DNA of 64,000 bases from Nibribacter ruber (GTDB lineage: Bacteria > Bacteroidota > Bacteroidia > Cytophagales > Hymenobacteraceae). How positions within the stretch are numbered: position 1 is the first letter of the stretch; every line of letters starts with the position of its first letter. Positions 1 through 64,000 of the stretch are shown in pieces. Made by a program: the position numbers and the translations under genes. The stretch lies in the NCBI RefSeq assembly GCF_009913235.1, contig NZ_CP047897.1, positions 62,001-126,000 of the forward strand. Direction: 5' to 3'. The notes beneath the pieces are model-generated. The model had not been told where the DNA came from. It saw only the letters and a program-made list of their open reading frames with translations, and did no database searches.

Positions 1-2026
1 TGGTGTCACCAGATACATAGACGGGCAGTTTAGAAGGCGGACAACTTACTGTCATAGTAGCTCCTAAGATGAGCGCTGGGACCACCCGTATTTTGTAGCT
101 GCCAGAATCTACAGCAAAAGAATACCTTCCATCTTCATCTGTGTGGGCATAATAAGGACCTGGCGTGGCTTCCATGACAAGGCCGGCAATGCCTGTCTCA
201 CCCGGATCCATTGTGCAATTTTTGTTTCGCTCATTGAATACCCTGCCCGTGATGACGCTTAAAGGAGCCGAATAATTCTTGGACCGGTAAAGTGAAAACA
301 CATCGGCCTCAGTGCTTACGGTAGCCAGAGATGCGCCTCGGCTGTCAAAGGCCAGATAGTGGAGGGGGCTGGAAAGATTCTCCTGAAGAAGCGTTCCTTT
401 TGCATCAAATACTCTTAGACGGTTTTCATTCTCAGAGGATAAACCGTACTTATGAAGAGTGGAGGTGGTGTAGATGTTGCCCTTGTTGTCTAAGGCCAGG
501 TCTGAGGAAGCATACTTGAAGTTGTCATTGTCATTATGCGCACCAAAATGCCTGATGAACTTCCCGCCTTGGGTGAATTGCTGCACCCTGGAGCCAAAAT
601 AGTCCAGTACCAGGACAAGTCCGTTTTTGTCTACCATGACGGCAGAAGGAAACCAGAGTTTTCCAGGTTCAGGGCCCATGGTTCCAATAGAAGCAACCCG
701 CTTTCCCTGGGCATCCAGTTTTAAAACCGCACCACTTTGTAAGTCGGTGACAAACATGTTTCCAAAAGGATCTACATAGATTCCCTGCGGAATCACCTGC
801 TCATTGCTACCACTAAGGTTGGTGAAAAAAGCCAGGCGCTTCCCAGTAGGGTCAAGCTTTAAAATACCGTTCCTGCCTGATAGTGAGTCCTGACTGCAAA
901 TGACGTAGATGTTACTTTTAAGGTCAAGGGCAAGACCCTTGGAACTGATCAGTGAGGATACTTCCCAAAGGGCGTCACCTTTTGGGGTGAACTTGGTGAG
1001 TTTTCCGGCCTTATCCAGCAAATAAAAATTGCCTTGGTCATCCAGGGCTGCATCCTGGGCTGAATGGGCTCTTCCCCATTTCCTTACCACTTGGCCTGCC
1101 TTGTTGTAACTAAACAAGGTGCTGTTTCCATAATGCCTTACGTCTACTGCCAGTAGGTTGCCTTCTGGTGTGATGGCAATGGGGTAGGGCGTAGAGGAAA
1201 CTAAACCCTGGGCTACCGTTTCTATGGTTTTTTCATACTGGCCATCGGCGTTGAAGACTTTCACGCCGTCTGCCTGGGCCGTGTATTGTGAGAGGTACAC
1301 TTGATTGGTTTTTCGGTCACAGGCTAAAAATCCGCTGGCCGCCTGCTCACCCGTTTTTATCTCTTTTAGGACTTCGCCCTCACTGTTTATCTGGAAGATG
1401 CTTTTATGGGAATCTCCTGCCACATATAATAAATCCCTGCCATCTACGGCCAGCGAAAGGGGGGCTGCTAATTTTCCGTCTGCCCCCGTGATGGTAAACG
1501 TTTTTATGAAGTTGCCTTGGGCGTCAAACTTGTGGATTCTCTTGCTTTTATTGTCCAAGTAATGATTCTCCATGTCACTGGCGAAGATTTCACCCAAGGA
1601 GTTGACAGCTATTCTGGCCAGAAATACAAATTGCCCCGGTCCCTCTCCCTTAGACCCGAAGGTGAAAAACAGATTACCTTCTGGGCTGAATTTTGAAATG
1701 GTTCCCTGACTGTGGTTAATGATGTAGAGGTGATCTTTGGAGTCAATGTATAGGTGATAGAGAGATTGTTTAAGGAAAGACTCACTTATACCATTAAGCT
1801 TGAAGTCATGCACAATCTTACCTGAAGGAGTCATCTTGGTAATGGTACCCGCCATTGACTGTAGATAGACGTTGCCTTTAGAATCTGTTTCTAATGAATA
1901 GGGCCTGTGCACTGCAAGACCCACGCGCTGATGCAGGTCAAAGTCTGCCAACTGGGCTTTCAAGTGGCAAATGGGCACGCAAAGAAGAACCAATACTAAA
2001 TAGAGGAAGCGTAGTTTTTTAACCAT
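1..2026 (-). CDS. Secreted NHL/beta-propeller repeat protein, C-terminus cut by window edge
   Basis: I read an open minus-strand frame from an ATG at 2026 to base 1 with no stop, about 675 codons, so the C-terminus lies outside the window. The N-terminus MVKKLRFLYLVLVLLC followed by HLKAQ is a typical Sec signal peptide. The body is a run of repeats of the form 'D..G.ly..d......kf...G', such as GNVYLQSMAG, IYVDPFGNMFVTD and IFASDMENHY, as in NHL or SMP-30-like six-bladed propellers. Near the left edge, around residues 600-650, come VITGRVFNERNKNCTMDPGE and GRYSFAVDSGSYKIRV, a Cna-B/SdrD-like carboxypeptidase-regulatory fold. It is probably exported or surface attached; the ligand is unknown. 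The missing end may carry a secretion or sorting signal. Confidence 0.85.
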   Translation of the reverse strand, partial: MVKKLRFLYLVLVLLCVPICHLKAQLADFDLHQRVGLAVHRPYSLETDSKGNVYLQSMAGTITKMTPSGKIVHDFKLNGISESFLKQSLYHLYIDSKDHLYIINHSQGTISKFSPEGNLFFTFGSKGEGPGQFVFLARIAVNSLGEIFASDMENHYLDNKSKRIHKFDAQGNFIKTFTITGADGKLAAPLSLAVDGRDLLYVAGDSHKSIFQINSEGEVLKEIKTGEQAASGFLACDRKTNQVYLSQYTAQADGVKVFNADGQYEKTIETVAQGLVSSTPYPIAITPEGNLLAVDVRHYGNSTLFSYNKAGQVVRKWGRAHSAQDAALDDQGNFYLLDKAGKLTKFTPKGDALWEVSSLISSKGLALDLKSNIYVICSQDSLSGRNGILKLDPTGKRLAFFTNLSGSNEQVIPQGIYVDPFGNMFVTDLQSGAVLKLDAQGKRVASIGTMGPEPGKLWFPSAVMVDKNGLVLVLDYFGSRVQQFTQGGKFIRHFGAHNDNDNFKYASSDLALDNKGNIYTTSTLHKYGLSSENENRLRVFDAKGTLLQENLSSPLHYLAFDSRGASLATVSTEADVFSLYRSKNYSAPLSVITGRVFNERNKNCTMDPGETGIAGLVMEATPGPYYAHTDEDGRYSFAVDSGSYKIRVVPALILGATMTVSCPPSKLPVYVSGDT

Positions 2027-2388
2027 GCAAATAAAGGGATAGAATAGAGGATAGAATGAGGTATAGAATAGGTAGGGTAGTGTAAAAATATGGATAAATA
2101 TTCATCACCTCAAACAACAGGAAAAGACTTGCTGCTGGGATTGGAGAAGTTGCAGAGAAAAAGAAGTCATTGTGAGGTAAAGAGCTGAAACGCTGAGGAA
2201 TAATCGGTAGTCTTTTTCTTAGATACCAGTCTCCAAATACCTCCAAAATTTGCTCTAGACTGCCAATAACTGACAATGCCCCAAAGAAGCAAGGTCTCCT
2301 TTCCTCAAGCTATAAAAACCAAGGATTGCCAATTAGCCCGTAGGTCGTTTTTGGCTTCTTTTCCAGAAAACAGGCCAAAAACGACCTA
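2027..2388. other. Intergenic gap, palindrome only
   Basis: No convincing gene. An 85-codon minus-strand frame covers 2019-2276 but overlaps the signal-peptide start of the NHL protein and has no recognisable features. The right end holds copy 1 of the dispersed palindrome. The promoter of the NHL gene should lie here but I could not define it. Confidence 0.6.
2342..2387. repeat. Dispersed palindrome, copy 1
   Basis: The outer arm AGGTCGTTTTTGGC pairs perfectly with its complement at the right end. The inner part has two mismatches. It lies directly against the stop codon of the S8 protease gene. Confidence 0.9.
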
Positions 2389-4056
2389 CTAATTCTTTAC
2401 ACCTTTCTCTGCTACTTTCTTTTCTGCCAGCAGCATGGCCTGGTAGGCGTTTACAATACCTCCAGATTTAGAGAGCGAGGCGAAGGCAATTTTGCGTTTA
2501 TTGGCGGAGGCCAGGTTGGGCAGGTACACTTTCTGTTTAGGATATTGGGCGGTAGAAGCCAGCAGCACCTCTTTTAACTCCAGGGCGGTTAATTCTGGAT
2601 AATAAGACCAGACCAAAGCGGCTACGCCAGACACCACCGGGCTGGAAAAGCTGGTGCCTTCCATTTTGTTGTAGCGGTTTTCTGGAGCGAGGGAGATGAT
2701 GTCCACGCCCGGCGCGAACAGGTCTACGCTCAGCTTGCCATAGTTGGAGAACTCGCCGCACAGGTTCTCATCCAACAGCCGGGCGTTGGCACCCACCTCC
2801 AACCAGTTCTGGGCCAAGGTGCCGTCAGATTTTTTGCTGGTGGGATAGCTGGGCACTTGGTCATTGTTGGCTGCGTCATTGCCCGCCGAGTGCACTAGTA
2901 AAACGTTCTTAGAGGCGGCGTAGGCCACGGCCTCGTCTACCATACTTTTCTGGGGTGAGAAGCTCTTCCCGAAGCTCATGTTAATGATATGGGCTCCGTT
3001 GTCTACGGCATAGCGAATGGCCAGGGCAATGTCCTTGTCGCGCTCGTCTCCCTGGGGGACGGCACGCAGGGCCATGATTTCCACTTCCTGGGCAATGCCG
3101 TCTATGCCTTTCTGGTTGTTGCGCACGGCCGCTATCAGGCCCGCTACCGGAGTGCCATGGTCGGGGCGGGGGCCGGCTACGTTAGGATTTCCGTAGCGGC
3201 GGTCTTGTAGGTCCTCGGGGTTGTCTGCCAGTAAGGTGCGTGGGTCAAAGGTGAGGTTCAGGTGCTGGTTCAGGAAAACGTCGCTCATTTCCAGGGCTTG
3301 TTGAAACGAGTAAGGAGTGTAGCCCAACTCATACCGGCTCAGGAGCCAGGCGCGGGCGCGCAAAACGTCTTCGCTGGCGTTGGTGATGCCTTTTACATCG
3401 GCTAGGGTCACTTCTTTCTTACCCAGGTGCTGCGCCAAAATACCTTCCACGTGGCTTATTACCTGCCCGAACTCCTGCAACGACTGTTTGTTTTTCTGCT
3501 GTTTGGCCAGTTCCTCGTCAAAGGCTTTTTTGGCGGACAGGTACAGTTTGTATTCCTCCTGCTGAGCGGCGGGTACTTTTTGCACAGAGGTGACGTGACT
3601 ATACAGCGGTGAGAGCTTCCGGTAGATTCTTACAAACTCATAAGTCTCAAAGGTTATGTCCTGGCCGGCGGCGTTGCCCAGAAAACCCCAGCCGTGCACG
3701 TCGTCTACGTAACCGTTCTGGTCGTCGTCCAGGCCGTTGCCGGCAATTTCTTTGGCATTGGTCCAGATGCGGCCCTGTAGGTCTTCGTGCAGAATGTCCA
3801 CCCCGCTGTCAATCACGGCCACCACCACTTTGCGCTTGGGCGTTCGGGTTGGCAGCAACTCCTGATACACCCGGTTCACGCTGGTGCCTTGCACCTGCTC
3901 CACCTCTGGGCTCATGTTGTACCAGTTCACCAATTGCTTGTCAAAGCTACTGATATTGGTGGTAGGGCCGTTCTGACCCCAGGAGGGAAACGAAGCGCCC
4001 AGCGTGGCTGCTAAAGCCAGTGCAACACCAGCAGAGAACGTAGAGGATTTTTTCAT
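2389..4056 (-). CDS. Secreted subtilisin-like serine protease (S8 family)
   Basis: The 555-aa protein starts with a signal peptide (MKKSSTFSAGVALALAATLG, cleavage probably after SWGQ). The subtilase triad is visible: D83 in VVVAVIDSGVDILHEDL, H300 in DHGTPVAGLIAA and S469 in MEGTSFSSPVVSGVAAL. The oxyanion residue is N393 in HSAGND. About 215 residues separate Asp and His, far more than in subtilisin; the insert is rich in Lys, Gln and Glu and probably helical. There is no C-terminal T9SS sorting domain, so the enzyme is probably periplasmic or released. It seems to be a single-gene unit with its own 5' region of about 400 bp. Function beyond general proteolysis is not evident. Confidence 0.93.
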   Translation of the reverse strand: MKKSSTFSAGVALALAATLGASFPSWGQNGPTTNISSFDKQLVNWYNMSPEVEQVQGTSVNRVYQELLPTRTPKRKVVVAVIDSGVDILHEDLQGRIWTNAKEIAGNGLDDDQNGYVDDVHGWGFLGNAAGQDITFETYEFVRIYRKLSPLYSHVTSVQKVPAAQQEEYKLYLSAKKAFDEELAKQQKNKQSLQEFGQVISHVEGILAQHLGKKEVTLADVKGITNASEDVLRARAWLLSRYELGYTPYSFQQALEMSDVFLNQHLNLTFDPRTLLADNPEDLQDRRYGNPNVAGPRPDHGTPVAGLIAAVRNNQKGIDGIAQEVEIMALRAVPQGDERDKDIALAIRYAVDNGAHIINMSFGKSFSPQKSMVDEAVAYAASKNVLLVHSAGNDAANNDQVPSYPTSKKSDGTLAQNWLEVGANARLLDENLCGEFSNYGKLSVDLFAPGVDIISLAPENRYNKMEGTSFSSPVVSGVAALVWSYYPELTALELKEVLLASTAQYPKQKVYLPNLASANKRKIAFASLSKSGGIVNAYQAMLLAEKKVAEKGVKN

Positions 4057-4454
4057 ACAGACGTCTAAAGCGCTTGAACAGAAGGACTAGCAGAAGCAGG
4101 TTATGCGGGAAAAGGCCAGAGGCTCCCACCAGAAAGGCGTGTAAGCTCTGCTATATTATGTAAACCGCAACTAGGACGAAGTTACTGATTTTTGTAAAGT
4201 TTCCCATAAGGTCATGGGTTTTGTAGAAGTAGTTTTCCCTAACAGGAAAGCAAGAATTCAGCTTTAAGAAAAGTCCTTTGCCTGGCGGGAGAAGTGTTTC
4301 CGTTTTTGGCTTCTTTTCCAGAAAACAGCCCAAAAACCACTAAGAGAGACGGCATGGGCAGACGCTCCTAAAACCTGAGGCTCCAAATAAAAGTATGCTA
4401 CCTAGGTACTTGTACTGAGAGAGTGAACTTCTAATAATATACAAAGGCACCCCC
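4057..4454. other. Divergent intergenic region between S8 protease and aspA
   Basis: Gene-free. It must contain the promoters of both flanking genes, but no clear -33/-7 pair was found. Copy 2 of the dispersed palindrome lies at 4301-4338. Confidence 0.6.
4301..4338. repeat. Dispersed palindrome, copy 2 (imperfect)
   Basis: Starts CGTTTTTGGCTTCTTTTC and ends with a mismatched right arm (CAAAAACC). It lies in a divergent promoter region, where a terminator would not be expected. Confidence 0.8.
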
Positions 4455-5867
4455 ATGGCAAAAACATTCAGAATTGAGCATGACTTTCTAGGCGAAAAGG
4501 AGATTCCAGAGAATGCATACTATGGCGTGCAGACGCTGAGGGCACTGGAAAACTTTAACATCACGGGCATTACCAATGCGCAGGAACCTTTCTTTATAAA
4601 GGCCTTTGCGTACGTGAAAAAGGCCGCCGCTCTGGCCAACCGAGACTGCGGCGTACTGGACCCAACTATTGCTGAGGCCATTGTCTTTGCCTGTGACGAA
4701 CTCATTGCCGGCAAGTACCAGGACCAGTTTCTCACAGACCTGATTCAGGGTGGGGCGGGCACCTCGGTGAACATGAACGTGAATGAGGTGATTGCCAACA
4801 TAGGTTTGGAGTACCTGGGCCATGACAAAGGCCAGTATGAGTACCTGCACCCCAACAACCACGTCAACTTCTCCCAGTCTACCAATGACACGTACCCCAC
4901 AGCCATCATGCTGTGCCTGTACTTTAAGCTGGAAGTTTACCTGGAGGCCTTGTCAAACCTAAGAAAAGCCTTCAAGCGCAAAGGCCAGGAGTTTGAGAAT
5001 GTCTTGAAAATGGGCAGAACCCAGTTGCAGGATGCCGTACCCATGACGCTGGGGCAGGAGTTCAACTCGTTTGCCACTACGCTCAAAGATGATGTGCGCC
5101 GACTGAAAGAAGCCCAGCGCAAACTCACAGAATGCAACATGGGCGGTACCGCCATTGGTACCAGCATCAATGCGCCAGAAGAGTACCCTGCTTTGTGCGT
5201 GCAGTACCTGGCAGAAATCACGGGTATTCCCATGGTGCTGGCAGAAGACTTGATTGAAGCTTCTTCAGACATGGGCACCTACATGCACGTGTCCAGCATG
5301 GTCAAGCGCAATGCCGTCAAAATCTCCAAGATCTGCAATGACCTTAGGCTGTTGGCCTCTGGGCCGCGGGCGGGCCTGAATGAGATCATGCTGCCGCCCA
5401 TGCAGCCGGGTTCTTCCATCATGCCGGGCAAAGTGAACCCGGTCATCCCAGAGGTAGTGAACCAGACCGCCTTTTATGTGATTGGCGCCGACATGACCAT
5501 TACCATGGCCGCCGAGGCCGGACAGTTGCAGCTCAATGTCATGGAGCCGGTCATTGCGTTCAGCCTATTCACTTCCCTCAACTACATGACCAATGCCATG
5601 AACACCCTGCGCACCAGATGCGTGGACGGCATTAAGGCCAACGTAGAGAACTGCCAGAACATGGTCATGCGCAGTGTGGGCATTGTCACTTCGCTCAATC
5701 CCATATTAGGCTATGAAACCTCAGCTTCTGTTGCCAAAGAAGCCCTGGCCACCGGCAAATCCATCCATGACATTGTGGTGCTGGAGCGCAAACTAATCAA
5801 CCAGGAAAAGTGGGACGAAATCTATTCTTTCCAAAATATGGTACACCCTGTCTTTATAAATACGTAA
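4455..5867 (+). CDS. aspA: Aspartate ammonia-lyase (aspartase)
   Basis: The 470-aa protein belongs to the aspartase/fumarase superfamily and should convert L-aspartate to fumarate and ammonia in the cytoplasm. The superfamily signature GSSIMPGKVNP is at residues 319-329 with the catalytic Ser at 321. Other family blocks are GTSVNMNVNEV (102-112), SQSTNDTYPTA (140-150), GRTQLQDAVPMTLGQEF (187-203) and GGTAIGTSINAP (230-241). The sequence pattern and length fit aspartase rather than class II fumarase, although separating the two without a tree is never fully safe. The ATG is preceded by an A-rich leader. It is a stand-alone gene. Confidence 0.93.
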   Translation: MAKTFRIEHDFLGEKEIPENAYYGVQTLRALENFNITGITNAQEPFFIKAFAYVKKAAALANRDCGVLDPTIAEAIVFACDELIAGKYQDQFLTDLIQGGAGTSVNMNVNEVIANIGLEYLGHDKGQYEYLHPNNHVNFSQSTNDTYPTAIMLCLYFKLEVYLEALSNLRKAFKRKGQEFENVLKMGRTQLQDAVPMTLGQEFNSFATTLKDDVRRLKEAQRKLTECNMGGTAIGTSINAPEEYPALCVQYLAEITGIPMVLAEDLIEASSDMGTYMHVSSMVKRNAVKISKICNDLRLLASGPRAGLNEIMLPPMQPGSSIMPGKVNPVIPEVVNQTAFYVIGADMTITMAAEAGQLQLNVMEPVIAFSLFTSLNYMTNAMNTLRTRCVDGIKANVENCQNMVMRSVGIVTSLNPILGYETSASVAKEALATGKSIHDIVVLERKLINQEKWDEIYSFQNMVHPVFINT

Positions 5868-5870
5868 ATA

Positions 5871-5929
5871 CTTTTCAGCCTTGAGAATTGTGCTTTGGTT
5901 ATGAATAAGTGCTTTTTTAGGCTGAAAAG
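5871..5929. repeat. Inverted repeat after aspA
   Basis: CTTTTCAGCC (5871-5880) and GGCTGAAAAG (5920-5929) are perfectly complementary over 10 bp with a 39-nt spacer. It sits between aspA and the downstream PAP2 gene and could be a weak 3' stem. It is not a clear member of the main palindrome family. Confidence 0.5.
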
Positions 5930-5961
5930 AAGATAGATATTGTACTTAAAGATAGACGGGT

Positions 5962-6768
5962 ATGTTTAAGATTCCCTTGTTGTACCTCACCGAGTGGGTA
6001 GAGGCGTTTTTTCAGGTGCCCTACATGCGGCAACTCAGAAGCCGCTACCCCAGGGTATTTGCATTCTTGCACGCACGTTTCAAGACCGACCATTTCTACG
6101 GGCTTCCGCTGACCATTTTATTGGTATTGATGGGCGTAAACCTGCTGCTGTTGAGTAAGCTCGCCGAAAACGTGGTCAACTCAGAAGCCACTCAGGCCAT
6201 GGATGTGCAGGTGTCGGGGTTTTTCTTCGGGATGCGCAGCGCAGAGCTGAGTCTGTTCCTGTACGCGTTTACGCATTTAGGCAACGTGTACGGCGTAGCG
6301 GCCATGACAATCCTGGCGGGGATCTTCTTCCTGACCAAACGCATGTTCCAGCATTTGGTGGCCTTGCTGGTGTCTGTGATGGGGAGCGGGCTTTCCATGG
6401 ATTTGCTCAAAACGTACTTTCACCGTGATAGGCCGCTAGACATTGCGTTTTACGTGCCCGAGAACTCTTTTTCTTTCCCCAGTGGGCATTCTGCCAGTGC
6501 CATGGCCCTAATGGGGTTGCTGGCGTATTTCTGTCTGGTGGAAGTTAAGCACCATCGGGCTAAAATATTGTTGGTGAGCGCGGGCTTCGCGTACACGCTC
6601 TTGATTGGCATTAGCAGGATTTACCTGGGCGTTCATTTTCTCACAGACGTGGTGGCGGGTTTCCTGCTGGGCTTCTTGTGGGTGGTGTTGGCCATTGGCG
6701 TGCTGGAGTACCTGACCATTGACCGGGTAAAACAGGCCGTCACTAAAGAAGACGTGATGGTCACATAA
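5962..6768 (+). CDS. PAP2-family membrane phosphatase
   Basis: The 268-aa integral membrane protein carries the three PAP2 phosphatase motifs: KTYFHRDRP (150-158, KX6RP), PSGH (173-176) and SRIYLGVHFLTDV (218-230, SRX5HX3D with His 225 and Asp 229). About six hydrophobic helices are visible, including residues 50-65, 95-125, 130-150, 180-195 and 205-250. Such enzymes dephosphorylate lipid phosphates, for example undecaprenyl pyrophosphate, phosphatidylglycerophosphate or lipid A, on the outer face of the inner membrane; the substrate here cannot be told from sequence. It follows aspA by 94 bp and ends at a strong bidirectional terminator. Confidence 0.92.
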   Translation: MFKIPLLYLTEWVEAFFQVPYMRQLRSRYPRVFAFLHARFKTDHFYGLPLTILLVLMGVNLLLLSKLAENVVNSEATQAMDVQVSGFFFGMRSAELSLFLYAFTHLGNVYGVAAMTILAGIFFLTKRMFQHLVALLVSVMGSGLSMDLLKTYFHRDRPLDIAFYVPENSFSFPSGHSASAMALMGLLAYFCLVEVKHHRAKILLVSAGFAYTLLIGISRIYLGVHFLTDVVAGFLLGFLWVVLAIGVLEYLTIDRVKQAVTKEDVMVT

Positions 6769-6782
6769 TTCAGAATTTACCT

Positions 6783-6828
6783 AAACCAGAACGCCCTCCT
6801 TGTGCAACCAAAGAGGGCGTTCTGGTTT
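6783..6828. terminator. Bidirectional terminator
   Basis: AAACCAGAACGCCCTC (6783-6798) and GAGGGCGTTCTGGTTT (6813-6828) form a perfect 16-bp stem between two convergent genes, with T-rich 3' sides in both directions. Confidence 0.85.
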
Positions 6829-6839
6829 ATGCGAGGGTT

Positions 6840-7799
6840 CTATTTTATCAGGCTCAGTATCTCTTTCTTCCTCTGCCGGGCACCGTCGGTCAGGTTTTCG
6901 TCATACTCCAGGCCGGTGTGCTCATAAAGAGAATAGAACGCAAAATGGAAGGCTTTCTCTGCCTCCTCCTGGCTGGCGCCGCTGGCTTCCAGTTCCAGGT
7001 CTTCATAAGAGAGCAGGTACAGGCCGTCTTCTAACATCACCTTCACCTCCAGAGGTCGTTTTAAGACGATGGGAGGCTCCCCCGCTACGGTTATCTTGGT
7101 GAACAGAGCGTGCGCGTAAACGTCCAGGGGTTCCTGCGCAGAAGTTTCAGCCGGTTCATCTGTCTCTGAAGGCAGGGGAGGGACCACAATGGGCTTCCGT
7201 TCTTTTTTAGGCCGAATCACCTTGGGTTTCTCTTTGGAAGGCGTGAGGGTTTGCACGGCGCTCTGCGGAATGCGCGTGAGGTTCATGGCCTTTTCGCTTT
7301 CCAGGGCACTTACCAGAATCTCATAGCCTTCAGCCTTGGCCAGGGTTTTAAACAACGGCCCGAAGATCCGTTTACGCTCCTCGGTTGTAAAATCTTCGGC
7401 CAGTTGGTTGACTTCCGAGGGGCTGGAATAGTCTACTGTCAGAATCTGGTGCACAAAGTTGCGGAAGCTTTCCTTAAGTACCGGCAACGGAAAGTCCATG
7501 CTACTGCCTCTCTTGGCCTTGGTGCCCAGGTAATCTGGCGCAATGCTGGCCTTGAATCCCTGAAAGTTCACGTCTACCATCATCAAATCTGAGGTGATTT
7601 CTGGCTTGGTGACCTGCGTGGTGATGAGGCCTTTGCGCTTATTGTTGGTGATGGTGAGGTATTGGATATAGCTATCCTGTAGCAGCAACAGCATGTCGGC
7701 CAGACTTCCTACCGCCACGGCCTGGTCGGCGCGGTTCTTGGGTCTGATGTGCAAGGTAAAGGCCAAGGCCCTTAAACTATCCAGGTACTGATTCTCCAT
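6840..7799 (-). CDS. Conserved-looking protein of unknown function, 319 aa
   Basis: I do not recognise the family. No signal peptide or membrane helix is visible, so it is probably cytoplasmic. Residues 1-160 are mixed alpha/beta. Residues 185-225 are a Pro/Lys/Glu-rich linker (KEKPKVIRPKKERKPIVVPP). Residues 226-319 form a second domain ending in a helical segment (EEAEKAFHFAFYSLYEHTG). The base composition matches its neighbours and the ATG at 7799 is the only sensible start. The upstream region is gene-free for about 620 bp. Confidence 0.75.
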   Translation of the reverse strand: MENQYLDSLRALAFTLHIRPKNRADQAVAVGSLADMLLLLQDSYIQYLTITNNKRKGLITTQVTKPEITSDLMMVDVNFQGFKASIAPDYLGTKAKRGSSMDFPLPVLKESFRNFVHQILTVDYSSPSEVNQLAEDFTTEERKRIFGPLFKTLAKAEGYEILVSALESEKAMNLTRIPQSAVQTLTPSKEKPKVIRPKKERKPIVVPPLPSETDEPAETSAQEPLDVYAHALFTKITVAGEPPIVLKRPLEVKVMLEDGLYLLSYEDLELEASGASQEEAEKAFHFAFYSLYEHTGLEYDENLTDGARQRKKEILSLIK

Positions 7800-7924
7800 A
7801 CGGGGCGCTGTTGTTTTTTTGACTCATAACACCGGTTGTACAAAGGTAGTTTGCTAAAAGGAAGAAGTAGATATTTTATTTTTGCTAAATTTTTTAGTAG
7901 GAGGAAGGTTTGAGATATAGGTCT

Positions 7925-7961
7925 CGTTCTTGGGCAGTTTTCTGGGAATTAGGCTGAAAAG
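7925..7961. repeat. Decayed copy of the dispersed palindrome
   Basis: CGTTCTTGGGCAGTTTTC followed by a diverged right arm (AGGCTGAAAAG). It keeps the layout of the family but not the full pairing. Confidence 0.5.
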
Positions 7962-8152
7962 AGGAGGGTTGTTAAGAGTTATGATTGGAAGCAAATGTCC
8001 GTATAAGAGGCTTCCATCTTTCACTTACATGGCGCGGAAGTGATTCTTGTAGAGACAACGGCACCGCCTTGTCTCTCACGCATTTTTGATAAAGCCCTTC
8101 CTCACAAAAGAGGAGCTGGGGGACCATAACCTACGAGCGTCTGCACCAATGC

Positions 8153-8190
8153 CGTTTTTCACCTAATTCTTCCAAAACAGCCCAAAAACG
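8153..8190. repeat. Dispersed palindrome, copy 3 (diverged left arm)
   Basis: Left arm CGTTTTTCACCTAATTC, right arm CAGCCCAAAAACG. The right arm is intact and the left arm partly decayed. It is preceded at 8130-8142 by CCTACGAGCGTCT-like sequence, related to the module at 8227. Confidence 0.7.
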
Positions 8191-8226
8191 CATTCCAGAC
8201 TCAGGACTCAAGACTCAGGACTAAAA

Positions 8227-8303
8227 GACCTCGTAGTGCGCGCAGCTCCTGATAGTGTCTGTGCTCGTTTTTCGCCTGTTTCCCAGAAAATAGCCCAAAA
8301 ACG
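8227..8303. repeat. Composite repeat: 34-nt module plus dispersed palindrome copy 4
   Basis: The module GACCTCGTAGTG...CAGCTCCT...AGTGTCT (8227-8260) is followed five bases later by a palindrome copy (8266-8303, CGTTTTTCGCCTGTTTC...). The same order and spacing occur at 42065-42142. Two GACTCAGGA repeats lie just upstream (8198-8206, 8212-8220), and GACTCAGGA is also found upstream of the second copy. Confidence 0.8.
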
Positions 8304-8423
8304 GATTCCCAGCTCAATCATCAGGACTAACTCAAAGGAACCTGTCTGACAGGAGGCCGTAAGGAAAAGGGCGTGTGGGCCGTGGTTGGCCTGCACCTGG
8401 TATGAACTAAAACAGATAGAACT

Positions 8424-8834
8424 ATGTGGCAACCCATTTCAAGACAAATGCACGGCCTAGCCGAGGCAGGGTACATTCCGGCAGTGGCCTCGGCGCCAGA
8501 ATCAGTGGGCTTTACAGAACAGGAAACGGCTACTACCTTGTGTAGAGCCATTGGTGGAATGGCGTTGGTCTCTGCGCTGGTGACCAAGGCTGAGTGGGGC
8601 GTGGTGCAGGCAGTACCGTATAAGGTGCATTTAGGAATAGACGCGGCTACCAGCCTTTTTGCCCTGGCCGCTCCGTGGCTGTTTGGATTCTCCAGGCATG
8701 AGAAGGCTAGAAATACCTTCCTGGCCATGGGAATGACCGGTTTGGTGGTAGGTGCCTTGTCCAGACCAGAAGAAATGGACCCAGGCAAGGAAAGGAGCCT
8801 GAGAAGAAAAGCCGAAGCTCTGCCTGCCTTGTAA
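8424..8834 (+). CDS. Small membrane protein, possibly SPW-repeat-like
   Basis: The 136-aa protein has two or three hydrophobic stretches: TLCRAIGGMALVSALVT (about 38-54), a segment around VHLGIDAATSLFALAAPWLF (68-87) and TFLAMGMTGLVVGALS (97-112). The A-PWLFGFS pattern recalls SPW-repeat membrane proteins, but the match is from memory and weak. The N-terminal 35 residues are hydrophilic. The ATG at 8424 is the first in frame. It is convergent with the large kinase gene and a strong palindrome lies between them. The function is unknown. Confidence 0.7.
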   Translation: MWQPISRQMHGLAEAGYIPAVASAPESVGFTEQETATTLCRAIGGMALVSALVTKAEWGVVQAVPYKVHLGIDAATSLFALAAPWLFGFSRHEKARNTFLAMGMTGLVVGALSRPEEMDPGKERSLRRKAEALPAL

Positions 8835-8915
8835 GGCCTTAACTCTTGAGGTAGGCGTTTCTTGAACCAGAGAAGTTGTCATTAATAGGAGTCCTTCATT
8901 TGGTGAAAATAAATC

Positions 8916-8965
8916 GAGGTCCGTTTTTGGGCTGTTTTATGCAAAACAGCCCAAAAACGGACCTC
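8916..8965. repeat. Dispersed palindrome, copy 5 (23-bp perfect arms)
   Basis: The arms run from GAGGTCCGTTTTTGGGCTG to the exact complement, with loop ATGC. It lies between convergent genes. The outer GAGGT/ACCTC pair is specific to this copy. Confidence 0.95.
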
Positions 8966-9063
8966 GTTGGTTGAATGCTTCAGATTTGGCGTATCCTGGA
9001 CATTGGCCACTCACCAATGTAAAGTGGATGTGGCCTACATCATCACTGTTTAGACGTTGCCGT

Positions 9064-12000
9064 CTACTTAGGGAAATAGATTTTGAAGGTGGTGCCTTTG
9101 CCTACTTTGGTGGAGACTTCAATCTTGCCGCCAGCGTTTTGCACAATCTTCTTGACCATGTACAGGCCAATACCGCTGCCTTCTACGTGGTCATGGAAGC
9201 GGGTGAACATGGAGAAGAGCTGTTCTTCCTGCGCGGGATTCATACCCAGGCCGTTGTCTTCTACTTTTAAGACACTGTACCCACTTTCACTTAAGCAGGA
9301 CAGATGAATGTAAGGCTCCTGGTCCAGAGAACGGTATTTGATGCTGTTGGAGATCAGGTTGTAAATGATGCTGCGCAGGTTCTTCTCAGAGAAGGAGATG
9401 ATGGGGCATTGTTTAACGTCAATCTTCAACTGCACGCCAGAGGCCTTGAACATCTGGTCCATGTCCAGAACGATGTCTTCAATCAACTCACCCACCTTGA
9501 TTTTCTCAATGACGCCATGCTGCTCGTTCTGGAGCTTGGTCACTTCAGTGAGGTTGTCAATGGTCTTTTTGAAACGCTCCACCGCTCCCTGCATCATCTG
9601 AATGATCTGGTGCAATTCTACCTGTTCGTAATCTTCTTCGGGCAGTTCCAGGCGTAGTTCCCGTAGCAGCGCCTCAATGTTCAGGATGGGGGCCTTGAGG
9701 TCATGCGACGCCGTGTACACGAAGTTGTCCAGGTCTTCTATGACCAGCAGCAGATGGTTGTTGGTTTCCTTGAGTTTCTCCTGGGTTTCCTTCAGGTCGG
9801 TGAGGTCAATGAAAGAACCAAGCACGCGGTGCGGCATCTGGTACTCGTTGTGCAGAATGTAGGCGCGGTTGTAAATGTAGGCGTAAGAACCGTCGGCACG
9901 GGCCAGTTTAAATTCAGCAATCCACTGGTCCTTGCCTGAGTTGATGGCCTCATTAATGCCTTTTAGTACGCGCTGGCGGTCTTCTTCGTGAATTTTATTG
10001 AACCAGGAGTCAATGCCGTTCTCCATTTCAGTGTGGCTGTAACCCAGAATGGACTCCAAGGTGTCACTCCACCAGAGCTCATTGGTGATCAGGTTCCAGT
10101 CCCAGACCACGTCATTGGTGGCCTTGGAAACCAGCTTGAAACGCTCCTGGCTTTCGGTCATCTCTTTGGTGCGCTCCACCACACGCTCCTCTAACTGGTT
10201 GTTGAGCAAGATGAGGTTCTCCTCGGCTTTCTTGAGATCCTCGTAGGCCATCAGAATCTTTTCCTCGCTTTCCTTTTTATCTGTGATGTTGGCAAAGGTC
10301 ACGGTGAAGCCATCGCCCATTTTCACAGCCACAATCTCATACCAAGCACGTTTCCCGTTGAAGTCCAGGTGCTGCTCCAGGTGCAGGGGCTTGCCGGTTT
10401 CCACCACGCGCGCAAACTTCTTGAACAGTCCGTTTTTCTTCATGAAAGACAGGTCTTCCATCACGCTCTTGCCTATCAAGTGAGCCTGCGGAGTGCCCAC
10501 CAGTTGCTCGGCCTGCTTGTTCAGAAGCGTCCAATGGAAGTCTGTAATCTCCTGTTCACCCGTGCGCACTGCCCTGAACGCCATGATGTTGTTGAGCGAG
10601 CTGTTGAGCACGCCCTGCACCACGTTGCTTAAGGTCTTGAGCGTAGTCACGTCTACAAAACTCAACACCACGCCGTCTTTGTTACCGTCATGCTTGAGGT
10701 AGGGGATGATGCGCAGCAGGTAATACCGGCCGTCCTGGGTTTCTACTTCCTGCTCCACCTCATAAGACGTGTTGTTCACCTTCTGGATGTCTTCCAGCAG
10801 GTTGGGGTACCGCAGATTGTGGGACAGGTGATGAATAGGCCGGCCCAGGTCTATGTCAATGATGTTGATGATGTTTTTCACCGTGGGCGTGAACTTCCGG
10901 ATGGTGAGGTGATGGTCCAGGAAGAGCTGCCCTATGTTGGAGCTCCTGATGTAGTTGTCTAGGTCTTCGTTGAGCTCCTGCAGTTCCCGGATTTTAAGCT
11001 GATGCTCAGAGTTGACGGTGTGCAATTCCTCGTTCAGGGATTGCATCTCTTCATTGGAGCTTTGCAGTTCTTCGTTTGAAGACATGAGCTCCTCATTGGT
11101 AGACTGTAGTTCTTCATTTGCGGTGCTCAGGTCCTGCACGGTCATGTGCAGGCTTTCGCGGGCCTCGCGCAATTCACTCTCCAAGGTGGTGAGTTGCTGA
11201 AAATACTCTGAGTCTTCTTCTGTGATGAGCGAGGGCTTGAGGTTCTTGAGCGAAGGCGCGGCCTTGCCCATTTCCTGCAGCAACACCAGCAGCACCTTGG
11301 GTTGATCTGGTTCCACCGTAATCGGCCGAACAGACAAATGCACCAGCTGGCTTTTCTTGCCCAGCAGCATCATGACCTGGCGGGCCACCGGCTTCTGGGT
11401 CTTAATGACTTTTCTAATGTCCACGCTCAGAGTGACGGCCAGTTCCTTGGGCACCATTTTGAGCAGGTTCAGGTGCAGGCGCTTGTCTGGCAGTTTCAAG
11501 AACCGGTTAATGTCGCCCACGCCGTGCAGCAGCTGGAAGTTGTCGTCTACGTACAGGCCGGTGATCTTGAACTCGTCTGCCACGGCATCCATGAACAGGT
11601 CATTGTACTTGACCAGCTGGGCGTTTTTGTACGAAGGGCTGTGCTCCACCGGAAACGTGTGCGCCTGCGGCGTGATGCCGTAGTTCTGCTGCACCCCACG
11701 CTTGTCTTTAATTTTCTGGAAGAGCTTCCATTTGCGGTTGCGTTCGGCAAAATAGGTTTTCATCTCGCCAATGTGTTCACTGGAGCCCAGCAGCAGGTAG
11801 CCGTTCTGTTTTAAGGCGTATGGGAACACAGACAGCACCCGTTGCTGCAGGTCTGGGTTGAGGTAAATGAGCATGTTGCGGCATGTAATCAAATCCATGC
11901 GGCTGAACGGCGGGTCTTTCTGCAGGTCATGCTGCGCGAAAACCACCATGCCCCGCACGTGCTCTTTGACGGTGTACCGGTTGCCCTTCAGGTGGAAGTA

Positions 12001-13146
12001 TTTCTGCAGCCGCTCTGGGCTTACGTCTTTGGAGATGGAGGCCGGGTAACTGGCTTTGGATGCCTGTTTAATGGCCCGCTGGTCAATGTCAGTGGCGAAC
12101 AGTTTCACGTTCACGGGCCGGCCCAGGCGCTCTAAGCACTCCTGAAACAGAATAGCCAGGGAATACACCTCTTCCCCGGTGCTGCAGGCCGTCACCCATA
12201 CCTTGACCAGTTCTTCTTCGGGGGTATTGGCCACAATCTCTGGTATCACCTCCTGCTCCAGCAAGTCAAACGCTTCCTGGTCCCTGAAAAAACGGGTAAC
12301 GCCTATCAGAAACTCCTGGCACAGCTGCTTGATCTCAGCGGGGTGGTCATGCAGGTAAGCTAAGTAGTCCGGCAGGGTTTCTACCTTTAAGGTGTCCATG
12401 CGCTTTTTCAAGCGGCGGTAAATGGTGGCTTGTTTATAGTTCTTGAAATTGGTCTGGGTATGCGTACAGATGAGGTCCAGAATCTCTTTGAGCACCTCTT
12501 CGTCTTCCTCTATCAGGTTCTTGTCAATGAGTGTTTTCACTAACGGTATCTGGCGTGTGTATTCAATGATTTCACCGGGCATTCGTTCCGGGGAGAAGAC
12601 GTAGTCTACAAACCCGGCCTCAATAGCGCTGCGGGGCATGCCGTCAAACTTGGCGGTGGCGGGATCCTGCACCATGACCATGCCTCCCGCCGACTTGATT
12701 TTCTTGACGCCCTTGGTGCCGTCTGAGCCCGTGCCCGACAGAATGATGCCAATGGCGTATTTGCCCATGTCCTTGGCCAGCGACTCAAAGAAGACGTCAA
12801 TGGCAAAGTTGGGCTCCCGGTTTCTAATTTGGTTGACCAGGTGCAACCGGCCTTTTTCTATGGTGAGTTGTTTGCCGCTGGGCAGCACGTACACGCAGTT
12901 GGGACGGGTGCGCATATTGTCCTCGGCCTCCCGCACCTGCATCTGGGTGTGCTTGGACAACAGCTCGGCCATGAGGCTTTTATGGTCCGGTGACAGGTGC
13001 TGGATAATGACGAACGAAAAACTGGAGTTGTTGGGAAAGTAGTCAAACAACGTATGGATAGCCTCCAGCCCACCGGCAGAAGCGCCAATGCCAACCAGGT
13101 AATGGTCCGTTTTTGGGGGAGTAACTGCGAGGAGCGTGCTTTTCAT
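9064..13146 (-). CDS. CheB-CheR-PAS-histidine kinase fusion
   Basis: This protein of about 1,360 aa joins, in order: a CheB methylesterase domain (1-195; S23 in GASAGG, H50 in QHLSPDH, D142 in GTGSDGTKG), a CheR methyltransferase domain (about 210-485; [34 protein letters not shown]), a long Glu/Leu/Ser/Asn coiled coil (about 640-720, repeats like [19 protein letters not shown]), several PAS/PAC segments (about 720-1100), a HisKA domain (SHDLKAP, His near 1148) and a HATPase_c domain ([25 protein letters not shown]). I prefer the ATG at 13146; a TTG two codons upstream is possible. It has no membrane helices. It lies 52 bp downstream of a phytochrome gene that lacks an output domain, so it is the likely partner kinase. 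Confidence 0.95.
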
Positions 13147-13198
13147 GGGCAATGGTTAATGCTGGTGCTCTAACAAATAAACTAGAAGGCCACCGGCA

Positions 13199-14755
13199 CT
13201 AGTATTTCTCTTTAATGATTTTTTCCAGGATGGCGCCGCGCAGGAATTCTGCGGCCTCCAGTTCTTCTGGCAGCCAGGGCATGGAGGTGTGCTTTACCGT
13301 TTCCTGGTAGGTGGCAAAGGAGTTTCTGGGGTGGTATTTCTTCCCGTCTGGCTCCATCTGGATGGCCTGGTTAGGGTCGCCGCCCCAGGCAATGGTCTGA
13401 ATCACCTCTGGCCTGAAACCCAGAATGTACTCTCCCTCTTCTGCATTGATGGGCAATACCACCAGGCCGCTGGCTACGTCTTTGTACTCTTGGCTGCGGG
13501 CATACTGGAGGGGCAAGGTATCTGTGGCATAGGTTCTTTCCTGCCGCTGCCGCTTTAACCAGTACACCAGTTCCTTCAGGTTCTGGGAGGAGGGCACCGC
13601 GCCGGTAGTCCAGATGCTGCCTTCATACAACACCGCCGCGCCAGAAATGTTTAGCAGCTGCAAGAGGCTGGGCTGCCCGTTGAGCAGGCCCTCGGCAAAA
13701 GAATCTGAGGTGTAGAGCTGCTCCAATAGCTGGGCATGCAGGTCCCGGAGCTGGGAGCGCAACTCAATGGCTCTTTCCTTTTCTTTGGCGGCAATCTGGG
13801 CAGAGACAATGCTGGAGAGCAGTTCCATGGCAGACCTAAGCTCATAGCTGGGGTTCTTGGGCGTCTTGTGGTGGCAGGAAACCAAGCCCCAGAGCTGGTT
13901 GTCAATAATGATGGGCAAAGACATGGAGGCCTGCACGCGCAAGTTGGTCAGGTACTCTAAATGCACAGTGGCCACGCTGCGCAGGTTGCACTCAGACAAA
14001 TCTGTGAACTTGTGGGTAAGCGGATTGATGACCGGGTTCATGCGCACGGGCGTGTAGTCACGCGTGGGGATGAGCCGGTACGGGTTGCTGAAGTACAGGT
14101 CGCGGGCCTGCTTGGGCACGTCTGAGGCTGGAAAACGAAGGCCCAGATAGTCGTCCATGTCTTCTTGCTTGGCCTGGGAAATGACAATACCATTCCACTG
14201 CGGGTCAAACTGGTACAGGAGAATGCGGTCAAAGCCCGTGAGCTTTTTCATTTCTTCCACCAGAATCTGGCTCACGGCCTGCGTGGTGGGCGCCTGTTTC
14301 AGCAAAGAGGTAATGTATTTGATCTGCTGGTACAGCGCCATGAACGAATTCTGCGGGGCTGGCACCGGGTTTTCCTCCAGCTCAATCAATACATAGTCCT
14401 GCTTCTGGTGCACCAGTGCCGTGAACGGAAGCTCCCGCCCCTGGATGGTAAACGTCAGGTGAAACGGGATTTTTTCCTGATAGCCTTGGGGGGCCATTTT
14501 GCTCTGGAGTTCATGTAGCTGGGCCTGGGGCAGAAACTGCTCAATGGACTGGCCCAGCAATGCCTGCACCGGCAGGGAAAGGAACTGCTCGGCATTTTCG
14601 CTTACTTGGGCAATGCGCAAGTCTTCCGGTGATAAGGTGAACAGAACTCCGTGGGGCTGAATGAGATTGACCAGGTGCAAGGGAATGCTTCCGCAGAACT
14701 CTGAGTCATAGTTCTTCTCAAGGGTGATGCCAATTGGAGCCTGTTTGTTTTCCAT
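13199..14755 (-). CDS. Bacteriophytochrome photosensory protein without output domain
   Basis: The 518-aa protein has the PAS-GAF-PHY photosensory core. C21 (NYDSEFCGSIP) sits just before HLVNLIQPHG, where bacteriophytochromes attach biliverdin. GAF signatures are FPASDVPKQAR and HLEYLTNLRVQASM (chromophore pocket). The PHY tongue motif is HPRNSFATYQETV (PRxSF type) near residue 465. The protein ends soon after PHY with no histidine kinase or GGDEF domain. The downstream gene on the same strand, 52 bp away, encodes a CheB-CheR-PAS-kinase, suggesting the pair acts as a split red/far-red light receptor kinase. No heme oxygenase gene for bilin synthesis is in the window. Confidence 0.92.
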   Translation of the reverse strand: MENKQAPIGITLEKNYDSEFCGSIPLHLVNLIQPHGVLFTLSPEDLRIAQVSENAEQFLSLPVQALLGQSIEQFLPQAQLHELQSKMAPQGYQEKIPFHLTFTIQGRELPFTALVHQKQDYVLIELEENPVPAPQNSFMALYQQIKYITSLLKQAPTTQAVSQILVEEMKKLTGFDRILLYQFDPQWNGIVISQAKQEDMDDYLGLRFPASDVPKQARDLYFSNPYRLIPTRDYTPVRMNPVINPLTHKFTDLSECNLRSVATVHLEYLTNLRVQASMSLPIIIDNQLWGLVSCHHKTPKNPSYELRSAMELLSSIVSAQIAAKEKERAIELRSQLRDLHAQLLEQLYTSDSFAEGLLNGQPSLLQLLNISGAAVLYEGSIWTTGAVPSSQNLKELVYWLKRQRQERTYATDTLPLQYARSQEYKDVASGLVVLPINAEEGEYILGFRPEVIQTIAWGGDPNQAIQMEPDGKKYHPRNSFATYQETVKHTSMPWLPEELEAAEFLRGAILEKIIKEKY

Positions 14756-15161
14756 AGGGGTAAGAAAAGCGCGCCTGAACCTGTGCCAGAAGCTCTAAGG
14801 TACGCATTGATCAAGGATTATTATAATAGGTGTCCCAGAAGGTAATCCGTATAAACCGCAAATGTCTGGCAAAAGTTGTCTAAAAATTCTTCAGGATGGC
14901 CTTTAATCTGAGTGCATTCCTGACGGCGTTTTTGGATAAGATTAATGGTAGCTGGAACGTCAACATGGGTAGAAGAGAGTACTACTTGTTTTGGTAAAGA
15001 ATGTTCCGTTTTTGGGCTATTTCCCAGAAAACAGCCCAAAAACGAGTGTTTGCCCTATAAAGAAACGGTAGAACCAAAGCCTGAGTACGCTGCCAGAAAA
15101 CCTTGCCAGCGTATTGCAGTATGTAGAGACACGTACCTTGTTCACTAAAAATTGACAGACA
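14756..15161. other. Divergent intergenic region, phytochrome to TerB-like gene
   Basis: No convincing gene. It holds palindrome copy 6 (15007-15044) and should contain both promoters. GTACCTTG near 15133 resembles a degenerate Bacteroidota -7 element for the TerB-like gene. Confidence 0.55.
15007..15044. repeat. Dispersed palindrome, copy 6
   Basis: CGTTTTTGGGCTATTTCC...CAGCCCAAAAACG, with a 12-bp perfect outer arm. It lies between divergent genes. Confidence 0.88.
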
Positions 15162-15551
15162 ATGGCAACAGGCAAATCTTTTGAGGAGCTTTTCAATACG
15201 CAGCAGAAAAAGCTGGCATTTTTTCAGAACCTGATTCTGGCGGCGGTAGCAGACCGGCAGCTGGATGAACAGGAAAGTGAGTTTTTGCTCACCATTGGTA
15301 ACCGGCTCAACCTTTCTGCAGAAGATGCGCGGCCGCTGGTAGACAACCTGTCGCTGCTTTCTTTTGTCATTCCTGAGGACGGCCTGCAGCGCACCCTGGA
15401 ACTACAGACCGTGATCATGATGGTGCTGCAAGACGGTCACATTGAAGACAAAGAATACCAACTGTGCCTGGAATATGCGCGCCGCATTGGGTATGCCAAA
15501 GAAACTGTAGACGAAATGATTGACCAGTTGAGCCAGGGAGAGCAAGCCTAG
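15162..15551 (+). CDS. TerB-like protein
   Basis: The 129-aa, all-helical acidic protein resembles the tellurite-resistance TerB/DjlA-N fold. The central repeat is AVADRQLDEQESEFLLTIGNRL and a later matching half is VLQDGHIEDKEYQLCLEYARRIG, each with an acidic D-x-E type metal-binding cluster. The ATG at 15162 follows an AT-rich leader. TerB-like proteins act in the cytoplasm in stress or envelope functions; the role here is unknown. No other ter genes are nearby. Confidence 0.8.
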   Translation: MATGKSFEELFNTQQKKLAFFQNLILAAVADRQLDEQESEFLLTIGNRLNLSAEDARPLVDNLSLLSFVIPEDGLQRTLELQTVIMMVLQDGHIEDKEYQLCLEYARRIGYAKETVDEMIDQLSQGEQA

Positions 15552-15576
15552 GTTTTCTAACCTTGGCAAATCATAC

Positions 15577-15613
15577 AAAAAGAGCAGGAGCGGTAAAGGC
15601 GCCTGCTCTTTTT
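15577..15613. terminator. Bidirectional terminator
   Basis: AAAAAGAGCAGG (15577-15588) pairs with CCTGCTCTTTTT (15602-15613), giving A- and T-runs on both sides between convergent genes. Confidence 0.85.
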
Positions 15614-15628
15614 GGTTAGCAGCAAGTC

Positions 15629-16003
15629 TTACAATGGATCCTGTTCCTGGTCTTCAATAAAGCCCGCGTCTTCCAATGAATGCAACCTGATGTAGGCCCG
15701 GCGCCAGGGCGTATCATCCAGGAGGCGCCACTTATGGCCGGCTCCTGTCAGATCGGCTGCCAGCAGTACATCACCGGGTTTTAGGAGGAACACCTGCGCG
15801 GCGCTGGTGGTAAATTCCAGCTGGCCCGACAGCGTGAGCACATACTGCAGACAAGGCGCGGGGTGCCAGTCATAGGCTGCGGGGCTGGGCGTCTCTTTAA
15901 ACTCCAGCTGGTGGGCTGGCAAATGCTGCCGGTCTGGGACGTAGCCTTTCACCACCTTTGAGTTGCCGGTGGCGTCTGTGTACAATTTATAGGCTTTGAT
16001 CAT
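15629..16003 (-). CDS. Small cupin-like protein
   Basis: The 124-aa protein has a single cupin-like barrel. CLQYVLTLSGQLEFTT corresponds to cupin motif 1 (its metal ligands are mostly absent) and LLKPGDVLLAADL to the motif 2 region, with H and W residues around GAGHKW. Related proteins are often annotated as cupins of unknown substrate. The ATG at 16003 is clear. It lies downstream of the MpaB-like gene on the same strand with a gap of about 105 bp, so the two may be co-transcribed. Confidence 0.75.
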   Translation of the reverse strand: MIKAYKLYTDATGNSKVVKGYVPDRQHLPAHQLEFKETPSPAAYDWHPAPCLQYVLTLSGQLEFTTSAAQVFLLKPGDVLLAADLTGAGHKWRLLDDTPWRRAYIRLHSLEDAGFIEDQEQDPL

Positions 16004-16108
16004 AGCTGTGGGCGCTGGTTTTAGTACAGAAAAGGTATTTCCCTAGTGTACTGACAAAACCGAAAGGAAGATGTGCCCCAGTACTTTCTTCTCTCAGAAA
16101 AACTCCCT

Positions 16109-16873
16109 TTAGGAAAGCGGCTGGTCCAAATCTTTGATCTGCTGCAGATACCCCGAGGGCAGGAGGATGGATTTGAAAAACCAATCTAGCTTGAATATTC
16201 TGGAAGCTTTGTAGGCCAGCAGGAGAGGAGGCAGCAAGGAGGGGGCCTGCCAGCCCAGCAAGGTTTTCACCCGCGCTGGAATAACCAGTTTCTGGCCCTC
16301 CAGCAATATTTTATACCGAATGGCTCCTAAATATTTTCTGTATTGGCGGTACAGATCCTGGGTAAAATGGCTGTACACCAGGTTCTCCTGCAGGTGGCTG
16401 TTTCGCATGATTTCCCATTCTGGGAAGTTGACCGGCAATCCTTGCAAGCCCATGCGGTGGCCTACGCGGTAAAATACCTGAAACACTTCTTCCTTTTCTG
16501 AGGGCGTGAGCCGGAGTTCCAGCACCTCATAGGCGCGTATGGAATAGTCAATGAGCATGAAAAGGACATCGCGGTAGGCCCAGTCTGGAATGCGCTGGCC
16601 CCGGCTGGCTTCTACGTGGGCGTGAATAGAGGCCATCCGGTCAATGGTCTGGTGCGCCGCTTCCAGCTCTGAGAAAACGATTTGCCGGGCATAGGCCACC
16701 GTAGAGAACAATCGGCCTAAAGGATCTGCGGGCAGCCGGCCGGTAAAGTAGAGCCAGTCCACGGCTTTGTTCAAGGCAAACTCCGCCGATGATCCGGCAA
16801 AGATGAACAGGATGGTATCTCCCTTGCCCCATATCTCTCGCACTATAGACGTTCTCTCAACAAAGTATTTCAT
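16109..16873 (-). CDS. MpaB/rubber-oxygenase-like protein (DUF2236)
   Basis: A protein of about 254 aa (or 283 aa from an upstream ATG at 16960). The blocks IWGKGDTILFIFAGSSAEFA, WLYFTGRLPADPLGRLFST and YARQIVFSELEAAHQTIDR are typical of the MpaB/rubber oxygenase catalytic domain family, which holds a b-type heme; candidate ligand histidines are in IHAHVEASRGQRIPD. I prefer the ATG at 16873 because family members usually begin shortly before SIVREIWG; the first 29 residues of the longer frame look unrelated. It probably oxidises an unknown hydrophobic or aldehyde substrate. A palindrome copy lies upstream. Confidence 0.8.
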   Translation of the reverse strand: MKYFVERTSIVREIWGKGDTILFIFAGSSAEFALNKAVDWLYFTGRLPADPLGRLFSTVAYARQIVFSELEAAHQTIDRMASIHAHVEASRGQRIPDWAYRDVLFMLIDYSIRAYEVLELRLTPSEKEEVFQVFYRVGHRMGLQGLPVNFPEWEIMRNSHLQENLVYSHFTQDLYRQYRKYLGAIRYKILLEGQKLVIPARVKTLLGWQAPSLLPPLLLAYKASRIFKLDWFFKSILLPSGYLQQIKDLDQPLS

Positions 16874-16975
16874 GGTGGTTTTCAATGGCAGGCTACTAAG
16901 TGCTCTCTGGCAAACGTACGGCGCTCGCAGAATGGTACGCAAGGGAACCACGATTTTCATGCTTGGCTAACGTTA

Positions 16976-17017
16976 GCCGTTTTTGACGTATTTTCCAGAA
17001 AACAGGCCAAAAACGGC
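16976..17017. repeat. Dispersed palindrome, copy 7
   Basis: GCCGTTTTTGACGTATTTTC with right arm ending CAAAAACGGC. The outer GC extends the core by pairing. It lies just downstream of the broken SpoIIAA-like gene. Confidence 0.88.
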
Positions 17018-17029
17018 AGACTATTTATT

Positions 17030-17409
17030 TTAGGATTGCACCCAGGCCATGGCCTCTGTCTGCTGCTCTGCCGGAAAGAATTTAACCTGCGCAGTGGTGA
17101 AAGGCTTTATGGCCGTGGCCAGAGTCTGCTCCCAGGTTTTGTCGCCCACCAAGGCAATCTTCTTAAAGTTGTTGATATGGCGCACTCAAACGAAAGGTCT
17201 TCCAGCAGGCCCTGCAGCGTCCAGCCCGTGAAGTCGTACATGTGCCAGTACAGGTTAATTTTTTCGTGATCGGCCAACTTCTTTTCCAGCGCTGGTAGGA
17301 GCTGTTGGTAGTCGGTTTTGTGTAAGGTGCCGGTCACGCGCACGGCCACCAGGTCTGGGGCGGTTGTATTTATGATCTCTACCATGGTATTTCTGTTTTT
17401 TCTTATCAT
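17030..17409 (-). pseudogene. SpoIIAA-like/STAS protein, split by a frameshift
   Basis: Reading from the ATG at 17409 (or 17385), the first part (MVEIINTTAPDLVAVRV, ALEKKLADHEKINLYW, DFTGWTLQGLLEDLSFE) matches small SpoIIAA-like STAS proteins. After LSFECA the frame runs into unlikely sequence and stops at 17107. Shifting by one base near 17185 restores a family-like ending, HINNFKKIALVGDKTWEQ, then FTTAQVKFFPAEQQTEAMAW, and a stop at 17030-17032. A one-base deletion therefore explains the data; a sequencing error in this single-copy stretch is also possible. The intact product would be about 125 aa, near the family length. Its usual role is unknown (lipid or anti-sigma binding has been proposed for the fold). 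Confidence 0.85.
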
Positions 17410-17608
17410 ACGAAAGAAGCTACGCCAGAGGAAAGTGCTATAGTGCTTTCTTTCGCCTGTAGGGAACGTAATTTAGCCTTGTTGGATAGAAGCCAAGCCC
17501 AATCCTGCGTATAAGGCTTTTGCAAACTTCGGGTGCGGCGCCGGCAGTGGTTTGGTTTGTAATTGCCGATGGTTAGGCCTAACTCGCACCCGTTTACCAG
17601 AAGTACCT

Positions 17609-19177
17609 ATGGACAGATTATCTCAGAAAGAATATAAAAACGAATTTGTGCAGGCTTTCCCCGGCGATGACACCGGCGACACCCGTCCGCGCCAGACGCC
17701 GGGCATGCTCTACAGCAAAGCCACGCCCACACCCGTGAACAAGGTAACGCTACTGGCCTGGTCAGAGGAGCTGGCGCAGGAGTTGGGCATAGAAAAGCCC
17801 GTGGCCCAGGAGGATATAGACGTGCTGGGCGGAAATTTAGTGGCACCCACCATGCAACCCTACGCGGCCTGTTACGCGGGCCATCAGTTTGGCAATTGGG
17901 CGGGTCAGTTAGGCGATGGCCGGGCCATCACGCTGGGCGAATGGCCCGCATCCAACGGCCAAACCTGGGAATTGCAGCTGAAGGGCGCCGGCCCCACTGC
18001 CTACTCCAGACGCGCCGACGGCCGGGCCGTGTTGCGTTCCTCTGTGCGGGAATACCTCATGAGCGAAGCCATGCACTACCTGGGCGTGCCCACCACACGG
18101 GCTCTGAGCCTGGTTTCAACCGGCGACCAGGTCATGCGGGATATGTTCTACAACGGCAACCCCGAGTTTGAGCCCGGCGCCATTGTCTTGCGCGTGGCGC
18201 CTAGCTTTCTGCGCTTCGGGAGTTTTGAGATGCCTGCCGCCCGCCAGGAGCAGGACAACCTGCGCCAGTTGGTGGAGTGGACCCTGGCGCGGTATTACCC
18301 GCACATAGAAGGTGCCACCCTGGAAGAAAAGATACTGCCTTGGTTTAAAGAAATCATGGACCGCACGGCCTTTATGATCAACGAGTGGCTGCGTGTGGGC
18401 TTTGTGCATGGCGTCATGAACACAGATAACATGTCTATTCTGGGACTCACTATTGACTATGGTCCGTACTCGTTCCTAGATGACTATGACCCCGATTTCA
18501 CGCCCAATACCACTGACTTGCCAGGCCGGCGCTATGCCTTCGGGAAGCAGGCCAACATTGCCTACTGGAACCTTGGCTGCCTGGCCAGCGCCCTGGCTAC
18601 CTTATTGCCAGATGCCAAGGAGCTTGTGACTCTTTTAGAGACCTACAGCCAGGTGCATTACCAGAAATACTTTGACATGATGGCCAGAAAACTAGGTTTG
18701 GACCAAGTGCAAGAGTCTGACCCGGTGTTTATTACGCAGTTTGAGGAAACGCTTGCTGAGCTTCAGCCTGACATGACCATCTTCTACCAACTGCTCATTG
18801 ACCTGCCCCTGGAGGATGGAACGGAGGAGGCTACCCTGGCTCATTTCCAGGAAAGTTTGTACACCCCGCCTGGTGCCCGTGAAAAGGCGCTGCTACACAC
18901 CATTTTGACTGCTTATCGCGCCCGTTTACGGGTCAATACCCTCCCTCGGGAAGAATCTCAGGCCCTGATGCGGCAGGCCAACCCTAGGTTTATCTTACGC
19001 AATTACCTGTTGCACCAAGCCATAGAAAACCTCACGCAAGGAGACAACCAGTTGTTTACCCAATTGCAAGCCGCCATGAAAACTCCGTATGCCCAGGAGC
19101 ATGACCAGTTCTTTGCCAAGCGCCCTGACTGGGCGAGTCAGAAGCCGGGTAGTTCTATGTTGTCTTGTAGTTCTTGA
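17609..19177 (+). CDS. selO: Protein adenylyltransferase SelO (YdiU/UPF0061)
   Basis: A protein of about 522 aa from the ATG at 17609; the longer frame begins at a TTG at 17552 and adds 19 unlikely residues. The pseudokinase-fold AMPylase signatures are present: YAGHQFGNWAGQLGDGRA, LQLKGAGPTAYSRRADGRA, LRSSVREYLMSEAMHYLGV, FVHGVMNTDNMSILGLTIDY (catalytic Asn/Asp) and YGPYSFLDDYDP. SelO transfers AMP to Ser/Thr/Tyr of redox proteins. Bacteroidota forms usually lack the C-terminal selenocysteine; here the C-terminus ends GSSMLSCSS, which keeps a Cys near the end in the region where other SelO proteins have Cys or Sec. It is a single gene with a strong terminator after it. Confidence 0.95.
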   Translation: MDRLSQKEYKNEFVQAFPGDDTGDTRPRQTPGMLYSKATPTPVNKVTLLAWSEELAQELGIEKPVAQEDIDVLGGNLVAPTMQPYAACYAGHQFGNWAGQLGDGRAITLGEWPASNGQTWELQLKGAGPTAYSRRADGRAVLRSSVREYLMSEAMHYLGVPTTRALSLVSTGDQVMRDMFYNGNPEFEPGAIVLRVAPSFLRFGSFEMPAARQEQDNLRQLVEWTLARYYPHIEGATLEEKILPWFKEIMDRTAFMINEWLRVGFVHGVMNTDNMSILGLTIDYGPYSFLDDYDPDFTPNTTDLPGRRYAFGKQANIAYWNLGCLASALATLLPDAKELVTLLETYSQVHYQKYFDMMARKLGLDQVQESDPVFITQFEETLAELQPDMTIFYQLLIDLPLEDGTEEATLAHFQESLYTPPGAREKALLHTILTAYRARLRVNTLPREESQALMRQANPRFILRNYLLHQAIENLTQGDNQLFTQLQAAMKTPYAQEHDQFFAKRPDWASQKPGSSMLSCSS

Positions 19178-19201
19178 TTTGTTTGTGATGAAGGACCAGG
19201 G

Positions 19202-19233
19202 AAGGCCGCGGATGATACGTCTGCGGCCTTTTT
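19202..19233 (+). terminator. Rho-independent terminator of selO
   Basis: AAGGCCGC (19202-19209) pairs with GCGGCCTT (19223-19230), followed by a T run. Confidence 0.85.
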
Positions 19234-19858
19234 GTTTCTATAAGGTGGGGTTGGTGTCTATGACACAGATTTAGTTCTGTGTCTCTTGGTTATGGTTGGG
19301 TGCATGCAGTTAGCTGTCTCTTCAGTAGTTTCTTCCTTCCGGTGCGAAAGACCAACCTTATTTCATTTCTTCTGCTAAGCGCTCACGGCCGCGGGGCCCC
19401 GTCCTGGCCCTTCGCGCTGCTGTTGTTTGTGGGACTTTGTCCCTGCCGCCGCTGGCCGCGGCGCACAAACACCAGAGGCGCTCAGAACCAGGACTGGTTT
19501 GGGTCCCAATACTGCGGGGGATTGATGGTTGGTTTAGCTGGTTACTAGTAATAGCCTTGGCTGTCGCTGCAGAGTTACTCGTGCCGGGCACGGTTTTTTT
19601 TATCTGTTATTGAGGTCAAATTGAATGGTGAAGCATCCTTTGACTTGATGCAGCGAGCGTAGCTCAGAGAGGGGGTAATACTAAAGGTGAAATGCTCGCT
19701 GGTTCCTTTAGGAGAGGCTACTAATAAAAGAAGCAAGCAGAAGAGGGCATTGGGAGGGAGAAAAGGCAGTGTCTAGTCTCTGTTTATGCAATACATAGAT
19801 TATGCAATACATTGAAAATATCAGCGAATAAGGGGGCTAACAACCTACTCAACCACAG
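19234..19858. other. Gene-free region with a GC-rich structured patch
   Basis: No supported gene. Around 19378-19480 the sequence becomes very GC-rich and has nested inverted repeats: TGTTTGTG (19424-19431) with CACAAACA (19464-19471), GGGAC with GTCCC (19431-19443), and AGCGC (19378) with GCGCT (about 19476). CGTGCCGGGCACG at 19580-19592 followed by a T8 run looks like a stand-alone terminator at the end of this patch. It may be a non-coding RNA or a remnant of a mobile repeat. Confidence 0.5.
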
Positions 19859-19861
19859 GAC

Positions 19862-19899
19862 CGTTTTTGGTCTGTTTTCTAGGAAATAGGCTAAAAACG
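19862..19899. repeat. Dispersed palindrome, copy 8
   Basis: CGTTTTTGGTCTGTTTTC with right arm AAATAGGCTAAAAACG. It lies just beyond the terminator of the 20321 gene. Confidence 0.85.
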
Positions 19900-19911
19900 A
19901 AGCAAAAAAAA

Positions 19912-19933
19912 GAGGTGCGGACATCCGCACCTC
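19912..19933 (-). terminator. Terminator of the single-TM protein gene
   Basis: On the minus strand GAGGTGCGG/CCGCACCTC forms a 9-bp stem with a 4-nt loop followed by T8. It is a canonical intrinsic terminator 29 bp after the stop. Confidence 0.9.
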
Positions 19934-19961
19934 ATATAGTATTAGCAAGAAGTAGGGCTTC

Positions 19962-20321
19962 TTACTTGTTCTTTTTAACGTGTAGTTCCTTGGCTTCTCC
20001 GCCTTGAGCATTTGAGCCGGAAGAGGCATTCTGCTGGTTGGAGGAGGAGGCGTTGGAAGAAAGTCGTTTGGTATCTTGGGCACCAGCGCTGCCAGATGTT
20101 TCATCGTTCTTGTTGGAAGACCGTCCACCTCTGGCCAGGTATAAGCCGTAGGCAATCAGACCGAAACCAGCGGCGAAGGCCACGTATGATTTGTCTTTGT
20201 TGTGCAGGCTTTGGTAGAATTCCATGCCTGACTCCGCGGGGTTGTTGATGATGGCAGAAATGTGGGATGGGTCCTGAATTAAATCAGCGAGTGACTTTGG
20301 TTCTGTATTCTTGTTTTCCAT
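19962..20321 (-). CDS. Small single-TM protein with Ser/Asn-rich tail
   Basis: 119 aa from the ATG at 20321 (MENKNTEPKSLADLIQDP); a longer frame to 20417 has an unconvincing extension. One membrane helix, YVAFAAGFGLIAYGLYLA, lies near residues 45-62. The C-terminal half is low-complexity (Ser, Asn, Gln, Gly: KRLSSNASSSNQQNASSG). The function is unknown. Its strong terminator supports it as a real gene. Confidence 0.7.
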   Translation of the reverse strand: MENKNTEPKSLADLIQDPSHISAIINNPAESGMEFYQSLHNKDKSYVAFAAGFGLIAYGLYLARGGRSSNKNDETSGSAGAQDTKRLSSNASSSNQQNASSGSNAQGGEAKELHVKKNK

Positions 20322-20417
20322 AGTAGTATATTGGCTTGAGGTTGTAGGTACGGATTTTCCCGAAGGAAGATACCTGTCCGCTAAAAATCCTTCCCGGGGC
20401 TCTGGTACAGGATCCAT

Positions 20418-20970
20418 CCTATTGCTGAATAAGATGTTCCCTTTCAGGCATATATAAACTAAGGCAAGTCGGTAAATACTTATCTCTAGGAATAGGGAAG
20501 ATGGTGACCTAGGTTAAACAAATGCCTTAGGTTTTTAGAGGCTTTGAGTGTAGGGAACTTTCGTTTCAAATAAAGGAGGCCTTCCTTGGGCTAATGCGAC
20601 GTGGGGGTAAACACTGGAAAAGGTAGCCAATAGATGGGTCTCGCAAGTAGATGCATAAGTAGGCTGCTTCTGCCATTGGAATCCAGAAAGAGACTAGGAG
20701 AAAGAGGGTAACCGGATCTTTTAATTTCTATCTAAATTTAGAAGATGCACGGATTTATTATAAAATTGGCGCCTTGTTGGGGATGAGTACTTTTTGAAGG
20801 ATTGGGTGAATAGACTATGCGCTAGCTCAAGCGTTTAATTCAGATTTGTTGCGGGAATTCATAATTTAGGAATATTATAAATTGCTTCAAAAGAAGAGGT
20901 TTGCTGAAACAAAGAACCTGCTGGGCGCGCTATACCATAGTATCTCATGTTGAACTAAAGCCCTAAAGCT
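20418..20970. other. Intergenic gap, nothing recognised
   Basis: About 550 bp, AT-rich toward 20700-20880. I see no gene, palindrome copy or clear hairpin. It should contain promoters of the two flanking small genes, which diverge. Confidence 0.5.
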
Positions 20971-21210
20971 ATGGAAGCGACTTGCAATCACTGCAACCAC
21001 TGGATGCAGAACGTAAATATACCAGAAGTACAAAACAAACAGTTTGGCGTCTGCGATGAGCTCACTGGCCAGCATGCCCTTAACCCAGAGTATGTGTTGC
21101 CGTTGGTACACGAAGGCCCCAGCGACACCAAGCCTCGACAGTTTGAAATGATTACCGGCGCTCAGTTTGGTTGCAATCACTTTGATGAACGCCGCTCCTG
21201 GGTGCAGTAA
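20971..21210 (+). CDS. Small Cys-rich protein
   Basis: The 79-aa protein has MEATCNHCNHW (CxxC at 5 and 8), FGVCDE (Cys 28) and QFGCNHFD (Cys 68), a pattern suited to a zinc or metal site. It is probably cytoplasmic. The overlapping minus-strand frame 20887-21180 gives a less protein-like sequence. It is followed by a strong terminator. I do not know the family. Confidence 0.65.
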   Translation: MEATCNHCNHWMQNVNIPEVQNKQFGVCDELTGQHALNPEYVLPLVHEGPSDTKPRQFEMITGAQFGCNHFDERRSWVQ

Positions 21211-21283
21211 GCGTTTTTAGTTGAGTTGATTAACTTTAGTTTCTTGCAGGCTCTGTATTGAGCTGTTGTGAAACTTATGGATA

Positions 21284-21316
21284 AAAATAGCCGCTGTAGT
21301 TTACAGCGGCTATTTT
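21284..21316. terminator. Terminator after the small Cys-rich gene
   Basis: AAAATAGCCGCTGTA (21284-21298) and TACAGCGGCTATTTT (21302-21316) form a perfect 15-bp stem with a 3-nt loop. Confidence 0.85.
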
Positions 21317-21440
21317 GTTTTTGAGGCAATAGACTTGTCTTTTCGGAGAAAGAGAGTTTACTGGTGCTCTTGCTTTAGGGCGGAAGTCACGAAAGTAAAT
21401 CCGCGTCATAGAAGAAATAGGAAAGTGGAGGCGTGGCTTT

Positions 21441-21544
21441 GGTGAGAACACCAACAACGGTAAATGGCGAAAGGGAAGTTGAAAGAATAATTGATGTATT
21501 TGATGTTAACACCCCCTGCGCCCCCCTCAAAGGGGGGAATCACC
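21441..21544 (-). repeat. Composite C-rich repeat, copy A
   Basis: On the minus strand a CCCCCCTTTGAGGGGGG-type block (21510-21544) is followed about 50 nt later by CCGTTGTTGGTGTTCTCACC (21441-21460). The same two blocks in the same order and with similar spacing occur on the plus strand at 41601-41692. Confidence 0.75.
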
Positions 21545-21572
21545 TTCAAAGTAGTCTTAAAAGTAGCTTTGT

Positions 21573-21610
21573 CGTTTTTGGCCTGTATTCCGGGAAATAG
21601 TCTAAAAACG
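21573..21610. repeat. Dispersed palindrome, copy 9
   Basis: CGTTTTTGGCCTGTATTCC with right arm AAATAGTCTAAAAACG; moderately diverged. Confidence 0.82.
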
Positions 21611-21631
21611 GAGGGTGCTTTCTAAACGCAA

Positions 21632-21664
21632 AGCCCTCACAGGTTTTAAAAACCTGTGAGGGCT
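21632..21664. terminator. Inverted repeat, probable terminator of hrpB
   Basis: AGCCCTCACAGGTTTT and its complement are separated by one base, 50 bp downstream of the hrpB stop on the minus strand. Confidence 0.65.
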
Positions 21665-21713
21665 GTTCTGTGGCTGGTGCCAAACAATCAGCAATCAACA
21701 ACCAACAATCAAA

Positions 21714-24152
21714 TTACTTCCAATCCACCTTCGGGAAGCGGGCTTTCAAAGAACCACGCATCAAGCGGTATTCTTCCTGCCAGAAGTAATGCAAGCTGTT
21801 CACCACTTTCAGAGGCTTTAAATCTGGCGTTAGCAAGTGCAAAGCCACGCCTTCGTCACCGCCATCAACGGTTGGATTGTGGGTCCAGTCAAACACGTCT
21901 TGCAAACGCACTTCCATGATGGGCGCCTGGGCGTTGTCTGGGTAGTACAGTTCCACCGCATGGCCGTCTGGTAAGGCTAAGGTAGCGGGAGCCAGTTCTT
22001 CTAACATCACCCGTTGCTCCCTAGTCAACATATTCTGCAACAGCGGCAACAGGTCAATGTCCAGCAGGTCCTGGCCAATCTGCACGTCCTCCAGGTGGTA
22101 GGCCAGCCATTCGTTGTTGGTCATGAGCAGGGTAGGGGTGCTAATATCAGGGAAGCCTTCGGTGGGGTGCCATTTCCGGAGACACAGCACGCGGTTCTGG
22201 AACTGCTTCACGGCCTCAGAGAAGTTCAACCAATCCTCGCCTTCACGCTTGATGGTCTCGCAGATGGCTTGCACCAGGAAACGCTCATCCGGCTCAGGCA
22301 ATGGTTTGCTCTGGAGCACGATAGAGCCAATGCGCATGTCGCGGGAGGCCGTTAATTCGCCTTCCTCAGGGTCCCAGGAGACCACATCCTTTTGCTTCAC
22401 CAGCGGGGCCAGGTCTTTGGGGTTGAGCGGCGAGGCCAGGAAAATGCGGCCCGGACCATCGCCGCCGGCGTGCAGGTGGGCAATGGCGAGCCAAGGGTCA
22501 TGGGCCAGGTCGTCGCGGTGGCCGGCAGAGGCGTACTTGCCGTTGGCCAGCTGGAACTGGGCGTTGTTCCCAGGCCTGGCGTACGCAATACGTTCTGGGT
22601 AACAGTTGGCCAGCAGCACGCCGGTCTCATACGGGTCTACTGCGGTGTTTTCGGGTTCAATAGAAAACATCCGTCTATAACTGGCGGCAATCTTGTCAAT
22701 CTTGGAGAAGCGCTTCTGGTGCAGTCCTTCTTGGCGGGTGCGGCGCAGGGCCTCAATGCGCAGGTTCAGGTCAATGCCGGCTTCGCGGGGTAAAGGGTCA
22801 CGTTCTTCCAGCAGGGCGGCAATGTCGGTGGCCAGGGCCAGTTGGTCGCTTTCCTGGGCGGCCAGGAGCATGTGGGCCAGACGCGGGTGCGTGGGCAGGG
22901 CGTGCATCTTGCGGCCGTGCTCGGTGATGCGGCCGTTCTCCAGGGCGTTGAGCTGGTGCAGGGTTTCCTGAGCGTACAGCAGGGCGGCTTTGGGCGGCGG
23001 CGTGAGCCAGGTTAAGGCCCTGATGTCTGAAATGCCCCACGCGGCCATGTCCAGCACCAGCGGGGCCAGGTCGGCTTCCTGAATCTCGGGGGTACGGTGC
23101 GGGGCCAGGCGTTCGTGCAGGGCCTCGGTCCAGAGGCGGTAACAGGTGCCCGGACCTAAACGCCCGGCCCGACCCGCGCGTTGGTCGGCGGCGTCTTTGG
23201 AGATGCGCACCGTCTCTAGCCTGCTCAGGCCGGTGGCGGGGTCAAAGCGCTGGGTTTTGGCAAAGCCGGTGTCAATGACCACGGTCACGCCTTCAATGGT
23301 GAGGCTGGTCTCAGCAATGGAGGTGGCCAGCACCACTTTGCGCTTGCCGTTGCGGTCTGGCATAATGGCGGCGTATTGCTTGCCGGGGGGCAACATGCCG
23401 TACAGCGGGTGGATGGCCACCTCGCGCAGGCCTCTCCGGAGCAGGGCCTCTACTTTTCTGATGTCCTGCTCGCCGGGCAGAAACACCAGCACATCGCCTT
23501 GCTGTTCTTGCAGGGCCTTCCGGATGGCGCGGTCCGTCATTTCATGGAGCAGTTGGGCATCGGTCTCGCCGGCGTACTGCACGTCTATGGGGTATTGCCG
23601 ACCCTGGCTCTCTACGGCGGGGGCGTTGAGCAGGCGGGTAAGCTGGGGCATGTTAAGCGTGGCGCTCATGACCAGAATGCGCAGGTCTGGGCGCTGGGTA
23701 GACTGGGCTTCGCGCGCCAGGGCCATGGCCACGTCTGCGTGGATGCTCCGCTCATGGAACTCGTCAAAAATGACCAGCCCCACACCGTTGAGGGCGTTGT
23801 CTGAGTGGAGCATGCGGGTGAGAATGCCCTCGGTGACTACCTCCAGGCGGGTCTTCTCTGAGGTGCGGTTCTCAAACCTGATGCGGTAGCCCACAGTCTG
23901 GCCCACCTCCTGGCCCAGCAGTTGCGCCAGCCGTTCGGCAATGGTGCGGGCCGCCAGCCGACGGGGTTCCAGCATGATGATTTTCTGCCCCTGCAGCCAG
24001 GCCTCGTCTAAAAGGGCCAGCGGCAACAGGGTACTCTTGCCCGCCCCCGGAGGCGCGTTCACAATCAGCGTGTTCTGTTCGGCAAGGTGCTCCCGCACGG
24101 AAGGGATAATCTCCCGAACGGGCAGGTCTATGGTAAATGGGTCGAAAGGCAA
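21714..24152 (-). CDS. hrpB: ATP-dependent helicase HrpB
   Basis: The 812-aa DEAH/RHA-type helicase has Walker A APPGAGKSTLLPLAL (33-47), the DEAH-box variant DEFHER (near 130), SATLN, ATSIAETSLTIEGVT (motif V region), and DQRAGRAGRLGPGTCYRLW (motif VI). The long C-terminal half, including a conserved RLMRGSLKARFPKVDW end, is typical of HrpB. The exact RNA role is unknown. The frame opens at TTG (24152) with an in-frame stop four codons upstream, so a non-ATG start seems needed although the N-terminal sequence PFDPFTIDLPV looks complete. The AT-rich retron island begins directly upstream. Confidence 0.94.
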   Translation of the reverse strand: MPFDPFTIDLPVREIIPSVREHLAEQNTLIVNAPPGAGKSTLLPLALLDEAWLQGQKIIMLEPRRLAARTIAERLAQLLGQEVGQTVGYRIRFENRTSEKTRLEVVTEGILTRMLHSDNALNGVGLVIFDEFHERSIHADVAMALAREAQSTQRPDLRILVMSATLNMPQLTRLLNAPAVESQGRQYPIDVQYAGETDAQLLHEMTDRAIRKALQEQQGDVLVFLPGEQDIRKVEALLRRGLREVAIHPLYGMLPPGKQYAAIMPDRNGKRKVVLATSIAETSLTIEGVTVVIDTGFAKTQRFDPATGLSRLETVRISKDAADQRAGRAGRLGPGTCYRLWTEALHERLAPHRTPEIQEADLAPLVLDMAAWGISDIRALTWLTPPPKAALLYAQETLHQLNALENGRITEHGRKMHALPTHPRLAHMLLAAQESDQLALATDIAALLEERDPLPREAGIDLNLRIEALRRTRQEGLHQKRFSKIDKIAASYRRMFSIEPENTAVDPYETGVLLANCYPERIAYARPGNNAQFQLANGKYASAGHRDDLAHDPWLAIAHLHAGGDGPGRIFLASPLNPKDLAPLVKQKDVVSWDPEEGELTASRDMRIGSIVLQSKPLPEPDERFLVQAICETIKREGEDWLNFSEAVKQFQNRVLCLRKWHPTEGFPDISTPTLLMTNNEWLAYHLEDVQIGQDLLDIDLLPLLQNMLTREQRVMLEELAPATLALPDGHAVELYYPDNAQAPIMEVRLQDVFDWTHNPTVDGGDEGVALHLLTPDLKPLKVVNSLHYFWQEEYRLMRGSLKARFPKVDWK

Positions 24153-24203
24153 GGGGAGAATTTAGAGGGTTACTTAACTAATCTTACAAAGTTAAGACTA
24201 GAC

Positions 24204-24235
24204 TTTGGGAAATATAAAAGAAATAACAATATTTG
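24204..24235 (+). promoter_or_regulatory. Possible Bacteroidota promoter of the retron cassette
   Basis: TTTG (24204-24207), a 20-nt spacer, then AATATTTG (24228-24235) fits the -33 TTTG and -7 TAnnTTTG pattern with one mismatch, 36 nt before the first ATG of the cassette. Confidence 0.4.
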
Positions 24236-24271
24236 AAGAGGATAGGAAGCATCTTTAATTAATTATGTTTT

Positions 24272-24502
24272 ATGTTTATAGTTTCTATTGGAGTTAAGCC
24301 ATTGTTAAATCACGATATAAAATTTAGTGAATTGTATCGTTCAGAAAATGAAGAAGGTATTGCTAAATTTATTTCATCTTTAAAGAAGCACGAAGGGCCA
24401 ATTCCTGTAGAATCATTAAATAGTTTAGTCGGTTATCCAATAAGAGTAAATGAAGTGTATTATTGTGATATAGAAGTTTATATAATCTTAACAAAAGAAT
24501 AA
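24272..24502 (+). CDS. Small ORF at the head of the retron cassette, 76 aa
   Basis: A 76-aa AT-rich frame with no recognised domain (MFIVSIGVKPLLNHDIKF ... CDIEVYIILTKE). The base composition matches the retron genes and not the neighbouring GC-rich genes. It ends 34 bp before the PRTase-like gene, in the same direction, so it is probably part of the cassette. It could be a third protein component, a small regulator, or a fortuitous frame. The 12-residue stretch with NSLVGYPIRVNEVYYCD suggests a beta-rich fold, but nothing firm can be said. Confidence 0.55.
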   Translation: MFIVSIGVKPLLNHDIKFSELYRSENEEGIAKFISSLKKHEGPIPVESLNSLVGYPIRVNEVYYCDIEVYIILTKE

Positions 24503-24536
24503 TGTTTGAATTGATGTTGTCTTTTGGAATTGTATA

Positions 24537-25376
24537 ATGAAGAGAGAAGACTATAATAGGATATTAAGATTGTATCCAAAGCAGAAATGGTTAGTAAAAA
24601 AAGAAAGTGAATTGTTTAGCCTTCTTCAACATTGTGATCTGCCCCATCAGAAGGAATTGGTATTTGAACTTTTGAACGAATTTATATATGTAGATTTGGA
24701 ATTATTAGAAATATATTTAGAGAATATTGCTGAATATATAGTTAATTCTTCTGGATTTACCTTGGAAAGAACAATTATTACTGCATTAGCTTGGGAAGGA
24801 GATCCTGATAGTAGTCAAATGATTATTCAGTTATTAAGGCCTTGGATGACTAGGAAAGGTTGGAATAATGTGGCCTTTGCAAGTAATGTTCCTAAGGGAA
24901 TGAAGTTGCTAAATAAGTATGGATATGATCAAGTAATATTAGTAGATGAATTTTTAGGTACAGGAAGGACAGCAGAAATCCGTATTGAGTATTTGAGACA
25001 AGGTGCTGTTCGTGATTTAGAAATTAAAGCATGTTTCGTTGCAGGTATGAAGTTTGGCTTATGTAAAATTTCAAAACTATATGATGATGTTTTTTGTACG
25101 CTTGAGCTAGATCAAGCTATAACTGATAAATATTCAGGAATAGAAAAAACTAATGCAATTAGGTCAATGCATCAATTAGAAACTAAACTACTTAATGATA
25201 TAAATGGTAAAAAATTAAAAGATTATAAATTTGGGTTCTCAAAAACTCAAGCACTTTATTCTTCTTATGGCAATATTCCTAATTCTGTTTTTCCGATTTT
25301 TTGGTGGCCATATGATAATGAATCTAAAAATCGGAATGTTCTTTTCATTCGTAATGAGACAGGATTGGAATTATGA
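24537..25376 (+). CDS. Retron effector: phosphoribosyltransferase-like protein
   Basis: The 279-aa protein carries a PRPP-binding-loop motif of type I phosphoribosyltransferases, VILVDEFLGTGRTA (residues 133-146), preceded by a beta-alpha region (WNNVAFASNVPKGMKLLNKY) and followed by LEIKACFVAGMKFGL. Residues 1-75 are helical and may be a separate N-terminal domain. From memory, PRTase-like proteins paired with a winged-helix partner define type III retrons. It overlaps the next gene by ATGA (25373-25376), implying translational coupling. The likely role is as the toxic or signalling arm of the retron defence system; substrate and activity are unknown. It is strongly AT-rich compared with hrpB. 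Confidence 0.85.
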   Translation: MKREDYNRILRLYPKQKWLVKKESELFSLLQHCDLPHQKELVFELLNEFIYVDLELLEIYLENIAEYIVNSSGFTLERTIITALAWEGDPDSSQMIIQLLRPWMTRKGWNNVAFASNVPKGMKLLNKYGYDQVILVDEFLGTGRTAEIRIEYLRQGAVRDLEIKACFVAGMKFGLCKISKLYDDVFCTLELDQAITDKYSGIEKTNAIRSMHQLETKLLNDINGKKLKDYKFGFSKTQALYSSYGNIPNSVFPIFWWPYDNESKNRNVLFIRNETGLEL

Positions 25377-25714
25377 AACTTTCTAATGAAGAAATAAGGA
25401 TTTTGAAAGATTTGTACCGATCATCTGATGGGTTATCTCCTTTTGTTTTTTTTCAAAGATATAAGTATTCTCCTGCAGTAGTTTTTGAGTTTTCAACAAA
25501 GTTTTCAGAATTAAATTTTATTGAGGTCTCCAAATCATCAGGTAAGTTCAACTTGACCAATGGAGGAAGAGACTTTGTACTTAAAAGCAAGTTGAAGCTT
25601 TCAAATGATATTTACTCTAATATGCCTGAGGGTTGCACCCAACCTGCTTTGAAGGTAAATGAGCCTTACTTGCCTATTTTTAGTAAATTGCCAAAAGAAT
25701 TATTAAACTTGTAG
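25373..25714 (+). CDS. Retron accessory winged-helix DNA-binding protein
   Basis: The 113-aa protein looks like a winged helix-turn-helix. MKLSNEEIRILKDLYRSSDG is helix 1, PFVFFQRYKYSPAVVFEFSTK helices 2-3, and FIEVSKSSGKFNLTNGGRDFV the wing with the 'L-T..G..F' ending common in wHTH folds. It starts within the stop of the PRTase-like gene and ends 7 bp before the a1 repeat of the retron RNA. Its likely role is to hold or sense the RNA-DNA hybrid or to bind invading DNA, as proposed for wHTH partners in retrons. Confidence 0.8.
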   Translation: MKLSNEEIRILKDLYRSSDGLSPFVFFQRYKYSPAVVFEFSTKFSELNFIEVSKSSGKFNLTNGGRDFVLKSKLKLSNDIYSNMPEGCTQPALKVNEPYLPIFSKLPKELLNL

Positions 25715-25721
25715 TACCTAT

Positions 25722-25923
25722 GGGAGGTGGAAAAGAAACTAGCATATTGGAAGCGAGTCGCTTCTTGAGTTAAGGTTAGATTTAACCTAGGGCAAAGCAA
25801 GTTTGCCAGTTTGCTCGGCAGGGCCGAGACAAACTCTCAGTAATGATATTATTCGTCGTATCCTCCGAATAATATCATTACTGAGGTTAGCTAAAGTAAA
25901 GAAAGTAGTTTTATCCACCTCCC
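25722..25923 (+). ncRNA. Retron msr-msd non-coding RNA
   Basis: The outer a1/a2 repeats GGGAGGTGGA (25722-25731) and TCCACCTCCC (25914-25923) are perfectly complementary. TAGC at 25740-25743 supplies a candidate branching G (25742). The msr part shows stem-loops at 25750-25764 (GAAGCG/CGCTTC), 25773-25788 (AGGTTA/TAACCT), 25791-25807 (GGCAAA/TTTGCC) and 25808-25835 (AGTTTG-CTCGGC/GCCGAG-CAAACT). The msd is a perfect 20-bp hairpin, CTCAGTAATGATATTATTCG (25836-25855) with its complement 25866-25885, and a 10-nt loop. The RT start codon lies 7 bp after a2. The layout is that of known retron RNAs; exact msDNA ends are not predictable from sequence alone. Confidence 0.92.
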
Positions 25924-25930
25924 TTTTCAA

Positions 25931-26971
25931 ATGTCGAAAAAAAGGATCTTAAGCAATTGGTCAAATTTTTTTGAGCAAAGAGGAATTCCTGAAGATATCC
26001 GAGAAATTTACCTCAGGTATATAAAAAAACTTTTAGTCAAAGATGTACCTATAATTTTTGACTTCAATCATCTGTCGAAATTAGTTGGACGGCAACAATG
26101 GTATTTGGCATCTGTCGTTAATAACACATCTTCGCATTATAGAACTTTTAATCTAAAAAAACGATCTGGGGGATTTAGGGAGATTTCAGTTCCTTATCCT
26201 GCTTTATTAGGAGTTCAGTATTGGGTTTATAAGAATATTTTACAAAAAATCCCTATTAATAATTCGAGCCATGGGTTTGCTAAAAACAAATCTATAATTA
26301 CTAATTCTAAAATACATTTAGGGCAATCTAATTTGTTGAAAATGGATTTGAAGGATTTTTTTCCTTCAATACACTTAGCAAGAGTTATAAAAGTTTTTAA
26401 AGCCTTAGGCTATACTACTAAAGTTTCCTATTATTTAGCCTCTGTTTGTTGTATAAATGATTGTCTCCCACAAGGTGCACCTACTAGTCCTATTCTAAGT
26501 AATATAATTAGTTTTGATTTAGATAGGAGGTTATACCTTTTTGCTAAAAAATTCAATTTGAAATATTCTCGATATGCTGATGATTTGACTTTTTCTGGTG
26601 AAAATATAAATGTCAAAATGATACATTATATTTCTGAAATTATAGTTTCAGAAGGCTTTATAGTAAATGACAAAAAGACTAGATTGCATAAGGAGTCTGC
26701 TAAAAGAATAGTTACAGGTATTTCAGTCGCTGGTAGCGAATTAAAATTACCTAAAAAGTATAAAAGAGATCTTAAACAAGAATTATATTATATTAATAAA
26801 TACGGCATTCATTCTCATGTTTCATCTGTTAATATCAAGCATACAAATTATATTGATGTTTTAATAGGTAAGCTGAATTTCTGGTTAAGTGTTGAGCCAG
26901 GCGACGAGTTTGTTGTAGAACAATTAAAAATGTTATATAGTATAAAGTATCCTGAAAGTATTCCTAAATAA
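25931..26971 (+). CDS. Retron-type reverse transcriptase
   Basis: The 346-aa protein has RT motifs LLKMDLKDFFPS (catalytic Asp 139), LPQGAPTSP (179-187) and SRYADDLTF (YADD 215-218). The two retron hallmarks are present: NSKIH (125-129), a variant of the NAxxH motif in region X, and VTG (261-263, KRIVTGISV) in region Y. The length is typical of retron RTs, which lack extra domains. It begins 7 bp after the a2 repeat. It should copy the msd from the 2'-OH of the branching G to make msDNA. Base composition is very AT-rich. DGR or group II intron RTs are unlikely, because the VTG motif and the msr-msd structure are diagnostic. Confidence 0.96.
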   Translation: MSKKRILSNWSNFFEQRGIPEDIREIYLRYIKKLLVKDVPIIFDFNHLSKLVGRQQWYLASVVNNTSSHYRTFNLKKRSGGFREISVPYPALLGVQYWVYKNILQKIPINNSSHGFAKNKSIITNSKIHLGQSNLLKMDLKDFFPSIHLARVIKVFKALGYTTKVSYYLASVCCINDCLPQGAPTSPILSNIISFDLDRRLYLFAKKFNLKYSRYADDLTFSGENINVKMIHYISEIIVSEGFIVNDKKTRLHKESAKRIVTGISVAGSELKLPKKYKRDLKQELYYINKYGIHSHVSSVNIKHTNYIDVLIGKLNFWLSVEPGDEFVVEQLKMLYSIKYPESIPK

Positions 26972-27054
26972 TATGTTGTATTTTTCTTAATACAAGAATA
27001 TGTTAAATAATTTAATTGTTAATTATTGAAATACGTATTAAGCTTAAAATTAAT

Positions 27055-27633
27055 TCAATTCTCCTCATAAACCTTTTCAATCCTTCTATCCGGTATCAAC
27101 CACATCAACGCCACCAGCACATAGACACCGTTCGCGGCCCAGGGGCTCCAGAAGGAGAGGGCTATGCCTGTCAGGTACAAGAGCGGGGAGAGTTTGCCTT
27201 TCAGGTCTTGGCCAATGGCTTTGGCGAGTATTGAGTCTTTGCCGTTCTTTTGGATGATGGTCTGCTCCAGTACCCAATAGGCAATAGAGCACAAAAGCAG
27301 GATGCCGCCATACAGGGCCGTAGCCGCCGGCGCGAAGCTGTTTTCGCCCATCCAGCCGGTGGCAAAGGGAATCAAAGACAGCCAGAAGAGCAGGTGCAGG
27401 TTGGCCCAGAGAATGCTTCCGTTTACCTTGCTGGCGCTGTGGAGCATGTGGTGGTGGTTGTTCCAGTAAATACCGATGTAGATAAAGCTGAGCACGTAGC
27501 TCAGGAACACGGGCAGGAGCGGGGCCAGGGCTTGCCAGTCGGTGCCGTGCGGTACCTTAATCTCCAGTACCATAATGGTGATGATGATGGCCAACACGCC
27601 GTCACTAAATGCTTCTAACCGGTTCTTGTTCAT
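27055..27633 (-). CDS. TMEM175-family potassium channel
   Basis: 192 aa from the ATG at 27633 (a GTG at 27654 would add seven residues). The family signature RLEAFSDGVLAIIITIMVLE contains the FSD motif that lines the TMEM175 pore in helix 1. About six hydrophobic helices follow (residues 8-26, 38-58, 70-90, 100-118, 140-165, 170-185). Bacterial TMEM175 proteins form tetrameric, leak-like K+ channels. It is convergent with the retron RT gene, and GC content returns to the chromosomal level within it. Confidence 0.92.
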   Translation of the reverse strand: MNKNRLEAFSDGVLAIIITIMVLEIKVPHGTDWQALAPLLPVFLSYVLSFIYIGIYWNNHHHMLHSASKVNGSILWANLHLLFWLSLIPFATGWMGENSFAPAATALYGGILLLCSIAYWVLEQTIIQKNGKDSILAKAIGQDLKGKLSPLLYLTGIALSFWSPWAANGVYVLVALMWLIPDRRIEKVYEEN

Positions 27634-27751
27634 AAGGAGGGTCACCCACCGCACCCAAGCCCGGCGAGTAGGAAGAAGGAAAGGTACTACTTAAACTTAT
27701 ATGTAGAAACAGCTATATTGATTTTGCCTCTCCTATTTGAACAGCCAAGGT

Positions 27752-27793
27752 CCGTTTTTGGCCTGTTTTCCAGAAAATAGCCCAAAAACGGAA
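27752..27793. repeat. Dispersed palindrome, copy 10
   Basis: TCCGTTTTTGGCCTGTTTTC with right arm AAATAGCCCAAAAACGGA; the TC/GA outer pair extends the arm. It lies between two minus-strand genes. Confidence 0.9.
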
Positions 27794-27942
27794 ATGCTTG
27801 TCCCGCCATGCGCAGTTGCTCTTATCTCGTTATTTGTACTTGACTATTCTGTCCAAAGACAAACCATCTTATAAGTCACAACCATAACCCAAACTTCTTT
27901 TAAGCGTTGGGTCAGGACAAAGACAAACAAGTGTATAGGTGC

Positions 27943-29148
27943 CTACAAATAGCTAAGCCATCTCTTCTCTAGGTGGGCGGCTTTGTAGCGGCTGTACCAG
28001 CGGCAGGCCGGGTAGAGAAGTAAGACAATAGTTATCCAGACCAGGTAGACATAAGGCAGTTCTACACCTACCCCCACTTCGGGGCGGCCAAATTTCATCA
28101 TCCCGAAGGGCAAGTCCTGCCACTTGACGCCCTGCGCCAACACCATCACCAGCATAGAGGAATGGATCAAGTACCAGTGCAGTAGGTAGAAGAACATGGG
28201 CACCCGGCCATAGGTGGCAAAAAAGCGCGTCACGGCAGTATTGGTAGAGTTGAGCAGCCCCAGCAATACAATCATGATTCCTAGAAAGAATAAACTAAAC
28301 TGCAATGAAGGCGGGTATTTGGTCACGTTGAAGAAAGACAGAATGGTAAAGGCCGTGGTGTTTTGCGGGGCCCAAGGATTTGGTTCGCCGTACAGGTTAA
28401 ACACCCGCAGCACCACAAACACGGCCAGCATGGCAAAGCCAAGGATAAACAAGGCTTTCTTCCGGGCGAAAGCCTCTCTGCGTATCAGTTCCCCGAAGCT
28501 GTAGCCCAGTAACAGCAAACTCAGCCAAGGCAAGAGTGGGTAGGCCACCAACACCGCCGGTCCGCCCTCAAACGGGAAGAACCCCTGCCTGAACAACAAG
28601 GAATAAAAGAATTTGCCGGCCATGGTTTCTGCCGGGCCTACTTGTAGCAAAAGGTTATGCAATAAAATAATCACCAAGCCAATGCCGCCAATAATTCTGG
28701 AGGGAAGCCTGAGCAACAAGGCCAGCACCACAAAGCCCACGCCAATGGCAAAAATGACTTGCAACATGACCGTCCTGAACTGAATGTCAAACCAAATTCC
28801 AAAACCGATGACCGTCACTTCCAGTACCATTAGCCAGACGCCTCTACTCAACAAGAACTTCTGCGCCCGGCCGGCATCCCCGTGTTTCTTGTAAGACAAA
28901 TACGCCGAGGTGCCCGCCAGAAACACAAAGGTGGGCGCGCAGAAATGTGTGACCCAGCGCGTGAGAAACAGGGCCGGCGTGGTGGTGTCAAAGGAGAGCG
29001 GGTCTTGTGACAATGAAGTGGTATGCCACAGGTCGCGCACGTGGTCCAGCGCCATGATCACAATGGCCAGCCCGCGCACTACATCAATAGAAGACACCCG
29101 GCTTTGGGTTTGCTGGGCCAGCGGAAGAGAAGCTTCGGTTTGCAACAT
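27943..29148 (-). CDS. DUF1624 / HGSNAT-like multi-pass membrane protein
   Basis: The 401-aa protein has about ten hydrophobic helices. SSIDVVRGLAIVIMALDHVRD (residues 18-38) is the conserved opening block of the DUF1624/heparan-alpha-glucosaminide acetyltransferase-like family, and HFCAPTFVFLAGTSAYLSY follows. Conserved His near HWYLIHSS and the DHVRD motif fit an acyl-transfer channel, in which acetyl-CoA-derived groups cross the inner membrane. The substrate is unknown, perhaps a periplasmic glycan. The ATG at 29148 is a clear start. Confidence 0.88.
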   Translation of the reverse strand: MLQTEASLPLAQQTQSRVSSIDVVRGLAIVIMALDHVRDLWHTTSLSQDPLSFDTTTPALFLTRWVTHFCAPTFVFLAGTSAYLSYKKHGDAGRAQKFLLSRGVWLMVLEVTVIGFGIWFDIQFRTVMLQVIFAIGVGFVVLALLLRLPSRIIGGIGLVIILLHNLLLQVGPAETMAGKFFYSLLFRQGFFPFEGGPAVLVAYPLLPWLSLLLLGYSFGELIRREAFARKKALFILGFAMLAVFVVLRVFNLYGEPNPWAPQNTTAFTILSFFNVTKYPPSLQFSLFFLGIMIVLLGLLNSTNTAVTRFFATYGRVPMFFYLLHWYLIHSSMLVMVLAQGVKWQDLPFGMMKFGRPEVGVGVELPYVYLVWITIVLLLYPACRWYSRYKAAHLEKRWLSYL

Positions 29149-29291
29149 AGATGGCGTTGGGTTGGAAGGTGGTGGGTACGTGGTTTTGAAGATATATAGC
29201 TTTTCTATGTTTTCCTAGAGACCTGCCAAGCCCCACCTTTCTATGGATTCCCTACTCCCTTGGCGTTGTTTCTAACCCTAAAAATGAGCAG

Positions 29292-29333
29292 GCCGTTTTT
29301 GGCCTGTTTTCCAGAAAACAGCCTAAAAACGGC
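29292..29333. repeat. Dispersed palindrome, copy 11
   Basis: GCCGTTTTTGGCCTGTTTTC paired with a right arm ending CTAAAAACGGC. It lies between divergent genes, upstream of the UvrA2-like gene. Confidence 0.9.
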
Positions 29334-29417
29334 TGATGCGCGCTGGGGCATTTGACCAGAAATACAACAGCCGCTTTCTGGCTTGCGTAAGGGCAAAGAC
29401 CTTTGGTTTTACCGCAT

Positions 29418-31958
29418 ATGGCAAAAGAGACTCACGCAAACACCCCGCAAGAATTCACCGGCTTTGTGACCGTACGCGGCGCCCGGGAGCATAACCTCAA
29501 GAACGTAGACTTGACCATTCCCAGAGACGCGCTGGTGGTGTTCACGGGCGTGTCGGGTTCGGGCAAGTCGTCGTTGGCGTTTGGGACGCTGTACGCCGAG
29601 GCCCAGCGCCGTTACCTGGAGAGCGTGAGCCCGTACGCGCGGCGGCTGTTCCACCAGATGGCCGTGCCCGAGGTAGACGCCATTGAAGGCTTGCCGCCGG
29701 CGGTGGCTTTACAACAACAGCGCGGTACGCCCACCACCCGTTCCAGCGTGGGCAGTGTGACCACGCTCTCTAACCTGGTGCGCATGCTCTACAGCCGGGC
29801 AGGTGATTACCCCAAAGGCCAATCCATCATCTACGCCGAGGCCTTTTCGCCCAATACCCCCGAAGGCGCTTGCCCCACCTGCCACGGCCTGGGCCGCATC
29901 TATGAGGTCACCGAAGACAGCATGGTGCCCGACCCCAGCCTCACCATCCGGGAGCGGGCCATTGCCGCCTGGCCAACTGCCTGGGGTGGCCAGAACCAGC
30001 GCGACATTCTGGTGACCCTGGGCTATGACGTAGACCGCCCCTGGAAAGACCTGCCCCAGAAACAACGCGACTGGATTCTGTTCACCGAGGACCAGCCTGT
30101 GGTACCCGTGTATCCCGGTTATACGCCTGAGCAAACCCAGCGCGCGCTCAAACGCAAAGAAGAACCCAACTACATGGGCACCTTCTCCAGCGCCCGGCGG
30201 CACGTTTTCCATACGTTTGCCAACACCAACAGCCCCCAGATGAAAAAGCGGGTGATGCAGTACATGCTCCACACCGATTGCCCCACCTGCCAGGGCAAAC
30301 GCCTGAACCCCGCTTCGCTCTCCATAAAATTTGCCGGCTATGACATCACCGAACTGTCGCGCCTGCCCCTGCAACGCGTGGCCCAGACCTTGCAACCGTA
30401 TGTGAACGCCGTCACTTCTAGCCACACCCAGCATGACGAGGAACACCCCGAGCAGGTGATTGTGAAACAGCGCATCGCCCAGGACTTGGTGGCCCGTATT
30501 CAGGTACTCTTGGACTTGGGCTTAGGTTATCTGTCCCTGGAACGGAGCACGCCTACTTTATCGCCTGGCGAATTACAACGCCTGCGCCTGGCCACTCAGT
30601 TGTACTCGCATCTGTTTGGCGTGGTGTATGTCCTGGACGAGCCCTCGGCGGGCCTGCATCCTTCTGATACCTTGGCCCTGCTCACTGCCCTGGAGAACCT
30701 GAAGAAAGCGGGCAACTCTCTTTTTGTGGTGGAGCATAACCTGGACGTTATTTCCAAAGCAGATTGGCTGGTGGACGTAGGTCCGGCGGCTGGCGAGAAA
30801 GGCGGCGAAATCCTGTACAGCGGTCCGCCTCAAGGCTTGCAACAAGTCAGCAACTCTCAAACTGCCGCCTATCTATTCTGTTCAGCGCCAGTTGGTATCC
30901 GTGAGCGCCGCACGCCCACCGGTTGGCTCAAACTCAGCGGCGTGACTCGCAACAACTTACACAACCTGGACGCTGAATTCCCGCTGGGTGTGTTCACCAC
31001 CGTCACGGGTGTGTCAGGCTCGGGCAAGAGTAGTTTGGTGAGTCAGGTGCTGGTAGAATTAGTAGCCGAACATCTGGGGCATGAGTTGCAATTGGAAGAA
31101 GAGGAGGGAGACGCGCTGGAAAGCAAAGCACCGCAAACCTTGGGCGGAAGAATTGTAAGCGGCCTAGAGCAAATCAAACGCCTGGTGCGAGTAGACCAGA
31201 AAGCCATTGGGCGCACGCCGCGCTCTAACATGGCCACCTACACCGGCTTGTTTGACCACGTGCGCAAGCTCTTCGCCGAGACGCCCTTGGCCAAAAAACG
31301 CCGTTATGACGCGGGCCGCTTTTCCTTCAACGTAGCCAAAGGCCGCTGTGAGAACTGTACCGGCGAGGGATTCGTGATGGTGGAACTGCTTTTCCTGCCC
31401 AGCGTGTACGCGCCCTGCCCGGTCTGCCACGGCGCCCGCTACAATGCCCAAACCCTGGAAGTGACCTACCGCGACCTCAACATTGCCCAAGTCCTGAACC
31501 TGACTGTAGACGCCGCCTGGGAATTTTTTGATGAGGAACCTGCCATTCACCGCGCCCTCACCGTCCTGCGGGAAGTAGGCTTAGGCTACCTGCGCCTCGG
31601 TCAACCCGCTACAGAACTATCTGGTGGCGAAGCTCAGCGCATCAAACTCGCCACCGAACTGCAACGCCTGAGCCGCGGCAATAGCTTGTATATTCTGGAT
31701 GAACCTACCACCGGTTTACACCCCTCAGACGTAGAGAAGCTCATGGCCCAATTAGAGAAACTGGTAGATGCCGGCAACACGGTCATTGTGGTGGAACATA
31801 CCATGCGCGTGGCCGCTGCTAGTGATTGGGTGTTAGACATAGGACCCGGCGCCGGGGAGGAAGGCGGACAGATTGTAGCTGCCGGAACGCCAGAGCAGGT
31901 GGCTAAGGTGAAGGAAAGTAAGACAGCGCCATTCCTTCGGAAAGAATTAGAAAGATAA
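29418..31958 (+). CDS. UvrA2-like ABC ATPase
   Basis: About 846 aa from the ATG at 29418 (the frame also runs to a TTG at 29403). It has both UvrA ATPase halves: Walker A GVSGSGKSSLAFGTLYAEAQ and GVSGSGKSSLVSQVLVELV, signature sequences LSPGELQRLRLATQ (half 1, with SPGE in place of SGGE) and LSGGEAQRIKLATE (half 2), and Walker B VLDEPSAGLHPSD and ILDEPTTGLHPSD. Cys clusters CPTCHGLG, CPTCQGKR, CENCTGEG and CPVCHGARY are zinc modules. It goes straight from SRAGDYPKGQSIIYAEA to the first zinc module, so the UvrB-binding domain is missing, as in UvrA2 paralogues linked to drug-adduct tolerance rather than canonical repair. Confidence 0.9.
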   Translation: MAKETHANTPQEFTGFVTVRGAREHNLKNVDLTIPRDALVVFTGVSGSGKSSLAFGTLYAEAQRRYLESVSPYARRLFHQMAVPEVDAIEGLPPAVALQQQRGTPTTRSSVGSVTTLSNLVRMLYSRAGDYPKGQSIIYAEAFSPNTPEGACPTCHGLGRIYEVTEDSMVPDPSLTIRERAIAAWPTAWGGQNQRDILVTLGYDVDRPWKDLPQKQRDWILFTEDQPVVPVYPGYTPEQTQRALKRKEEPNYMGTFSSARRHVFHTFANTNSPQMKKRVMQYMLHTDCPTCQGKRLNPASLSIKFAGYDITELSRLPLQRVAQTLQPYVNAVTSSHTQHDEEHPEQVIVKQRIAQDLVARIQVLLDLGLGYLSLERSTPTLSPGELQRLRLATQLYSHLFGVVYVLDEPSAGLHPSDTLALLTALENLKKAGNSLFVVEHNLDVISKADWLVDVGPAAGEKGGEILYSGPPQGLQQVSNSQTAAYLFCSAPVGIRERRTPTGWLKLSGVTRNNLHNLDAEFPLGVFTTVTGVSGSGKSSLVSQVLVELVAEHLGHELQLEEEEGDALESKAPQTLGGRIVSGLEQIKRLVRVDQKAIGRTPRSNMATYTGLFDHVRKLFAETPLAKKRRYDAGRFSFNVAKGRCENCTGEGFVMVELLFLPSVYAPCPVCHGARYNAQTLEVTYRDLNIAQVLNLTVDAAWEFFDEEPAIHRALTVLREVGLGYLRLGQPATELSGGEAQRIKLATELQRLSRGNSLYILDEPTTGLHPSDVEKLMAQLEKLVDAGNTVIVVEHTMRVAAASDWVLDIGPGAGEEGGQIVAAGTPEQVAKVKESKTAPFLRKELER

Positions 31959-31962
31959 CTGC

Positions 31963-32000
31963 CGTTTTCAGGCTGTTTTCTGGAAAACAGCCTGAAAACA
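31963..32000. repeat. Dispersed palindrome, copy 12 (17-bp perfect arms, TTTTC variant)
   Basis: GTTTTCAGGCTGTTTTC (31964-31980) pairs perfectly with 31983-31999. The inner TTTTT of the core has become TTTTC with the compensating G in the other arm. It lies between convergent genes. Confidence 0.92.
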
Positions 32001-32126
32001 AAAACCAACTTACTTTAAAATTAGGCTATGCAAAGACTCGGCTCCAGCTTAAATAAAAGTCTCTATCCGCGGAAAACAATATAGTTAGCCTTTGTTGAAT
32101 TGTCTGCGCATTTACAAACAGGCTAT

Positions 32127-32237
32127 ATGATGCTAAGACAAACGCTTTCGTGCTTCGCTGTTGGCATGCTCTTGTGCTTTACCCTTGGTTGCTCAGGAAA
32201 CCAGGCGCTTGCGGCATTCTTGCATGAACATAGATAA
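32127..32237 (+). CDS. Possible 36-aa lipoprotein-like peptide
   Basis: A frame of 36 codons reads MMLRQTLSCFAVGM followed by LLCFTLGCSGNQ, a short signal-peptide-like stretch with a lipobox (TLGC). The remaining tail (AALAAFLHEHR type) is short. It resembles entericidin-sized lipopeptides, but no homology can be checked. It ends just before the convergent 32244 gene. It may be fortuitous. Confidence 0.35.
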   Translation: MMLRQTLSCFAVGMLLCFTLGCSGNQALAAFLHEHR

Positions 32238-32243
32238 GAAAGG

Positions 32244-32993
32244 CTACGTGCTGAAAAGCAGTTCATTGCCTTTCTTGCCAGAGACCACAAGCGCGTCCAT
32301 CTTACGCAGGCAATAGGTAATCTGACGGCAGCGGTGCAAGGGAAGCTGCAGGGAAGCTTGCAAGTCTTTGTTACTGAAGGGCTGAGGCAGGATCTCTGGC
32401 AGAAACGTCAGAAAGTCCTGGGGACAGGTAAACAGGTGCGTGCTTAGGACCTGCAGCAGTTTGCGGTCCTTGACGCTCACGCGCTTGCGGTATTTGCTGC
32501 CTTTGCCATCGCGGCAGCGCACCTCTTCTTCTTTGATCAATACAAACTCCAGGGTAAAGTTGGCATGGCTGACCAGCTCCGGGATTCTTACCAGTTCTTC
32601 AAACAAATCAGTTAGTTTGCCTTGGTAGGGAGATTTGCGTCTGGAAAGGATGTTTTTGCCAGTGCCATCTACCTGCGCTACCACCTTCTCTGCCGTCACA
32701 GGATGCACCAGGTGCACAGGATGATCTGAAAGCAAGGCCAGCAGTTTAGGGCGTATGGCTGAGAAGTTTCGGGTTTGGATCTCTACTAGCTGATGGCCGC
32801 GTACCAGGTCTACCACATAGCCTTTCACGGGCACTTCCAGGCGGTCCTGGGGCTGGGCCAGCCACTCTTTAAGGGCAAGGTGCAAGGAGCCCTCATTCTG
32901 AATGTTGATGCCCTGCCGTTCGGCGGTCAACGGGGTTTCTTGTACGGCTGTTTCCACTGGTTGCAAGGGGGCTAAGGAAAAGCAAAAGTACAC
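32244..32993 (-). CDS. PD-(D/E)XK-like nuclease-fold protein (uncertain)
   Basis: 249 aa with no membrane segment. Residues 36-80, GSLHLALKEWL then YVVDLVRGHQLVEIQT, resemble a PD-(D/E)XK core: E35, D62 and E71-x-Q73. I recall related proteins with the EIQTxNF block in unrelated phyla, without known function. The C-terminal half is basic with a possible winged-helix region (RCRQITYCLRKMDALVVSG). There is no in-frame ATG; a GTG at 32993 is the assumed start, and the open frame continues to about 33028. Palindrome copy 13 lies upstream. Confidence 0.6.
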   Translation of the reverse strand: MYFCFSLAPLQPVETAVQETPLTAERQGINIQNEGSLHLALKEWLAQPQDRLEVPVKGYVVDLVRGHQLVEIQTRNFSAIRPKLLALLSDHPVHLVHPVTAEKVVAQVDGTGKNILSRRKSPYQGKLTDLFEELVRIPELVSHANFTLEFVLIKEEEVRCRDGKGSKYRKRVSVKDRKLLQVLSTHLFTCPQDFLTFLPEILPQPFSNKDLQASLQLPLHRCRQITYCLRKMDALVVSGKKGNELLFST

Positions 32994-33100
32994 ATCCCAG
33001 TCCCATTCTGTGTCTTGGCAGTTCGCTTTTAGTTATGCTTCGGCTCACGTTTTAGAAGAATTGGGAAGGATGCCCACAGGCCAGGAAACCCAAGGCAATT

Positions 33101-33137
33101 GTTTTTAGCCTGTTTTCTGGAAAACAGGCTAAAAACG
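33101..33137. repeat. Dispersed palindrome, copy 13
   Basis: GTTTTTAGCCTGTTTT (33101-33116) pairs perfectly with AAAACAGGCTAAAAAC (33121-33136), loop CTGG. It lies between divergent genes. Confidence 0.92.
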
Positions 33138-33266
33138 GAAAAGCCAGTCTTGTCTGAAGTGAGTTGGGCTGCGTAAAACACTAAAAACACCAGAAAACTA
33201 CTGATTTTACGACCTTGCCTCAACCAGAAAAAGCTGCCATCGTTTTTGCCAGAAAAAACCAATCCC

Positions 33267-34172
33267 ATGATCCTGCCACCGTTCCTGAAGCCCCATGACA
33301 AAGTAGGCCTGATTAGCACCAGCTCTTTCACCGAGGATAGGTATATACAAGAAGCCGTCAGGATTCTGGAAAGCTGGCATTTGAAACCGGTGCTGGGCAA
33401 GACCATCGGCGCCCGGCACGGTAGCATGGCGGGGCCAGACAGGCTCAGGAAACAGGACCTGCAAGACATGCTGGACCGGGATGACATCAAGGCTATCTTC
33501 CAGACCACGGGTGGCTACGGCATTGTCAGGATCATTGACCAGGTAGACTTCAGTCATTTTAAATACAAGCCCAAATGGGTGGTGGGTTACAGTGACACCA
33601 CCTTTCTGCACAACCACTTGCAGGGCCAGCTGAGCACCGGCTCCATCCATGGTACCATGGCCGCCGACCTGGAGGCCGGTTATCATGCCACCTCCTGGGA
33701 GAGCCTGCGCAAAGCCCTTTTTGGCGAAGACCTGCACTACACCATACAACCGCATCCTTTAAACAGGCTGGGTACCTCAAGCGGTATGCTGGTAGGCGGC
33801 ACCGTCAGTATTCTATGCAATGCCAAAGGTACCATGTCTGAGGTGAACAGCAACGGCAAAATCCTGTTTCTGGAAGAGGTGGGAGAGAAGCATTTCCGGC
33901 TGGACAGCTACCTTGTTTCTTTGAAACACGCCGGCAAGTTTGACTACGTGCGCGGCCTCATTGTAGGCGAGTTGGTAGAGATGGAGGACGATGACCCGCC
34001 CTTCGGGAAAACGCCCGAGGAGATTGTGATGGACGCCGTCAAGGAATATGACTTTCCGGTAAGCTTTGGGTTTAAGGCGGGCCACGGCGAAGTGAACAAA
34101 GCCTTGATTCTGGGCGCCTTGGTACACCTGAAAGTAAACGACCAGGGCACTACCATTTCCTTTGAAACGTAG
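33267..34172 (+). CDS. LD-carboxypeptidase (S66 family)
   Basis: About 301 aa from the ATG at 33267 (MILPPFLKPHDKVGLI); the longer frame begins at a TTG at 33246. The S66 catalytic residues are visible: Ser 109 in VVGYSDTTFLHNH, Glu 203/204 in LFLEEVGEKHFR and His 273 in KAGHGEVNKALILGA. These enzymes cut the L-Ala-D-Glu type tetrapeptide (LD bond) of muropeptides in the cytoplasm or periplasm, or peptide-linked substrates in related families. No signal peptide is visible, so a cytoplasmic recycling role is likely. It is followed by a palindrome copy and the FGase-like gene. Confidence 0.9.
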   Translation: MILPPFLKPHDKVGLISTSSFTEDRYIQEAVRILESWHLKPVLGKTIGARHGSMAGPDRLRKQDLQDMLDRDDIKAIFQTTGGYGIVRIIDQVDFSHFKYKPKWVVGYSDTTFLHNHLQGQLSTGSIHGTMAADLEAGYHATSWESLRKALFGEDLHYTIQPHPLNRLGTSSGMLVGGTVSILCNAKGTMSEVNSNGKILFLEEVGEKHFRLDSYLVSLKHAGKFDYVRGLIVGELVEMEDDDPPFGKTPEEIVMDAVKEYDFPVSFGFKAGHGEVNKALILGALVHLKVNDQGTTISFET

Positions 34173-34199
34173 AACCACCTAAAGAATAACCTGACCCGC

Positions 34200-34237
34200 C
34201 GTTTTTAAGCTGATTTCGGGAAAACAGGCCAAAAACG
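34200..34237. repeat. Dispersed palindrome, copy 14 (diverged)
   Basis: CGTTTTTAAGCTGATTTC with right arm CAGGCCAAAAACG. It lies between two plus-strand genes. Confidence 0.82.
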
Positions 34238-34246
34238 AAATCCCAT

Positions 34247-34999
34247 ATGTCTACTCTACCTCTAGTTTGTCTGCTCACCTGTGAACACGCCGGGAATGAA
34301 GTTCCGCCAGAAACGGCACATATTTTTAAAGGCAAAGAAGAGGTTTTGTACACGCACAAGGCCATAGATCTGGGTGCTCATGTGTTGGCCAGGCACTTGG
34401 AGCGCGCCTTACATCTGCCTTTGTACGTGACCACCGTCACGCGCCTGCTGGTGGAGGCTAACCGGTCCCTGGACAGTGACGAGCTGTTTTCTAAGTTTTC
34501 AAAGAAACTGTCAGAAGCAGAGAAGCATCAAGTCCTGGAAGCCCATTACCATCCGCACAGAAACCAGGTGCTCAACCGCATAGAAGAAGAAATAGCCAAA
34601 GGTAACCGGGTGCTGCACCTAGCCGTGCATACGTTTACGCCTGCCCTGGACGGCGACGTACGCAAGGCTGACATTGGCTTGCTCTTTGACCCCGCCAAAC
34701 CGTTAGAGAAGAAGATTGCCGGTCAATTTAAAACAGCCCTGGAGAAACAGAACCCTCAGCGACACATCCTCTACAATGATCCTTACCCTGGCACGGCAGA
34801 TGGCTTCCCTACGTATTTAAGGAGCAAGTTGGAGAAAGACCAGTACGCCGGCTTTGAGCTAGAAGTAAACCAGAAGTTCTTCCTCTCCGGTGACCCAGAC
34901 GCCTGGGAAACGGTTAAACAAGAAATAGGGGAAGCCCTGAAGACCGTCCTTCAGAAATACCAGGAAAAACGCCGCATCACCATCCGGAAGGCGGAATGA
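34247..34999 (+). CDS. N-formylglutamate amidohydrolase-like protein
   Basis: 250 aa. Family blocks are LLTCEHAGNEVPPE (12-25), HKAIDLGAHVLARHL, VTRLLVEANRSLDS, HRNQVLNRIEEE, HLAVHTFTP and YPGTADGFPTYLRSK, as in FGase (PF05013) proteins. Such enzymes are metal-dependent and hydrolyse N-formyl-L-glutamate to glutamate and formate in histidine degradation, although many family members have other substrates. No hut genes are nearby, so the substrate is unclear. The ATG is at 34247, directly after a palindrome copy. Confidence 0.88.
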   Translation: MSTLPLVCLLTCEHAGNEVPPETAHIFKGKEEVLYTHKAIDLGAHVLARHLERALHLPLYVTTVTRLLVEANRSLDSDELFSKFSKKLSEAEKHQVLEAHYHPHRNQVLNRIEEEIAKGNRVLHLAVHTFTPALDGDVRKADIGLLFDPAKPLEKKIAGQFKTALEKQNPQRHILYNDPYPGTADGFPTYLRSKLEKDQYAGFELEVNQKFFLSGDPDAWETVKQEIGEALKTVLQKYQEKRRITIRKAE

Positions 35000-35001
35000 A
35001 A

Positions 35002-35055
35002 AGCGTCCTCGTTTTTGGCCTGTTTTCTAGGAAACAAGCTAAAAACGAGGACGCT
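35002..35055. repeat. Dispersed palindrome, copy 15 (extended outer arms)
   Basis: The outer arms AGCGTCCTCG and CGAGGACGCT pair perfectly outside the shared core. It lies between convergent genes. Confidence 0.95.
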
Positions 35056-35067
35056 ACCTACATATTC

Positions 35068-36351
<1,284 letters not shown>

Positions 36352-36858
36352 AGTAATAGATCTAAGTAGTGAATCTTGCTTAAAAACAGATCGAAACTGG
36401 GCGCTGACGCCTCCATTTTTACTGTTTGTACACGGGTAATGTGCTTACAACTTCACAAAGGCAGATTTCTTAGAACTGGCTTCTTCCCCTTCTGGCAGCA
36501 ACCCGTTTGGCTGCCAGGTTTTGCAGTCTAAAAGGTAGTAAAATCTTTTGGGGTATGCTGCCTTGGTTTAGTAAAGTGCAACCAGGGTGTATGTTTAAAA
36601 GCGGTATTTAACTTATTGTTTTACAGTTGGTTTAAGGGTAAAATAAAATTCGGTTTTGACGTGTTTTCCATGAAATAGGTCAAAAACGAATAGTTGTTAG
36701 CGGGGTGGGGAGTGTCTACAATGTTGGTTGGCGTTAGGGGATTTGGAAACAACTGCAAAGGGAGCATAAAGGAACCCATTGCTCTTTTCTTTTGAGTGTA
36801 CCAGTTGGTTTTGGGCATTCCCGAATAAATTACCTACTTGCGCCTTTAGGTTCTTGCA
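36352..36858. other. Divergent intergenic region, PLP enzyme to MFS
   Basis: No gene seen in about 500 bp. It contains palindrome copy 16 (36650-36689) and both promoter regions. Confidence 0.55.
36650..36689. repeat. Dispersed palindrome, copy 16 (diverged)
   Basis: TTCGGTTTTGACGTGTTTTC with right arm AATAGGTCAAAAACGAA. Pairing is partial. Confidence 0.75.
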
Positions 36859-38010
36859 ATGCAATCTTTACTTCAACAGCGCCTGGCGTTGAGCGTCTTT
36901 TTCTTTTTGTCTGGGTTCAATTTTGCGTCCTGGACTTCACGCATTCCTACCATCAAAGCCAACCTGCACTTGAATGAGGCCGAGCTGGGGACCATTCTGC
37001 TGGCCATGCCCGTGAGTTCCTTGATTGGCTTGCCTTTGTCGGGGTGGTTGGTCTCTAAGTTTGAAACCAGGATTCCGCTCACGGTGGGCTTTCTGCTCAA
37101 CTCCCTCTGCATCTCGTTTATTGGTTTGGCGCATACACCCATTGCGCTCATCATGGCCTTGTTCCTGTTCTCGTTGAGCATGCGGGTGTATAACATTTCC
37201 ATCAACACGCAGGCTTTGTCTTTGCAGAAGCAATCTGACCAGAAGTTCATAGGTTCTTTTCATGGGCTGTGGAGCACCGGCGGCATTGCGGGCATTGCGT
37301 TTACTACCTTATTGGTAAAGCTGGAAGTGCCCATGGTGCCGCATTTGGTCATGGTGTCTGTGGTGGCCCTGGCAGCTACCCTCTACTTTTCCAGAAACCT
37401 GCTGCGCAACGACGTGGCCCCTTCTGGTGAGAAGAAAGGCCTGAGAAAACCCGATGCTTATTTGATGTACCTGGGCCTGCTGGTGTTCTTTGCGGCAGTG
37501 TGTGAGGGCGGCATGTTTGACTGGAGCGGCATTTACTTTCAGCAGGTGGTGAAGGAAGAAGTATTCACGGCCGGGTACCTCATTTTCATGACCTGCATGG
37601 CCGCCTCCAGGTTTATGTCTGATAAAATCATTGACCGGCTGGGCATGGCCAATACCTACCTCATGAGCGGGCTCTTCATCTTTTGTGGCATTGCCCTGGC
37701 CGTGCTTTTTCCCAGCTACTGGCCGGCCATGATCGGGTTTTCCATGGTAGGGTTCGGGACGGCCGCGGTCATTCCCATGACCTATACCTTGGCCGGGGCC
37801 TCCAAAACGTATTCGGCGGGCATCGCCATTTCGTTTATCGTCACCTTTGGGATAGTGGGGATGTTGTTGGGGCCGCCCATGATTGGGTATCTGGCCCACG
37901 CCTTCAGCCTCAAGGCCTCGTTTGCCGCCTTCGCCGTTTCTGGCCTGATGCTGCTGCCTATTTCCAGGTTGTTTTTTCAGCTACAGCGAAAAGCAGCTCC
38001 GCAACCTTAA
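36859..38010 (+). CDS. MFS transporter (YbjJ-like)
   Basis: 383 aa with about twelve hydrophobic helices. LSVFFFLSGFNFASWTSRIP is the first helix and conserved loop 1, then LLAMPVSSLIGLPLSGWLVSK. The segment SDQKFIGSFHGLWSTGGIAG resembles the E. coli YbjJ and fucose-permease-type MFS subfamily. It probably exports or imports a small neutral solute; none can be named. The ATG at 36859 gives a protein starting near the first helix. It ends just before a palindrome copy. Confidence 0.88.
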   Translation: MQSLLQQRLALSVFFFLSGFNFASWTSRIPTIKANLHLNEAELGTILLAMPVSSLIGLPLSGWLVSKFETRIPLTVGFLLNSLCISFIGLAHTPIALIMALFLFSLSMRVYNISINTQALSLQKQSDQKFIGSFHGLWSTGGIAGIAFTTLLVKLEVPMVPHLVMVSVVALAATLYFSRNLLRNDVAPSGEKKGLRKPDAYLMYLGLLVFFAAVCEGGMFDWSGIYFQQVVKEEVFTAGYLIFMTCMAASRFMSDKIIDRLGMANTYLMSGLFIFCGIALAVLFPSYWPAMIGFSMVGFGTAAVIPMTYTLAGASKTYSAGIAISFIVTFGIVGMLLGPPMIGYLAHAFSLKASFAAFAVSGLMLLPISRLFFQLQRKAAPQP

Positions 38011-38012
38011 CT

Positions 38013-38050
38013 CGTTATTAGGCTGTTTCCCAGAAAATAGGCCAAAAACG
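38013..38050. repeat. Dispersed palindrome, copy 17 (diverged)
   Basis: CGTTATTAGGCTGTTTCC with right arm AAATAGGCCAAAAACG. It lies between convergent genes. Confidence 0.8.
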
Positions 38051-38194
38051 GATAACATGCTTTTCCCAGAAATCATAGCGTAGGTGCACGGATTAATTGT
38101 GACCATACAAGAGAAGCACCTCCATAAAAAGTAATCGTCCGTCCTCCCGAGCAAACAAGGGAGCTCCTGCCGGGTCAAAGTACGCATAACGTAA

Positions 38195-38237
38195 AGCCAG
38201 CAGGCGGATCTTACAAAAAAAGACTCGCCTGCTGGCT
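38195..38237. terminator. Perfect 12-bp stem, possible terminator
   Basis: AGCCAGCAGGCG (38195-38206) pairs with CGCCTGCTGGCT (38226-38237) 23 bp after the 38260 lipoprotein stop. It has no T tail on the minus strand. Confidence 0.6.
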
Positions 38238-38259
38238 GTAAAGAAGAGGGGGAAGGATG

Positions 38260-38955
38260 TTATTTCTGGCCGAGGACTACAAATTCCTGCACCAGCAGAG
38301 TGTCTGTGGCCTTCAACAGAGCTACCCCGGCTGCATTAAACTTGTTTGACACCAGGCTGCTGTTGAGCGAGTAGCTGTTTTGGTCTCCACTTTTTAGAGT
38401 ATGGGCCATTTTATGAAGGTGCAGTTCTTCTCCTTGTAGCGACGCTATGATCTGGGCTTTGGTGGTGTAAGAAGACGTAACTCCTGAACTGGTAGGCAGG
38501 GTAACTTCATTGTACCTGAGCGGTTGGTGCTTCATGATGCCATTGGCAATTTTAACCGAATGTGTTTGACTGGGGGAAAGAATGGTAGACTCCTGTCTGG
38601 ACGTCAATACCAGATCAGCATCTTTCTGCACCACCTCGTACTTCTCGCTTTTAGGAACCGTCTTTATCTCTGCTTCCTGTGCCTGCAGGAACGTCACCTG
38701 CTCTGACCAGGATGATACGTCTATGGTGCTGTTTTCTAAGGAATAATATTCAATGTTCACTCTTCTGGCAAATGCCTTGATGGCTGCCTGGTCTATTACC
38801 TCGCCAGCGGCTGTGAACATGCGTACGGGCGTTGAATTGTACTGTTTGGTCATGGTGAAGGTAGCCGGGTAATCGAGGCCCAGGGCGTCTTCGTCTTTAT
38901 CACCGCAGGCAGTGAGAGTGGCCAGTGACAAAAGCAGGAGTGAGATTTTTTTCAT
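38260..38955 (-). CDS. Predicted lipoprotein of unknown function
   Basis: 231 aa with a lipoprotein signal peptide MKKISLLLLSLATLTAC (lipobox LTAC, Cys 17) followed by an acidic spacer (GDKDEDALG). The rest is a soluble beta-rich domain with no recognised motif. It should be anchored to the inner or outer membrane. It is a stand-alone gene. Confidence 0.8.
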   Translation of the reverse strand: MKKISLLLLSLATLTACGDKDEDALGLDYPATFTMTKQYNSTPVRMFTAAGEVIDQAAIKAFARRVNIEYYSLENSTIDVSSWSEQVTFLQAQEAEIKTVPKSEKYEVVQKDADLVLTSRQESTILSPSQTHSVKIANGIMKHQPLRYNEVTLPTSSGVTSSYTTKAQIIASLQGEELHLHKMAHTLKSGDQNSYSLNSSLVSNKFNAAGVALLKATDTLLVQEFVVLGQK

Positions 38956-39125
38956 GATAGAATAGGGAATAGATTGGATGAAGATAATAATAGTTTCTAA
39001 CCACGGAAAACCCTTTCACCCAGCCCTACCATACTTTCTCCTTTCTTTTGCCGTTTTTTAAACTGAGGCGCTTATTTTTACCCATTGGTGCCCAGCGCCG
39101 TATTCTTTCATTCAACCAAACCAAC

Positions 39126-41339
39126 ATGAATACATCTTTCATCTCCATGGCCAAGAAGCCGGGCTTTTTGCTCTTGCTGGCAGTGGTGGGCTGTACGTCT
39201 ACCCAGCCGCCACAGACGGCTACCACACAAACCGGCGCGGCCCCAACTACTATAGAAACCTTGAAACCTACCTTAGACAACCCGCTGCTCAAAGAATGGA
39301 CCGGCCCTTATGGCGGCGTTCCGGCCTTTGACAAAATGAACCTGAGTGACATTCAGCCGGCCTTGGAAAAAGGCATGGCCCTGCACCTGGCAGACATTGA
39401 CGCCATTACCAGCAACACCGCGGCGCCTACCTTTGAGAACACCATTGTGCCCTATGAGAAGGCCGGTGAAGCCCTAGGCCGCGCCATGATCTACTACGGC
39501 ATTTGGGGCAGTAATCTCTCCTCGCCGGAGTTTAGAAAGATTCAAGCCGAGATGGCGCCCAAGATCTCTGATTTCCGGTCAAAGATATCGCAAAACGCCA
39601 AACTGTTTGAGCGCATTAAGGAGGTGTATGACCAATCACAGAAAACGGCACTGTCCCCAGATCAGCAGCGCACGGTACAGCTCATCTATGAAGAGTTTGC
39701 CATGGAAGGCGCGGGGTTGGACAAGGCTTCTAAAGAGCGCTATGCGGCCATCAACAAAGAACTGTCTAGCCTGTACACCTCGTTTGCCAACAATACCCTA
39801 GCCGATGAGGAGAAGTACATCACGTACATCACCAAAGACCAGCTGAGCGGCTTGCCCGAGTCGTTTGTGAAAGCGGCCGCTAAAGCGGCGGCTGACAACG
39901 GCAAGCCGGGCCAGTACGCCATCACCAACACGCGGTCCAGCATGGACCAGTTCCTGACCTACTCAGACAACCGGGCGCTGCGTGAGAAAGTCTGGAACAC
40001 GTATTATTCCCGCGGAGACAACGGTGATGCCAATGATAACAACCAGAACATCACCAAAATTCTGCAACTGCGCGATGAGCGCGTGAAATTGCTGGGATAC
40101 GACACCTACGCTGACTGGCGCCTGCAGAACCGCATGGCCAAGAACCCCACCAACGCCATGAACCTTATGGAGTCTGTGTGGCCGGCCGCTTTGGCCCGCG
40201 TGAAGGAAGAGGTGAAGGACATGCAAACCGTAGCCAATGCCAGCGGTGCTAAAATCACCATCGCGCCCTGGGACTACCGCTACTACGCAGAGAAAGTACG
40301 CAAGAAAAAATATGACCTGGACTCAGACGAGGTAAAGCAATACCTGCAACTGGAGAACTTAACCCAGGCCATTTTCTACACCGCCGGCGAGCTGTTTAAC
40401 TTCTCGTTCAAGCCAGTGCCAGCTGGTTCTGTGCCCGTGTACCATGAAGACGTGAAAGTCTGGGAAGTAACGGACAAGACTACCGGTGCACACATTGGCC
40501 TTTGGTACTTAGATCCGTTCGCGCGGCAAGGCAAGCGCTCCGGGGCCTGGGCCTCGCCGTACCGAAGCTACACTACTTTTAATGGCAAGAAAACCGTGTT
40601 GGCGTCCAACAACTCCAACTTCGTGAAGCCCGCGCCCGGTGATCCCGTGTTGGTATCCTGGGATGATGCCACCACCTTCTTCCATGAGTTCGGCCACGCC
40701 TTGCACTTCCTGGCATCTAACGTAAAATATCCAACCTTGAACGGCGGCGTGCGCGATTATACTGAGTTCCAGAGCCAGTTGCTGGAGCGCTGGTTGTCTA
40801 CGGACAAGGTGATCAACCAGTTCTTGAAGCACCATAAAACGGGTCAGCCTATGCCGGCGTCTCTGGTGGCCAAAATCAAGAAGGCGTCTACGTTCAATCA
40901 AGGATTTGGCACCACGGAGTTCCTGGCCTCAGCGTTGATGGACTTGAAATACCACACCGTGAAAGACCCTACCGGCCTGGACCCTGACAAATTTGAGAAA
41001 GAGACGTTGGCTGCCTTGAACATGCCCAAAGAGATTGTGATGCGTCACCGCTCGCCACATTTTACACACGTTTTCTCAGGTGAGGGCTACGCCGCCGGTT
41101 ACTATGGCTACCTGTGGGCAGACGTGCTCACCTCAGACGCCGCCGAAGCCTTTGAAGAAGCCCCCGGCGGGTTCTATGACAAAGACGTGGCCGCCCGTTT
41201 GGTGAAATACCTGTTCGCGCCGCGCAACTCCATGGACCCGGCAGAAGCCTACCGTTTGTTCAGAGGCCGTGATGCCAAGATTGACGCGTTGATGCGTGAC
41301 AGAGGTTTCCCGGTGCCTAAGTCTACTGGTAAAAAGTAA
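39126..41339 (+). CDS. dcp: M3-family peptidyl-dipeptidase, lipoprotein
   Basis: About 737 aa from the ATG at 39126 (or the ATG at 39147); the frame extends to 39048. The N-terminus KKPGFLLLLAVVGCTSTQPP is a lipoprotein signal with lipobox VVGC, so the enzyme is probably membrane anchored. The zinc motif FHEFGHALHF (HExxH) lies near residue 518. FSGEGYAAGYYGYLWADVLTSDAAEAF is the C-terminal catalytic block (key residues His and Tyr). These features fit Dcp/oligopeptidase A type peptidases, which remove dipeptides from the C-terminus or cut oligopeptides. A terminator lies at 41391. Confidence 0.93.
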   Translation: MNTSFISMAKKPGFLLLLAVVGCTSTQPPQTATTQTGAAPTTIETLKPTLDNPLLKEWTGPYGGVPAFDKMNLSDIQPALEKGMALHLADIDAITSNTAAPTFENTIVPYEKAGEALGRAMIYYGIWGSNLSSPEFRKIQAEMAPKISDFRSKISQNAKLFERIKEVYDQSQKTALSPDQQRTVQLIYEEFAMEGAGLDKASKERYAAINKELSSLYTSFANNTLADEEKYITYITKDQLSGLPESFVKAAAKAAADNGKPGQYAITNTRSSMDQFLTYSDNRALREKVWNTYYSRGDNGDANDNNQNITKILQLRDERVKLLGYDTYADWRLQNRMAKNPTNAMNLMESVWPAALARVKEEVKDMQTVANASGAKITIAPWDYRYYAEKVRKKKYDLDSDEVKQYLQLENLTQAIFYTAGELFNFSFKPVPAGSVPVYHEDVKVWEVTDKTTGAHIGLWYLDPFARQGKRSGAWASPYRSYTTFNGKKTVLASNNSNFVKPAPGDPVLVSWDDATTFFHEFGHALHFLASNVKYPTLNGGVRDYTEFQSQLLERWLSTDKVINQFLKHHKTGQPMPASLVAKIKKASTFNQGFGTTEFLASALMDLKYHTVKDPTGLDPDKFEKETLAALNMPKEIVMRHRSPHFTHVFSGEGYAAGYYGYLWADVLTSDAAEAFEEAPGGFYDKDVAARLVKYLFAPRNSMDPAEAYRLFRGRDAKIDALMRDRGFPVPKSTGKK

Positions 41340-41344
41340 ACTAT

Positions 41345-41382
41345 CGTTTTTGGCTTAATTCTCAGAAAATAGCCTAAAAACG
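41345..41382. repeat. Dispersed palindrome, copy 18
   Basis: CGTTTTTGGCTTAATTC with right arm AGCCTAAAAACG, between the dcp stop and its terminator. Confidence 0.85.
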
Positions 41383-41390
41383 AATAATGG

Positions 41391-41426
41391 AAGGCCTCAT
41401 GGGTAGTTTACCTGTGAGGCCTTTTT
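41391..41426 (+). terminator. Terminator of dcp
   Basis: AAGGCCTCA (41391-41399) pairs with TGAGGCCTT (41414-41422) with an inner GGTA/TACC stem, followed by TTT. Confidence 0.8.
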
Positions 41427-41458
41427 GTTTCGTAATGTTAAAACCGTTGCTCACCGCA

Positions 41459-41491
41459 GATTCCCCCTTTGAAGGGGGCGAAGGGGGATGT
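41459..41491 (+). repeat. C-rich repeat, copy B (block 1 only)
   Basis: A CCCCCTTTGAAGGGGG-type block. It is the same motif as at 21510 and 41601 but without the second block. Confidence 0.7.
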
Positions 41492-41600
41492 TTACATCAG
41501 CTAACTCTATTCCATCCTCATCTGTGTTCCCTCATCAACAATAATCGCCGTTGTTGCGTGTTGATTGGGCCAACAACTCCGATTGCCCGTCAAGCTGCTT

Positions 41601-41692
41601 CGTCCCCCTTCGAAGGGGGTAGGGGGATGACTGCTTTATCTAACAAATCGCATCTAGTCTTTGCCCCGCCCGCCGTTGTTGGTGTTCTCACC
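41601..41692 (+). repeat. Composite C-rich repeat, copy C
   Basis: Block 1 (CCCCCTTCGAAGGGGG, 41603-41618, continuing to 41630) and block 2 (CCGTTGTTGGTGTTCTCACC, 41673-41692) are spaced about as at 21441-21544, in reversed genome orientation. Confidence 0.75.
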
Positions 41693-42064
41693 AACGACCC
41701 ATACTGCCTCTGCCTCCCAATACCTTACTACCAACTTCTCTTTTCTGACTTTCTGCCGAGGTTTGTCACTTTTCTCCTTGATGAGAAAAGTAACCAAAAG
41801 AATCAAGAACCCCCGAACTCGCTGCCGCTCAGACAGGCGGTGGTTCAACCTTCTGCACCTGGCTGACGCTGACTGCTCTTGGCTGGCTTAGGCTTCTGCC
41901 AGTTAAAAAGCCACTACTTGCTCCCTTCCCATGCTCCGGGCGCACAGCCAAGGCTGCCCTGCGCAAGGTCGGTCAGCAGACGGACTGCTGTTGGAGGCGC
42001 TGTAATGCCTGCATCGCCCTGCGGGCGGTAGAAAAAGAATGACTCAGGACTCTGGACTCTCCCA

Positions 42065-42142
42065 GACCTCGTAGTGTGCGCAGCTCCTACGAGTGTCTTC
42101 TTGCGTTTTTGACCTGTTTCACAGAAATCAGGCTAAAAACGC
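42065..42142. repeat. Composite repeat: 34-nt module plus dispersed palindrome copy 19
   Basis: The module 42065-42098 (CTCGTAG pairs with CTACGAG at 42068-42074 and 42087-42093) precedes a palindrome at 42103-42142 (GCGTTTTTGACCTGTTTC...). The module and its spacing match the copy at 8227-8303. Confidence 0.8.
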
Positions 42143-42232
42143 TTGTCCCTCTCTTTAAGTAATTTCAATGATTAAATAGAAATACCTTTCTTTCGTACAT
42201 CTTTCCAGACCCATACCCGTTCAACAAGCCCT

Positions 42233-43165
42233 ATGGCCTTATTCGTATTCATTGTAGTAGTAGCAATCGTAGTCATTCTGTTTTACCGCTGGGCCACCCA
42301 GAAAACCAGAAACCGCCGCATGGTTATGGCACAGGAGTTTCCGGTGGAATGGCGCAAGGTGCTGCTGGACCGCGTGGGCTTTTATCATACCCTGAGCAAA
42401 GAGGAAGACAAGCATCGGTTTGAGAAAATGATTCAGCTGTTTCTTTCTGAAAAGCGCATTACGGGCATTGAGGTAGAGGTAGATGATACGCTGCGCGTGC
42501 TGGTGGCGGCCAGTGCCATTATTCCCATCTTCCGGTTCGACGATTGGGAGTACCGCAACCTGGGCGAGGTGATCGTTTTTCCGGGGAGCATTGAACGCTA
42601 TAAAAGTGCAGACTCAGAAGCCGTTTCTGAAGTGCTGGGCCGTGTGAACCCGTTTCAGAATGACCATTATGTGACCTTGTCCAAACCGGCTCTGGAGCGC
42701 GGCTTCAATGACATGGCCGATAGGCAGAACGTAGGCATTCATGAGTTTGCGCACATGCTGGACCAAGCCGACGGAGAGATTGACGGCACGCCGCAAGCCT
42801 ACCTTCCCGAAGAACTGGTGAAGCCCTGGCAAGAACTCATGTACCGTAAGATCAAGCAAATCAAGAAAGGCGAATCAGACATCAATCCGTACGGGGCCAC
42901 CAATGAGGCCGAGTTCTTTGCCGTGGCCACGGAGTACTTCTTTGAGAAACCCGGGCAACTGGCAGAAAAGCACCCCAGGCTTTACCAGATGCTCACCCAG
43001 ATATTCCAGCAGAATCCTAAGCGGCGTTTCGGGTTGAATTTTAGAGAGCTGTTGAACCCGTACGGCAAGCGCCTGGGGCGTAATGAACCGTGCCCTTGCG
43101 GAAGCGGCCAGAAGTACAAGCAATGCTGCCTGCTCAAAAAGAATAAACTCACGCTGGCCGTATAA
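42233..43165 (+). CDS. MtfA-like zinc peptidase with C-terminal SEC-C motif
   Basis: 310 aa. A hydrophobic helix at residues 3-18 suggests membrane anchoring. HEFAHMLDQADG (HEFAH 170-174) is the zinc-binding motif of the MtfA/M90 family, with a downstream Glu in NEAEFFAVATEYFFEKP. The C-terminal GRNEPCPCGSGQKYKQCCL is a SEC-C zinc motif, known at the ends of SecA and of various accessory proteins. The fusion suggests the peptidase is recruited to ribosomes or to the Sec machinery. A possible -7 element TACCTTTC lies at 42183. Confidence 0.9.
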   Translation: MALFVFIVVVAIVVILFYRWATQKTRNRRMVMAQEFPVEWRKVLLDRVGFYHTLSKEEDKHRFEKMIQLFLSEKRITGIEVEVDDTLRVLVAASAIIPIFRFDDWEYRNLGEVIVFPGSIERYKSADSEAVSEVLGRVNPFQNDHYVTLSKPALERGFNDMADRQNVGIHEFAHMLDQADGEIDGTPQAYLPEELVKPWQELMYRKIKQIKKGESDINPYGATNEAEFFAVATEYFFEKPGQLAEKHPRLYQMLTQIFQQNPKRRFGLNFRELLNPYGKRLGRNEPCPCGSGQKYKQCCLLKKNKLTLAV

Positions 43166-43347
43166 GCAAAATTTCTATATAGGTCTTTCACTATAACAAG
43201 AAGGTGCTGGCACTAAAGAAAGGACCGCGCCCAAGGCGTCTACTTTTCTTCCCAGAATTACGTAAGGCCGGTGTAGGTACAGGAAAGTAATTTAAAAGCG
43301 CGCCGCATGGCAGTACAAGGCTTCTTTCTTGCTGTACGCCACCACCT

Positions 43348-44904
43348 ATGAAGACACGCCTTACCCTACTGCTCTGCCTGGTGTCTGTGACCTTGTTGCA
43401 GGCCCAGGTGATAGAGAAAGACACCATCCAAGCTGGCCGCGGCTCCCGCGATGCCCAGCTCAAAGACATAAAAGACCGCAAGCAGCGCCTCTTCACAGAT
43501 TCTCTGGGCGGCACAGAACCCACCAATACCGTCTTGCTGGACACCACGCTCTACAACAAGTACGGTGACCTCCTCAACGACGACCCTGACTACAACTGGC
43601 GGCATCCGCTCTGGAAACCCACCGCGCAGGTCATCGGCATCAATCTGGCGTTCATGGGCTACAACCGCTACGTGGCAAAGGCAGATTATGGGTACGTAAG
43701 CCGCGAGACCTGGAAGCGCAACCTAACTACTTTTCCTGAGTGGGACACTGACGAGTTTGGCATCAACTTCATAGGGCACCCGTACCAGGGCACGCTGTAT
43801 TTCAACGCCGCCCGTTCACAGGGGTATAACTACTGGCAGTCGGTTCCGTTTGCCATAGGCGGAAGTTTGAGTTGGGAGTATTTTGGGGAGAATACCTTGC
43901 CGTCTTACAATGACATGATTTACACGCCCATCAACGGGGCCGCCTTGGGCGAGATTCTGTACCGCCTGAGTTCCAATATTCTGGATGATAGAACCACTGG
44001 CCGGGAGCGAGTGATCAGGGAAGTGGCGGCAGGCGTCGTCAATCCCATCAGGGGTTTGAACAGGCTGCTACAGGGCAAAACCACCCAGGTGACCAACAAA
44101 GAAGTCTATGAGAAAGAGCCCGTCAACGTAACCTTGTTTGCGGGCGTGCACAGGATCAATGATCAGCAGGACGATGTCTTTGGGGCGGGCGGTAACAAGG
44201 CCCTATTCAACGTGCAGCTTGACTACGGCAACCCGTTTGAACTGCAGAAGCGCAAGCCTTTTGACTTGTTCAGGATACGGGCAGAGTTGAGCAAAGGCGG
44301 CGGCGACACTACCAGCGGCATCATCAACAACATTACGGGCTACGGCATCTTGTTTGGCAAGAACGGCACGCTGGGCAAGCTGGATGTGCTCACCGGTTTG
44401 TTTCAATATTATGACTACTGGAACACGCGTAATTTTGACTTGGGCGCCCTGGGTTTCGGGGGAGGTTTGTTCACGCGTCTGCCCCTGAGCAAGCAGGTGA
44501 ACCTGTACACCAACGCCCACCTGGGTCTGATTCCCCTGGCCGGGAACAGCACCCGGTTCGCGCCAGATGAAAACGGCCTAAGAGATTACGTCTACACCCT
44601 TGGGGGACATGCCAAGCTGGAAAGCACCTTGAGCCTGGGCAAATACGCCACGGCCGCTTTTGTGTATTATCATTACTGGCTCAAGACCATAGAAGGCCTG
44701 GAGGGTAGCAATTCTATTGGCATTGTGCGGCCAAGGGTGACGGTGCGGCTGTTTAAAAATGTAAGCCTGGGCTACGAGCATTTTGGCTACACCACCAATA
44801 GAAAGCTGGAGAAATACGCCACCCAACGGTCTGTGATCACAGACCAGAAGATTTTCCTGCAGCTGTTCCTGGAAGATCCGCAGCGCCGGGGCCGGTACAA
44901 CTAG
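43348..44904 (+). CDS. DUF3943 outer-membrane protein
   Basis: 518 aa with signal peptide MKTRLTLLLCLVSVTLLQAQ. Blocks NWRHPLWKPTAQVIGINLAF, GHPYQGTLYFNAARSQGYNYW, PINGAALGEILYRLSSNIL and NPIRGLNRLLQGK are the DUF3943 hallmarks as I recall them. The second half is rich in alternating beta strands (aromatic/Gly/Tyr patterns) consistent with an outer-membrane barrel. The function is unknown. It is convergent with the next gene across a 66-nt perfect palindrome. Confidence 0.85.
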   Translation: MKTRLTLLLCLVSVTLLQAQVIEKDTIQAGRGSRDAQLKDIKDRKQRLFTDSLGGTEPTNTVLLDTTLYNKYGDLLNDDPDYNWRHPLWKPTAQVIGINLAFMGYNRYVAKADYGYVSRETWKRNLTTFPEWDTDEFGINFIGHPYQGTLYFNAARSQGYNYWQSVPFAIGGSLSWEYFGENTLPSYNDMIYTPINGAALGEILYRLSSNILDDRTTGRERVIREVAAGVVNPIRGLNRLLQGKTTQVTNKEVYEKEPVNVTLFAGVHRINDQQDDVFGAGGNKALFNVQLDYGNPFELQKRKPFDLFRIRAELSKGGGDTTSGIINNITGYGILFGKNGTLGKLDVLTGLFQYYDYWNTRNFDLGALGFGGGLFTRLPLSKQVNLYTNAHLGLIPLAGNSTRFAPDENGLRDYVYTLGGHAKLESTLSLGKYATAAFVYYHYWLKTIEGLEGSNSIGIVRPRVTVRLFKNVSLGYEHFGYTTNRKLEKYATQRSVITDQKIFLQLFLEDPQRRGRYN

Positions 44905-44920
44905 GACAAGCAGACCTTGC

Positions 44921-44986
44921 AAACACAAAGGAGCCGTTTTTGGGCTGTTTCCTGGAAAACAGCCCAAAAACGGCTCCTTTGTGTTT
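44921..44986. repeat. Dispersed palindrome, copy 20 (30-bp arms, longest copy)
   Basis: Arms run from AAACACAAAGGAGCCG through the core; right end CGGCTCCTTTGTGTTT. The outer 15 bp are unique to this copy yet fully complementary. It lies between convergent genes. Confidence 0.96.
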
Positions 44987-45007
44987 GGTGTAGACGGCTG
45001 TTATGAA

Positions 45008-46099
45008 TTAGATATCTAAGTAATGCACCACTTTCACGTTGGGCATGGTGTTGAAGATTTCTTCCATGCCTTTGCGGTGCGCAGCGCCCACGGCCACTAC
45101 CACCCGTTTGGCGTGTTGGGCCTGTGCTTGTTTGAGCACGTTTTCACAAATGCCCTGGTTGCGCATGTCAAACCAGTACACCATTTCTTTGATGGCCTCA
45201 GTAGGGAAGCCCGGGTAGCCATAGAACTCAGGGCCGCCATAGAAGTTCCAGGCGTTGTTGAGGCGGGCATACAGCGGGTTGTTCATGTACTCGTAGTTCT
45301 TGTACTTCTTGGCATCCAGTTCGGCCACGCCGTTTTTGGAGAAGGTCTCTATCTGTTGCAACGTCTGGGCTTCTGAAGAGGTGGAGTCTGCCTTGGCTTT
45401 GGCTTCCATTTCCTGCATGAGCGTGCCGGCTTTGTTCCAGGCCTTGGTCCACTGGGCATCATATTTCTGGCAGTCCATGGCGTATATTTTGGGGTGCTTT
45501 AGCTCATAGACCAGCGGGAAGAAGATTTTGTGGTATTCAGATTTTTCGCGCAGCATACCCACTTTTTTCAAGGAGTCTAAGGGACCGAACATCTTGGTAA
45601 ACCGGGCTTGGTCTGCGGGGTTGAAGTTGGGCATCTGGTACTGGGTCAGGACGAAGAACTGGTACTCTGCGTTGCCCCGGTCCTGTGACAAGACCAGATC
45701 GCGGGCCAGTTGCATGCGCTTCTGGTGAGCCTTTTCATTTTGTTGCAGGGCCAGGTAGCCTTTGGTGATTTGCTTGTCTACATTCTTGGAAGCTGTACCG
45801 TTCAGGCCCTCAAAATAGGCCAGGCGCTTTAAGGAGTTGGCCGTTCCCCAGTAGTTTTGTTTCTGGGCTTCGCGTTCATCCTGGGGGCTGAGGGTCTCTC
45901 CAAACACCATGTCTGGGCGGAAATTCTTGAGCTTGTCAATGATGGGCCGGTATTTATCTGGGGTACCTGTATTGGAGTGCGACGAGGCCACTACCAGAAT
46001 CTCAATGGAATCCTGGGCCTTGACTAAGGGAGAAGCCAGTACCAAAAGACTCAAACTGAAGGCAGCCTTTACAAAAGAGCGATGAAAAACGAAGGGCAT
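45008..46099 (-). CDS. DUF5694 secreted protein
   Basis: 363 aa with a signal peptide (about residues 1-28, ending SPLVKAQ). VVASSHSNTGTPDKYRPIID and FGETLSPQDEREAQKQNYW fit the DUF5694 domain as I recall it. The C-terminal RVVVAVGAAHRKGMEEIF is a GxxH type segment seen in TraB/erythromycin-esterase-like folds, suggesting a hydrolase or metal-binding activity. It is a stand-alone periplasmic protein. Confidence 0.82.
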   Translation of the reverse strand: MPFVFHRSFVKAAFSLSLLVLASPLVKAQDSIEILVVASSHSNTGTPDKYRPIIDKLKNFRPDMVFGETLSPQDEREAQKQNYWGTANSLKRLAYFEGLNGTASKNVDKQITKGYLALQQNEKAHQKRMQLARDLVLSQDRGNAEYQFFVLTQYQMPNFNPADQARFTKMFGPLDSLKKVGMLREKSEYHKIFFPLVYELKHPKIYAMDCQKYDAQWTKAWNKAGTLMQEMEAKAKADSTSSEAQTLQQIETFSKNGVAELDAKKYKNYEYMNNPLYARLNNAWNFYGGPEFYGYPGFPTEAIKEMVYWFDMRNQGICENVLKQAQAQHAKRVVVAVGAAHRKGMEEIFNTMPNVKVVHYLDI

Positions 46100-46446
46100 A
46101 AACGGGAAGCGTATTGATGTTGATGCTCTTAAGTTAGAAAAAAGATTTACAGCCGGTTGCGTTTGCTATAAAAAATTGTGGAGGGGTGTCTTTTCTAGCA
46201 GCAAATTGAGATGCGCATTTTCCTAAAAACGGAGACCTGCAAGCTGAGCATTTTATTGACCGAAAGTATTCGCCTTTGGTGGAGTTATTTTAAACAACCT
46301 CATGGTAAAAGCTTTTCTATTGGTTGGTAACAATACCAAAAAGGGCAGAGGGTAATCGCTTACTTTTGCAATACAATTTCCGGTTCAGGCGTCTGCCACT
46401 GGCTCTACCTTTCGCTTTAAAAATGCGGATTTGCCATTAAGATGCG
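46100..46446. other. Gap between DUF5694 gene start and MsrB end
   Basis: No gene seen. A perfect -7-like motif TACTTTTG (46361-46368) points to the plus strand, although no plus-strand gene follows for 740 bp. Confidence 0.5.
46361..46368 (+). promoter_or_regulatory. Orphan TAnnTTTG -7-like element
   Basis: TACTTTTG followed by CA, a common context of Bacteroidota promoters. There is no TTTG at -33 and no gene downstream; transcription from it would run antisense through msrB. Confidence 0.3.
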
Positions 46447-46902
46447 TTAATCTATAGGCAATGTATGCTTGATCAGCGAAGCAGAGTTGAGGCAGAATCT
46501 AAGTCCAGCCGGGGCCGGTCCGTCTGGAGATACGTGACCCAGATGCCCATTACATACGTTGCACCTTACTTCTACACGATGCATGTGGTGGCTGTCATCA
46601 AACAAGTATTTGCAGGCGGCTTTGGAGACCGGTTGGGTAAAGCTGGGCCACCCCGAGATGGCGTGATACTTGGTGTCTGCGGAGAAGAGCAGACTGCCGC
46701 AGCCGGCGCAGGAAAAGTCGCCGGGCTCGTAGTTTTTGCAGAAGGCGTTTCGGTAGGGAGGCTCGGTGCCGCGTTCCCGCAGGATGGCGTATTGGGCCGG
46801 GGAGAGCCGCTGCTGCCATTGTTCCTCGGTCTGTTCCACCCGCCTGGGAGGTTCTGGGTTGCCGTATTTGGCGTAGCTGATGATGTCTTTCCAACGGAGC
46901 AT
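46447..46902 (-). CDS. msrB: Peptide methionine-R-sulfoxide reductase MsrB
   Basis: 151 aa. Both zinc CxxC pairs are present (CAGCGSLLF and CNVCNGHLGHV). The catalytic Cys is in RFCLNSASL near the C-terminus. GTEPPYRNAF and ISGWPSFTQP are conserved substrate-site blocks. There is no signal peptide, so it is cytoplasmic. It reduces methionine-R-sulfoxide in proteins. Palindrome copy 21 lies between it and the divergent gene at 47103. Confidence 0.95.
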   Translation of the reverse strand: MLRWKDIISYAKYGNPEPPRRVEQTEEQWQQRLSPAQYAILRERGTEPPYRNAFCKNYEPGDFSCAGCGSLLFSADTKYHAISGWPSFTQPVSKAACKYLFDDSHHMHRVEVRCNVCNGHLGHVSPDGPAPAGLRFCLNSASLIKHTLPID

Positions 46903-46964
46903 TCTGGGTCACGGCGGGTACGTACAAGTGAAACGCAGCAAAAGGCTTTTCGTTTTAAAGGGCA

Positions 46965-47016
46965 GACTTGCCGTTTTTGGCTTGTTTTCCAGAAAACAAG
47001 CCAAAAACGGCAAGTC
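46965..47016. repeat. Dispersed palindrome, copy 21 (24-bp perfect arms)
   Basis: GACTTGCCGTTTTTGGCTTG plus TTTT pairs with its complement ending CGGCAAGTC, loop CCAG. It lies between divergent genes. Confidence 0.96.
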
Positions 47017-47039
47017 GCGCAGGGTTCGGGCAGAAACCG

Positions 47040-47047
47040 TACCTTTG
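47040..47047 (+). promoter_or_regulatory. -7 promoter element (TACCTTTG)
   Basis: A perfect TAnnTTTG match 55 bp before the ATG of the 47103 gene. A -33 element is not obvious. Confidence 0.55.
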
Positions 47048-47102
47048 CGGGCATACCACCGATTCTGGCCAGCAGACACGGTTTCTTCTTACGCATCTCC
47101 TT

Positions 47103-47534
47103 ATGAAAATTGTAGGCAACATCTTAGACATCACCCACAAGCGCGATACCCAACACCAAGGAATTGAGGTGCACCTGGACCGTGTGGAATACATCATGTT
47201 TAAAAAGGATGGCCACTACCGCCAGGACTTCAACTACATAGACGACCTGGATGCTCCCCTGGTCATCACCGGCGACCGTCTGGCCAGAATCATTGACAAA
47301 AAACTGCCTGAAGGCGAGTATGACTTCAAAGTCTATGACTTGGTGGAGGGTGAGTATGTAGAGAACCCAGACAAGTTTCTATCCATTCTGCTCATCTATG
47401 ATTTTGAAGAAAACCAGCACATCTTAAGCTCACTGGAATATTCTGAAACCGTGCCCGTTGAGGAATTCAAAAAGATAAAAGGTGCCCGGGAGAAAGAGAA
47501 AATTGCCAGAAAGAACAAGGCGAAGCGTAGGTAA
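47103..47534 (+). CDS. Small soluble protein of unknown function, 143 aa
   Basis: I choose the ATG at 47103 (MKIVGNILDITHKRD), not the longer frame from 46968, because that stretch lies over palindrome copy 21 and is not protein-like. The product is acidic/mixed alpha-beta with DRVEYIMFKKDGHYRQDFNY and a basic tail KREKIARKNKAKRR type. No domain recognised. A good -7 element precedes it. Confidence 0.7.
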   Translation: MKIVGNILDITHKRDTQHQGIEVHLDRVEYIMFKKDGHYRQDFNYIDDLDAPLVITGDRLARIIDKKLPEGEYDFKVYDLVEGEYVENPDKFLSILLIYDFEENQHILSSLEYSETVPVEEFKKIKGAREKEKIARKNKAKRR

Positions 47535-47607
47535 ATAATTTCTTGAAAATTTTATAATAACGCATTCTTTATGGAGTTATCTTCTTGTAAGATATACTCT
47601 TAAGGAA

Positions 47608-48315
47608 ATGTGTATGATGCTTCGCTTCCTTTGTTTGCTTTCCTTTTCTTTGCTTACCTCTTCTGTTGCTTCAGCGCAAGCGCAAGACTCATCCCATACC
47701 ATTGACCATAGATTCTATGTGGGGGTTGGTTTCCCGAATTTTCAGTATCGGGTGTTATATGATGACATCCCAAAGAAGCCCAGATTTGTATCTGGAGAGT
47801 TTATTCCCATAGACGTACATCTTGGCTATAAAATTAACAAGAGAGCTAGTGCTCAACTAGGGCTTGCTTATAGTGGCAGAACCAGAGAAAGCCAAACCTA
47901 TGGAGTCCCACTAAATGGAAACGGCCAAACTGTATACCATACTTATTATGACCGCACAAGAGGTATAGGCCTACCCGTAACAGGAAGATTTGTTTTGCTT
48001 AATGCGAACAAGAAAATGCCCATTTATGCAGTAGCTACTTTTACCTCAGCTTATATCTTCAGCCATTTTCGTGAGACTACTACAGAAAATTACATAACCA
48101 CCACTCTTTACGATGAACAGTACAAAGGAATAGATTTATTTACCACTGCAGGTTTTGGACTAAGTTACAGGGTTCAAAAACGGTTGAATGGGAATGTTGA
48201 GTTTTTATTCTTTAAACGAAATCTTACAAGCCCTAATTTTGACATGTATAATGATAGATGGTTTGTAAAGATGATCAAATCGTTGTCTGTGAGCTTCAAC
48301 TATAACTTCAATTAA
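47608..48315 (+). CDS. Outer-membrane beta-barrel protein
   Basis: 235 aa with a signal peptide (LRFLCLLSFSLLTSSVASAQ) followed by alternating strand patterns: RFYVGVGFPNFQYRVLYD, DVHLGYKINKRASAQLGLAY and so on, ending SVSFNYNFN, where a C-terminal aromatic/Phe strand is typical of outer-membrane porin-like barrels. The ligand is unknown. Composition is slightly AT-richer than its neighbours. Start: ATG at 47608, with later ATGs at 47614 and 47617 equally possible. Confidence 0.75.
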   Translation: MCMMLRFLCLLSFSLLTSSVASAQAQDSSHTIDHRFYVGVGFPNFQYRVLYDDIPKKPRFVSGEFIPIDVHLGYKINKRASAQLGLAYSGRTRESQTYGVPLNGNGQTVYHTYYDRTRGIGLPVTGRFVLLNANKKMPIYAVATFTSAYIFSHFRETTTENYITTTLYDEQYKGIDLFTTAGFGLSYRVQKRLNGNVEFLFFKRNLTSPNFDMYNDRWFVKMIKSLSVSFNYNFN

Positions 48316-48372
48316 GGTTTTATCCTCACTATGGCGCAAGCATTCTCTTGTGTCTTGGTAGCCTGTTGTTAT

Positions 48373-49725
48373 TTACCCAAACCGCAAGATAAACGCGGTG
48401 CCCATGCCTTCCACAGATTGTACTTGAATGGTGCCGCGGTGCAGTAAGACAATCTGTTTGCATAAGCTCAGGCCAATACCGCTCCCCGTCTTTTTGGTGG
48501 TGAAGAACGGAATGAAAATCTTCTCCTGCACTTCTTCAGACATGCCATTGCCGTTGTCGGTGAGCTTAATGATCACTTTCTTTTCTGGGTTGGCGTAGCC
48601 GGTGAGCGTGATGGTGGGCTGGGGCTTTTCTTTCACAGCTTCCATGGCGTTCATGACCAGGTTAATGAGTACCTGATCCAACAGGTTCGGATCGGCTTGA
48701 AGCGTGAGGGAAGTATCTTTTAAATCTACTTTGAAGGTAATGCCGCGCTGGGCCAAGGTAGGTTCCAGCAGCCGCTGCAGATTAGAGAAAAGGTCCTTGA
48801 GCAACACCTTCTCTAAGTGCAGGGTGGTGATTTTGCTCAGGTTGCGGTACGTCTCCGCGAACTTCAACAAACCCAGACTGCGGTGCTTTATAGTAGTGAT
48901 GCCTTCTTCCAGATCTTCTAAATCATGAGCGGTGGCACCATTGGTTTTAGTGTCCTGCAAGCGGTTTTTGAGGGTGTTTGCCAAAGAGGAGATAGGCGCG
49001 ATAGAGTTCATGATTTCATGCGTCATCACATTCAACAGTTTCTGCCAGGCTTCGGCCTCATTTTCATCCAAGGCCTCATGCACGTTCTGGAACGCCACCA
49101 GTTTATACCGTGCACCTTCGTTCTGAAAAGACGTGGCAGACAAGAGCATCTTCACATCTCCTTTCTCCAGACTTACTGTTTTGGCCACAGCTATCTTGGT
49201 CTGACCAGGTTGCAGTCCATAAACTGCTTCATAAAAGTTCTGGTCGCGCTTGGCCAGGGAATGAATGGTTTTGAGGTAAGGAATATGCAGTTGTTTCTTG
49301 AAGGACTCGTTCATCATCAAGACCTCGCCGGTGTCCAAATCATACGACAGAATGCCTGTCTCTACCAACTCCAACACCTTCTGCAGATACTGGTGCTGGG
49401 TTTCTTTTTCGCGGTTGATGGTCATGAAAGTAGAGTTGATTTCATTGTAGCCTTTGCGCAGTTGCTGTAACTGCACGGGCGCCTGCTTCTCACTGAAATA
49501 CCTGGAGAAGTCACGGTAATGGACGGCTTCTAGAAACAGCTTCAGCTCTTCCTGGGCCTGCTTTAGAAAGTGTACCAGTTCATGTACCTGGTAGGCAATT
49601 AATGGTACCAAAAACACCAGCAACTCCGACCAGCCTTTCAAAACCACTGGCACGGGAAGGCTGAGCGTAACCAGCAATAACGCCACGCGCAAAAGTAACC
49701 GCCCTTCAAAATTCTTAAATGTCAT
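48373..49725 (-). CDS. Histidine kinase of an NtrC-type two-component pair
   Basis: 450 aa. Two hydrophobic helices at about 10-28 and 34-48 anchor it with almost no periplasmic loop. A PAS-like region lies at about 115-215. The phospho-acceptor is H236 in [17 protein letters not shown]. The ATPase has [18 protein letters not shown] and [13 protein letters not shown]. It overlaps the upstream regulator gene by 11 bp, so the two are co-translated. It lacks a sensory periplasmic domain and may detect an intramembrane or cytoplasmic signal, such as envelope stress. Confidence 0.93.
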
Positions 49726-51070
49726 ACTTGCCTAAGCGTCTGTAGAGCGAAGTTCTAGTAATGCCCAGTTCTTTGGCGGCTTTGGTGAGCACGCCGTTGT
49801 GCTTTTCCAGCACCCGAATAATGGTGGCTTTTTCTATTTCTTCCAAGTTGGTTTCGGTGGCAGCTTTTTCTTCCATCAAGCCAGATTCAATAGGGGAGAA
49901 GAGTATGTCTTTGGCTTCCAGCACGGGGCCGTCGGCCATAATCACGGCGCGTTCAATGGCATACTGCAACTCCCGCACGTTCCCCGGAAAATGGTAGCTT
50001 TTCAATTTGTCCAGCGCCGCCTTGGAAAGATCAGGCGTGGTCTTGAAATACTTATTGGCGTAGAATTCGGCGAAGTGCTTTGCCAGCAATACAATGTCAT
50101 TGCCGCGCTTACGCAAAGGCGGCACCACAATCTCCACGGTATTAATGCGGTAGATTAAGTCTTTCCTAAAACGGGCTTCGCTGGCCAATTGCGCCAAAGA
50201 AACGTTGGTGGCGCAGAGCAGGCGCACGTCAATGTTAATCGGATCATTGGTGCCTAGCCGTATGATTTGTCGGTTCTGCAGCACGCTCAGTAATTTAGAC
50301 TGTTGCTGCAAAGAGATGTTGCCAATCTCATCCAAGAAGATGGTACCCGTATGCGCGGCCTCAAATCGACCCGCGCGATCATCCTGGGCATCGGTAAACG
50401 CTCCTTTCTTGTGCCCGAACAGTTCACTCTCAAACAAGGACTCGGTCAAGGCTCCCACGTCTACTTTCACAAACGGCTTATCGGCGCGCAGGGAATGTTG
50501 GTGGATGGCTTTCGCGATGAGTTCTTTACCGGTTCCGTTTTCACCGAGGATGAGAATGTTGGCATCGGTAGGCGCTACTTTCTTTATCTTATAGAAGATG
50601 TCCTGCATGGCTTCAGATTCACCCAACAGTTCAGAACTGATGACCTCTGGGCCTTTTATAGTAATAGAAGAAGCCGAACCTGATTTGTTGCTGATGCTAT
50701 CCTGAATGGTCTGTAACAGCTTGTCATTGAGCCAAGGCTTGACCACAAAATCAAAGGCGCCTTCTTTAAGCGACCGAATGGCCAGGTCAATCTCGCCGTA
50801 GGCGGTAATCATAATGACGGCCGCCTCACTGCCTAAGTGCTTTATCTTCTTTAGCCAGTACAGCCCCTCATTGCCCGTATTGATGGAAGAGACAAAATTC
50901 ATGTCTAGCAAGATGGCGTCAAAGGTGTGCTGTCTCAACAGGGCCGTCAGGTTCTCGGGGTTTTTCTCCGTGATAATTTCCTTGACCATGGGGCGCAGGA
51001 GTAACTTGACCGCCGTCAATACATCTGGATCATCGTCCACCACCAAAACAGAAGCCTTCTTCAATTGCAT
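49715..51070 (-). CDS. Sigma54-dependent response regulator (NtrC family)
   Basis: 451 aa. A receiver domain (1-120, phospho-Asp D56 in FDAILLDMNF), an AAA+ domain (150-385; Walker A GENGTGKELIAKAI near 176-189, GAFTDA at 223-228, Walker B TIFLDEIGNIS) and a Fis-type helix-turn-helix at the C-terminus (LTKAAKELGITRTSLYRRL). The canonical GAFTGA loop has a Gly to Asp change at its fifth residue. It activates sigma54 promoters; a matching promoter lies in the divergent gap. The paired kinase is encoded by the overlapping downstream gene. Confidence 0.94.
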   Translation of the reverse strand: MQLKKASVLVVDDDPDVLTAVKLLLRPMVKEIITEKNPENLTALLRQHTFDAILLDMNFVSSINTGNEGLYWLKKIKHLGSEAAVIMITAYGEIDLAIRSLKEGAFDFVVKPWLNDKLLQTIQDSISNKSGSASSITIKGPEVISSELLGESEAMQDIFYKIKKVAPTDANILILGENGTGKELIAKAIHQHSLRADKPFVKVDVGALTESLFESELFGHKKGAFTDAQDDRAGRFEAAHTGTIFLDEIGNISLQQQSKLLSVLQNRQIIRLGTNDPINIDVRLLCATNVSLAQLASEARFRKDLIYRINTVEIVVPPLRKRGNDIVLLAKHFAEFYANKYFKTTPDLSKAALDKLKSYHFPGNVRELQYAIERAVIMADGPVLEAKDILFSPIESGLMEEKAATETNLEEIEKATIIRVLEKHNGVLTKAAKELGITRTSLYRRLGKYDI

Positions 51071-51164
51071 AATCTTACTAGCTATACCTTACAAGAAACT
51101 ACAATTATGCCATTGTTACAATACGCTGATTTAGAGCCTTAATCTGAAAAGGAGATGTTCATAC

Positions 51165-51180
51165 GCGTGCGATTTCGCAC
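51165..51180. promoter_or_regulatory. Upstream activator site 1
   Basis: GCGTGCGATTTCGCAC contains the perfect palindrome GTGCGA-TT-TCGCAC (51167-51180). It matches site 2 at 13 of 16 positions. Confidence 0.6.
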
Positions 51181-51185
51181 ACATG

Positions 51186-51207
51186 AGGCGCGAAAATGCA
51201 CGCGCCT
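51186..51207. promoter_or_regulatory. Upstream activator site 2
   Basis: AGGCGCG...CGCGCCT palindrome. Its reverse strand holds GCGTGCATTTTCGCGC (51188-51203), close to site 1. The centres are 23 bp apart, about two helical turns. Confidence 0.6.
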
Positions 51208-51255
51208 GCTTTATAGTTTCTGGGTAAAACGCTGAAAATAAGCGATAATCAGTTT

Positions 51256-51270
51256 TGGCACTAGGTGTGC
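51256..51270 (+). promoter_or_regulatory. Sigma54-like -24/-12 promoter
   Basis: TGGCAC (51256-51261), 5-nt spacer, GTGC (51267-51270), with consensus GG-N10-GC spacing. It is about 105 bp before the permease ATG and 60-85 bp after the two activator sites. Confidence 0.6.
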
Positions 51271-51375
51271 GTATAGTTGGGCAGAACCACAAACCAGCAA
51301 TGGCTTTTTAGGGCCCATTGGTTATGTTCACTTGGTCGTTGACGTTTAAAAGGACAGCCTAAATCAAAAGAAACG

Positions 51376-53799
51376 ATGTTCAAGAACTACTTTAAAGTAG
51401 CGTACAGAGGCCTTATCCGGCACAAGGGGTTTAGCATCACCAACATTGCCGGTCTGGCGCTGGGCTTAACCGCCTGCTTGCTCATTGGTCTGTTTGTGTA
51501 TGATGAGCTGCAGTACGATACCTTCGTGCCCGAAGGTGACCGCGTGTACCGCGTTTACAATTATGCCAACCTGGAAGAGACTAATGACCAGATTGCCCCC
51601 GTGCCGCCCATGTTTGGTACTACGCTCAAAGAAAGCTTTCCGGAGGTAGAAACCAGCTTGCGTATTCTCATGCAACCCTGGGATGGCCAGACGCTGGTAG
51701 AGAATGGCAACAAACGGATTTATGAAAAAGGAGGCTTGGACGCAGACCCTACGTTCTTTGAAGTCTTTCCGCATACGTTTATCAGCGGTTCCCCAGAGAA
51801 AGCCCTAGATGACCCGTATTCGGTAGTCATTTCAGATAAGTTTGCTGAGAAAGTGTTTGGCACTACCAATGCGGCTGGCAAGCGGGTGATAATTGACAAG
51901 GAGACGTTCTTGGTGAAAGGCGTTTTTGAAAGCAATCCCAAGTTTCATTTACCCATCAACTTCATCAGGTCGCTTAAAAGATTTGGCTTCAACTCAGAGC
52001 GTATGAGCAGCTGGGGCTGGCAACAATTCTATACTTACATCAAGCTGAAAAAAGGAGCCAGCCCAGATGCCTTGCTAGCTAAGTTTAGGGCAGTGACCAT
52101 AAAGCAGATAGACGACGAGTCCAACAAGCCACATGACTATTTGCCCTATTTCCAGCCCTTGCAGCAGGTCCATTTGTATTCGGCATCCTTCAAGTTTGAC
52201 CAAGTCCTACGGGGCAACATCACCTATGTGAAGGCCTTGAGCATCATTGCCGTCTTCATCTTGCTCATTGCCTGCTTTAACTTCGTGAACCTGGCCACGG
52301 CCAAGTCTCTGCAACGAGCCAAAGAAGTGGGCGTGCGCAAAACCATTGGCGCCAGCCGCTCTCAGTTGATGTTCCAGTTCCTGGCCGAGACGCTTTTGAT
52401 TACCCTTATCAGTGTGATAATAGCTGCCGCTCTTACCTCCTTGTTTCTGCCAGCGCTCAATGACTTCACAGAAAAAGAAATGACCTTCAATGTATTCACC
52501 AGCCCTACGTTGATGCTGATTCTTCTAGTGTTAGTGATAGTAGTAGGCGTGTTGGCGGGTCTGTATCCGGCCATTATATTGTCGGGATTTAAGCCGGTCA
52601 ATGTCTTGAAGGGCGCAGTGGTGAGCGATGGCGGGCCCGGAAAGATTCCGTGGTTGCGCCATGGGTTGATTGTCTTGCAGTTCTCACTTTCCATTTTCTT
52701 AATTATTTGTGCACTGGTGGTATACCAACAGGTGAGCTACTTGCACAACAAGGACTTAGGTTTTAACAAAGACCAAATCATGTTCTTCCCGATGCGCGGT
52801 GACAACATGTATAAGAATTATGAAACCTTTAAAAACGAACTGACCCAATCACCGGCCGTAGCGAGCGCCTCCATTGGTTATGGCTTCCCTGGTGATGCCA
52901 CTGCCGGCGACGGTATTGAAGTCATCAAAGACGGGCAGCGGGAGTACCACGGCGTTTCCCAATTGATGGTAGACCATGACTACATCAAAACGCTGGGACT
53001 GAAACTAGTGGCTGGTAGAGGCTTCTCTAAAGACATGCCCACTGATAAGGACCAGGCATATATGTTGAATGAAACCGCTGTGAAGGAGTTGGGATTAGGC
53101 ACGCCTGAAAAGGCGCTAGGTCAGAAGTTGGAATGGAAAATGTGGACCGATGGAAAGGACACCATTAAAAAAGGCACCGTGATTGGCGTAGTGAAAGACT
53201 TCCACTTCAAAAGCCTATTTGACAAGATGGACCCAACCGTATTGCAGATTTTCCCGGGAGCCAACTGGAAGGTAGCCGTAAAGCTGAAAGGAGACAACGT
53301 GACGGCAGGCATTAACCACGTCAAGTCTGTTTGGAACCAGTTCTCTCCAGAATATCCTATTGAGTACAAATTCATGGATGACAATTTTGCCGCCATGTAC
53401 AAAGCCGAGGACAAGCTCAAGTCTCTGCTCTGGATTTTCACGGGCATGGCCATTTTTGTGGGTTGTCTGGGATTGTTCGGGTTGGCGGCGTACGCGGCCG
53501 AGCGGCGCAAGAAAGAGATTGGCATTAGAAAGATTCTGGGCGCCGAGTCCTCTTCTATTGTCACCCTGTTGGCCAAAGACTTTTTGAAGCTGGTGTTGAT
53601 TGCCGCGGTGTTCGCGTTCCCGGTGGCCTGGTACGCCATGAGCGTCTGGTTGAAGGACTTCGCCTACCGCATTGACATTCCTATCTGGGTATTCTTCGTG
53701 GCTGGTATTCTGGCCTGTGTGGTGGCCTTTGTGACGGTTAGCTTCCAAGCCCTTAAGGCGGCCACGGCCAATCCGGTCAAGAACCTGCGCATGGATTGA
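51376..53799 (+). CDS. FtsX/MacB-like ABC transporter permease
   Basis: 807 aa. It begins with MFKNYFKVAYRGLIRHKGFS then an N-terminal membrane helix (NIAGLALGLTACLLIGLFVYD). A MacB-type periplasmic core domain (about 45-270) and three TM helices of an FtsX domain (near 285-420) are followed by a second copy: another periplasmic domain (about 455-670) and three helices near 680-790. This two-fold architecture is typical of Bacteroidota MacB-like permeases. No ATPase gene adjoins it. A sigma54-like promoter precedes it and the NtrC-type regulator is divergent, so expression is probably controlled by that pair, perhaps in response to envelope stress or peptides. Confidence 0.93.
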   Translation: MFKNYFKVAYRGLIRHKGFSITNIAGLALGLTACLLIGLFVYDELQYDTFVPEGDRVYRVYNYANLEETNDQIAPVPPMFGTTLKESFPEVETSLRILMQPWDGQTLVENGNKRIYEKGGLDADPTFFEVFPHTFISGSPEKALDDPYSVVISDKFAEKVFGTTNAAGKRVIIDKETFLVKGVFESNPKFHLPINFIRSLKRFGFNSERMSSWGWQQFYTYIKLKKGASPDALLAKFRAVTIKQIDDESNKPHDYLPYFQPLQQVHLYSASFKFDQVLRGNITYVKALSIIAVFILLIACFNFVNLATAKSLQRAKEVGVRKTIGASRSQLMFQFLAETLLITLISVIIAAALTSLFLPALNDFTEKEMTFNVFTSPTLMLILLVLVIVVGVLAGLYPAIILSGFKPVNVLKGAVVSDGGPGKIPWLRHGLIVLQFSLSIFLIICALVVYQQVSYLHNKDLGFNKDQIMFFPMRGDNMYKNYETFKNELTQSPAVASASIGYGFPGDATAGDGIEVIKDGQREYHGVSQLMVDHDYIKTLGLKLVAGRGFSKDMPTDKDQAYMLNETAVKELGLGTPEKALGQKLEWKMWTDGKDTIKKGTVIGVVKDFHFKSLFDKMDPTVLQIFPGANWKVAVKLKGDNVTAGINHVKSVWNQFSPEYPIEYKFMDDNFAAMYKAEDKLKSLLWIFTGMAIFVGCLGLFGLAAYAAERRKKEIGIRKILGAESSSIVTLLAKDFLKLVLIAAVFAFPVAWYAMSVWLKDFAYRIDIPIWVFFVAGILACVVAFVTVSFQALKAATANPVKNLRMD

Positions 53800-53806
53800 G
53801 GATGAG

Positions 53807-53850
53807 CGTCGTTTTTGGCCTGTTTTCCGGAAAACAGGCCAAAAACGACG
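53807..53850. repeat. Dispersed palindrome, copy 22 (perfect, no loop)
   Basis: 44 nt, CGTCGTTTTTGGCCTGTTTTC followed directly by its exact complement; the centre is TTCCGGAA. Confidence 0.96.
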
Positions 53851-53952
53851 TCTCCAATAGTAGCTGGAGTTTTTTTGCTTAAGCCGCTTGCTTTTCAACT
53901 CCGTAAAACCTGCTATAGTAGTGAGTAACAGTTCTTACCAAACAAATGGACT

Positions 53953-54204
53953 ATGGCAAAGGAAAGCAGAATCTTGAAAGCATTGTATACCTTGGCAACC
54001 GGCCACGGGAATCCTTTAGAGGCTAGAATCAATCCGGTTGAAATCTCTAAGCAGACGCCCGGTTTGTCACTGGGTGAGGTGGAGCAGGAAATCAGGGATT
54101 TAGACCTGAAGAAGTGGGTGGTGATGGAGCGGTCAGATACCCTGGATATGTACTGCCGGTTTACGCCATTGGGTTTGCAGGAAGCAGAGAAATATGCCAG
54201 CTGA
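53953..54204 (+). CDS. Small winged-helix-like protein
   Basis: 83 aa: RILKALYTLATGHGNPLEARI is helical, ISKQTPGLSLGEVEQEIRDL fits a helix-turn-helix, and WVVMERSDTLDMYCRFTPLG resembles the wing. It may bind DNA or be a protein-interaction module. It sits between two palindrome copies. No homologue recalled. Confidence 0.65.
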   Translation: MAKESRILKALYTLATGHGNPLEARINPVEISKQTPGLSLGEVEQEIRDLDLKKWVVMERSDTLDMYCRFTPLGLQEAEKYAS

Positions 54205-54213
54205 AACTTCTTG

Positions 54214-54261
54214 TTCTTCGTTTTTGGCTTGTTTTCTGGAAAATAGGCCAAAAACGAAGAA
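54214..54261. repeat. Dispersed palindrome, copy 23
   Basis: TTCTTCGTTTTTGGCTTG with right arm ATAGGCCAAAAACGAAGAA; the outer TTCTT/AAGAA arm is specific. It lies between convergent genes. Confidence 0.92.
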
Positions 54262-54262
54262 T

Positions 54263-54631
54263 TTATTCTTGCGTTTGGGCAGTGCTGTTGAAATTCTCTA
54301 ACGGCAGTTCCAGCTCCTGGCCAGTCATCACAAAGAAGAAGTTCTGCAGTTGATGCACATATTCTACCGGCGCACTGGTGGCAATGTACCCACCGTTGAA
54401 CACAATCTCATTGTACTCGGGGTCCAGGGCCCACTGGCTTAGCTCTGGGAACGTGAATTCATGCTCCAGGTCATTGTAGGTGGCACCGGTAAGCCATTCT
54501 GGGGTAAGCGGAATAGGCGCGAAGGACACGGGTTGGCCAGACAGGAGGGCAATCAGGCGGGGCGCGTCAATCGCCACGGGCCTGCCAGCCTCCAAAACCA
54601 GATTTCCTAACCGTACTTCGTTCGCAAACAT
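54263..54631 (-). CDS. Small conserved-looking protein, 122 aa
   Basis: MFANEVRLGNLVLEAG... ends with a segment APVEYVHQLQNFFFVMTGQEL. I recall a VHQLQN-FxxTGxEL pattern in many small Bacteroidota and phage-linked proteins, function unknown. It is cytoplasmic and acidic. The ATG at 54631 is the likely start. Confidence 0.7.
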   Translation of the reverse strand: MFANEVRLGNLVLEAGRPVAIDAPRLIALLSGQPVSFAPIPLTPEWLTGATYNDLEHEFTFPELSQWALDPEYNEIVFNGGYIATSAPVEYVHQLQNFFFVMTGQELELPLENFNSTAQTQE

Positions 54632-55025
54632 TCTGCAATATAAGGGTATTCTCCTTTTGACAAAGGAAACCGCCCAGCCACATGGCCGAGGCGTATTTTA
54701 CCTAACCTAGATACCACTCACATTATTGTATATCCTGCTGGTTCCTGAAAATAATTTAGCCATCCAAGAAAAGTAACCTGCACCCTGAAAATCAAGGATT
54801 TCTTATAAGCCAAATACATATATAACATACTGCTTTTACTTGCAAAACAACCTTTACTAATTTTAAACCATGAATTTTTGCCTGAAACTGCAACTTTAAG
54901 CTCCCTAAAAATTTTTTAAATAAATTTCAATTTTCGGGCCTGACCGTGCAACTGTTGTGCCTCGGTTTAGTCCTTAGAATATACTTTCAAACTAACCTAA
55001 CCTCTACACTTCAAACACATTTCCT
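54632..55025. other. Intergenic region before the TonB receptor
   Basis: About 390 bp, AT-rich near 54790-54950, with no gene or palindrome. It likely carries the promoter of the receptor gene and of the divergent small gene. Confidence 0.55.
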
Positions 55026-57533
55026 ATGAAAAAAAGAGCCCGCATTTTGCTGGGCCTGCTATGCTTTTGCCTATTCTTTCTGGGGCAAGCACAGGCTCAA
55101 GGCACCTCCCAGGCGCCCATTGCATCCGCTCAAAGCAGTCCCGGGAAAATCTCCGGAACGCTCACCGATTCCCTCACCCAGGCTCCTCTGGAATTTGTCA
55201 CGGTGGCCTTGCTCAAGAAGGGCACCACGCAATCTATGGGCGGGACTATAACTGATGCGAAAGGCCAGTATGCTTTCAACGGGTTGCCGGCAGGAGACTA
55301 CTCTTTAACCTTTAGCTTCATAGGCTTTCAAACCAAAACGGTATCTACAGTAAGTATCACCGCAGAAAAACCTGACGTAAGAGTAGGCAACGTCCGGTTG
55401 GCTTCTTCTTCCAAACAATTGAAAGAGGTGAAGGTAGAGGCATTGCGTCCCACCATCACGCAGGAGGCCGACAAGATTGTGGTGAGCATTGAAGGTACGG
55501 CGCTGGCCGCGGGTAGAACCGCTTATGATGTATTGGCCAAATCGCCGGGGGTGTTTGTAGACCAGGACGGTAACATTCAGTTGAACGGCAGGGGCGGAGT
55601 GACTGTAATGATGGACGGTAAGCTGACGTACTTATCGCCTTCTGATTTACGGACGGTGCTAGAGGGCATGTCTGCTGAGAATATCAAAAACATTGAAATC
55701 ATTGCCAACCCAACCTCTAAGTTTGACGCAGAGGGCACGGCCGGTATTCTCAACATCAACCTGAAGAAGAATGAGATACAGGGGCTGAACGGAAGCGTGT
55801 ACGGCACCTACAATACCAATTTCAAACAGCATGGTTACTCTACGGGCGGTAACATCAACTTCAAAACCGGCAAGTGGAATTCCTTCGCCAGCATAGACCA
55901 GATGCAACGGATTGGTAACCGCGAAGGAACGTTTGAGCGCGTGTATGACGCCGAAGGTGGCAAAATCTACTTTGACCAGACCGCCAACGGCAAGCACAAG
56001 AACCAGGGTCCGCCCACCTTCAGAATTGGCACCGACTACAGCATCAATGACAAGCACAGCGTGGGTGCTTTGACCAGTTTTAACCAGAACACGGTGTGGG
56101 TGGATTTTATCACCGACTCGTACATGGGCTTAGACCGCCAAAACCCGGAGACGTTTATCAACGCCAATAACTTTTTGACCAACCGGTTCAGGAGCTCTAC
56201 CAACAATGTGCATTATCAGGGAAAGTTAGACACGGTGGGCACCACGCTTTCGGCAGATTTTGACTTTGTGAAAATCTCTAACGCTGGTTCCTCCAACTTC
56301 TACAATTACTACACGGATTTAACCGAAGCAAGCCGTCCTACGGTCCAAGATTTCCTGTTTGCAGATACAGACAATGGGTTTGACATTTACTCCGGGAAGA
56401 TTGATTTTGTCAAGCCTTTAAACAAAATAAGCAAGTTTGAGCTGGGCGCGAAAGCCAGCCGCGTAGTGTCTGACAATGACTCTAGGTTTTACTTCAACAA
56501 CAACGGATTGGTCTTAGACCCTAACAGAACCAACCACTTTATCTATGATGAAAACATTTACGCAGGATATGTGACCTACAGCACCAAATTTGGCGATAGG
56601 TTTCAAGTGCAGGCAGGGTTAAGAGGCGAGAAGAACGAGTCTACCGGTGAGTCACCTACCATGAATCAGGTAAACAAGAGAAGCTACTTTAACCTATTCC
56701 CAACCTTGTTTGTGCAACAGAAAGTTAGTGAGAACTACCAGATTGGCTACAACTACAGCCGTCGCATCCAGCGCCCCAACTACGGCAACCTGAACCCGTT
56801 CATCAGCTACCGCGACCCCTACACCTATACCACCGGTAACCCACAATTGCGACCGCAGTACACCCATGCAGTAGGCATTACGCAGACCTTCCGAAAAGAC
56901 TACATCTTGACGCTCAACTACCAGTACGTGAAGGACGTGATGTCTGAGCTGCCTTACCTGGATGTAGAGAACGCCACCACCATCTATACCACCGGCAACG
57001 TGGATGATTTGCAGAACGTGAGCATGACGGCCATCACGCCCATTAAAATCATGAAGAACTGGGATACTAACAATACGCTCACGCTGTCCTACAATGAGTA
57101 CACCTTCCTCACCAACACAGACGGTCAGTTGAACTCTGATAACAACAACCAGCGTGTGGTCAACTCTCAGTTTCTGTACATGCTCCAGTCAAGCCACAAC
57201 ATTCTGCTACCCATGGGTATTCAACTGGAAGTGAACGCCGCGGGCCGTGGGCCAGGAGTTTCGGGCTTGTACAAAGTAGGCGCCATGTGGTGGGTACATG
57301 CCGGGCTTAAGAAGAGCTTCCTGGACAAGAAACTTGACTTGAGCGTAAACGTGAACGACATCTTCAGAAGCTACCGCCTGCGCTTTGACACGACCATTGG
57401 CCAGAACATCAACAACTTTGACCAGTACCTGTATCAGAGAACGTTGGGCGTGACGCTTCGCTACAAGTTCAGCAAAGGACAGAAGGTGGAGCAACGCAAA
57501 ACCAACAGCCTAGACGAGCTGAACAGAACCTAG
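55026..57533 (+). CDS. TonB-dependent-receptor-like outer-membrane protein
   Basis: 835 aa. Signal peptide: a basic start (KKRAR), hydrophobic ILLGLLCFCLFFLG, then QAQAQ. A CarboxypepD_reg-like domain lies at about 35-125 (ISGTLTDSLTQAPLEFVTVA, GGTITDAKGQYAFNGLPAGD). A plug-like region (130-225) includes VFVDQDGNIQLNGRGGVTVM and NIKNIEIIANPTSKFDAEGT. The rest is a large beta-barrel ending FSKGQKVEQRK. This is the OMP_b-brl_3 class common in Bacteroidota. It has no SusD partner nearby, so the substrate is not evident. A terminator derived from the palindrome family follows. Confidence 0.93.
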   Translation: MKKRARILLGLLCFCLFFLGQAQAQGTSQAPIASAQSSPGKISGTLTDSLTQAPLEFVTVALLKKGTTQSMGGTITDAKGQYAFNGLPAGDYSLTFSFIGFQTKTVSTVSITAEKPDVRVGNVRLASSSKQLKEVKVEALRPTITQEADKIVVSIEGTALAAGRTAYDVLAKSPGVFVDQDGNIQLNGRGGVTVMMDGKLTYLSPSDLRTVLEGMSAENIKNIEIIANPTSKFDAEGTAGILNINLKKNEIQGLNGSVYGTYNTNFKQHGYSTGGNINFKTGKWNSFASIDQMQRIGNREGTFERVYDAEGGKIYFDQTANGKHKNQGPPTFRIGTDYSINDKHSVGALTSFNQNTVWVDFITDSYMGLDRQNPETFINANNFLTNRFRSSTNNVHYQGKLDTVGTTLSADFDFVKISNAGSSNFYNYYTDLTEASRPTVQDFLFADTDNGFDIYSGKIDFVKPLNKISKFELGAKASRVVSDNDSRFYFNNNGLVLDPNRTNHFIYDENIYAGYVTYSTKFGDRFQVQAGLRGEKNESTGESPTMNQVNKRSYFNLFPTLFVQQKVSENYQIGYNYSRRIQRPNYGNLNPFISYRDPYTYTTGNPQLRPQYTHAVGITQTFRKDYILTLNYQYVKDVMSELPYLDVENATTIYTTGNVDDLQNVSMTAITPIKIMKNWDTNNTLTLSYNEYTFLTNTDGQLNSDNNNQRVVNSQFLYMLQSSHNILLPMGIQLEVNAAGRGPGVSGLYKVGAMWWVHAGLKKSFLDKKLDLSVNVNDIFRSYRLRFDTTIGQNINNFDQYLYQRTLGVTLRYKFSKGQKVEQRKTNSLDELNRT

Positions 57534-57558
57534 ACATGATTTTGGTTTTATGGGAAAG

Positions 57559-57622
57559 GCGTCCTTCATTTTTGGCCTGTTTTCTAGGAAATAGGCTAAA
57601 ACTAGAGGGACGCTTTTTTTTT
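57559..57622 (+). terminator. Palindrome copy 24 turned into a terminator
   Basis: The core (CATTTTTGGCCTGTTTTC ... ATAGGCTAAAACTAG) is flanked by GCGTCC and GGGACGC arms, and the right arm is followed by a T9 run (57614-57622). Unlike most copies, it has an intrinsic-terminator form. It lies between convergent genes. Confidence 0.8.
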
Positions 57623-57695
57623 GTGTGGGTAGGGCAAACTATTACAACTAGTCGCCTTTAAGAAGTTGGTTTTAGTACTTTTTTTGTTGACAGTA

Positions 57696-58250
57696 CTACT
57701 GCTGATTGTTTTTAATGTAGGACTTTATGGGAATGTCTAAGTTACGTTCAATCCACTTTCCATACTCTTCCTCCTCCTTATCTTTGTCATTTGTTGAAAG
57801 CGTACTTTGAGAATACCACTCATTCCACGGTGAAACAGAATTAATTGTGTCGTTGTCTAATTTAATATCATACAGGCCCATCTGATATCCTCCTCTGGAG
57901 AAAACCAAAAATCTGTTATCCTTAAGTTCAATGCTGGGATTTGAAGTGAAGAGGCTAGCTTCATCATAATTATATAAAACAGTCCTGCTTCTTATCCAGT
58001 TATCATCACGGTCAGAAATCCCATCTTTGAAACTCCATTTGATAGGTAACTCCTCTGGATTAATTCCTTTCTCCAGCTTTAAAACATAAAAACCAGGGTC
58101 ACCAATGCCTACATCTGAATAAAGGCAGTAATTAAATTTCCCATCCGGTGATTCTAGGTGTTGGTAGTAATCAAGATAATCAACGGTGCATCCTGAGGAA
58201 GTTAGACCAAATATTAAAAAGCTTAAAATTTGAAAAAGGCGGTTAATCAT
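57696..58250 (-). CDS. Predicted lipoprotein, 184 aa
   Basis: Signal peptide INRLFQILSFLIFGL then TSSGC (lipobox SSGC). The acidic, Tyr-rich soluble domain has no recognised motif (CLYSDVGIGDPGFYVLKLE). It is AT-rich compared with its neighbours and may have been acquired. It lies 43 bp after the ZorB-like gene on the same strand, so it may be co-transcribed. Confidence 0.7.
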   Translation of the reverse strand: MINRLFQILSFLIFGLTSSGCTVDYLDYYQHLESPDGKFNYCLYSDVGIGDPGFYVLKLEKGINPEELPIKWSFKDGISDRDDNWIRSRTVLYNYDEASLFTSNPSIELKDNRFLVFSRGGYQMGLYDIKLDNDTINSVSPWNEWYSQSTLSTNDKDKEEEEYGKWIERNLDIPIKSYIKNNQQ

Positions 58251-58293
58251 GATAGGATGACGAAGTGAACTTTACTTACCAATCAAATATATA

Positions 58294-58953
58294 CTAATTA
58301 ACCGTTTTACTCGTCAACGTCCCCACCTTCGGAAGAATCTGAATCACGAAGCGTCTGTCCCGCACGTCACCTGTTCTTCCTGCGCCTTCAAAGCCACTGC
58401 CCGAAGCGATAAGTTCAATGCGGTCTTTGGGGAACCGGATGCCAGCGCTTCGCCAGAATTGGAGCAAGGCCAGGGCGCGTTTATAGCTCAGTTCTAAAGC
58501 GTATTCGCGTTGGGTGGCATTTCTGGGGTCGCCTTGCGGGAAGGAGGCGGCCCGGCCGTCTATCACAATCAGGTATTTCACGTCCGCTCCTTTCACAGAA
58601 TTGAGTACACTGCTGAGCTCTTCGCCGGCGCGGCGCAAAGGCATTAAGGAGCGTTGCGGAATGGTGGCACTGCTTTGGGCGAACAACACGTCTACCAACA
58701 GCTCATGCCGTTTGTAGCGCTCATTATACTGAAAGTAACGGCTGTCCAGACGGGAGAGGGCCTCCTTGATTTCGTCTAGCTTGCGCTTTTCCTGCACCTC
58801 TACCTTGAGCTGGGCAATGTTGCGCCGGTTCTCAGAGTCTTTGTCGGTAAACATCTTAAAACTGAGCACAAACAACACCAGCATAATGAGGAAGAGCACC
58901 GTCATGAGGTCCACGTAGCTGGGCCAGAAAAAGTCTTTGTTTTCCTTGTTCAT
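58294..58953 (-). CDS. ZorB/MotB-like OmpA-domain protein
   Basis: 219 aa. The short cytoplasmic start is followed by one membrane helix with a conserved Asp (D15 in FWPSYVDLMTVLFLIMLVL), the position of the ion-carrying Asp in MotB and ZorB. A coiled linker (EVQEKRKLDEIKEALSRLD) precedes a C-terminal OmpA-like peptidoglycan-binding domain (YLIVIDGRAASFPQGDP, LSYKRALALLQFW, GAGRTGDVRDRRFVIQIL). It should be the stator-anchor partner of the ZorA-like protein, whose gene is 6 bp upstream. Confidence 0.85.
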   Translation of the reverse strand: MNKENKDFFWPSYVDLMTVLFLIMLVLFVLSFKMFTDKDSENRRNIAQLKVEVQEKRKLDEIKEALSRLDSRYFQYNERYKRHELLVDVLFAQSSATIPQRSLMPLRRAGEELSSVLNSVKGADVKYLIVIDGRAASFPQGDPRNATQREYALELSYKRALALLQFWRSAGIRFPKDRIELIASGSGFEGAGRTGDVRDRRFVIQILPKVGTLTSKTVN

Positions 58954-58959
58954 GGTAGG

Positions 58960-60717
58960 TTACGGCCTGCGTCTGTTTATCTGTCCCTTCCCGAAGATTT
59001 TGCCCATGGCGGCTTTGATTGGACCAGGCTCCAGCGTGCGCTCTACGTTGTCATTTAAAACCGCCAACTGTTGTAATAAGGCTTGCTGTACCTGGGTATC
59101 AGTTTCCAGTTTGCGCAACAAAGCGTCATTGGTCTGTTTGATTTCCTGGGCCAATTCTGCCTGTTGTTTGTTGAGTGTATCCTGCTGGCTGTTGAGGTTC
59201 TGGAACGGTTGCATGTACTCCAAAATGCGCTGGTACAAATTGTCCTCATTCAAGCGTCTGAAATGCTCCTGCCATTTCTCATACGCATTCTGGGCATCGC
59301 GTTCCTGGTGTTGCAAACGGGCCTGCATGAGGTCAGTTAAGCGTAGCGAAGCTTTGTCAAAATATTGCTCAGTGCGGTTGGCAATGTTGTCCAGTTCCTC
59401 CTCGTGCTTAGAGAAGAAATTCACCTGGCGTCTAATAGATTCATCATGCTGTTGCAAATAACCAGGCAAGCGGTCGAAGCCCTCTTGCAAAGAGGTCAAT
59501 CTGCCTAACACTTGGGAAATGTTCTGTGTCAATTCCCCGCCCTTGCGCACCGATTCATTCAAAGCCTCCTGGTACTGCAGGAAGTTCATGAACAGGCGCT
59601 CGCTTTCCTTGATTTTATCAAATACCTGCAGGTTGGCGTTGGCCATCTGCGTGAAGCCAATCTCGTCCAAACGTTGAATGAATTCTTTCTGAGTGCTGAT
59701 GTTGTCGGTGAGCGTTTCCACAATGGGCCGAAAGCCCAGAATCTTGTCCAAAAAGTCTTTATTAAAGGAATCCAGCACCGATTTCAAGTTGCCCAGACTG
59801 GCAGCCATGTCTGAGTTAAGCTTAGGCAACAGGTGAGTTTGCAGGAAGGTGTAGTACTCATTTTTGTTTCTATCCCGTAGGCTACGGGCGTTTTTAAGGG
59901 CATTATTGCCCATCATAGTCAAGAGCAAACCACAGAAACTTCCGGCCATGGCAATGAGCACCCCAAACAGGAACGAGGGAATGTTCTGGTCTGTGATAAA
60001 CGAAGACTCATCTACCGTAGAACTTCTCAGGCCCGTGTACACCAAGCTGGAAAGTCCGATGATGACCCCAGAGAAAGTACCCAGCAAACCCACATACAAA
60101 GGCGTAGAAATGCTGGACTGCACCTCTTCATCTAAAGAGTCTGAATACCGCTCGGCTACGTCTTTTAGAATGGTGAAATCTGCGGCGGCGCCTTTGTTCA
60201 GGCGCAGGTATTCATTGGTGCTTTTGAGTATCTTCTGGAAAACCGTGGACGGATTTTGCGCGTGAATCAGCTCTGTGGTTTCTGTTGATTTAGCCGAAGG
60301 TTTCTGGGCTAATTTATTGGCCTGAATATGCTCTTCTAAGAAGATGGTTCTCTGCTGAACGGCCTGTTTAAACTGCGCAATGGGAACGGTGTAGAAAGGA
60401 TTGGCTTCATCCTGTGCAGATATGTGCAGTTCCTCAGAATCAACGGCCACAATGCGCTTTATGATAGGACTGCTGGGAGAGCCTTCCCGGAAATCCTTGC
60501 CATAGACCAACTGCTCCCAAAGCTGTTCCTGAGAGATAGAGGCTATTTTCTCTGGCACCGAGCCGTCCAAGGGCGCACGCTGAACCGACAGCCTGGACTC
60601 ATCTGGGAAAAGGTCTTCTATGGTCTCAATTTTATTTTTGTTGGCTTTGTACACACGCCATTGGTAGCCAATGATGACCAGTACCAGAAGGGCTTCTAAG
60701 ATAAATATTACTTCCAT
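58960..60717 (-). CDS. ZorA-like MotA/TolQ channel protein with long coiled-coil tail
   Basis: 585 aa. TM1 is at about residues 3-18 (IFILEALLVLVIIGY). A MotA-like pair of helices follows: STPLYVGLLGTFSGVIIGL (about 205-223, the GLLGTFSG block typical of ExbB/MotA proton channels) and PSFLFGVLIAMAGSFCGLLL (about 248-267). Residues 280-560 are mostly long helical segments rich in Glu, Gln and Leu. MotA-like channel plus a long cytoplasmic helical tail is the architecture of ZorA in Zorya anti-phage systems. The next gene encodes the ZorB-like partner. No ZorC, ZorD or ZorE is in the window. Confidence 0.85.
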   Translation of the reverse strand: MEVIFILEALLVLVIIGYQWRVYKANKNKIETIEDLFPDESRLSVQRAPLDGSVPEKIASISQEQLWEQLVYGKDFREGSPSSPIIKRIVAVDSEELHISAQDEANPFYTVPIAQFKQAVQQRTIFLEEHIQANKLAQKPSAKSTETTELIHAQNPSTVFQKILKSTNEYLRLNKGAAADFTILKDVAERYSDSLDEEVQSSISTPLYVGLLGTFSGVIIGLSSLVYTGLRSSTVDESSFITDQNIPSFLFGVLIAMAGSFCGLLLTMMGNNALKNARSLRDRNKNEYYTFLQTHLLPKLNSDMAASLGNLKSVLDSFNKDFLDKILGFRPIVETLTDNISTQKEFIQRLDEIGFTQMANANLQVFDKIKESERLFMNFLQYQEALNESVRKGGELTQNISQVLGRLTSLQEGFDRLPGYLQQHDESIRRQVNFFSKHEEELDNIANRTEQYFDKASLRLTDLMQARLQHQERDAQNAYEKWQEHFRRLNEDNLYQRILEYMQPFQNLNSQQDTLNKQQAELAQEIKQTNDALLRKLETDTQVQQALLQQLAVLNDNVERTLEPGPIKAAMGKIFGKGQINRRRP

Positions 60718-60784
60718 GGAAAGGAGGTTGGTTTGGGTAGTGCCACTGATGGAAGATAGCGGGATTGTTTGATTTTCTTGCTTC

Positions 60785-60822
60785 CGTTTTTAGGCTGTTT
60801 TCTGAAAACTAAGCCAAAAACG
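60785..60822. repeat. Dispersed palindrome, copy 25
   Basis: CGTTTTTAGGCTGTTTTC with right arm AAGCCAAAAACG. It lies upstream of the ZorA-like gene. Confidence 0.85.
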
Positions 60823-60912
60823 AATTCTCTAAATCAAAGATTACTCACAAATTCCAAAGTGCTATTCTTACCTTGTAAGGTAAGTGATTAAAAGTAGAAC
60901 GGCAGAAAGCAA

Positions 60913-60960
60913 GAATCCGTTTTCGGGCTATTTCCTGGAAAACAGCCTGAAAACGGATTC
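60913..60960. repeat. Dispersed palindrome, copy 26
   Basis: GAATCCGTTTTCGGGCTATTT paired with a right arm ending GAAAACGGATTC; the TTTTC variant again has a compensating change. It lies after the P/Q-rich protein gene. Confidence 0.92.
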
Positions 60961-61007
60961 AATGGTTCTAATCCAAAATGGCAGAGTTGGTTAAAAGAAA
61001 GGGCTTT

Positions 61008-62057
61008 CTAGCTGAAGTCAATGCGGGCCTTTTCCTGAATTTTCCAGCCACTGCCGGTTCTGGTCAAGACGCCATCGCCTTTCTGGACAATTCTGGTCAC
61101 CATACGGTTAGAAGGCTTCTCAAAGTTGAAGGCGTTGTCCAGTCTGTCCATTCCTTGTGAAATAACAAAGGCGTGGTTGCCGGCCAGGTTGAAACGATAT
61201 CTGGTTTGGGTACTGCCTTCCTGCGGGGTATCAATTTCCAAGTAGCTGTCAGAGTCGGGGCGCTTTTGCAGTTGGTGCGTTTTGATGACGCCGTCCTCCG
61301 GGATGATGGCAAACCTGATGGGAGATTCTGGCTCTTGAGCCGGTTGCTGGGGCTGGGACGATAATTCGTTCAACAAATCATCGCCTACCATGCCACCGCC
61401 TAGCATTGGGTTCTGCATAGCTCTGTTCTCCTCTGACTGCGGGTTCTGGTCTTGTGGGTTCATGCCGTCTCTTCTTCTAGGTTCGTTTCTGCGCTGTTGC
61501 GGTTGTTGCTGTTGTACGCGGGCAGGCTGTTGCCCCATGTCACCGTCTAGTGGTTGGGCTGGTTGCTGTCCTTGTTGCGGGTTGCGGGGCTGACGTCCTT
61601 CCTGTTGAGGCTGACGGGGCTCTCTAGGCGGTTTTTGCTGTTGTTGCGGAGCCTGGCCTTCTTGACGCGCTCTGGCTTCTTGCGGAGCCCGCTGAGGCTG
61701 TGGCTGGGCTTGCTTCGGCTGACGCTCCTGCGGTGGCTGTTGAGGTTGTGGAGCCTGTTGTCTGGCGTTTTGCTGAGGCTGTTGTTTCTGGCGTTGCTCT
61801 GGGGCCGGTTGCTGGCCTCTGGCAGGCTGGGCCTGTTGCGGTTGTTTGGGTTGGTTTCCACGCTCCAGACGGCTTTCCTGCTGTGGGTTTCTAGGGTTGT
61901 TCCGCTTGAAGTTGTTTTCCAGCCCCTTCAGGCCAGACTCCAGCTCGCGGTTTTTCTTTTCTAGTGAGCTGATTCTGTGCAAGAGTCCGCTCACTTTAAA
62001 GAAAGTGAAACCGGCTAGCAGAACCGCTACAATTGCTATGATGAGAGGTATAGTCAT
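61008..62057 (-). CDS. Membrane-anchored P/Q-rich protein
   Basis: 349 aa. TM helix at 3-20 (IPLIIAIVAVLLAGFTFF), then a short coiled coil (SSLEKKNRELESGLKGLENN) and a low-complexity Pro/Gln/Arg/Ala region (about 55-230) that extends like a spacer. The C-terminal 100 residues form a folded domain (SPIRFAIIPEDGVIKTHQLQ, YLEIDTPQEGS, NHAFVISQGMDRLDNAFNF). The protein likely spans the cell envelope or links a membrane complex to the Hsp70-like protein encoded upstream. Several antisense frames here come from the repetitive P/Q codons. Confidence 0.8.
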   Translation of the reverse strand: MTIPLIIAIVAVLLAGFTFFKVSGLLHRISSLEKKNRELESGLKGLENNFKRNNPRNPQQESRLERGNQPKQPQQAQPARGQQPAPEQRQKQQPQQNARQQAPQPQQPPQERQPKQAQPQPQRAPQEARARQEGQAPQQQQKPPREPRQPQQEGRQPRNPQQGQQPAQPLDGDMGQQPARVQQQQPQQRRNEPRRRDGMNPQDQNPQSEENRAMQNPMLGGGMVGDDLLNELSSQPQQPAQEPESPIRFAIIPEDGVIKTHQLQKRPDSDSYLEIDTPQEGSTQTRYRFNLAGNHAFVISQGMDRLDNAFNFEKPSNRMVTRIVQKGDGVLTRTGSGWKIQEKARIDFS

Positions 62058-62086
62058 ACCAAATGTTTTAATGGTTAGATGATACT

Positions 62087-62124
62087 AAAACCGCCGGTGC
62101 TTTTCTTGGGCACCAGCGGTTTTT
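62087..62124. terminator. Hairpin between Hsp70-like and P/Q-rich genes
   Basis: AAAACCGC pairs with GCGGTTTT around a second GGTGC/GCACC stem. A short T tail lies on the plus side. On the minus strand it may act as a partial terminator or attenuator. Confidence 0.6.
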
Positions 62125-62130
62125 TACAAT

Positions 62131-64000
62131 TTATACAATGGCACCTACCTGCTGGTGGTACAGTTCTTTAGACAACAGGTACAGTGACTGCTTCAATGGC
62201 ATAAAGAACATGGTCTCTGGGATGAGCTCACGGTCAGAAAGTCCGCGCAAAGTCTCTTCCAAGACCATGGTGTAGCTGTCCTGGATGTTGTTGCGCATGA
62301 AGTTGAGTACCCAGTGCGGGTCTACCTCTACGCCCATTGAGCGCATCAATGGAGCCACATCGGCGTCATCCAATAAGAGCGTCAAGCAGTTCATGACGTT
62401 GTCCAGTACCTCGGTTCTGAGGGTAGACGAAATCTGGCTCTTGTTCACCGACTTCATGGCATCTTCTCCGGCCACGGCACCGGTTGGGCGCATGATTGGA
62501 ATGTCCGTCAAGTCAGAAAGGTTGGCGCCTTCCAGAGCCATGGCACCGCCGTTGGCCGTCACCTGCTTAGGATTGTCTACCAACACCAGCTTGAAGTTGC
62601 TAGGCGCTTCTTGCCCGGTCACTTTCTGGAAGATGGTTTTGGCATAGCGCTCCACGTTGGAGAAGTTGGTGCCCGCGGCCAAAAGCTTGATGTACAAACT
62701 TCCCTGGCCCGAGAAGCAGATGTAACGCGGAACCTGCGTGCCTAACAATTGGGTAAGCTGTGCCAGGTGGTACATCAAAGACCCGAAGTGCAGGTAGAAC
62801 ATCAACCGTAGCTGGCGCGCCTGCAACAACTGCGAGCTGTAGTTCAACTCACGGTCATAGCTAAACAGCAAACTGGTAATATCAGCGGACCCGAAATCTG
62901 GGTTGTCCAGCGCCGTCTCCAGGAACTTCTTGTATTCCTTACCTTCCTCAGACAACGGAATTTGCATGATATGCGACACGCCGTACTGCAACAAACCGTT
63001 GTCCTTGCTGGTCTTCACCGAGGCAAAACCATCGCCCCACAGGTCATTCCCGGCAAATCGGAAGGACGCACTGTGCGAAGGCTTGCGGTTGGTAAACAAC
63101 AATACGTCGGTGGTACCACCGCCTATGTCTACGTTAATCAGGTTTTCATCCTGGCTAGGCACTACCACTCCGGTTCTGGATAGGAAGTAGAACGGAGCCA
63201 CAGACTCTGTGATGCAGGCCGTGTTTCTTCCGTTTTTGAAGACGGTTTGGTATACACCGTCCCATACGTTCTGGAACATGTTGCGCGAGTAGTCATCAAA
63301 GCTCAATGGCGCAAACCACACCACTTTGGTGTTGGCCACGTTGCCATGGTTTAAGACCACTTTGTTCTTGATGAGCAACATAATCTCAGTGAAGAAGGCT
63401 TCAATCCGGCGCTTGCCAGTGTTGGATAGCGTCTCACTCCACTTCAGGTCGGTATGGTAGCTCTGCTTGTACTGGTCCTGGTGCGTACCTTCGGTGTTGA
63501 TGGAGAACCCAATGTTAATGTTCCCGAACAGACTCGGAATCTGGTTCTCAAAGTCAATAGACTCACAGGTAGCCGTTCTGGTAGGGAAGGAGTAAAGCGA
63601 CCCACCCGCCCCGATAATCAACGGAATAAACTCACGCTTCAGCAAGGTCTCTACCGCAAACAGACGCCCGAAACCACGCTTATGGAACCGCTGGTAATCT
63701 GTCAAAGATGCATCTTCTGATGGCTTGTTCAGCATCACCAACTGCAAGTCATTGGCCGTGATGGAGAACTCTTTCGGGGCTTGGTTAGAACCGGCCGTGT
63801 AGGCAATATGCGTGTTAGACGTCCCGAAGTCAATGGCGAAGGTGAAGCTCTGAATACCCTGGTGCATCTGCTGGAACTTAGGCACAATCAGCGCCTTGCC
63901 GGTCACGTCTACACCTTGGTGCGTCAGCTCGGCGTAGTCAAAGTGCGTGCCTCTGATTTCATAGTAAGTACTGCCCGCACTGCTGTTGCTTTTCTTGGTG
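62131..64000 (-). CDS. Hsp70/actin-fold ATPase, N-terminus cut by window edge
   Basis: The frame is open to base 64000, so the N-terminus is missing; the visible part is about 623 residues. FTFAIDFGTSNTHIAYTAGS is the phosphate-1 loop of the actin/Hsp70 superfamily (DFGTSNT), NLINVDIGGGTTDVLLFTN the phosphate-2 loop, and ANGGAMALEGANLSDLT part of the adenosine motif. A GTG at 63906 could be mistaken for the start, but residues upstream (STYYEIRGTHFDYAELTHQG) keep the frame and look like protein. It has no canonical substrate-binding domain. It lies upstream of the P/Q-rich membrane protein and the ZorAB-like pair on the same strand. Confidence 0.85.
   Translation of the reverse strand, partial: TKKSNSSAGSTYYEIRGTHFDYAELTHQGVDVTGKALIVPKFQQMHQGIQSFTFAIDFGTSNTHIAYTAGSNQAPKEFSITANDLQLVMLNKPSEDASLTDYQRFHKRGFGRLFAVETLLKREFIPLIIGAGGSLYSFPTRTATCESIDFENQIPSLFGNINIGFSINTEGTHQDQYKQSYHTDLKWSETLSNTGKRRIEAFFTEIMLLIKNKVVLNHGNVANTKVVWFAPLSFDDYSRNMFQNVWDGVYQTVFKNGRNTACITESVAPFYFLSRTGVVVPSQDENLINVDIGGGTTDVLLFTNRKPSHSASFRFAGNDLWGDGFASVKTSKDNGLLQYGVSHIMQIPLSEEGKEYKKFLETALDNPDFGSADITSLLFSYDRELNYSSQLLQARQLRLMFYLHFGSLMYHLAQLTQLLGTQVPRYICFSGQGSLYIKLLAAGTNFSNVERYAKTIFQKVTGQEAPSNFKLVLVDNPKQVTANGGAMALEGANLSDLTDIPIMRPTGAVAGEDAMKSVNKSQISSTLRTEVLDNVMNCLTLLLDDADVAPLMRSMGVEVDPHWVLNFMRNNIQDSYTMVLEETLRGLSDRELIPETMFFMPLKQSLYLLSKELYHQQVGAIV

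Follow-up and report, generated by a model that had tools for sequence, protein, structure and literature searches.

Type III-A retrons have been described from natural examples, and these are the systems closest in kind to the locus analyzed here. According to the portion of PMC12548924 available to us, the natural III-A retron Bpu1 made RT-DNA and gave no defense against 12 phages in Escherichia coli, and transformation of E. coli with the natural III-A retron Ppe1 failed. The initial annotation of the present DNA called type III a class with little experimental work, a fair remark within the literature surveyed, in which the natural III-A retrons come from that same portion of PMC12548924. 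A second point of reference is the type IX retron Kva2, for which the available part of PMC13405049 describes a winged-helix protein that bridges msDNA and reverse transcriptase (RT) and an effector that is triggered by a phage HTH protein mimicking the winged-helix protein. Phosphoribosyltransferase (PRTase) effectors are counted among the retron effectors yet to be characterized in the accessible text of a 2026 commentary (PMC13158370).

Our locus lies in a 64,000-nt stretch of Nibribacter ruber DNA, the whole of which we call the window. It holds three III-A proteins in the III-A gene order and a retron-type RNA that is conserved in form (Table 1), and we regard it, at the level of sequence, as almost certainly a complete type III-A retron.

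Table 1. Features of the retron locus and its flanks (positions in the window)
Feature	Position	Strand	Basis or remark
AT-rich insert, hrpB to TMEM175 gene	about 24158-27060, approximate ends		GC profile; same-genus DNA comparison
hrpB	starts 24152	-	left flank of insert
Promoter-like site, TTTG-N20-AATATTTG	24204-24235	+	script scan without chance control; one mismatch; weak
76-aa ORF (ORF76)	24272-24502	+	34 nt upstream of PRTase
PRTase-CE / PRTase_III-A protein, 279 aa	24537-25376	+	profiles, PRPP-loop alignment, structure model
Winged-helix WH_III-A protein, 113 aa	25373-25714	+	PADLOC profile, gene layout of relatives
msr-msd non-coding RNA	25722-25923	+	folding, per-locus pairing, shuffles
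a1 arm with AAACTA extension of closing stem	25722-25741	+	per-locus arms, fold
Predicted branching guanosine	25742	+	CTAGC immediately 3' of a1; inferred
msr stem-loop 1, GGAAGCG AGT CGCTTCT	25749-25765	+	pairing across 12 loci
msd hairpin	25836-25885	+	perfect 20-bp stem, 25836-25855/25866-25885
a2 side of closing stem (TAGTTT + CCACCTCCC)	25906-25923	+	per-locus arms, fold
Retron RT, type III-A, 346 aa	25931-26971	+	profiles, motifs, PDB matches
TMEM175 gene	27055-27654	-	right flank of insert

An AT-rich insert beside hrpB

The AT-rich block reported in the initial annotation is evident from base composition, with a GC content of 0.29-0.34 in the three 1-kb bins covering 24001-27000 and 0.44-0.64 in the remaining bins of the window. 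Similarity to same-genus DNA ends at 24152-24168 on the hrpB side and restarts at 27061-27077, in stretches containing TMEM175. Inside the insert, ORF76, the PRTase-like gene, the winged-helix gene, the msr-msd RNA and the RT follow one another in that order, all on the plus strand. The promoter-like site was scored against TTTG..TAnnTTTG, which we take to be the Bacteroidota-type promoter consensus.

AT-rich cargo adjoins hrpB in 8 of the 16 genomes of the genus, the present one included, and in five of the seven others this cargo gives strong defense-profile matches (PD-T4-4, PDC-S06, AAA/OLD-type and a helicase set). Incomplete copies of a flanking gene occur in four genomes. The hrpB side looks like a defense-gene swap site, and the retron insert between hrpB and the TMEM175 gene at this apparent site looks to be what is new here. 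The defense-type cargo found there in other genomes of the genus supports a defense role for the retron.

The retron proteins and their RNA

All three proteins are assigned to retron type III-A by PADLOC profiles (PRTase_III-A, E = 3.7e-79; WH_III-A, 7.9e-21; RT_III-A, 1.9e-139), in line with the type III assignment proposed earlier. A plain salvage enzyme and an ordinary winged-helix function were set aside, since both the order of the genes and their III-A profiles suit a retron. Retron-type RTs carry YxDD, NAxxH-like and VTG motifs, and the YADD, NSKIH and VTG motifs claimed for this RT were all found in it. The five best of the 61 profiles matching the RT are RT_III-A profiles, the best profile of another type being II-A (E = 1.5e-82), and the protein also matches solved retron RTs in the PDB. 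Placement outside the retron clade had been raised as a possible objection; by profile score, rather than by tree, the best assignment is III-A.

The PRTase-like protein, which probably is the toxic effector, scores 86.6 bits against Pfam PRTase-CE (PF24390; cut-off 27). Its PRPP-type motif, as the initial annotation had it, is present as VDEFLGTG, and the loop D[DEN][FY]xG[ST]G is kept in 20 of 20 rows, the window's own and those of 19 aligned relatives. Its structure model, in which the last 54 residues are unmodeled, gave 128 PDB matches at E <= 0.001; among the 50 listed, the majority are named PRTases and the query-normalized TM-scores are low, at 0.30-0.37. A profile search against solved structures returned weak matches, many of them PRTases (best E = 0.012), and a single-sequence search against the same structures returned none. 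No match was found for the protein among phage records or for the gene's DNA among plasmid DNA.

The winged-helix ORF overlaps the PRTase-like gene by 4 bases, which bears out the ATGA coupling of the two genes noted before. Its product has no Pfam or NCBIfam match, and a [FY][ILV]P motif is conserved close to its C terminus. In 19 of 20 loci, counting the window, a winged-helix-sized ORF begins -4 to +19 nt from the end of the PRTase gene and lies 144-276 nt upstream of the RT; in some relatives this ORF was recognized by position and size rather than similarity.

Folding of 25722-25923 gave a minimum free energy of -89.7 kcal/mol, compared to -45.6 +/- 3.8 kcal/mol for dinucleotide shuffles (z = -11.5), and none of the 200 shuffles folded equally well. 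The perfect a1/a2 repeats first reported correspond to a 9-base perfect match, GGGAGGTGG/CCACCTCCC, within a longer stem, and the perfect 20-bp msd hairpin was likewise recovered. Allowing G-U pairs, the longest ungapped stem of the window RNA has 21 pairs, whereas 100 mononucleotide shuffles reached at most 12; such a stem exceeds all 100 shuffles in only 7 of the 12 loci. Rfam gave no match at gathering score in the window and none at E <= 1 for 25690-25950.

For these tests, 12 of 21 upstream regions were used; L005 was excluded as a near copy of L004, L043 and L045 as the same match as L044, and L080-L085, L087 and L088, most of them from a more remote III-A subgroup, for their undelimited a1/a2. 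Pairs were counted from per-locus arms because in the multiple alignment the window's stem-loop 1 was shifted by one base and several rows lacked their a2 ends. With arms picked by eye, a1/a2 runs averaged 11.5 within loci and 5.1 for mixed loci. In stem-loop 1, pairing was seen in 71 of 72 cells over the 12 loci, its arms being the best-pairing ones within the search range and so biased toward pairing; in the cross-locus comparison that serves as control, arms of different loci still paired in 692 of 792 cells, with 48 of 132 mixed pairs complete. The initial annotation had looked to covariation among relatives; the a1/a2 arms and stem-loop 1 keep their pairing across the 12 loci, with modest covariation in stem-loop 1. 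The A and G after a1 are invariant in the 12 alignment rows, and all 13 of the loci listed have an AG motif at that position. Because of this invariance, together with what we presume to be the usual retron anatomy, G25742 is the predicted branch point. The RT-DNA is predicted to lie opposite about 25905 to 25835, approximately 71 nt with inferred ends.

A proposed mechanism and its alternatives

We propose that the RT would use the msd hairpin as template for a branched RNA-DNA molecule of about 71 nt, putatively primed at G25742, and that a complex of RT, RNA-DNA and winged-helix protein would keep the PRTase in an inactive state. This hold on the PRTase could be broken when a phage protein binds to the msDNA, modifies it or degrades it; once freed, the PRTase might attack a phosphoribosyl-based metabolite and stop the cell (abortive infection). 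We rate this sequestration and release of the PRTase as a little better than an even chance. The winged-helix protein would probably grip the double-stranded msd stem and may link the PRTase to the RT; by analogy with another retron type, its role as the msDNA reader is a tentative suggestion, somewhat below an even chance. The retron itself may have been acquired as a cassette at the swap site adjoining hrpB. Overall, the best explanation, which we consider reasonably likely, is a III-A retron whose sequestered PRTase is freed by phage and whose cassette was gained at the swap site. The Kva2 precedent counts in its favor, the Bpu1 and Ppe1 results in E. coli against it. A more far-reaching reading, rather doubtful as a whole, joins two ideas: that the hrpB side (or, if the two genes occur together, the hrpB-TMEM175 interval) is an exchange site for defense genes, driven by recombination, in this genus, where whole cassettes, in some cases edged by a fragment of hrpB or TMEM175, are swapped by recombination in the core genes on either side, no integrase being needed; and that the winged-helix protein reads the msDNA stem until displaced by phage DNA-binding proteins, freeing the PRTase.

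A decayed or inactive retron is very unlikely here: among the relatives found, the nearest have only 54-57% RT identity, but every frame is open, the catalytic YADD and the PRPP-loop residues are preserved, and neither the 9-base a1/a2 core nor the msd stem has a mismatch. The retron could instead act as a tripartite toxin-antitoxin module for self-maintenance or for competition among plasmids and mobile elements, with phage defense secondary. The compact, toxin-antitoxin-like operon suits such a role, as does the occurrence of relatives on three plasmids and on viral contigs L043-L045 (the same match in all three); so does the failure with Ppe1, for which the available part of PMC12548924 has its authors presuming toxicity. 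However, the cargo beside hrpB, which is defense-type by profile in five of the seven other genomes, speaks for defense, and we consider the toxin-antitoxin reading unlikely.

ORF76 had been put forward as a retron partner, and its strand and position within the insert, just 5' of the PRTase gene and 3' of the promoter-like site, would suit a fourth working component, such as a host-specific regulator or a PRTase antitoxin. None of the sets searched gave it a convincing relative, however: PADLOC, Pfam and NCBIfam yielded no family at E <= 1, the ORFs of 24 related loci no match at E <= 10 (L043 begins at the PRTase, without upstream DNA, and L086, L087 and L100 are without a full cassette), and the 15 other genus genomes, plasmids and phages none either. 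Across 380 genomes of the order, the best non-own match covers 35 aa within 1142-aa frames found in two genomes from a single genus, at E = 3.8e-4 per genome (~0.14 expected over 380), and the model shows no confident fold (pLDDT 52.5). ORF76 probably lies outside the retron system and is probably no conserved component of it, and a working role for it is quite improbable.

Comparison with known systems

The retron is a fresh instance of a known, little-studied class and opens no new one. Being compact and intact, with a well-defined RNA, and coming from a genus in which a defense swap site can be seen, this III-A retron is a usable test case for both trigger and chemistry. The RT of the type II-A Retron-Eco1/Ec86 is related to the present RT (6e-44 to 8e-44), which scores 275 bits with the best profile of that type, compared to 462 with III-A, and the Eco1/Ec86 effector is a nucleoside deoxyribosyltransferase-like protein, unlike the PRTase here. 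Retron-Kva2 also has a related RT (2.1e-33) and, in the available part of PMC13405049, a separate winged-helix protein in its operon, as here, but its effector is a HEPN RNase. In the DprA-PRTase system of P2-like prophages, likened to our locus by description, the proposed suicide effector is a PRTase controlled by a partner that senses DNA, and the accessible text of PMC9122126 describes no RT or retron RNA. Retron-Sda1 has in common with it an RT and RNA of III-A type (III-A1-like), but carries HipA and DUF3037 without the PRTase and winged-helix proteins, both of which are present here (PMC12548924). Bpu1 and Ppe1, likened to the present locus by class rather than by sequence, combine the same three protein families with a retron RNA in the portion of PMC12548924 available, whereas the present locus differs in its host, its extra unmatched 76-aa ORF and its site on the hrpB side.

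Protein profiles, gene order and the 76-aa ORF

The retron is real and intact, its plan is conserved and its type is already known. The insert at approximately 24158 to 27060 is compositionally distinct (GC of 0.29–0.34 versus 0.44–0.64 elsewhere in 1-kb bins of the window) and contains four notable forward ORFs and one long intergenic gap. No tRNA was found across the 64-kb window, and the reverse transcriptase (RT) has no second match in its own genome at E ≤ 0.001.

Features of the retron insert (window positions)
Feature	Position	Strand	Remark
76-aa ORF	24272-24502	+	
PRTase gene	24537-25376	+	4-base overlap with winged-helix gene
Winged-helix gene	25373-25714	+	followed by a 216-base gap, then RT
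msr-msd RNA	25722-25923	+	
Stem-loop 1	25749-25765	+	
RT gene	25931-26971	+	downstream of the 216-base gap

The initial annotation had proposed a type III retron in which the PRTase-like and winged-helix genes are coupled by overlap, and both points are borne out. Specifically, the PADLOC profiles PRTase_III-A (3.7e-79), WH_III-A (7.9e-21) and RT_III-A (1.9e-139) matched the respective proteins, with II-A (1.5e-82) the strongest RT profile outside type III-A. In Pfam, the PRTase matched PRTase-CE with 86.6 bits (cut-off 27) and RVT_1 was also matched; the Pfam search gave no family for the winged-helix protein. The closest NCBIfam model for the RT was St85, one bit short (234 against a cut-off of 235), and the RT matched solved retron RTs, with Ec86 at the top.

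An AlphaFold2 model of the PRTase, built from a 6-row alignment, had a pLDDT of 72.7, with residues 226–279 below 50. Among the 50 PDB matches listed, orotate, hypoxanthine and uracil PRTases were obtained with E-values of 4e-5 to 4e-4 yet low TM-scores, and thus the model supports the fold class but not fine detail. All 20 aligned PRTases, the window's included, carry the loop D[DEN][FY]xG[ST]G, and P248, N249, F252, P253, F255, W256 and R272 of the tail are invariant or almost so in the 20 rows. Residues 246–272 (PNSVFPIFWW...R) are among the family's most conserved segments yet are poorly modelled, which suggests that the C-terminal tail is a docking surface for a partner.

The nearest relatives span distant bacteria, including a Cloacimonadota MAG (57% RT identity), a Piscirickettsiaceae MAG and Pseudomonas. 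Others are plasmid-borne (Acinetobacter, a Hyphomicrobiales bacterium and Rhizobium), lie on three viral contigs that all carry one identical match, or occur in genomes from the window's family, order, class and phylum. The PRTase_III-A profile matched at E ≤ 0.001 in 3 of 204 family genomes and in 12/390, 15/395 and 15/395 genomes of the order, class and phylum samples, sets that overlap and each include the own genome; ordinary PRTases probably account for many of the weaker matches.

The order PRTase, winged-helix-sized ORF, RT recurs in 19 of the 20 loci that have both PRTase and RT (window included), the ORF beginning −4 to +19 nt relative to the end of the PRTase gene and the gap before the RT measuring 144–276 nt; in the remaining locus, L088, the scan script found no such ORF after the PRTase. 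Some of the 19 ORFs were called from place and size only, because similarity to the window's protein was undetected there. The motif [FY][ILV]P, possibly a docking peptide, lies within the last 40 residues in 17/19 loci (absent from L078 and L079), and Y99 and P101 are invariant in an 11-row alignment. In the window's own protein the motif falls in the last 20 residues.

The 76-aa ORF, counted in the four-gene arrangement first proposed, probably does not belong to the retron. It has no family at E ≤ 1 in PADLOC, Pfam or NCBIfam, no match in 15 other genus genomes, plasmids or phages, and none at E ≤ 10 among ORFs of 24 related loci, a set in which L043 has no DNA upstream of the PRTase and L086, L087 and L100 yielded no full cassette. 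Among 380 order genomes, 14 besides its own matched at E ≤ 0.1. The best match (E = 3.8e-4 over 35 residues, within 1142-aa frames found in two genomes belonging to a single genus) could be attributed to chance over many genomes (0.14 expected). A single-sequence structure model was of low confidence. We rejected it as a conserved retron component and treat it as a passenger or spurious ORF.

The msr-msd RNA

The 202-base stretch read initially as the msr-msd RNA folds at −89.7 kcal/mol (z = −11.5), in keeping with that reading; Rfam holds no model matching it. Pairing was analyzed in 12 loci, with 9 of 21 upstream regions omitted (L005, L080–L085, L087 and L088). Pairing runs between a1 and a2, the arms of the closing stem, averaged 11.5 within a locus versus 5.1 for arms of different loci, with 19/132 mixed pairs reaching the weakest same-locus value; the arms were picked by eye, which biases toward same-locus pairing. 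The pairs of stem-loop 1 form in 71/72 cells. Two standard pair types occur at four of the six positions; another position is constant, and the remaining one varies solely by an unpaired A-C in L101. Lack of covariation among relatives had been named as a point against the retron; covariation is present but modest, because arms mixed between loci still pair in 692/792 cells.

No two of the 12 loci share the sequence of their longest ungapped stem. This stem exceeds all 100 shuffles in seven (the window, L002, L003, L075, L077, L099 and L101) and fails to do so in L004, L044, L076, L078 and L079. The A and G directly after a1 are invariant in the 12-row alignment, and, going by retron anatomy, G25742 is the predicted branch point. 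The RT-DNA should lie opposite approximately 25905 to 25835.

A variable site beside hrpB

Similarity to same-genus stretches stops at 24152–24168, at the hrpB start, and resumes at 27061–27077, at the TMEM175 end, where the stretch includes TMEM175. hrpB is present in 16/16 genus genomes and TMEM175 in 11/16. At this site (21714–27654 in the window; L131–L134, L136, L137 and L140 in relatives), 8 of 16 genomes, the own included, carry AT-rich cargo, counted where it adjoins hrpB or a partial copy of the hrpB 5′ end. GC is 0.23–0.32 in the seven other cargo genomes. In the remaining eight, the listed stretch has no ORF above 100 aa at GC under 0.33; an 896-aa ORF of G133 (GC 0.37, no PADLOC match) was excluded from the count. 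TMEM175 is the far neighbour in five cargo genomes (own, G142, G136, G131 and G138), and hrpB is the constant side, because G140, G143 and G144 yield no TMEM175 match.

Cargo of the seven other genomes, with profile matches
Genome	Cargo	Profile set
G142	PD-T4-4 (A 1.2e-96, B 7e-13)	
G138	PDC-S06 (1.2e-165)	
G136	AAA_15 protein (NsnB 3.2e-38)	
G140	AAA_15 protein (AriA 2.5e-22)	
G131	four genes: helicase (C3a187 2.4e-21), ADP-ribosyltransferase-type, methyltransferase-like (C3a159 4.5e-20), 2OG-Fe(II) oxygenase	
G143	UvrD-type helicase protein; weak matches, best 0.00099	PADLOC
G144	four genes: three without match, one weak (best 0.0012)	PADLOC

Strong defence-profile matches were found in five of these seven, several of them pointing to the AAA/OLD superfamily and not to one named system. 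Cassette edges carry partial flanking genes in four genomes: G136, G131 and G140 have a second 163–219 bp piece of the hrpB 5′ end by the cargo, separated from full hrpB by other genes, and G138 has 160 bp from the 3′ end of TMEM175. No integrase family was found among 10 Pfam-scanned cargo proteins or the window's four. We infer that cassettes are exchanged via recombination in the flanking genes. Among the 8 of 222 records listed by a general literature search, none dealt with the site. This apparent defence swap site is the part that lay beyond the reach of the first, sequence-only reading.

In one relative (L136, 2677–3233), two small adjoining genes that separate hrpB from its partial copy have no PADLOC match; judged by eye, the pair resembles a RelBE/YoeB-type toxin-antitoxin.

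Separately, a near-palindromic 29-base element (GTTTTTGGCCTGTTTTC..GAAAA..), searched with up to 3 mismatches, matches the 4.35-Mb genome 959 times on the forward strand and 968 times on the reverse (control, 0), roughly a thousand copies because most palindromes score on both strands. The window holds 35 matches (0 expected), for example at 27754–27789, 29295–29330 and 53811–53846.

Comparison with characterized retrons

Published retrons keep a toxic effector in complex with RT and msDNA and free it upon infection (PMC12548924; PMC13158370), and PRTases have been mentioned as retron effectors whose action is unknown (PMC9122126). No mechanism for a PRTase retron was recognized in our literature search, which left out most subscription papers. 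In the type IX retron Kva2, the winged-helix protein follows the stem of the msDNA and connects it to the RT; the trigger is phage T5 D5, which mimics the winged-helix protein (PMC13405049). By extension from Kva2, the III-A winged-helix protein would likewise lie along the msDNA stem and bridge to the RT, with the effector held and then released on infection. Kva2 is the closest precedent we found for a retron operon in which the winged-helix protein is encoded separately (PMC13405049).
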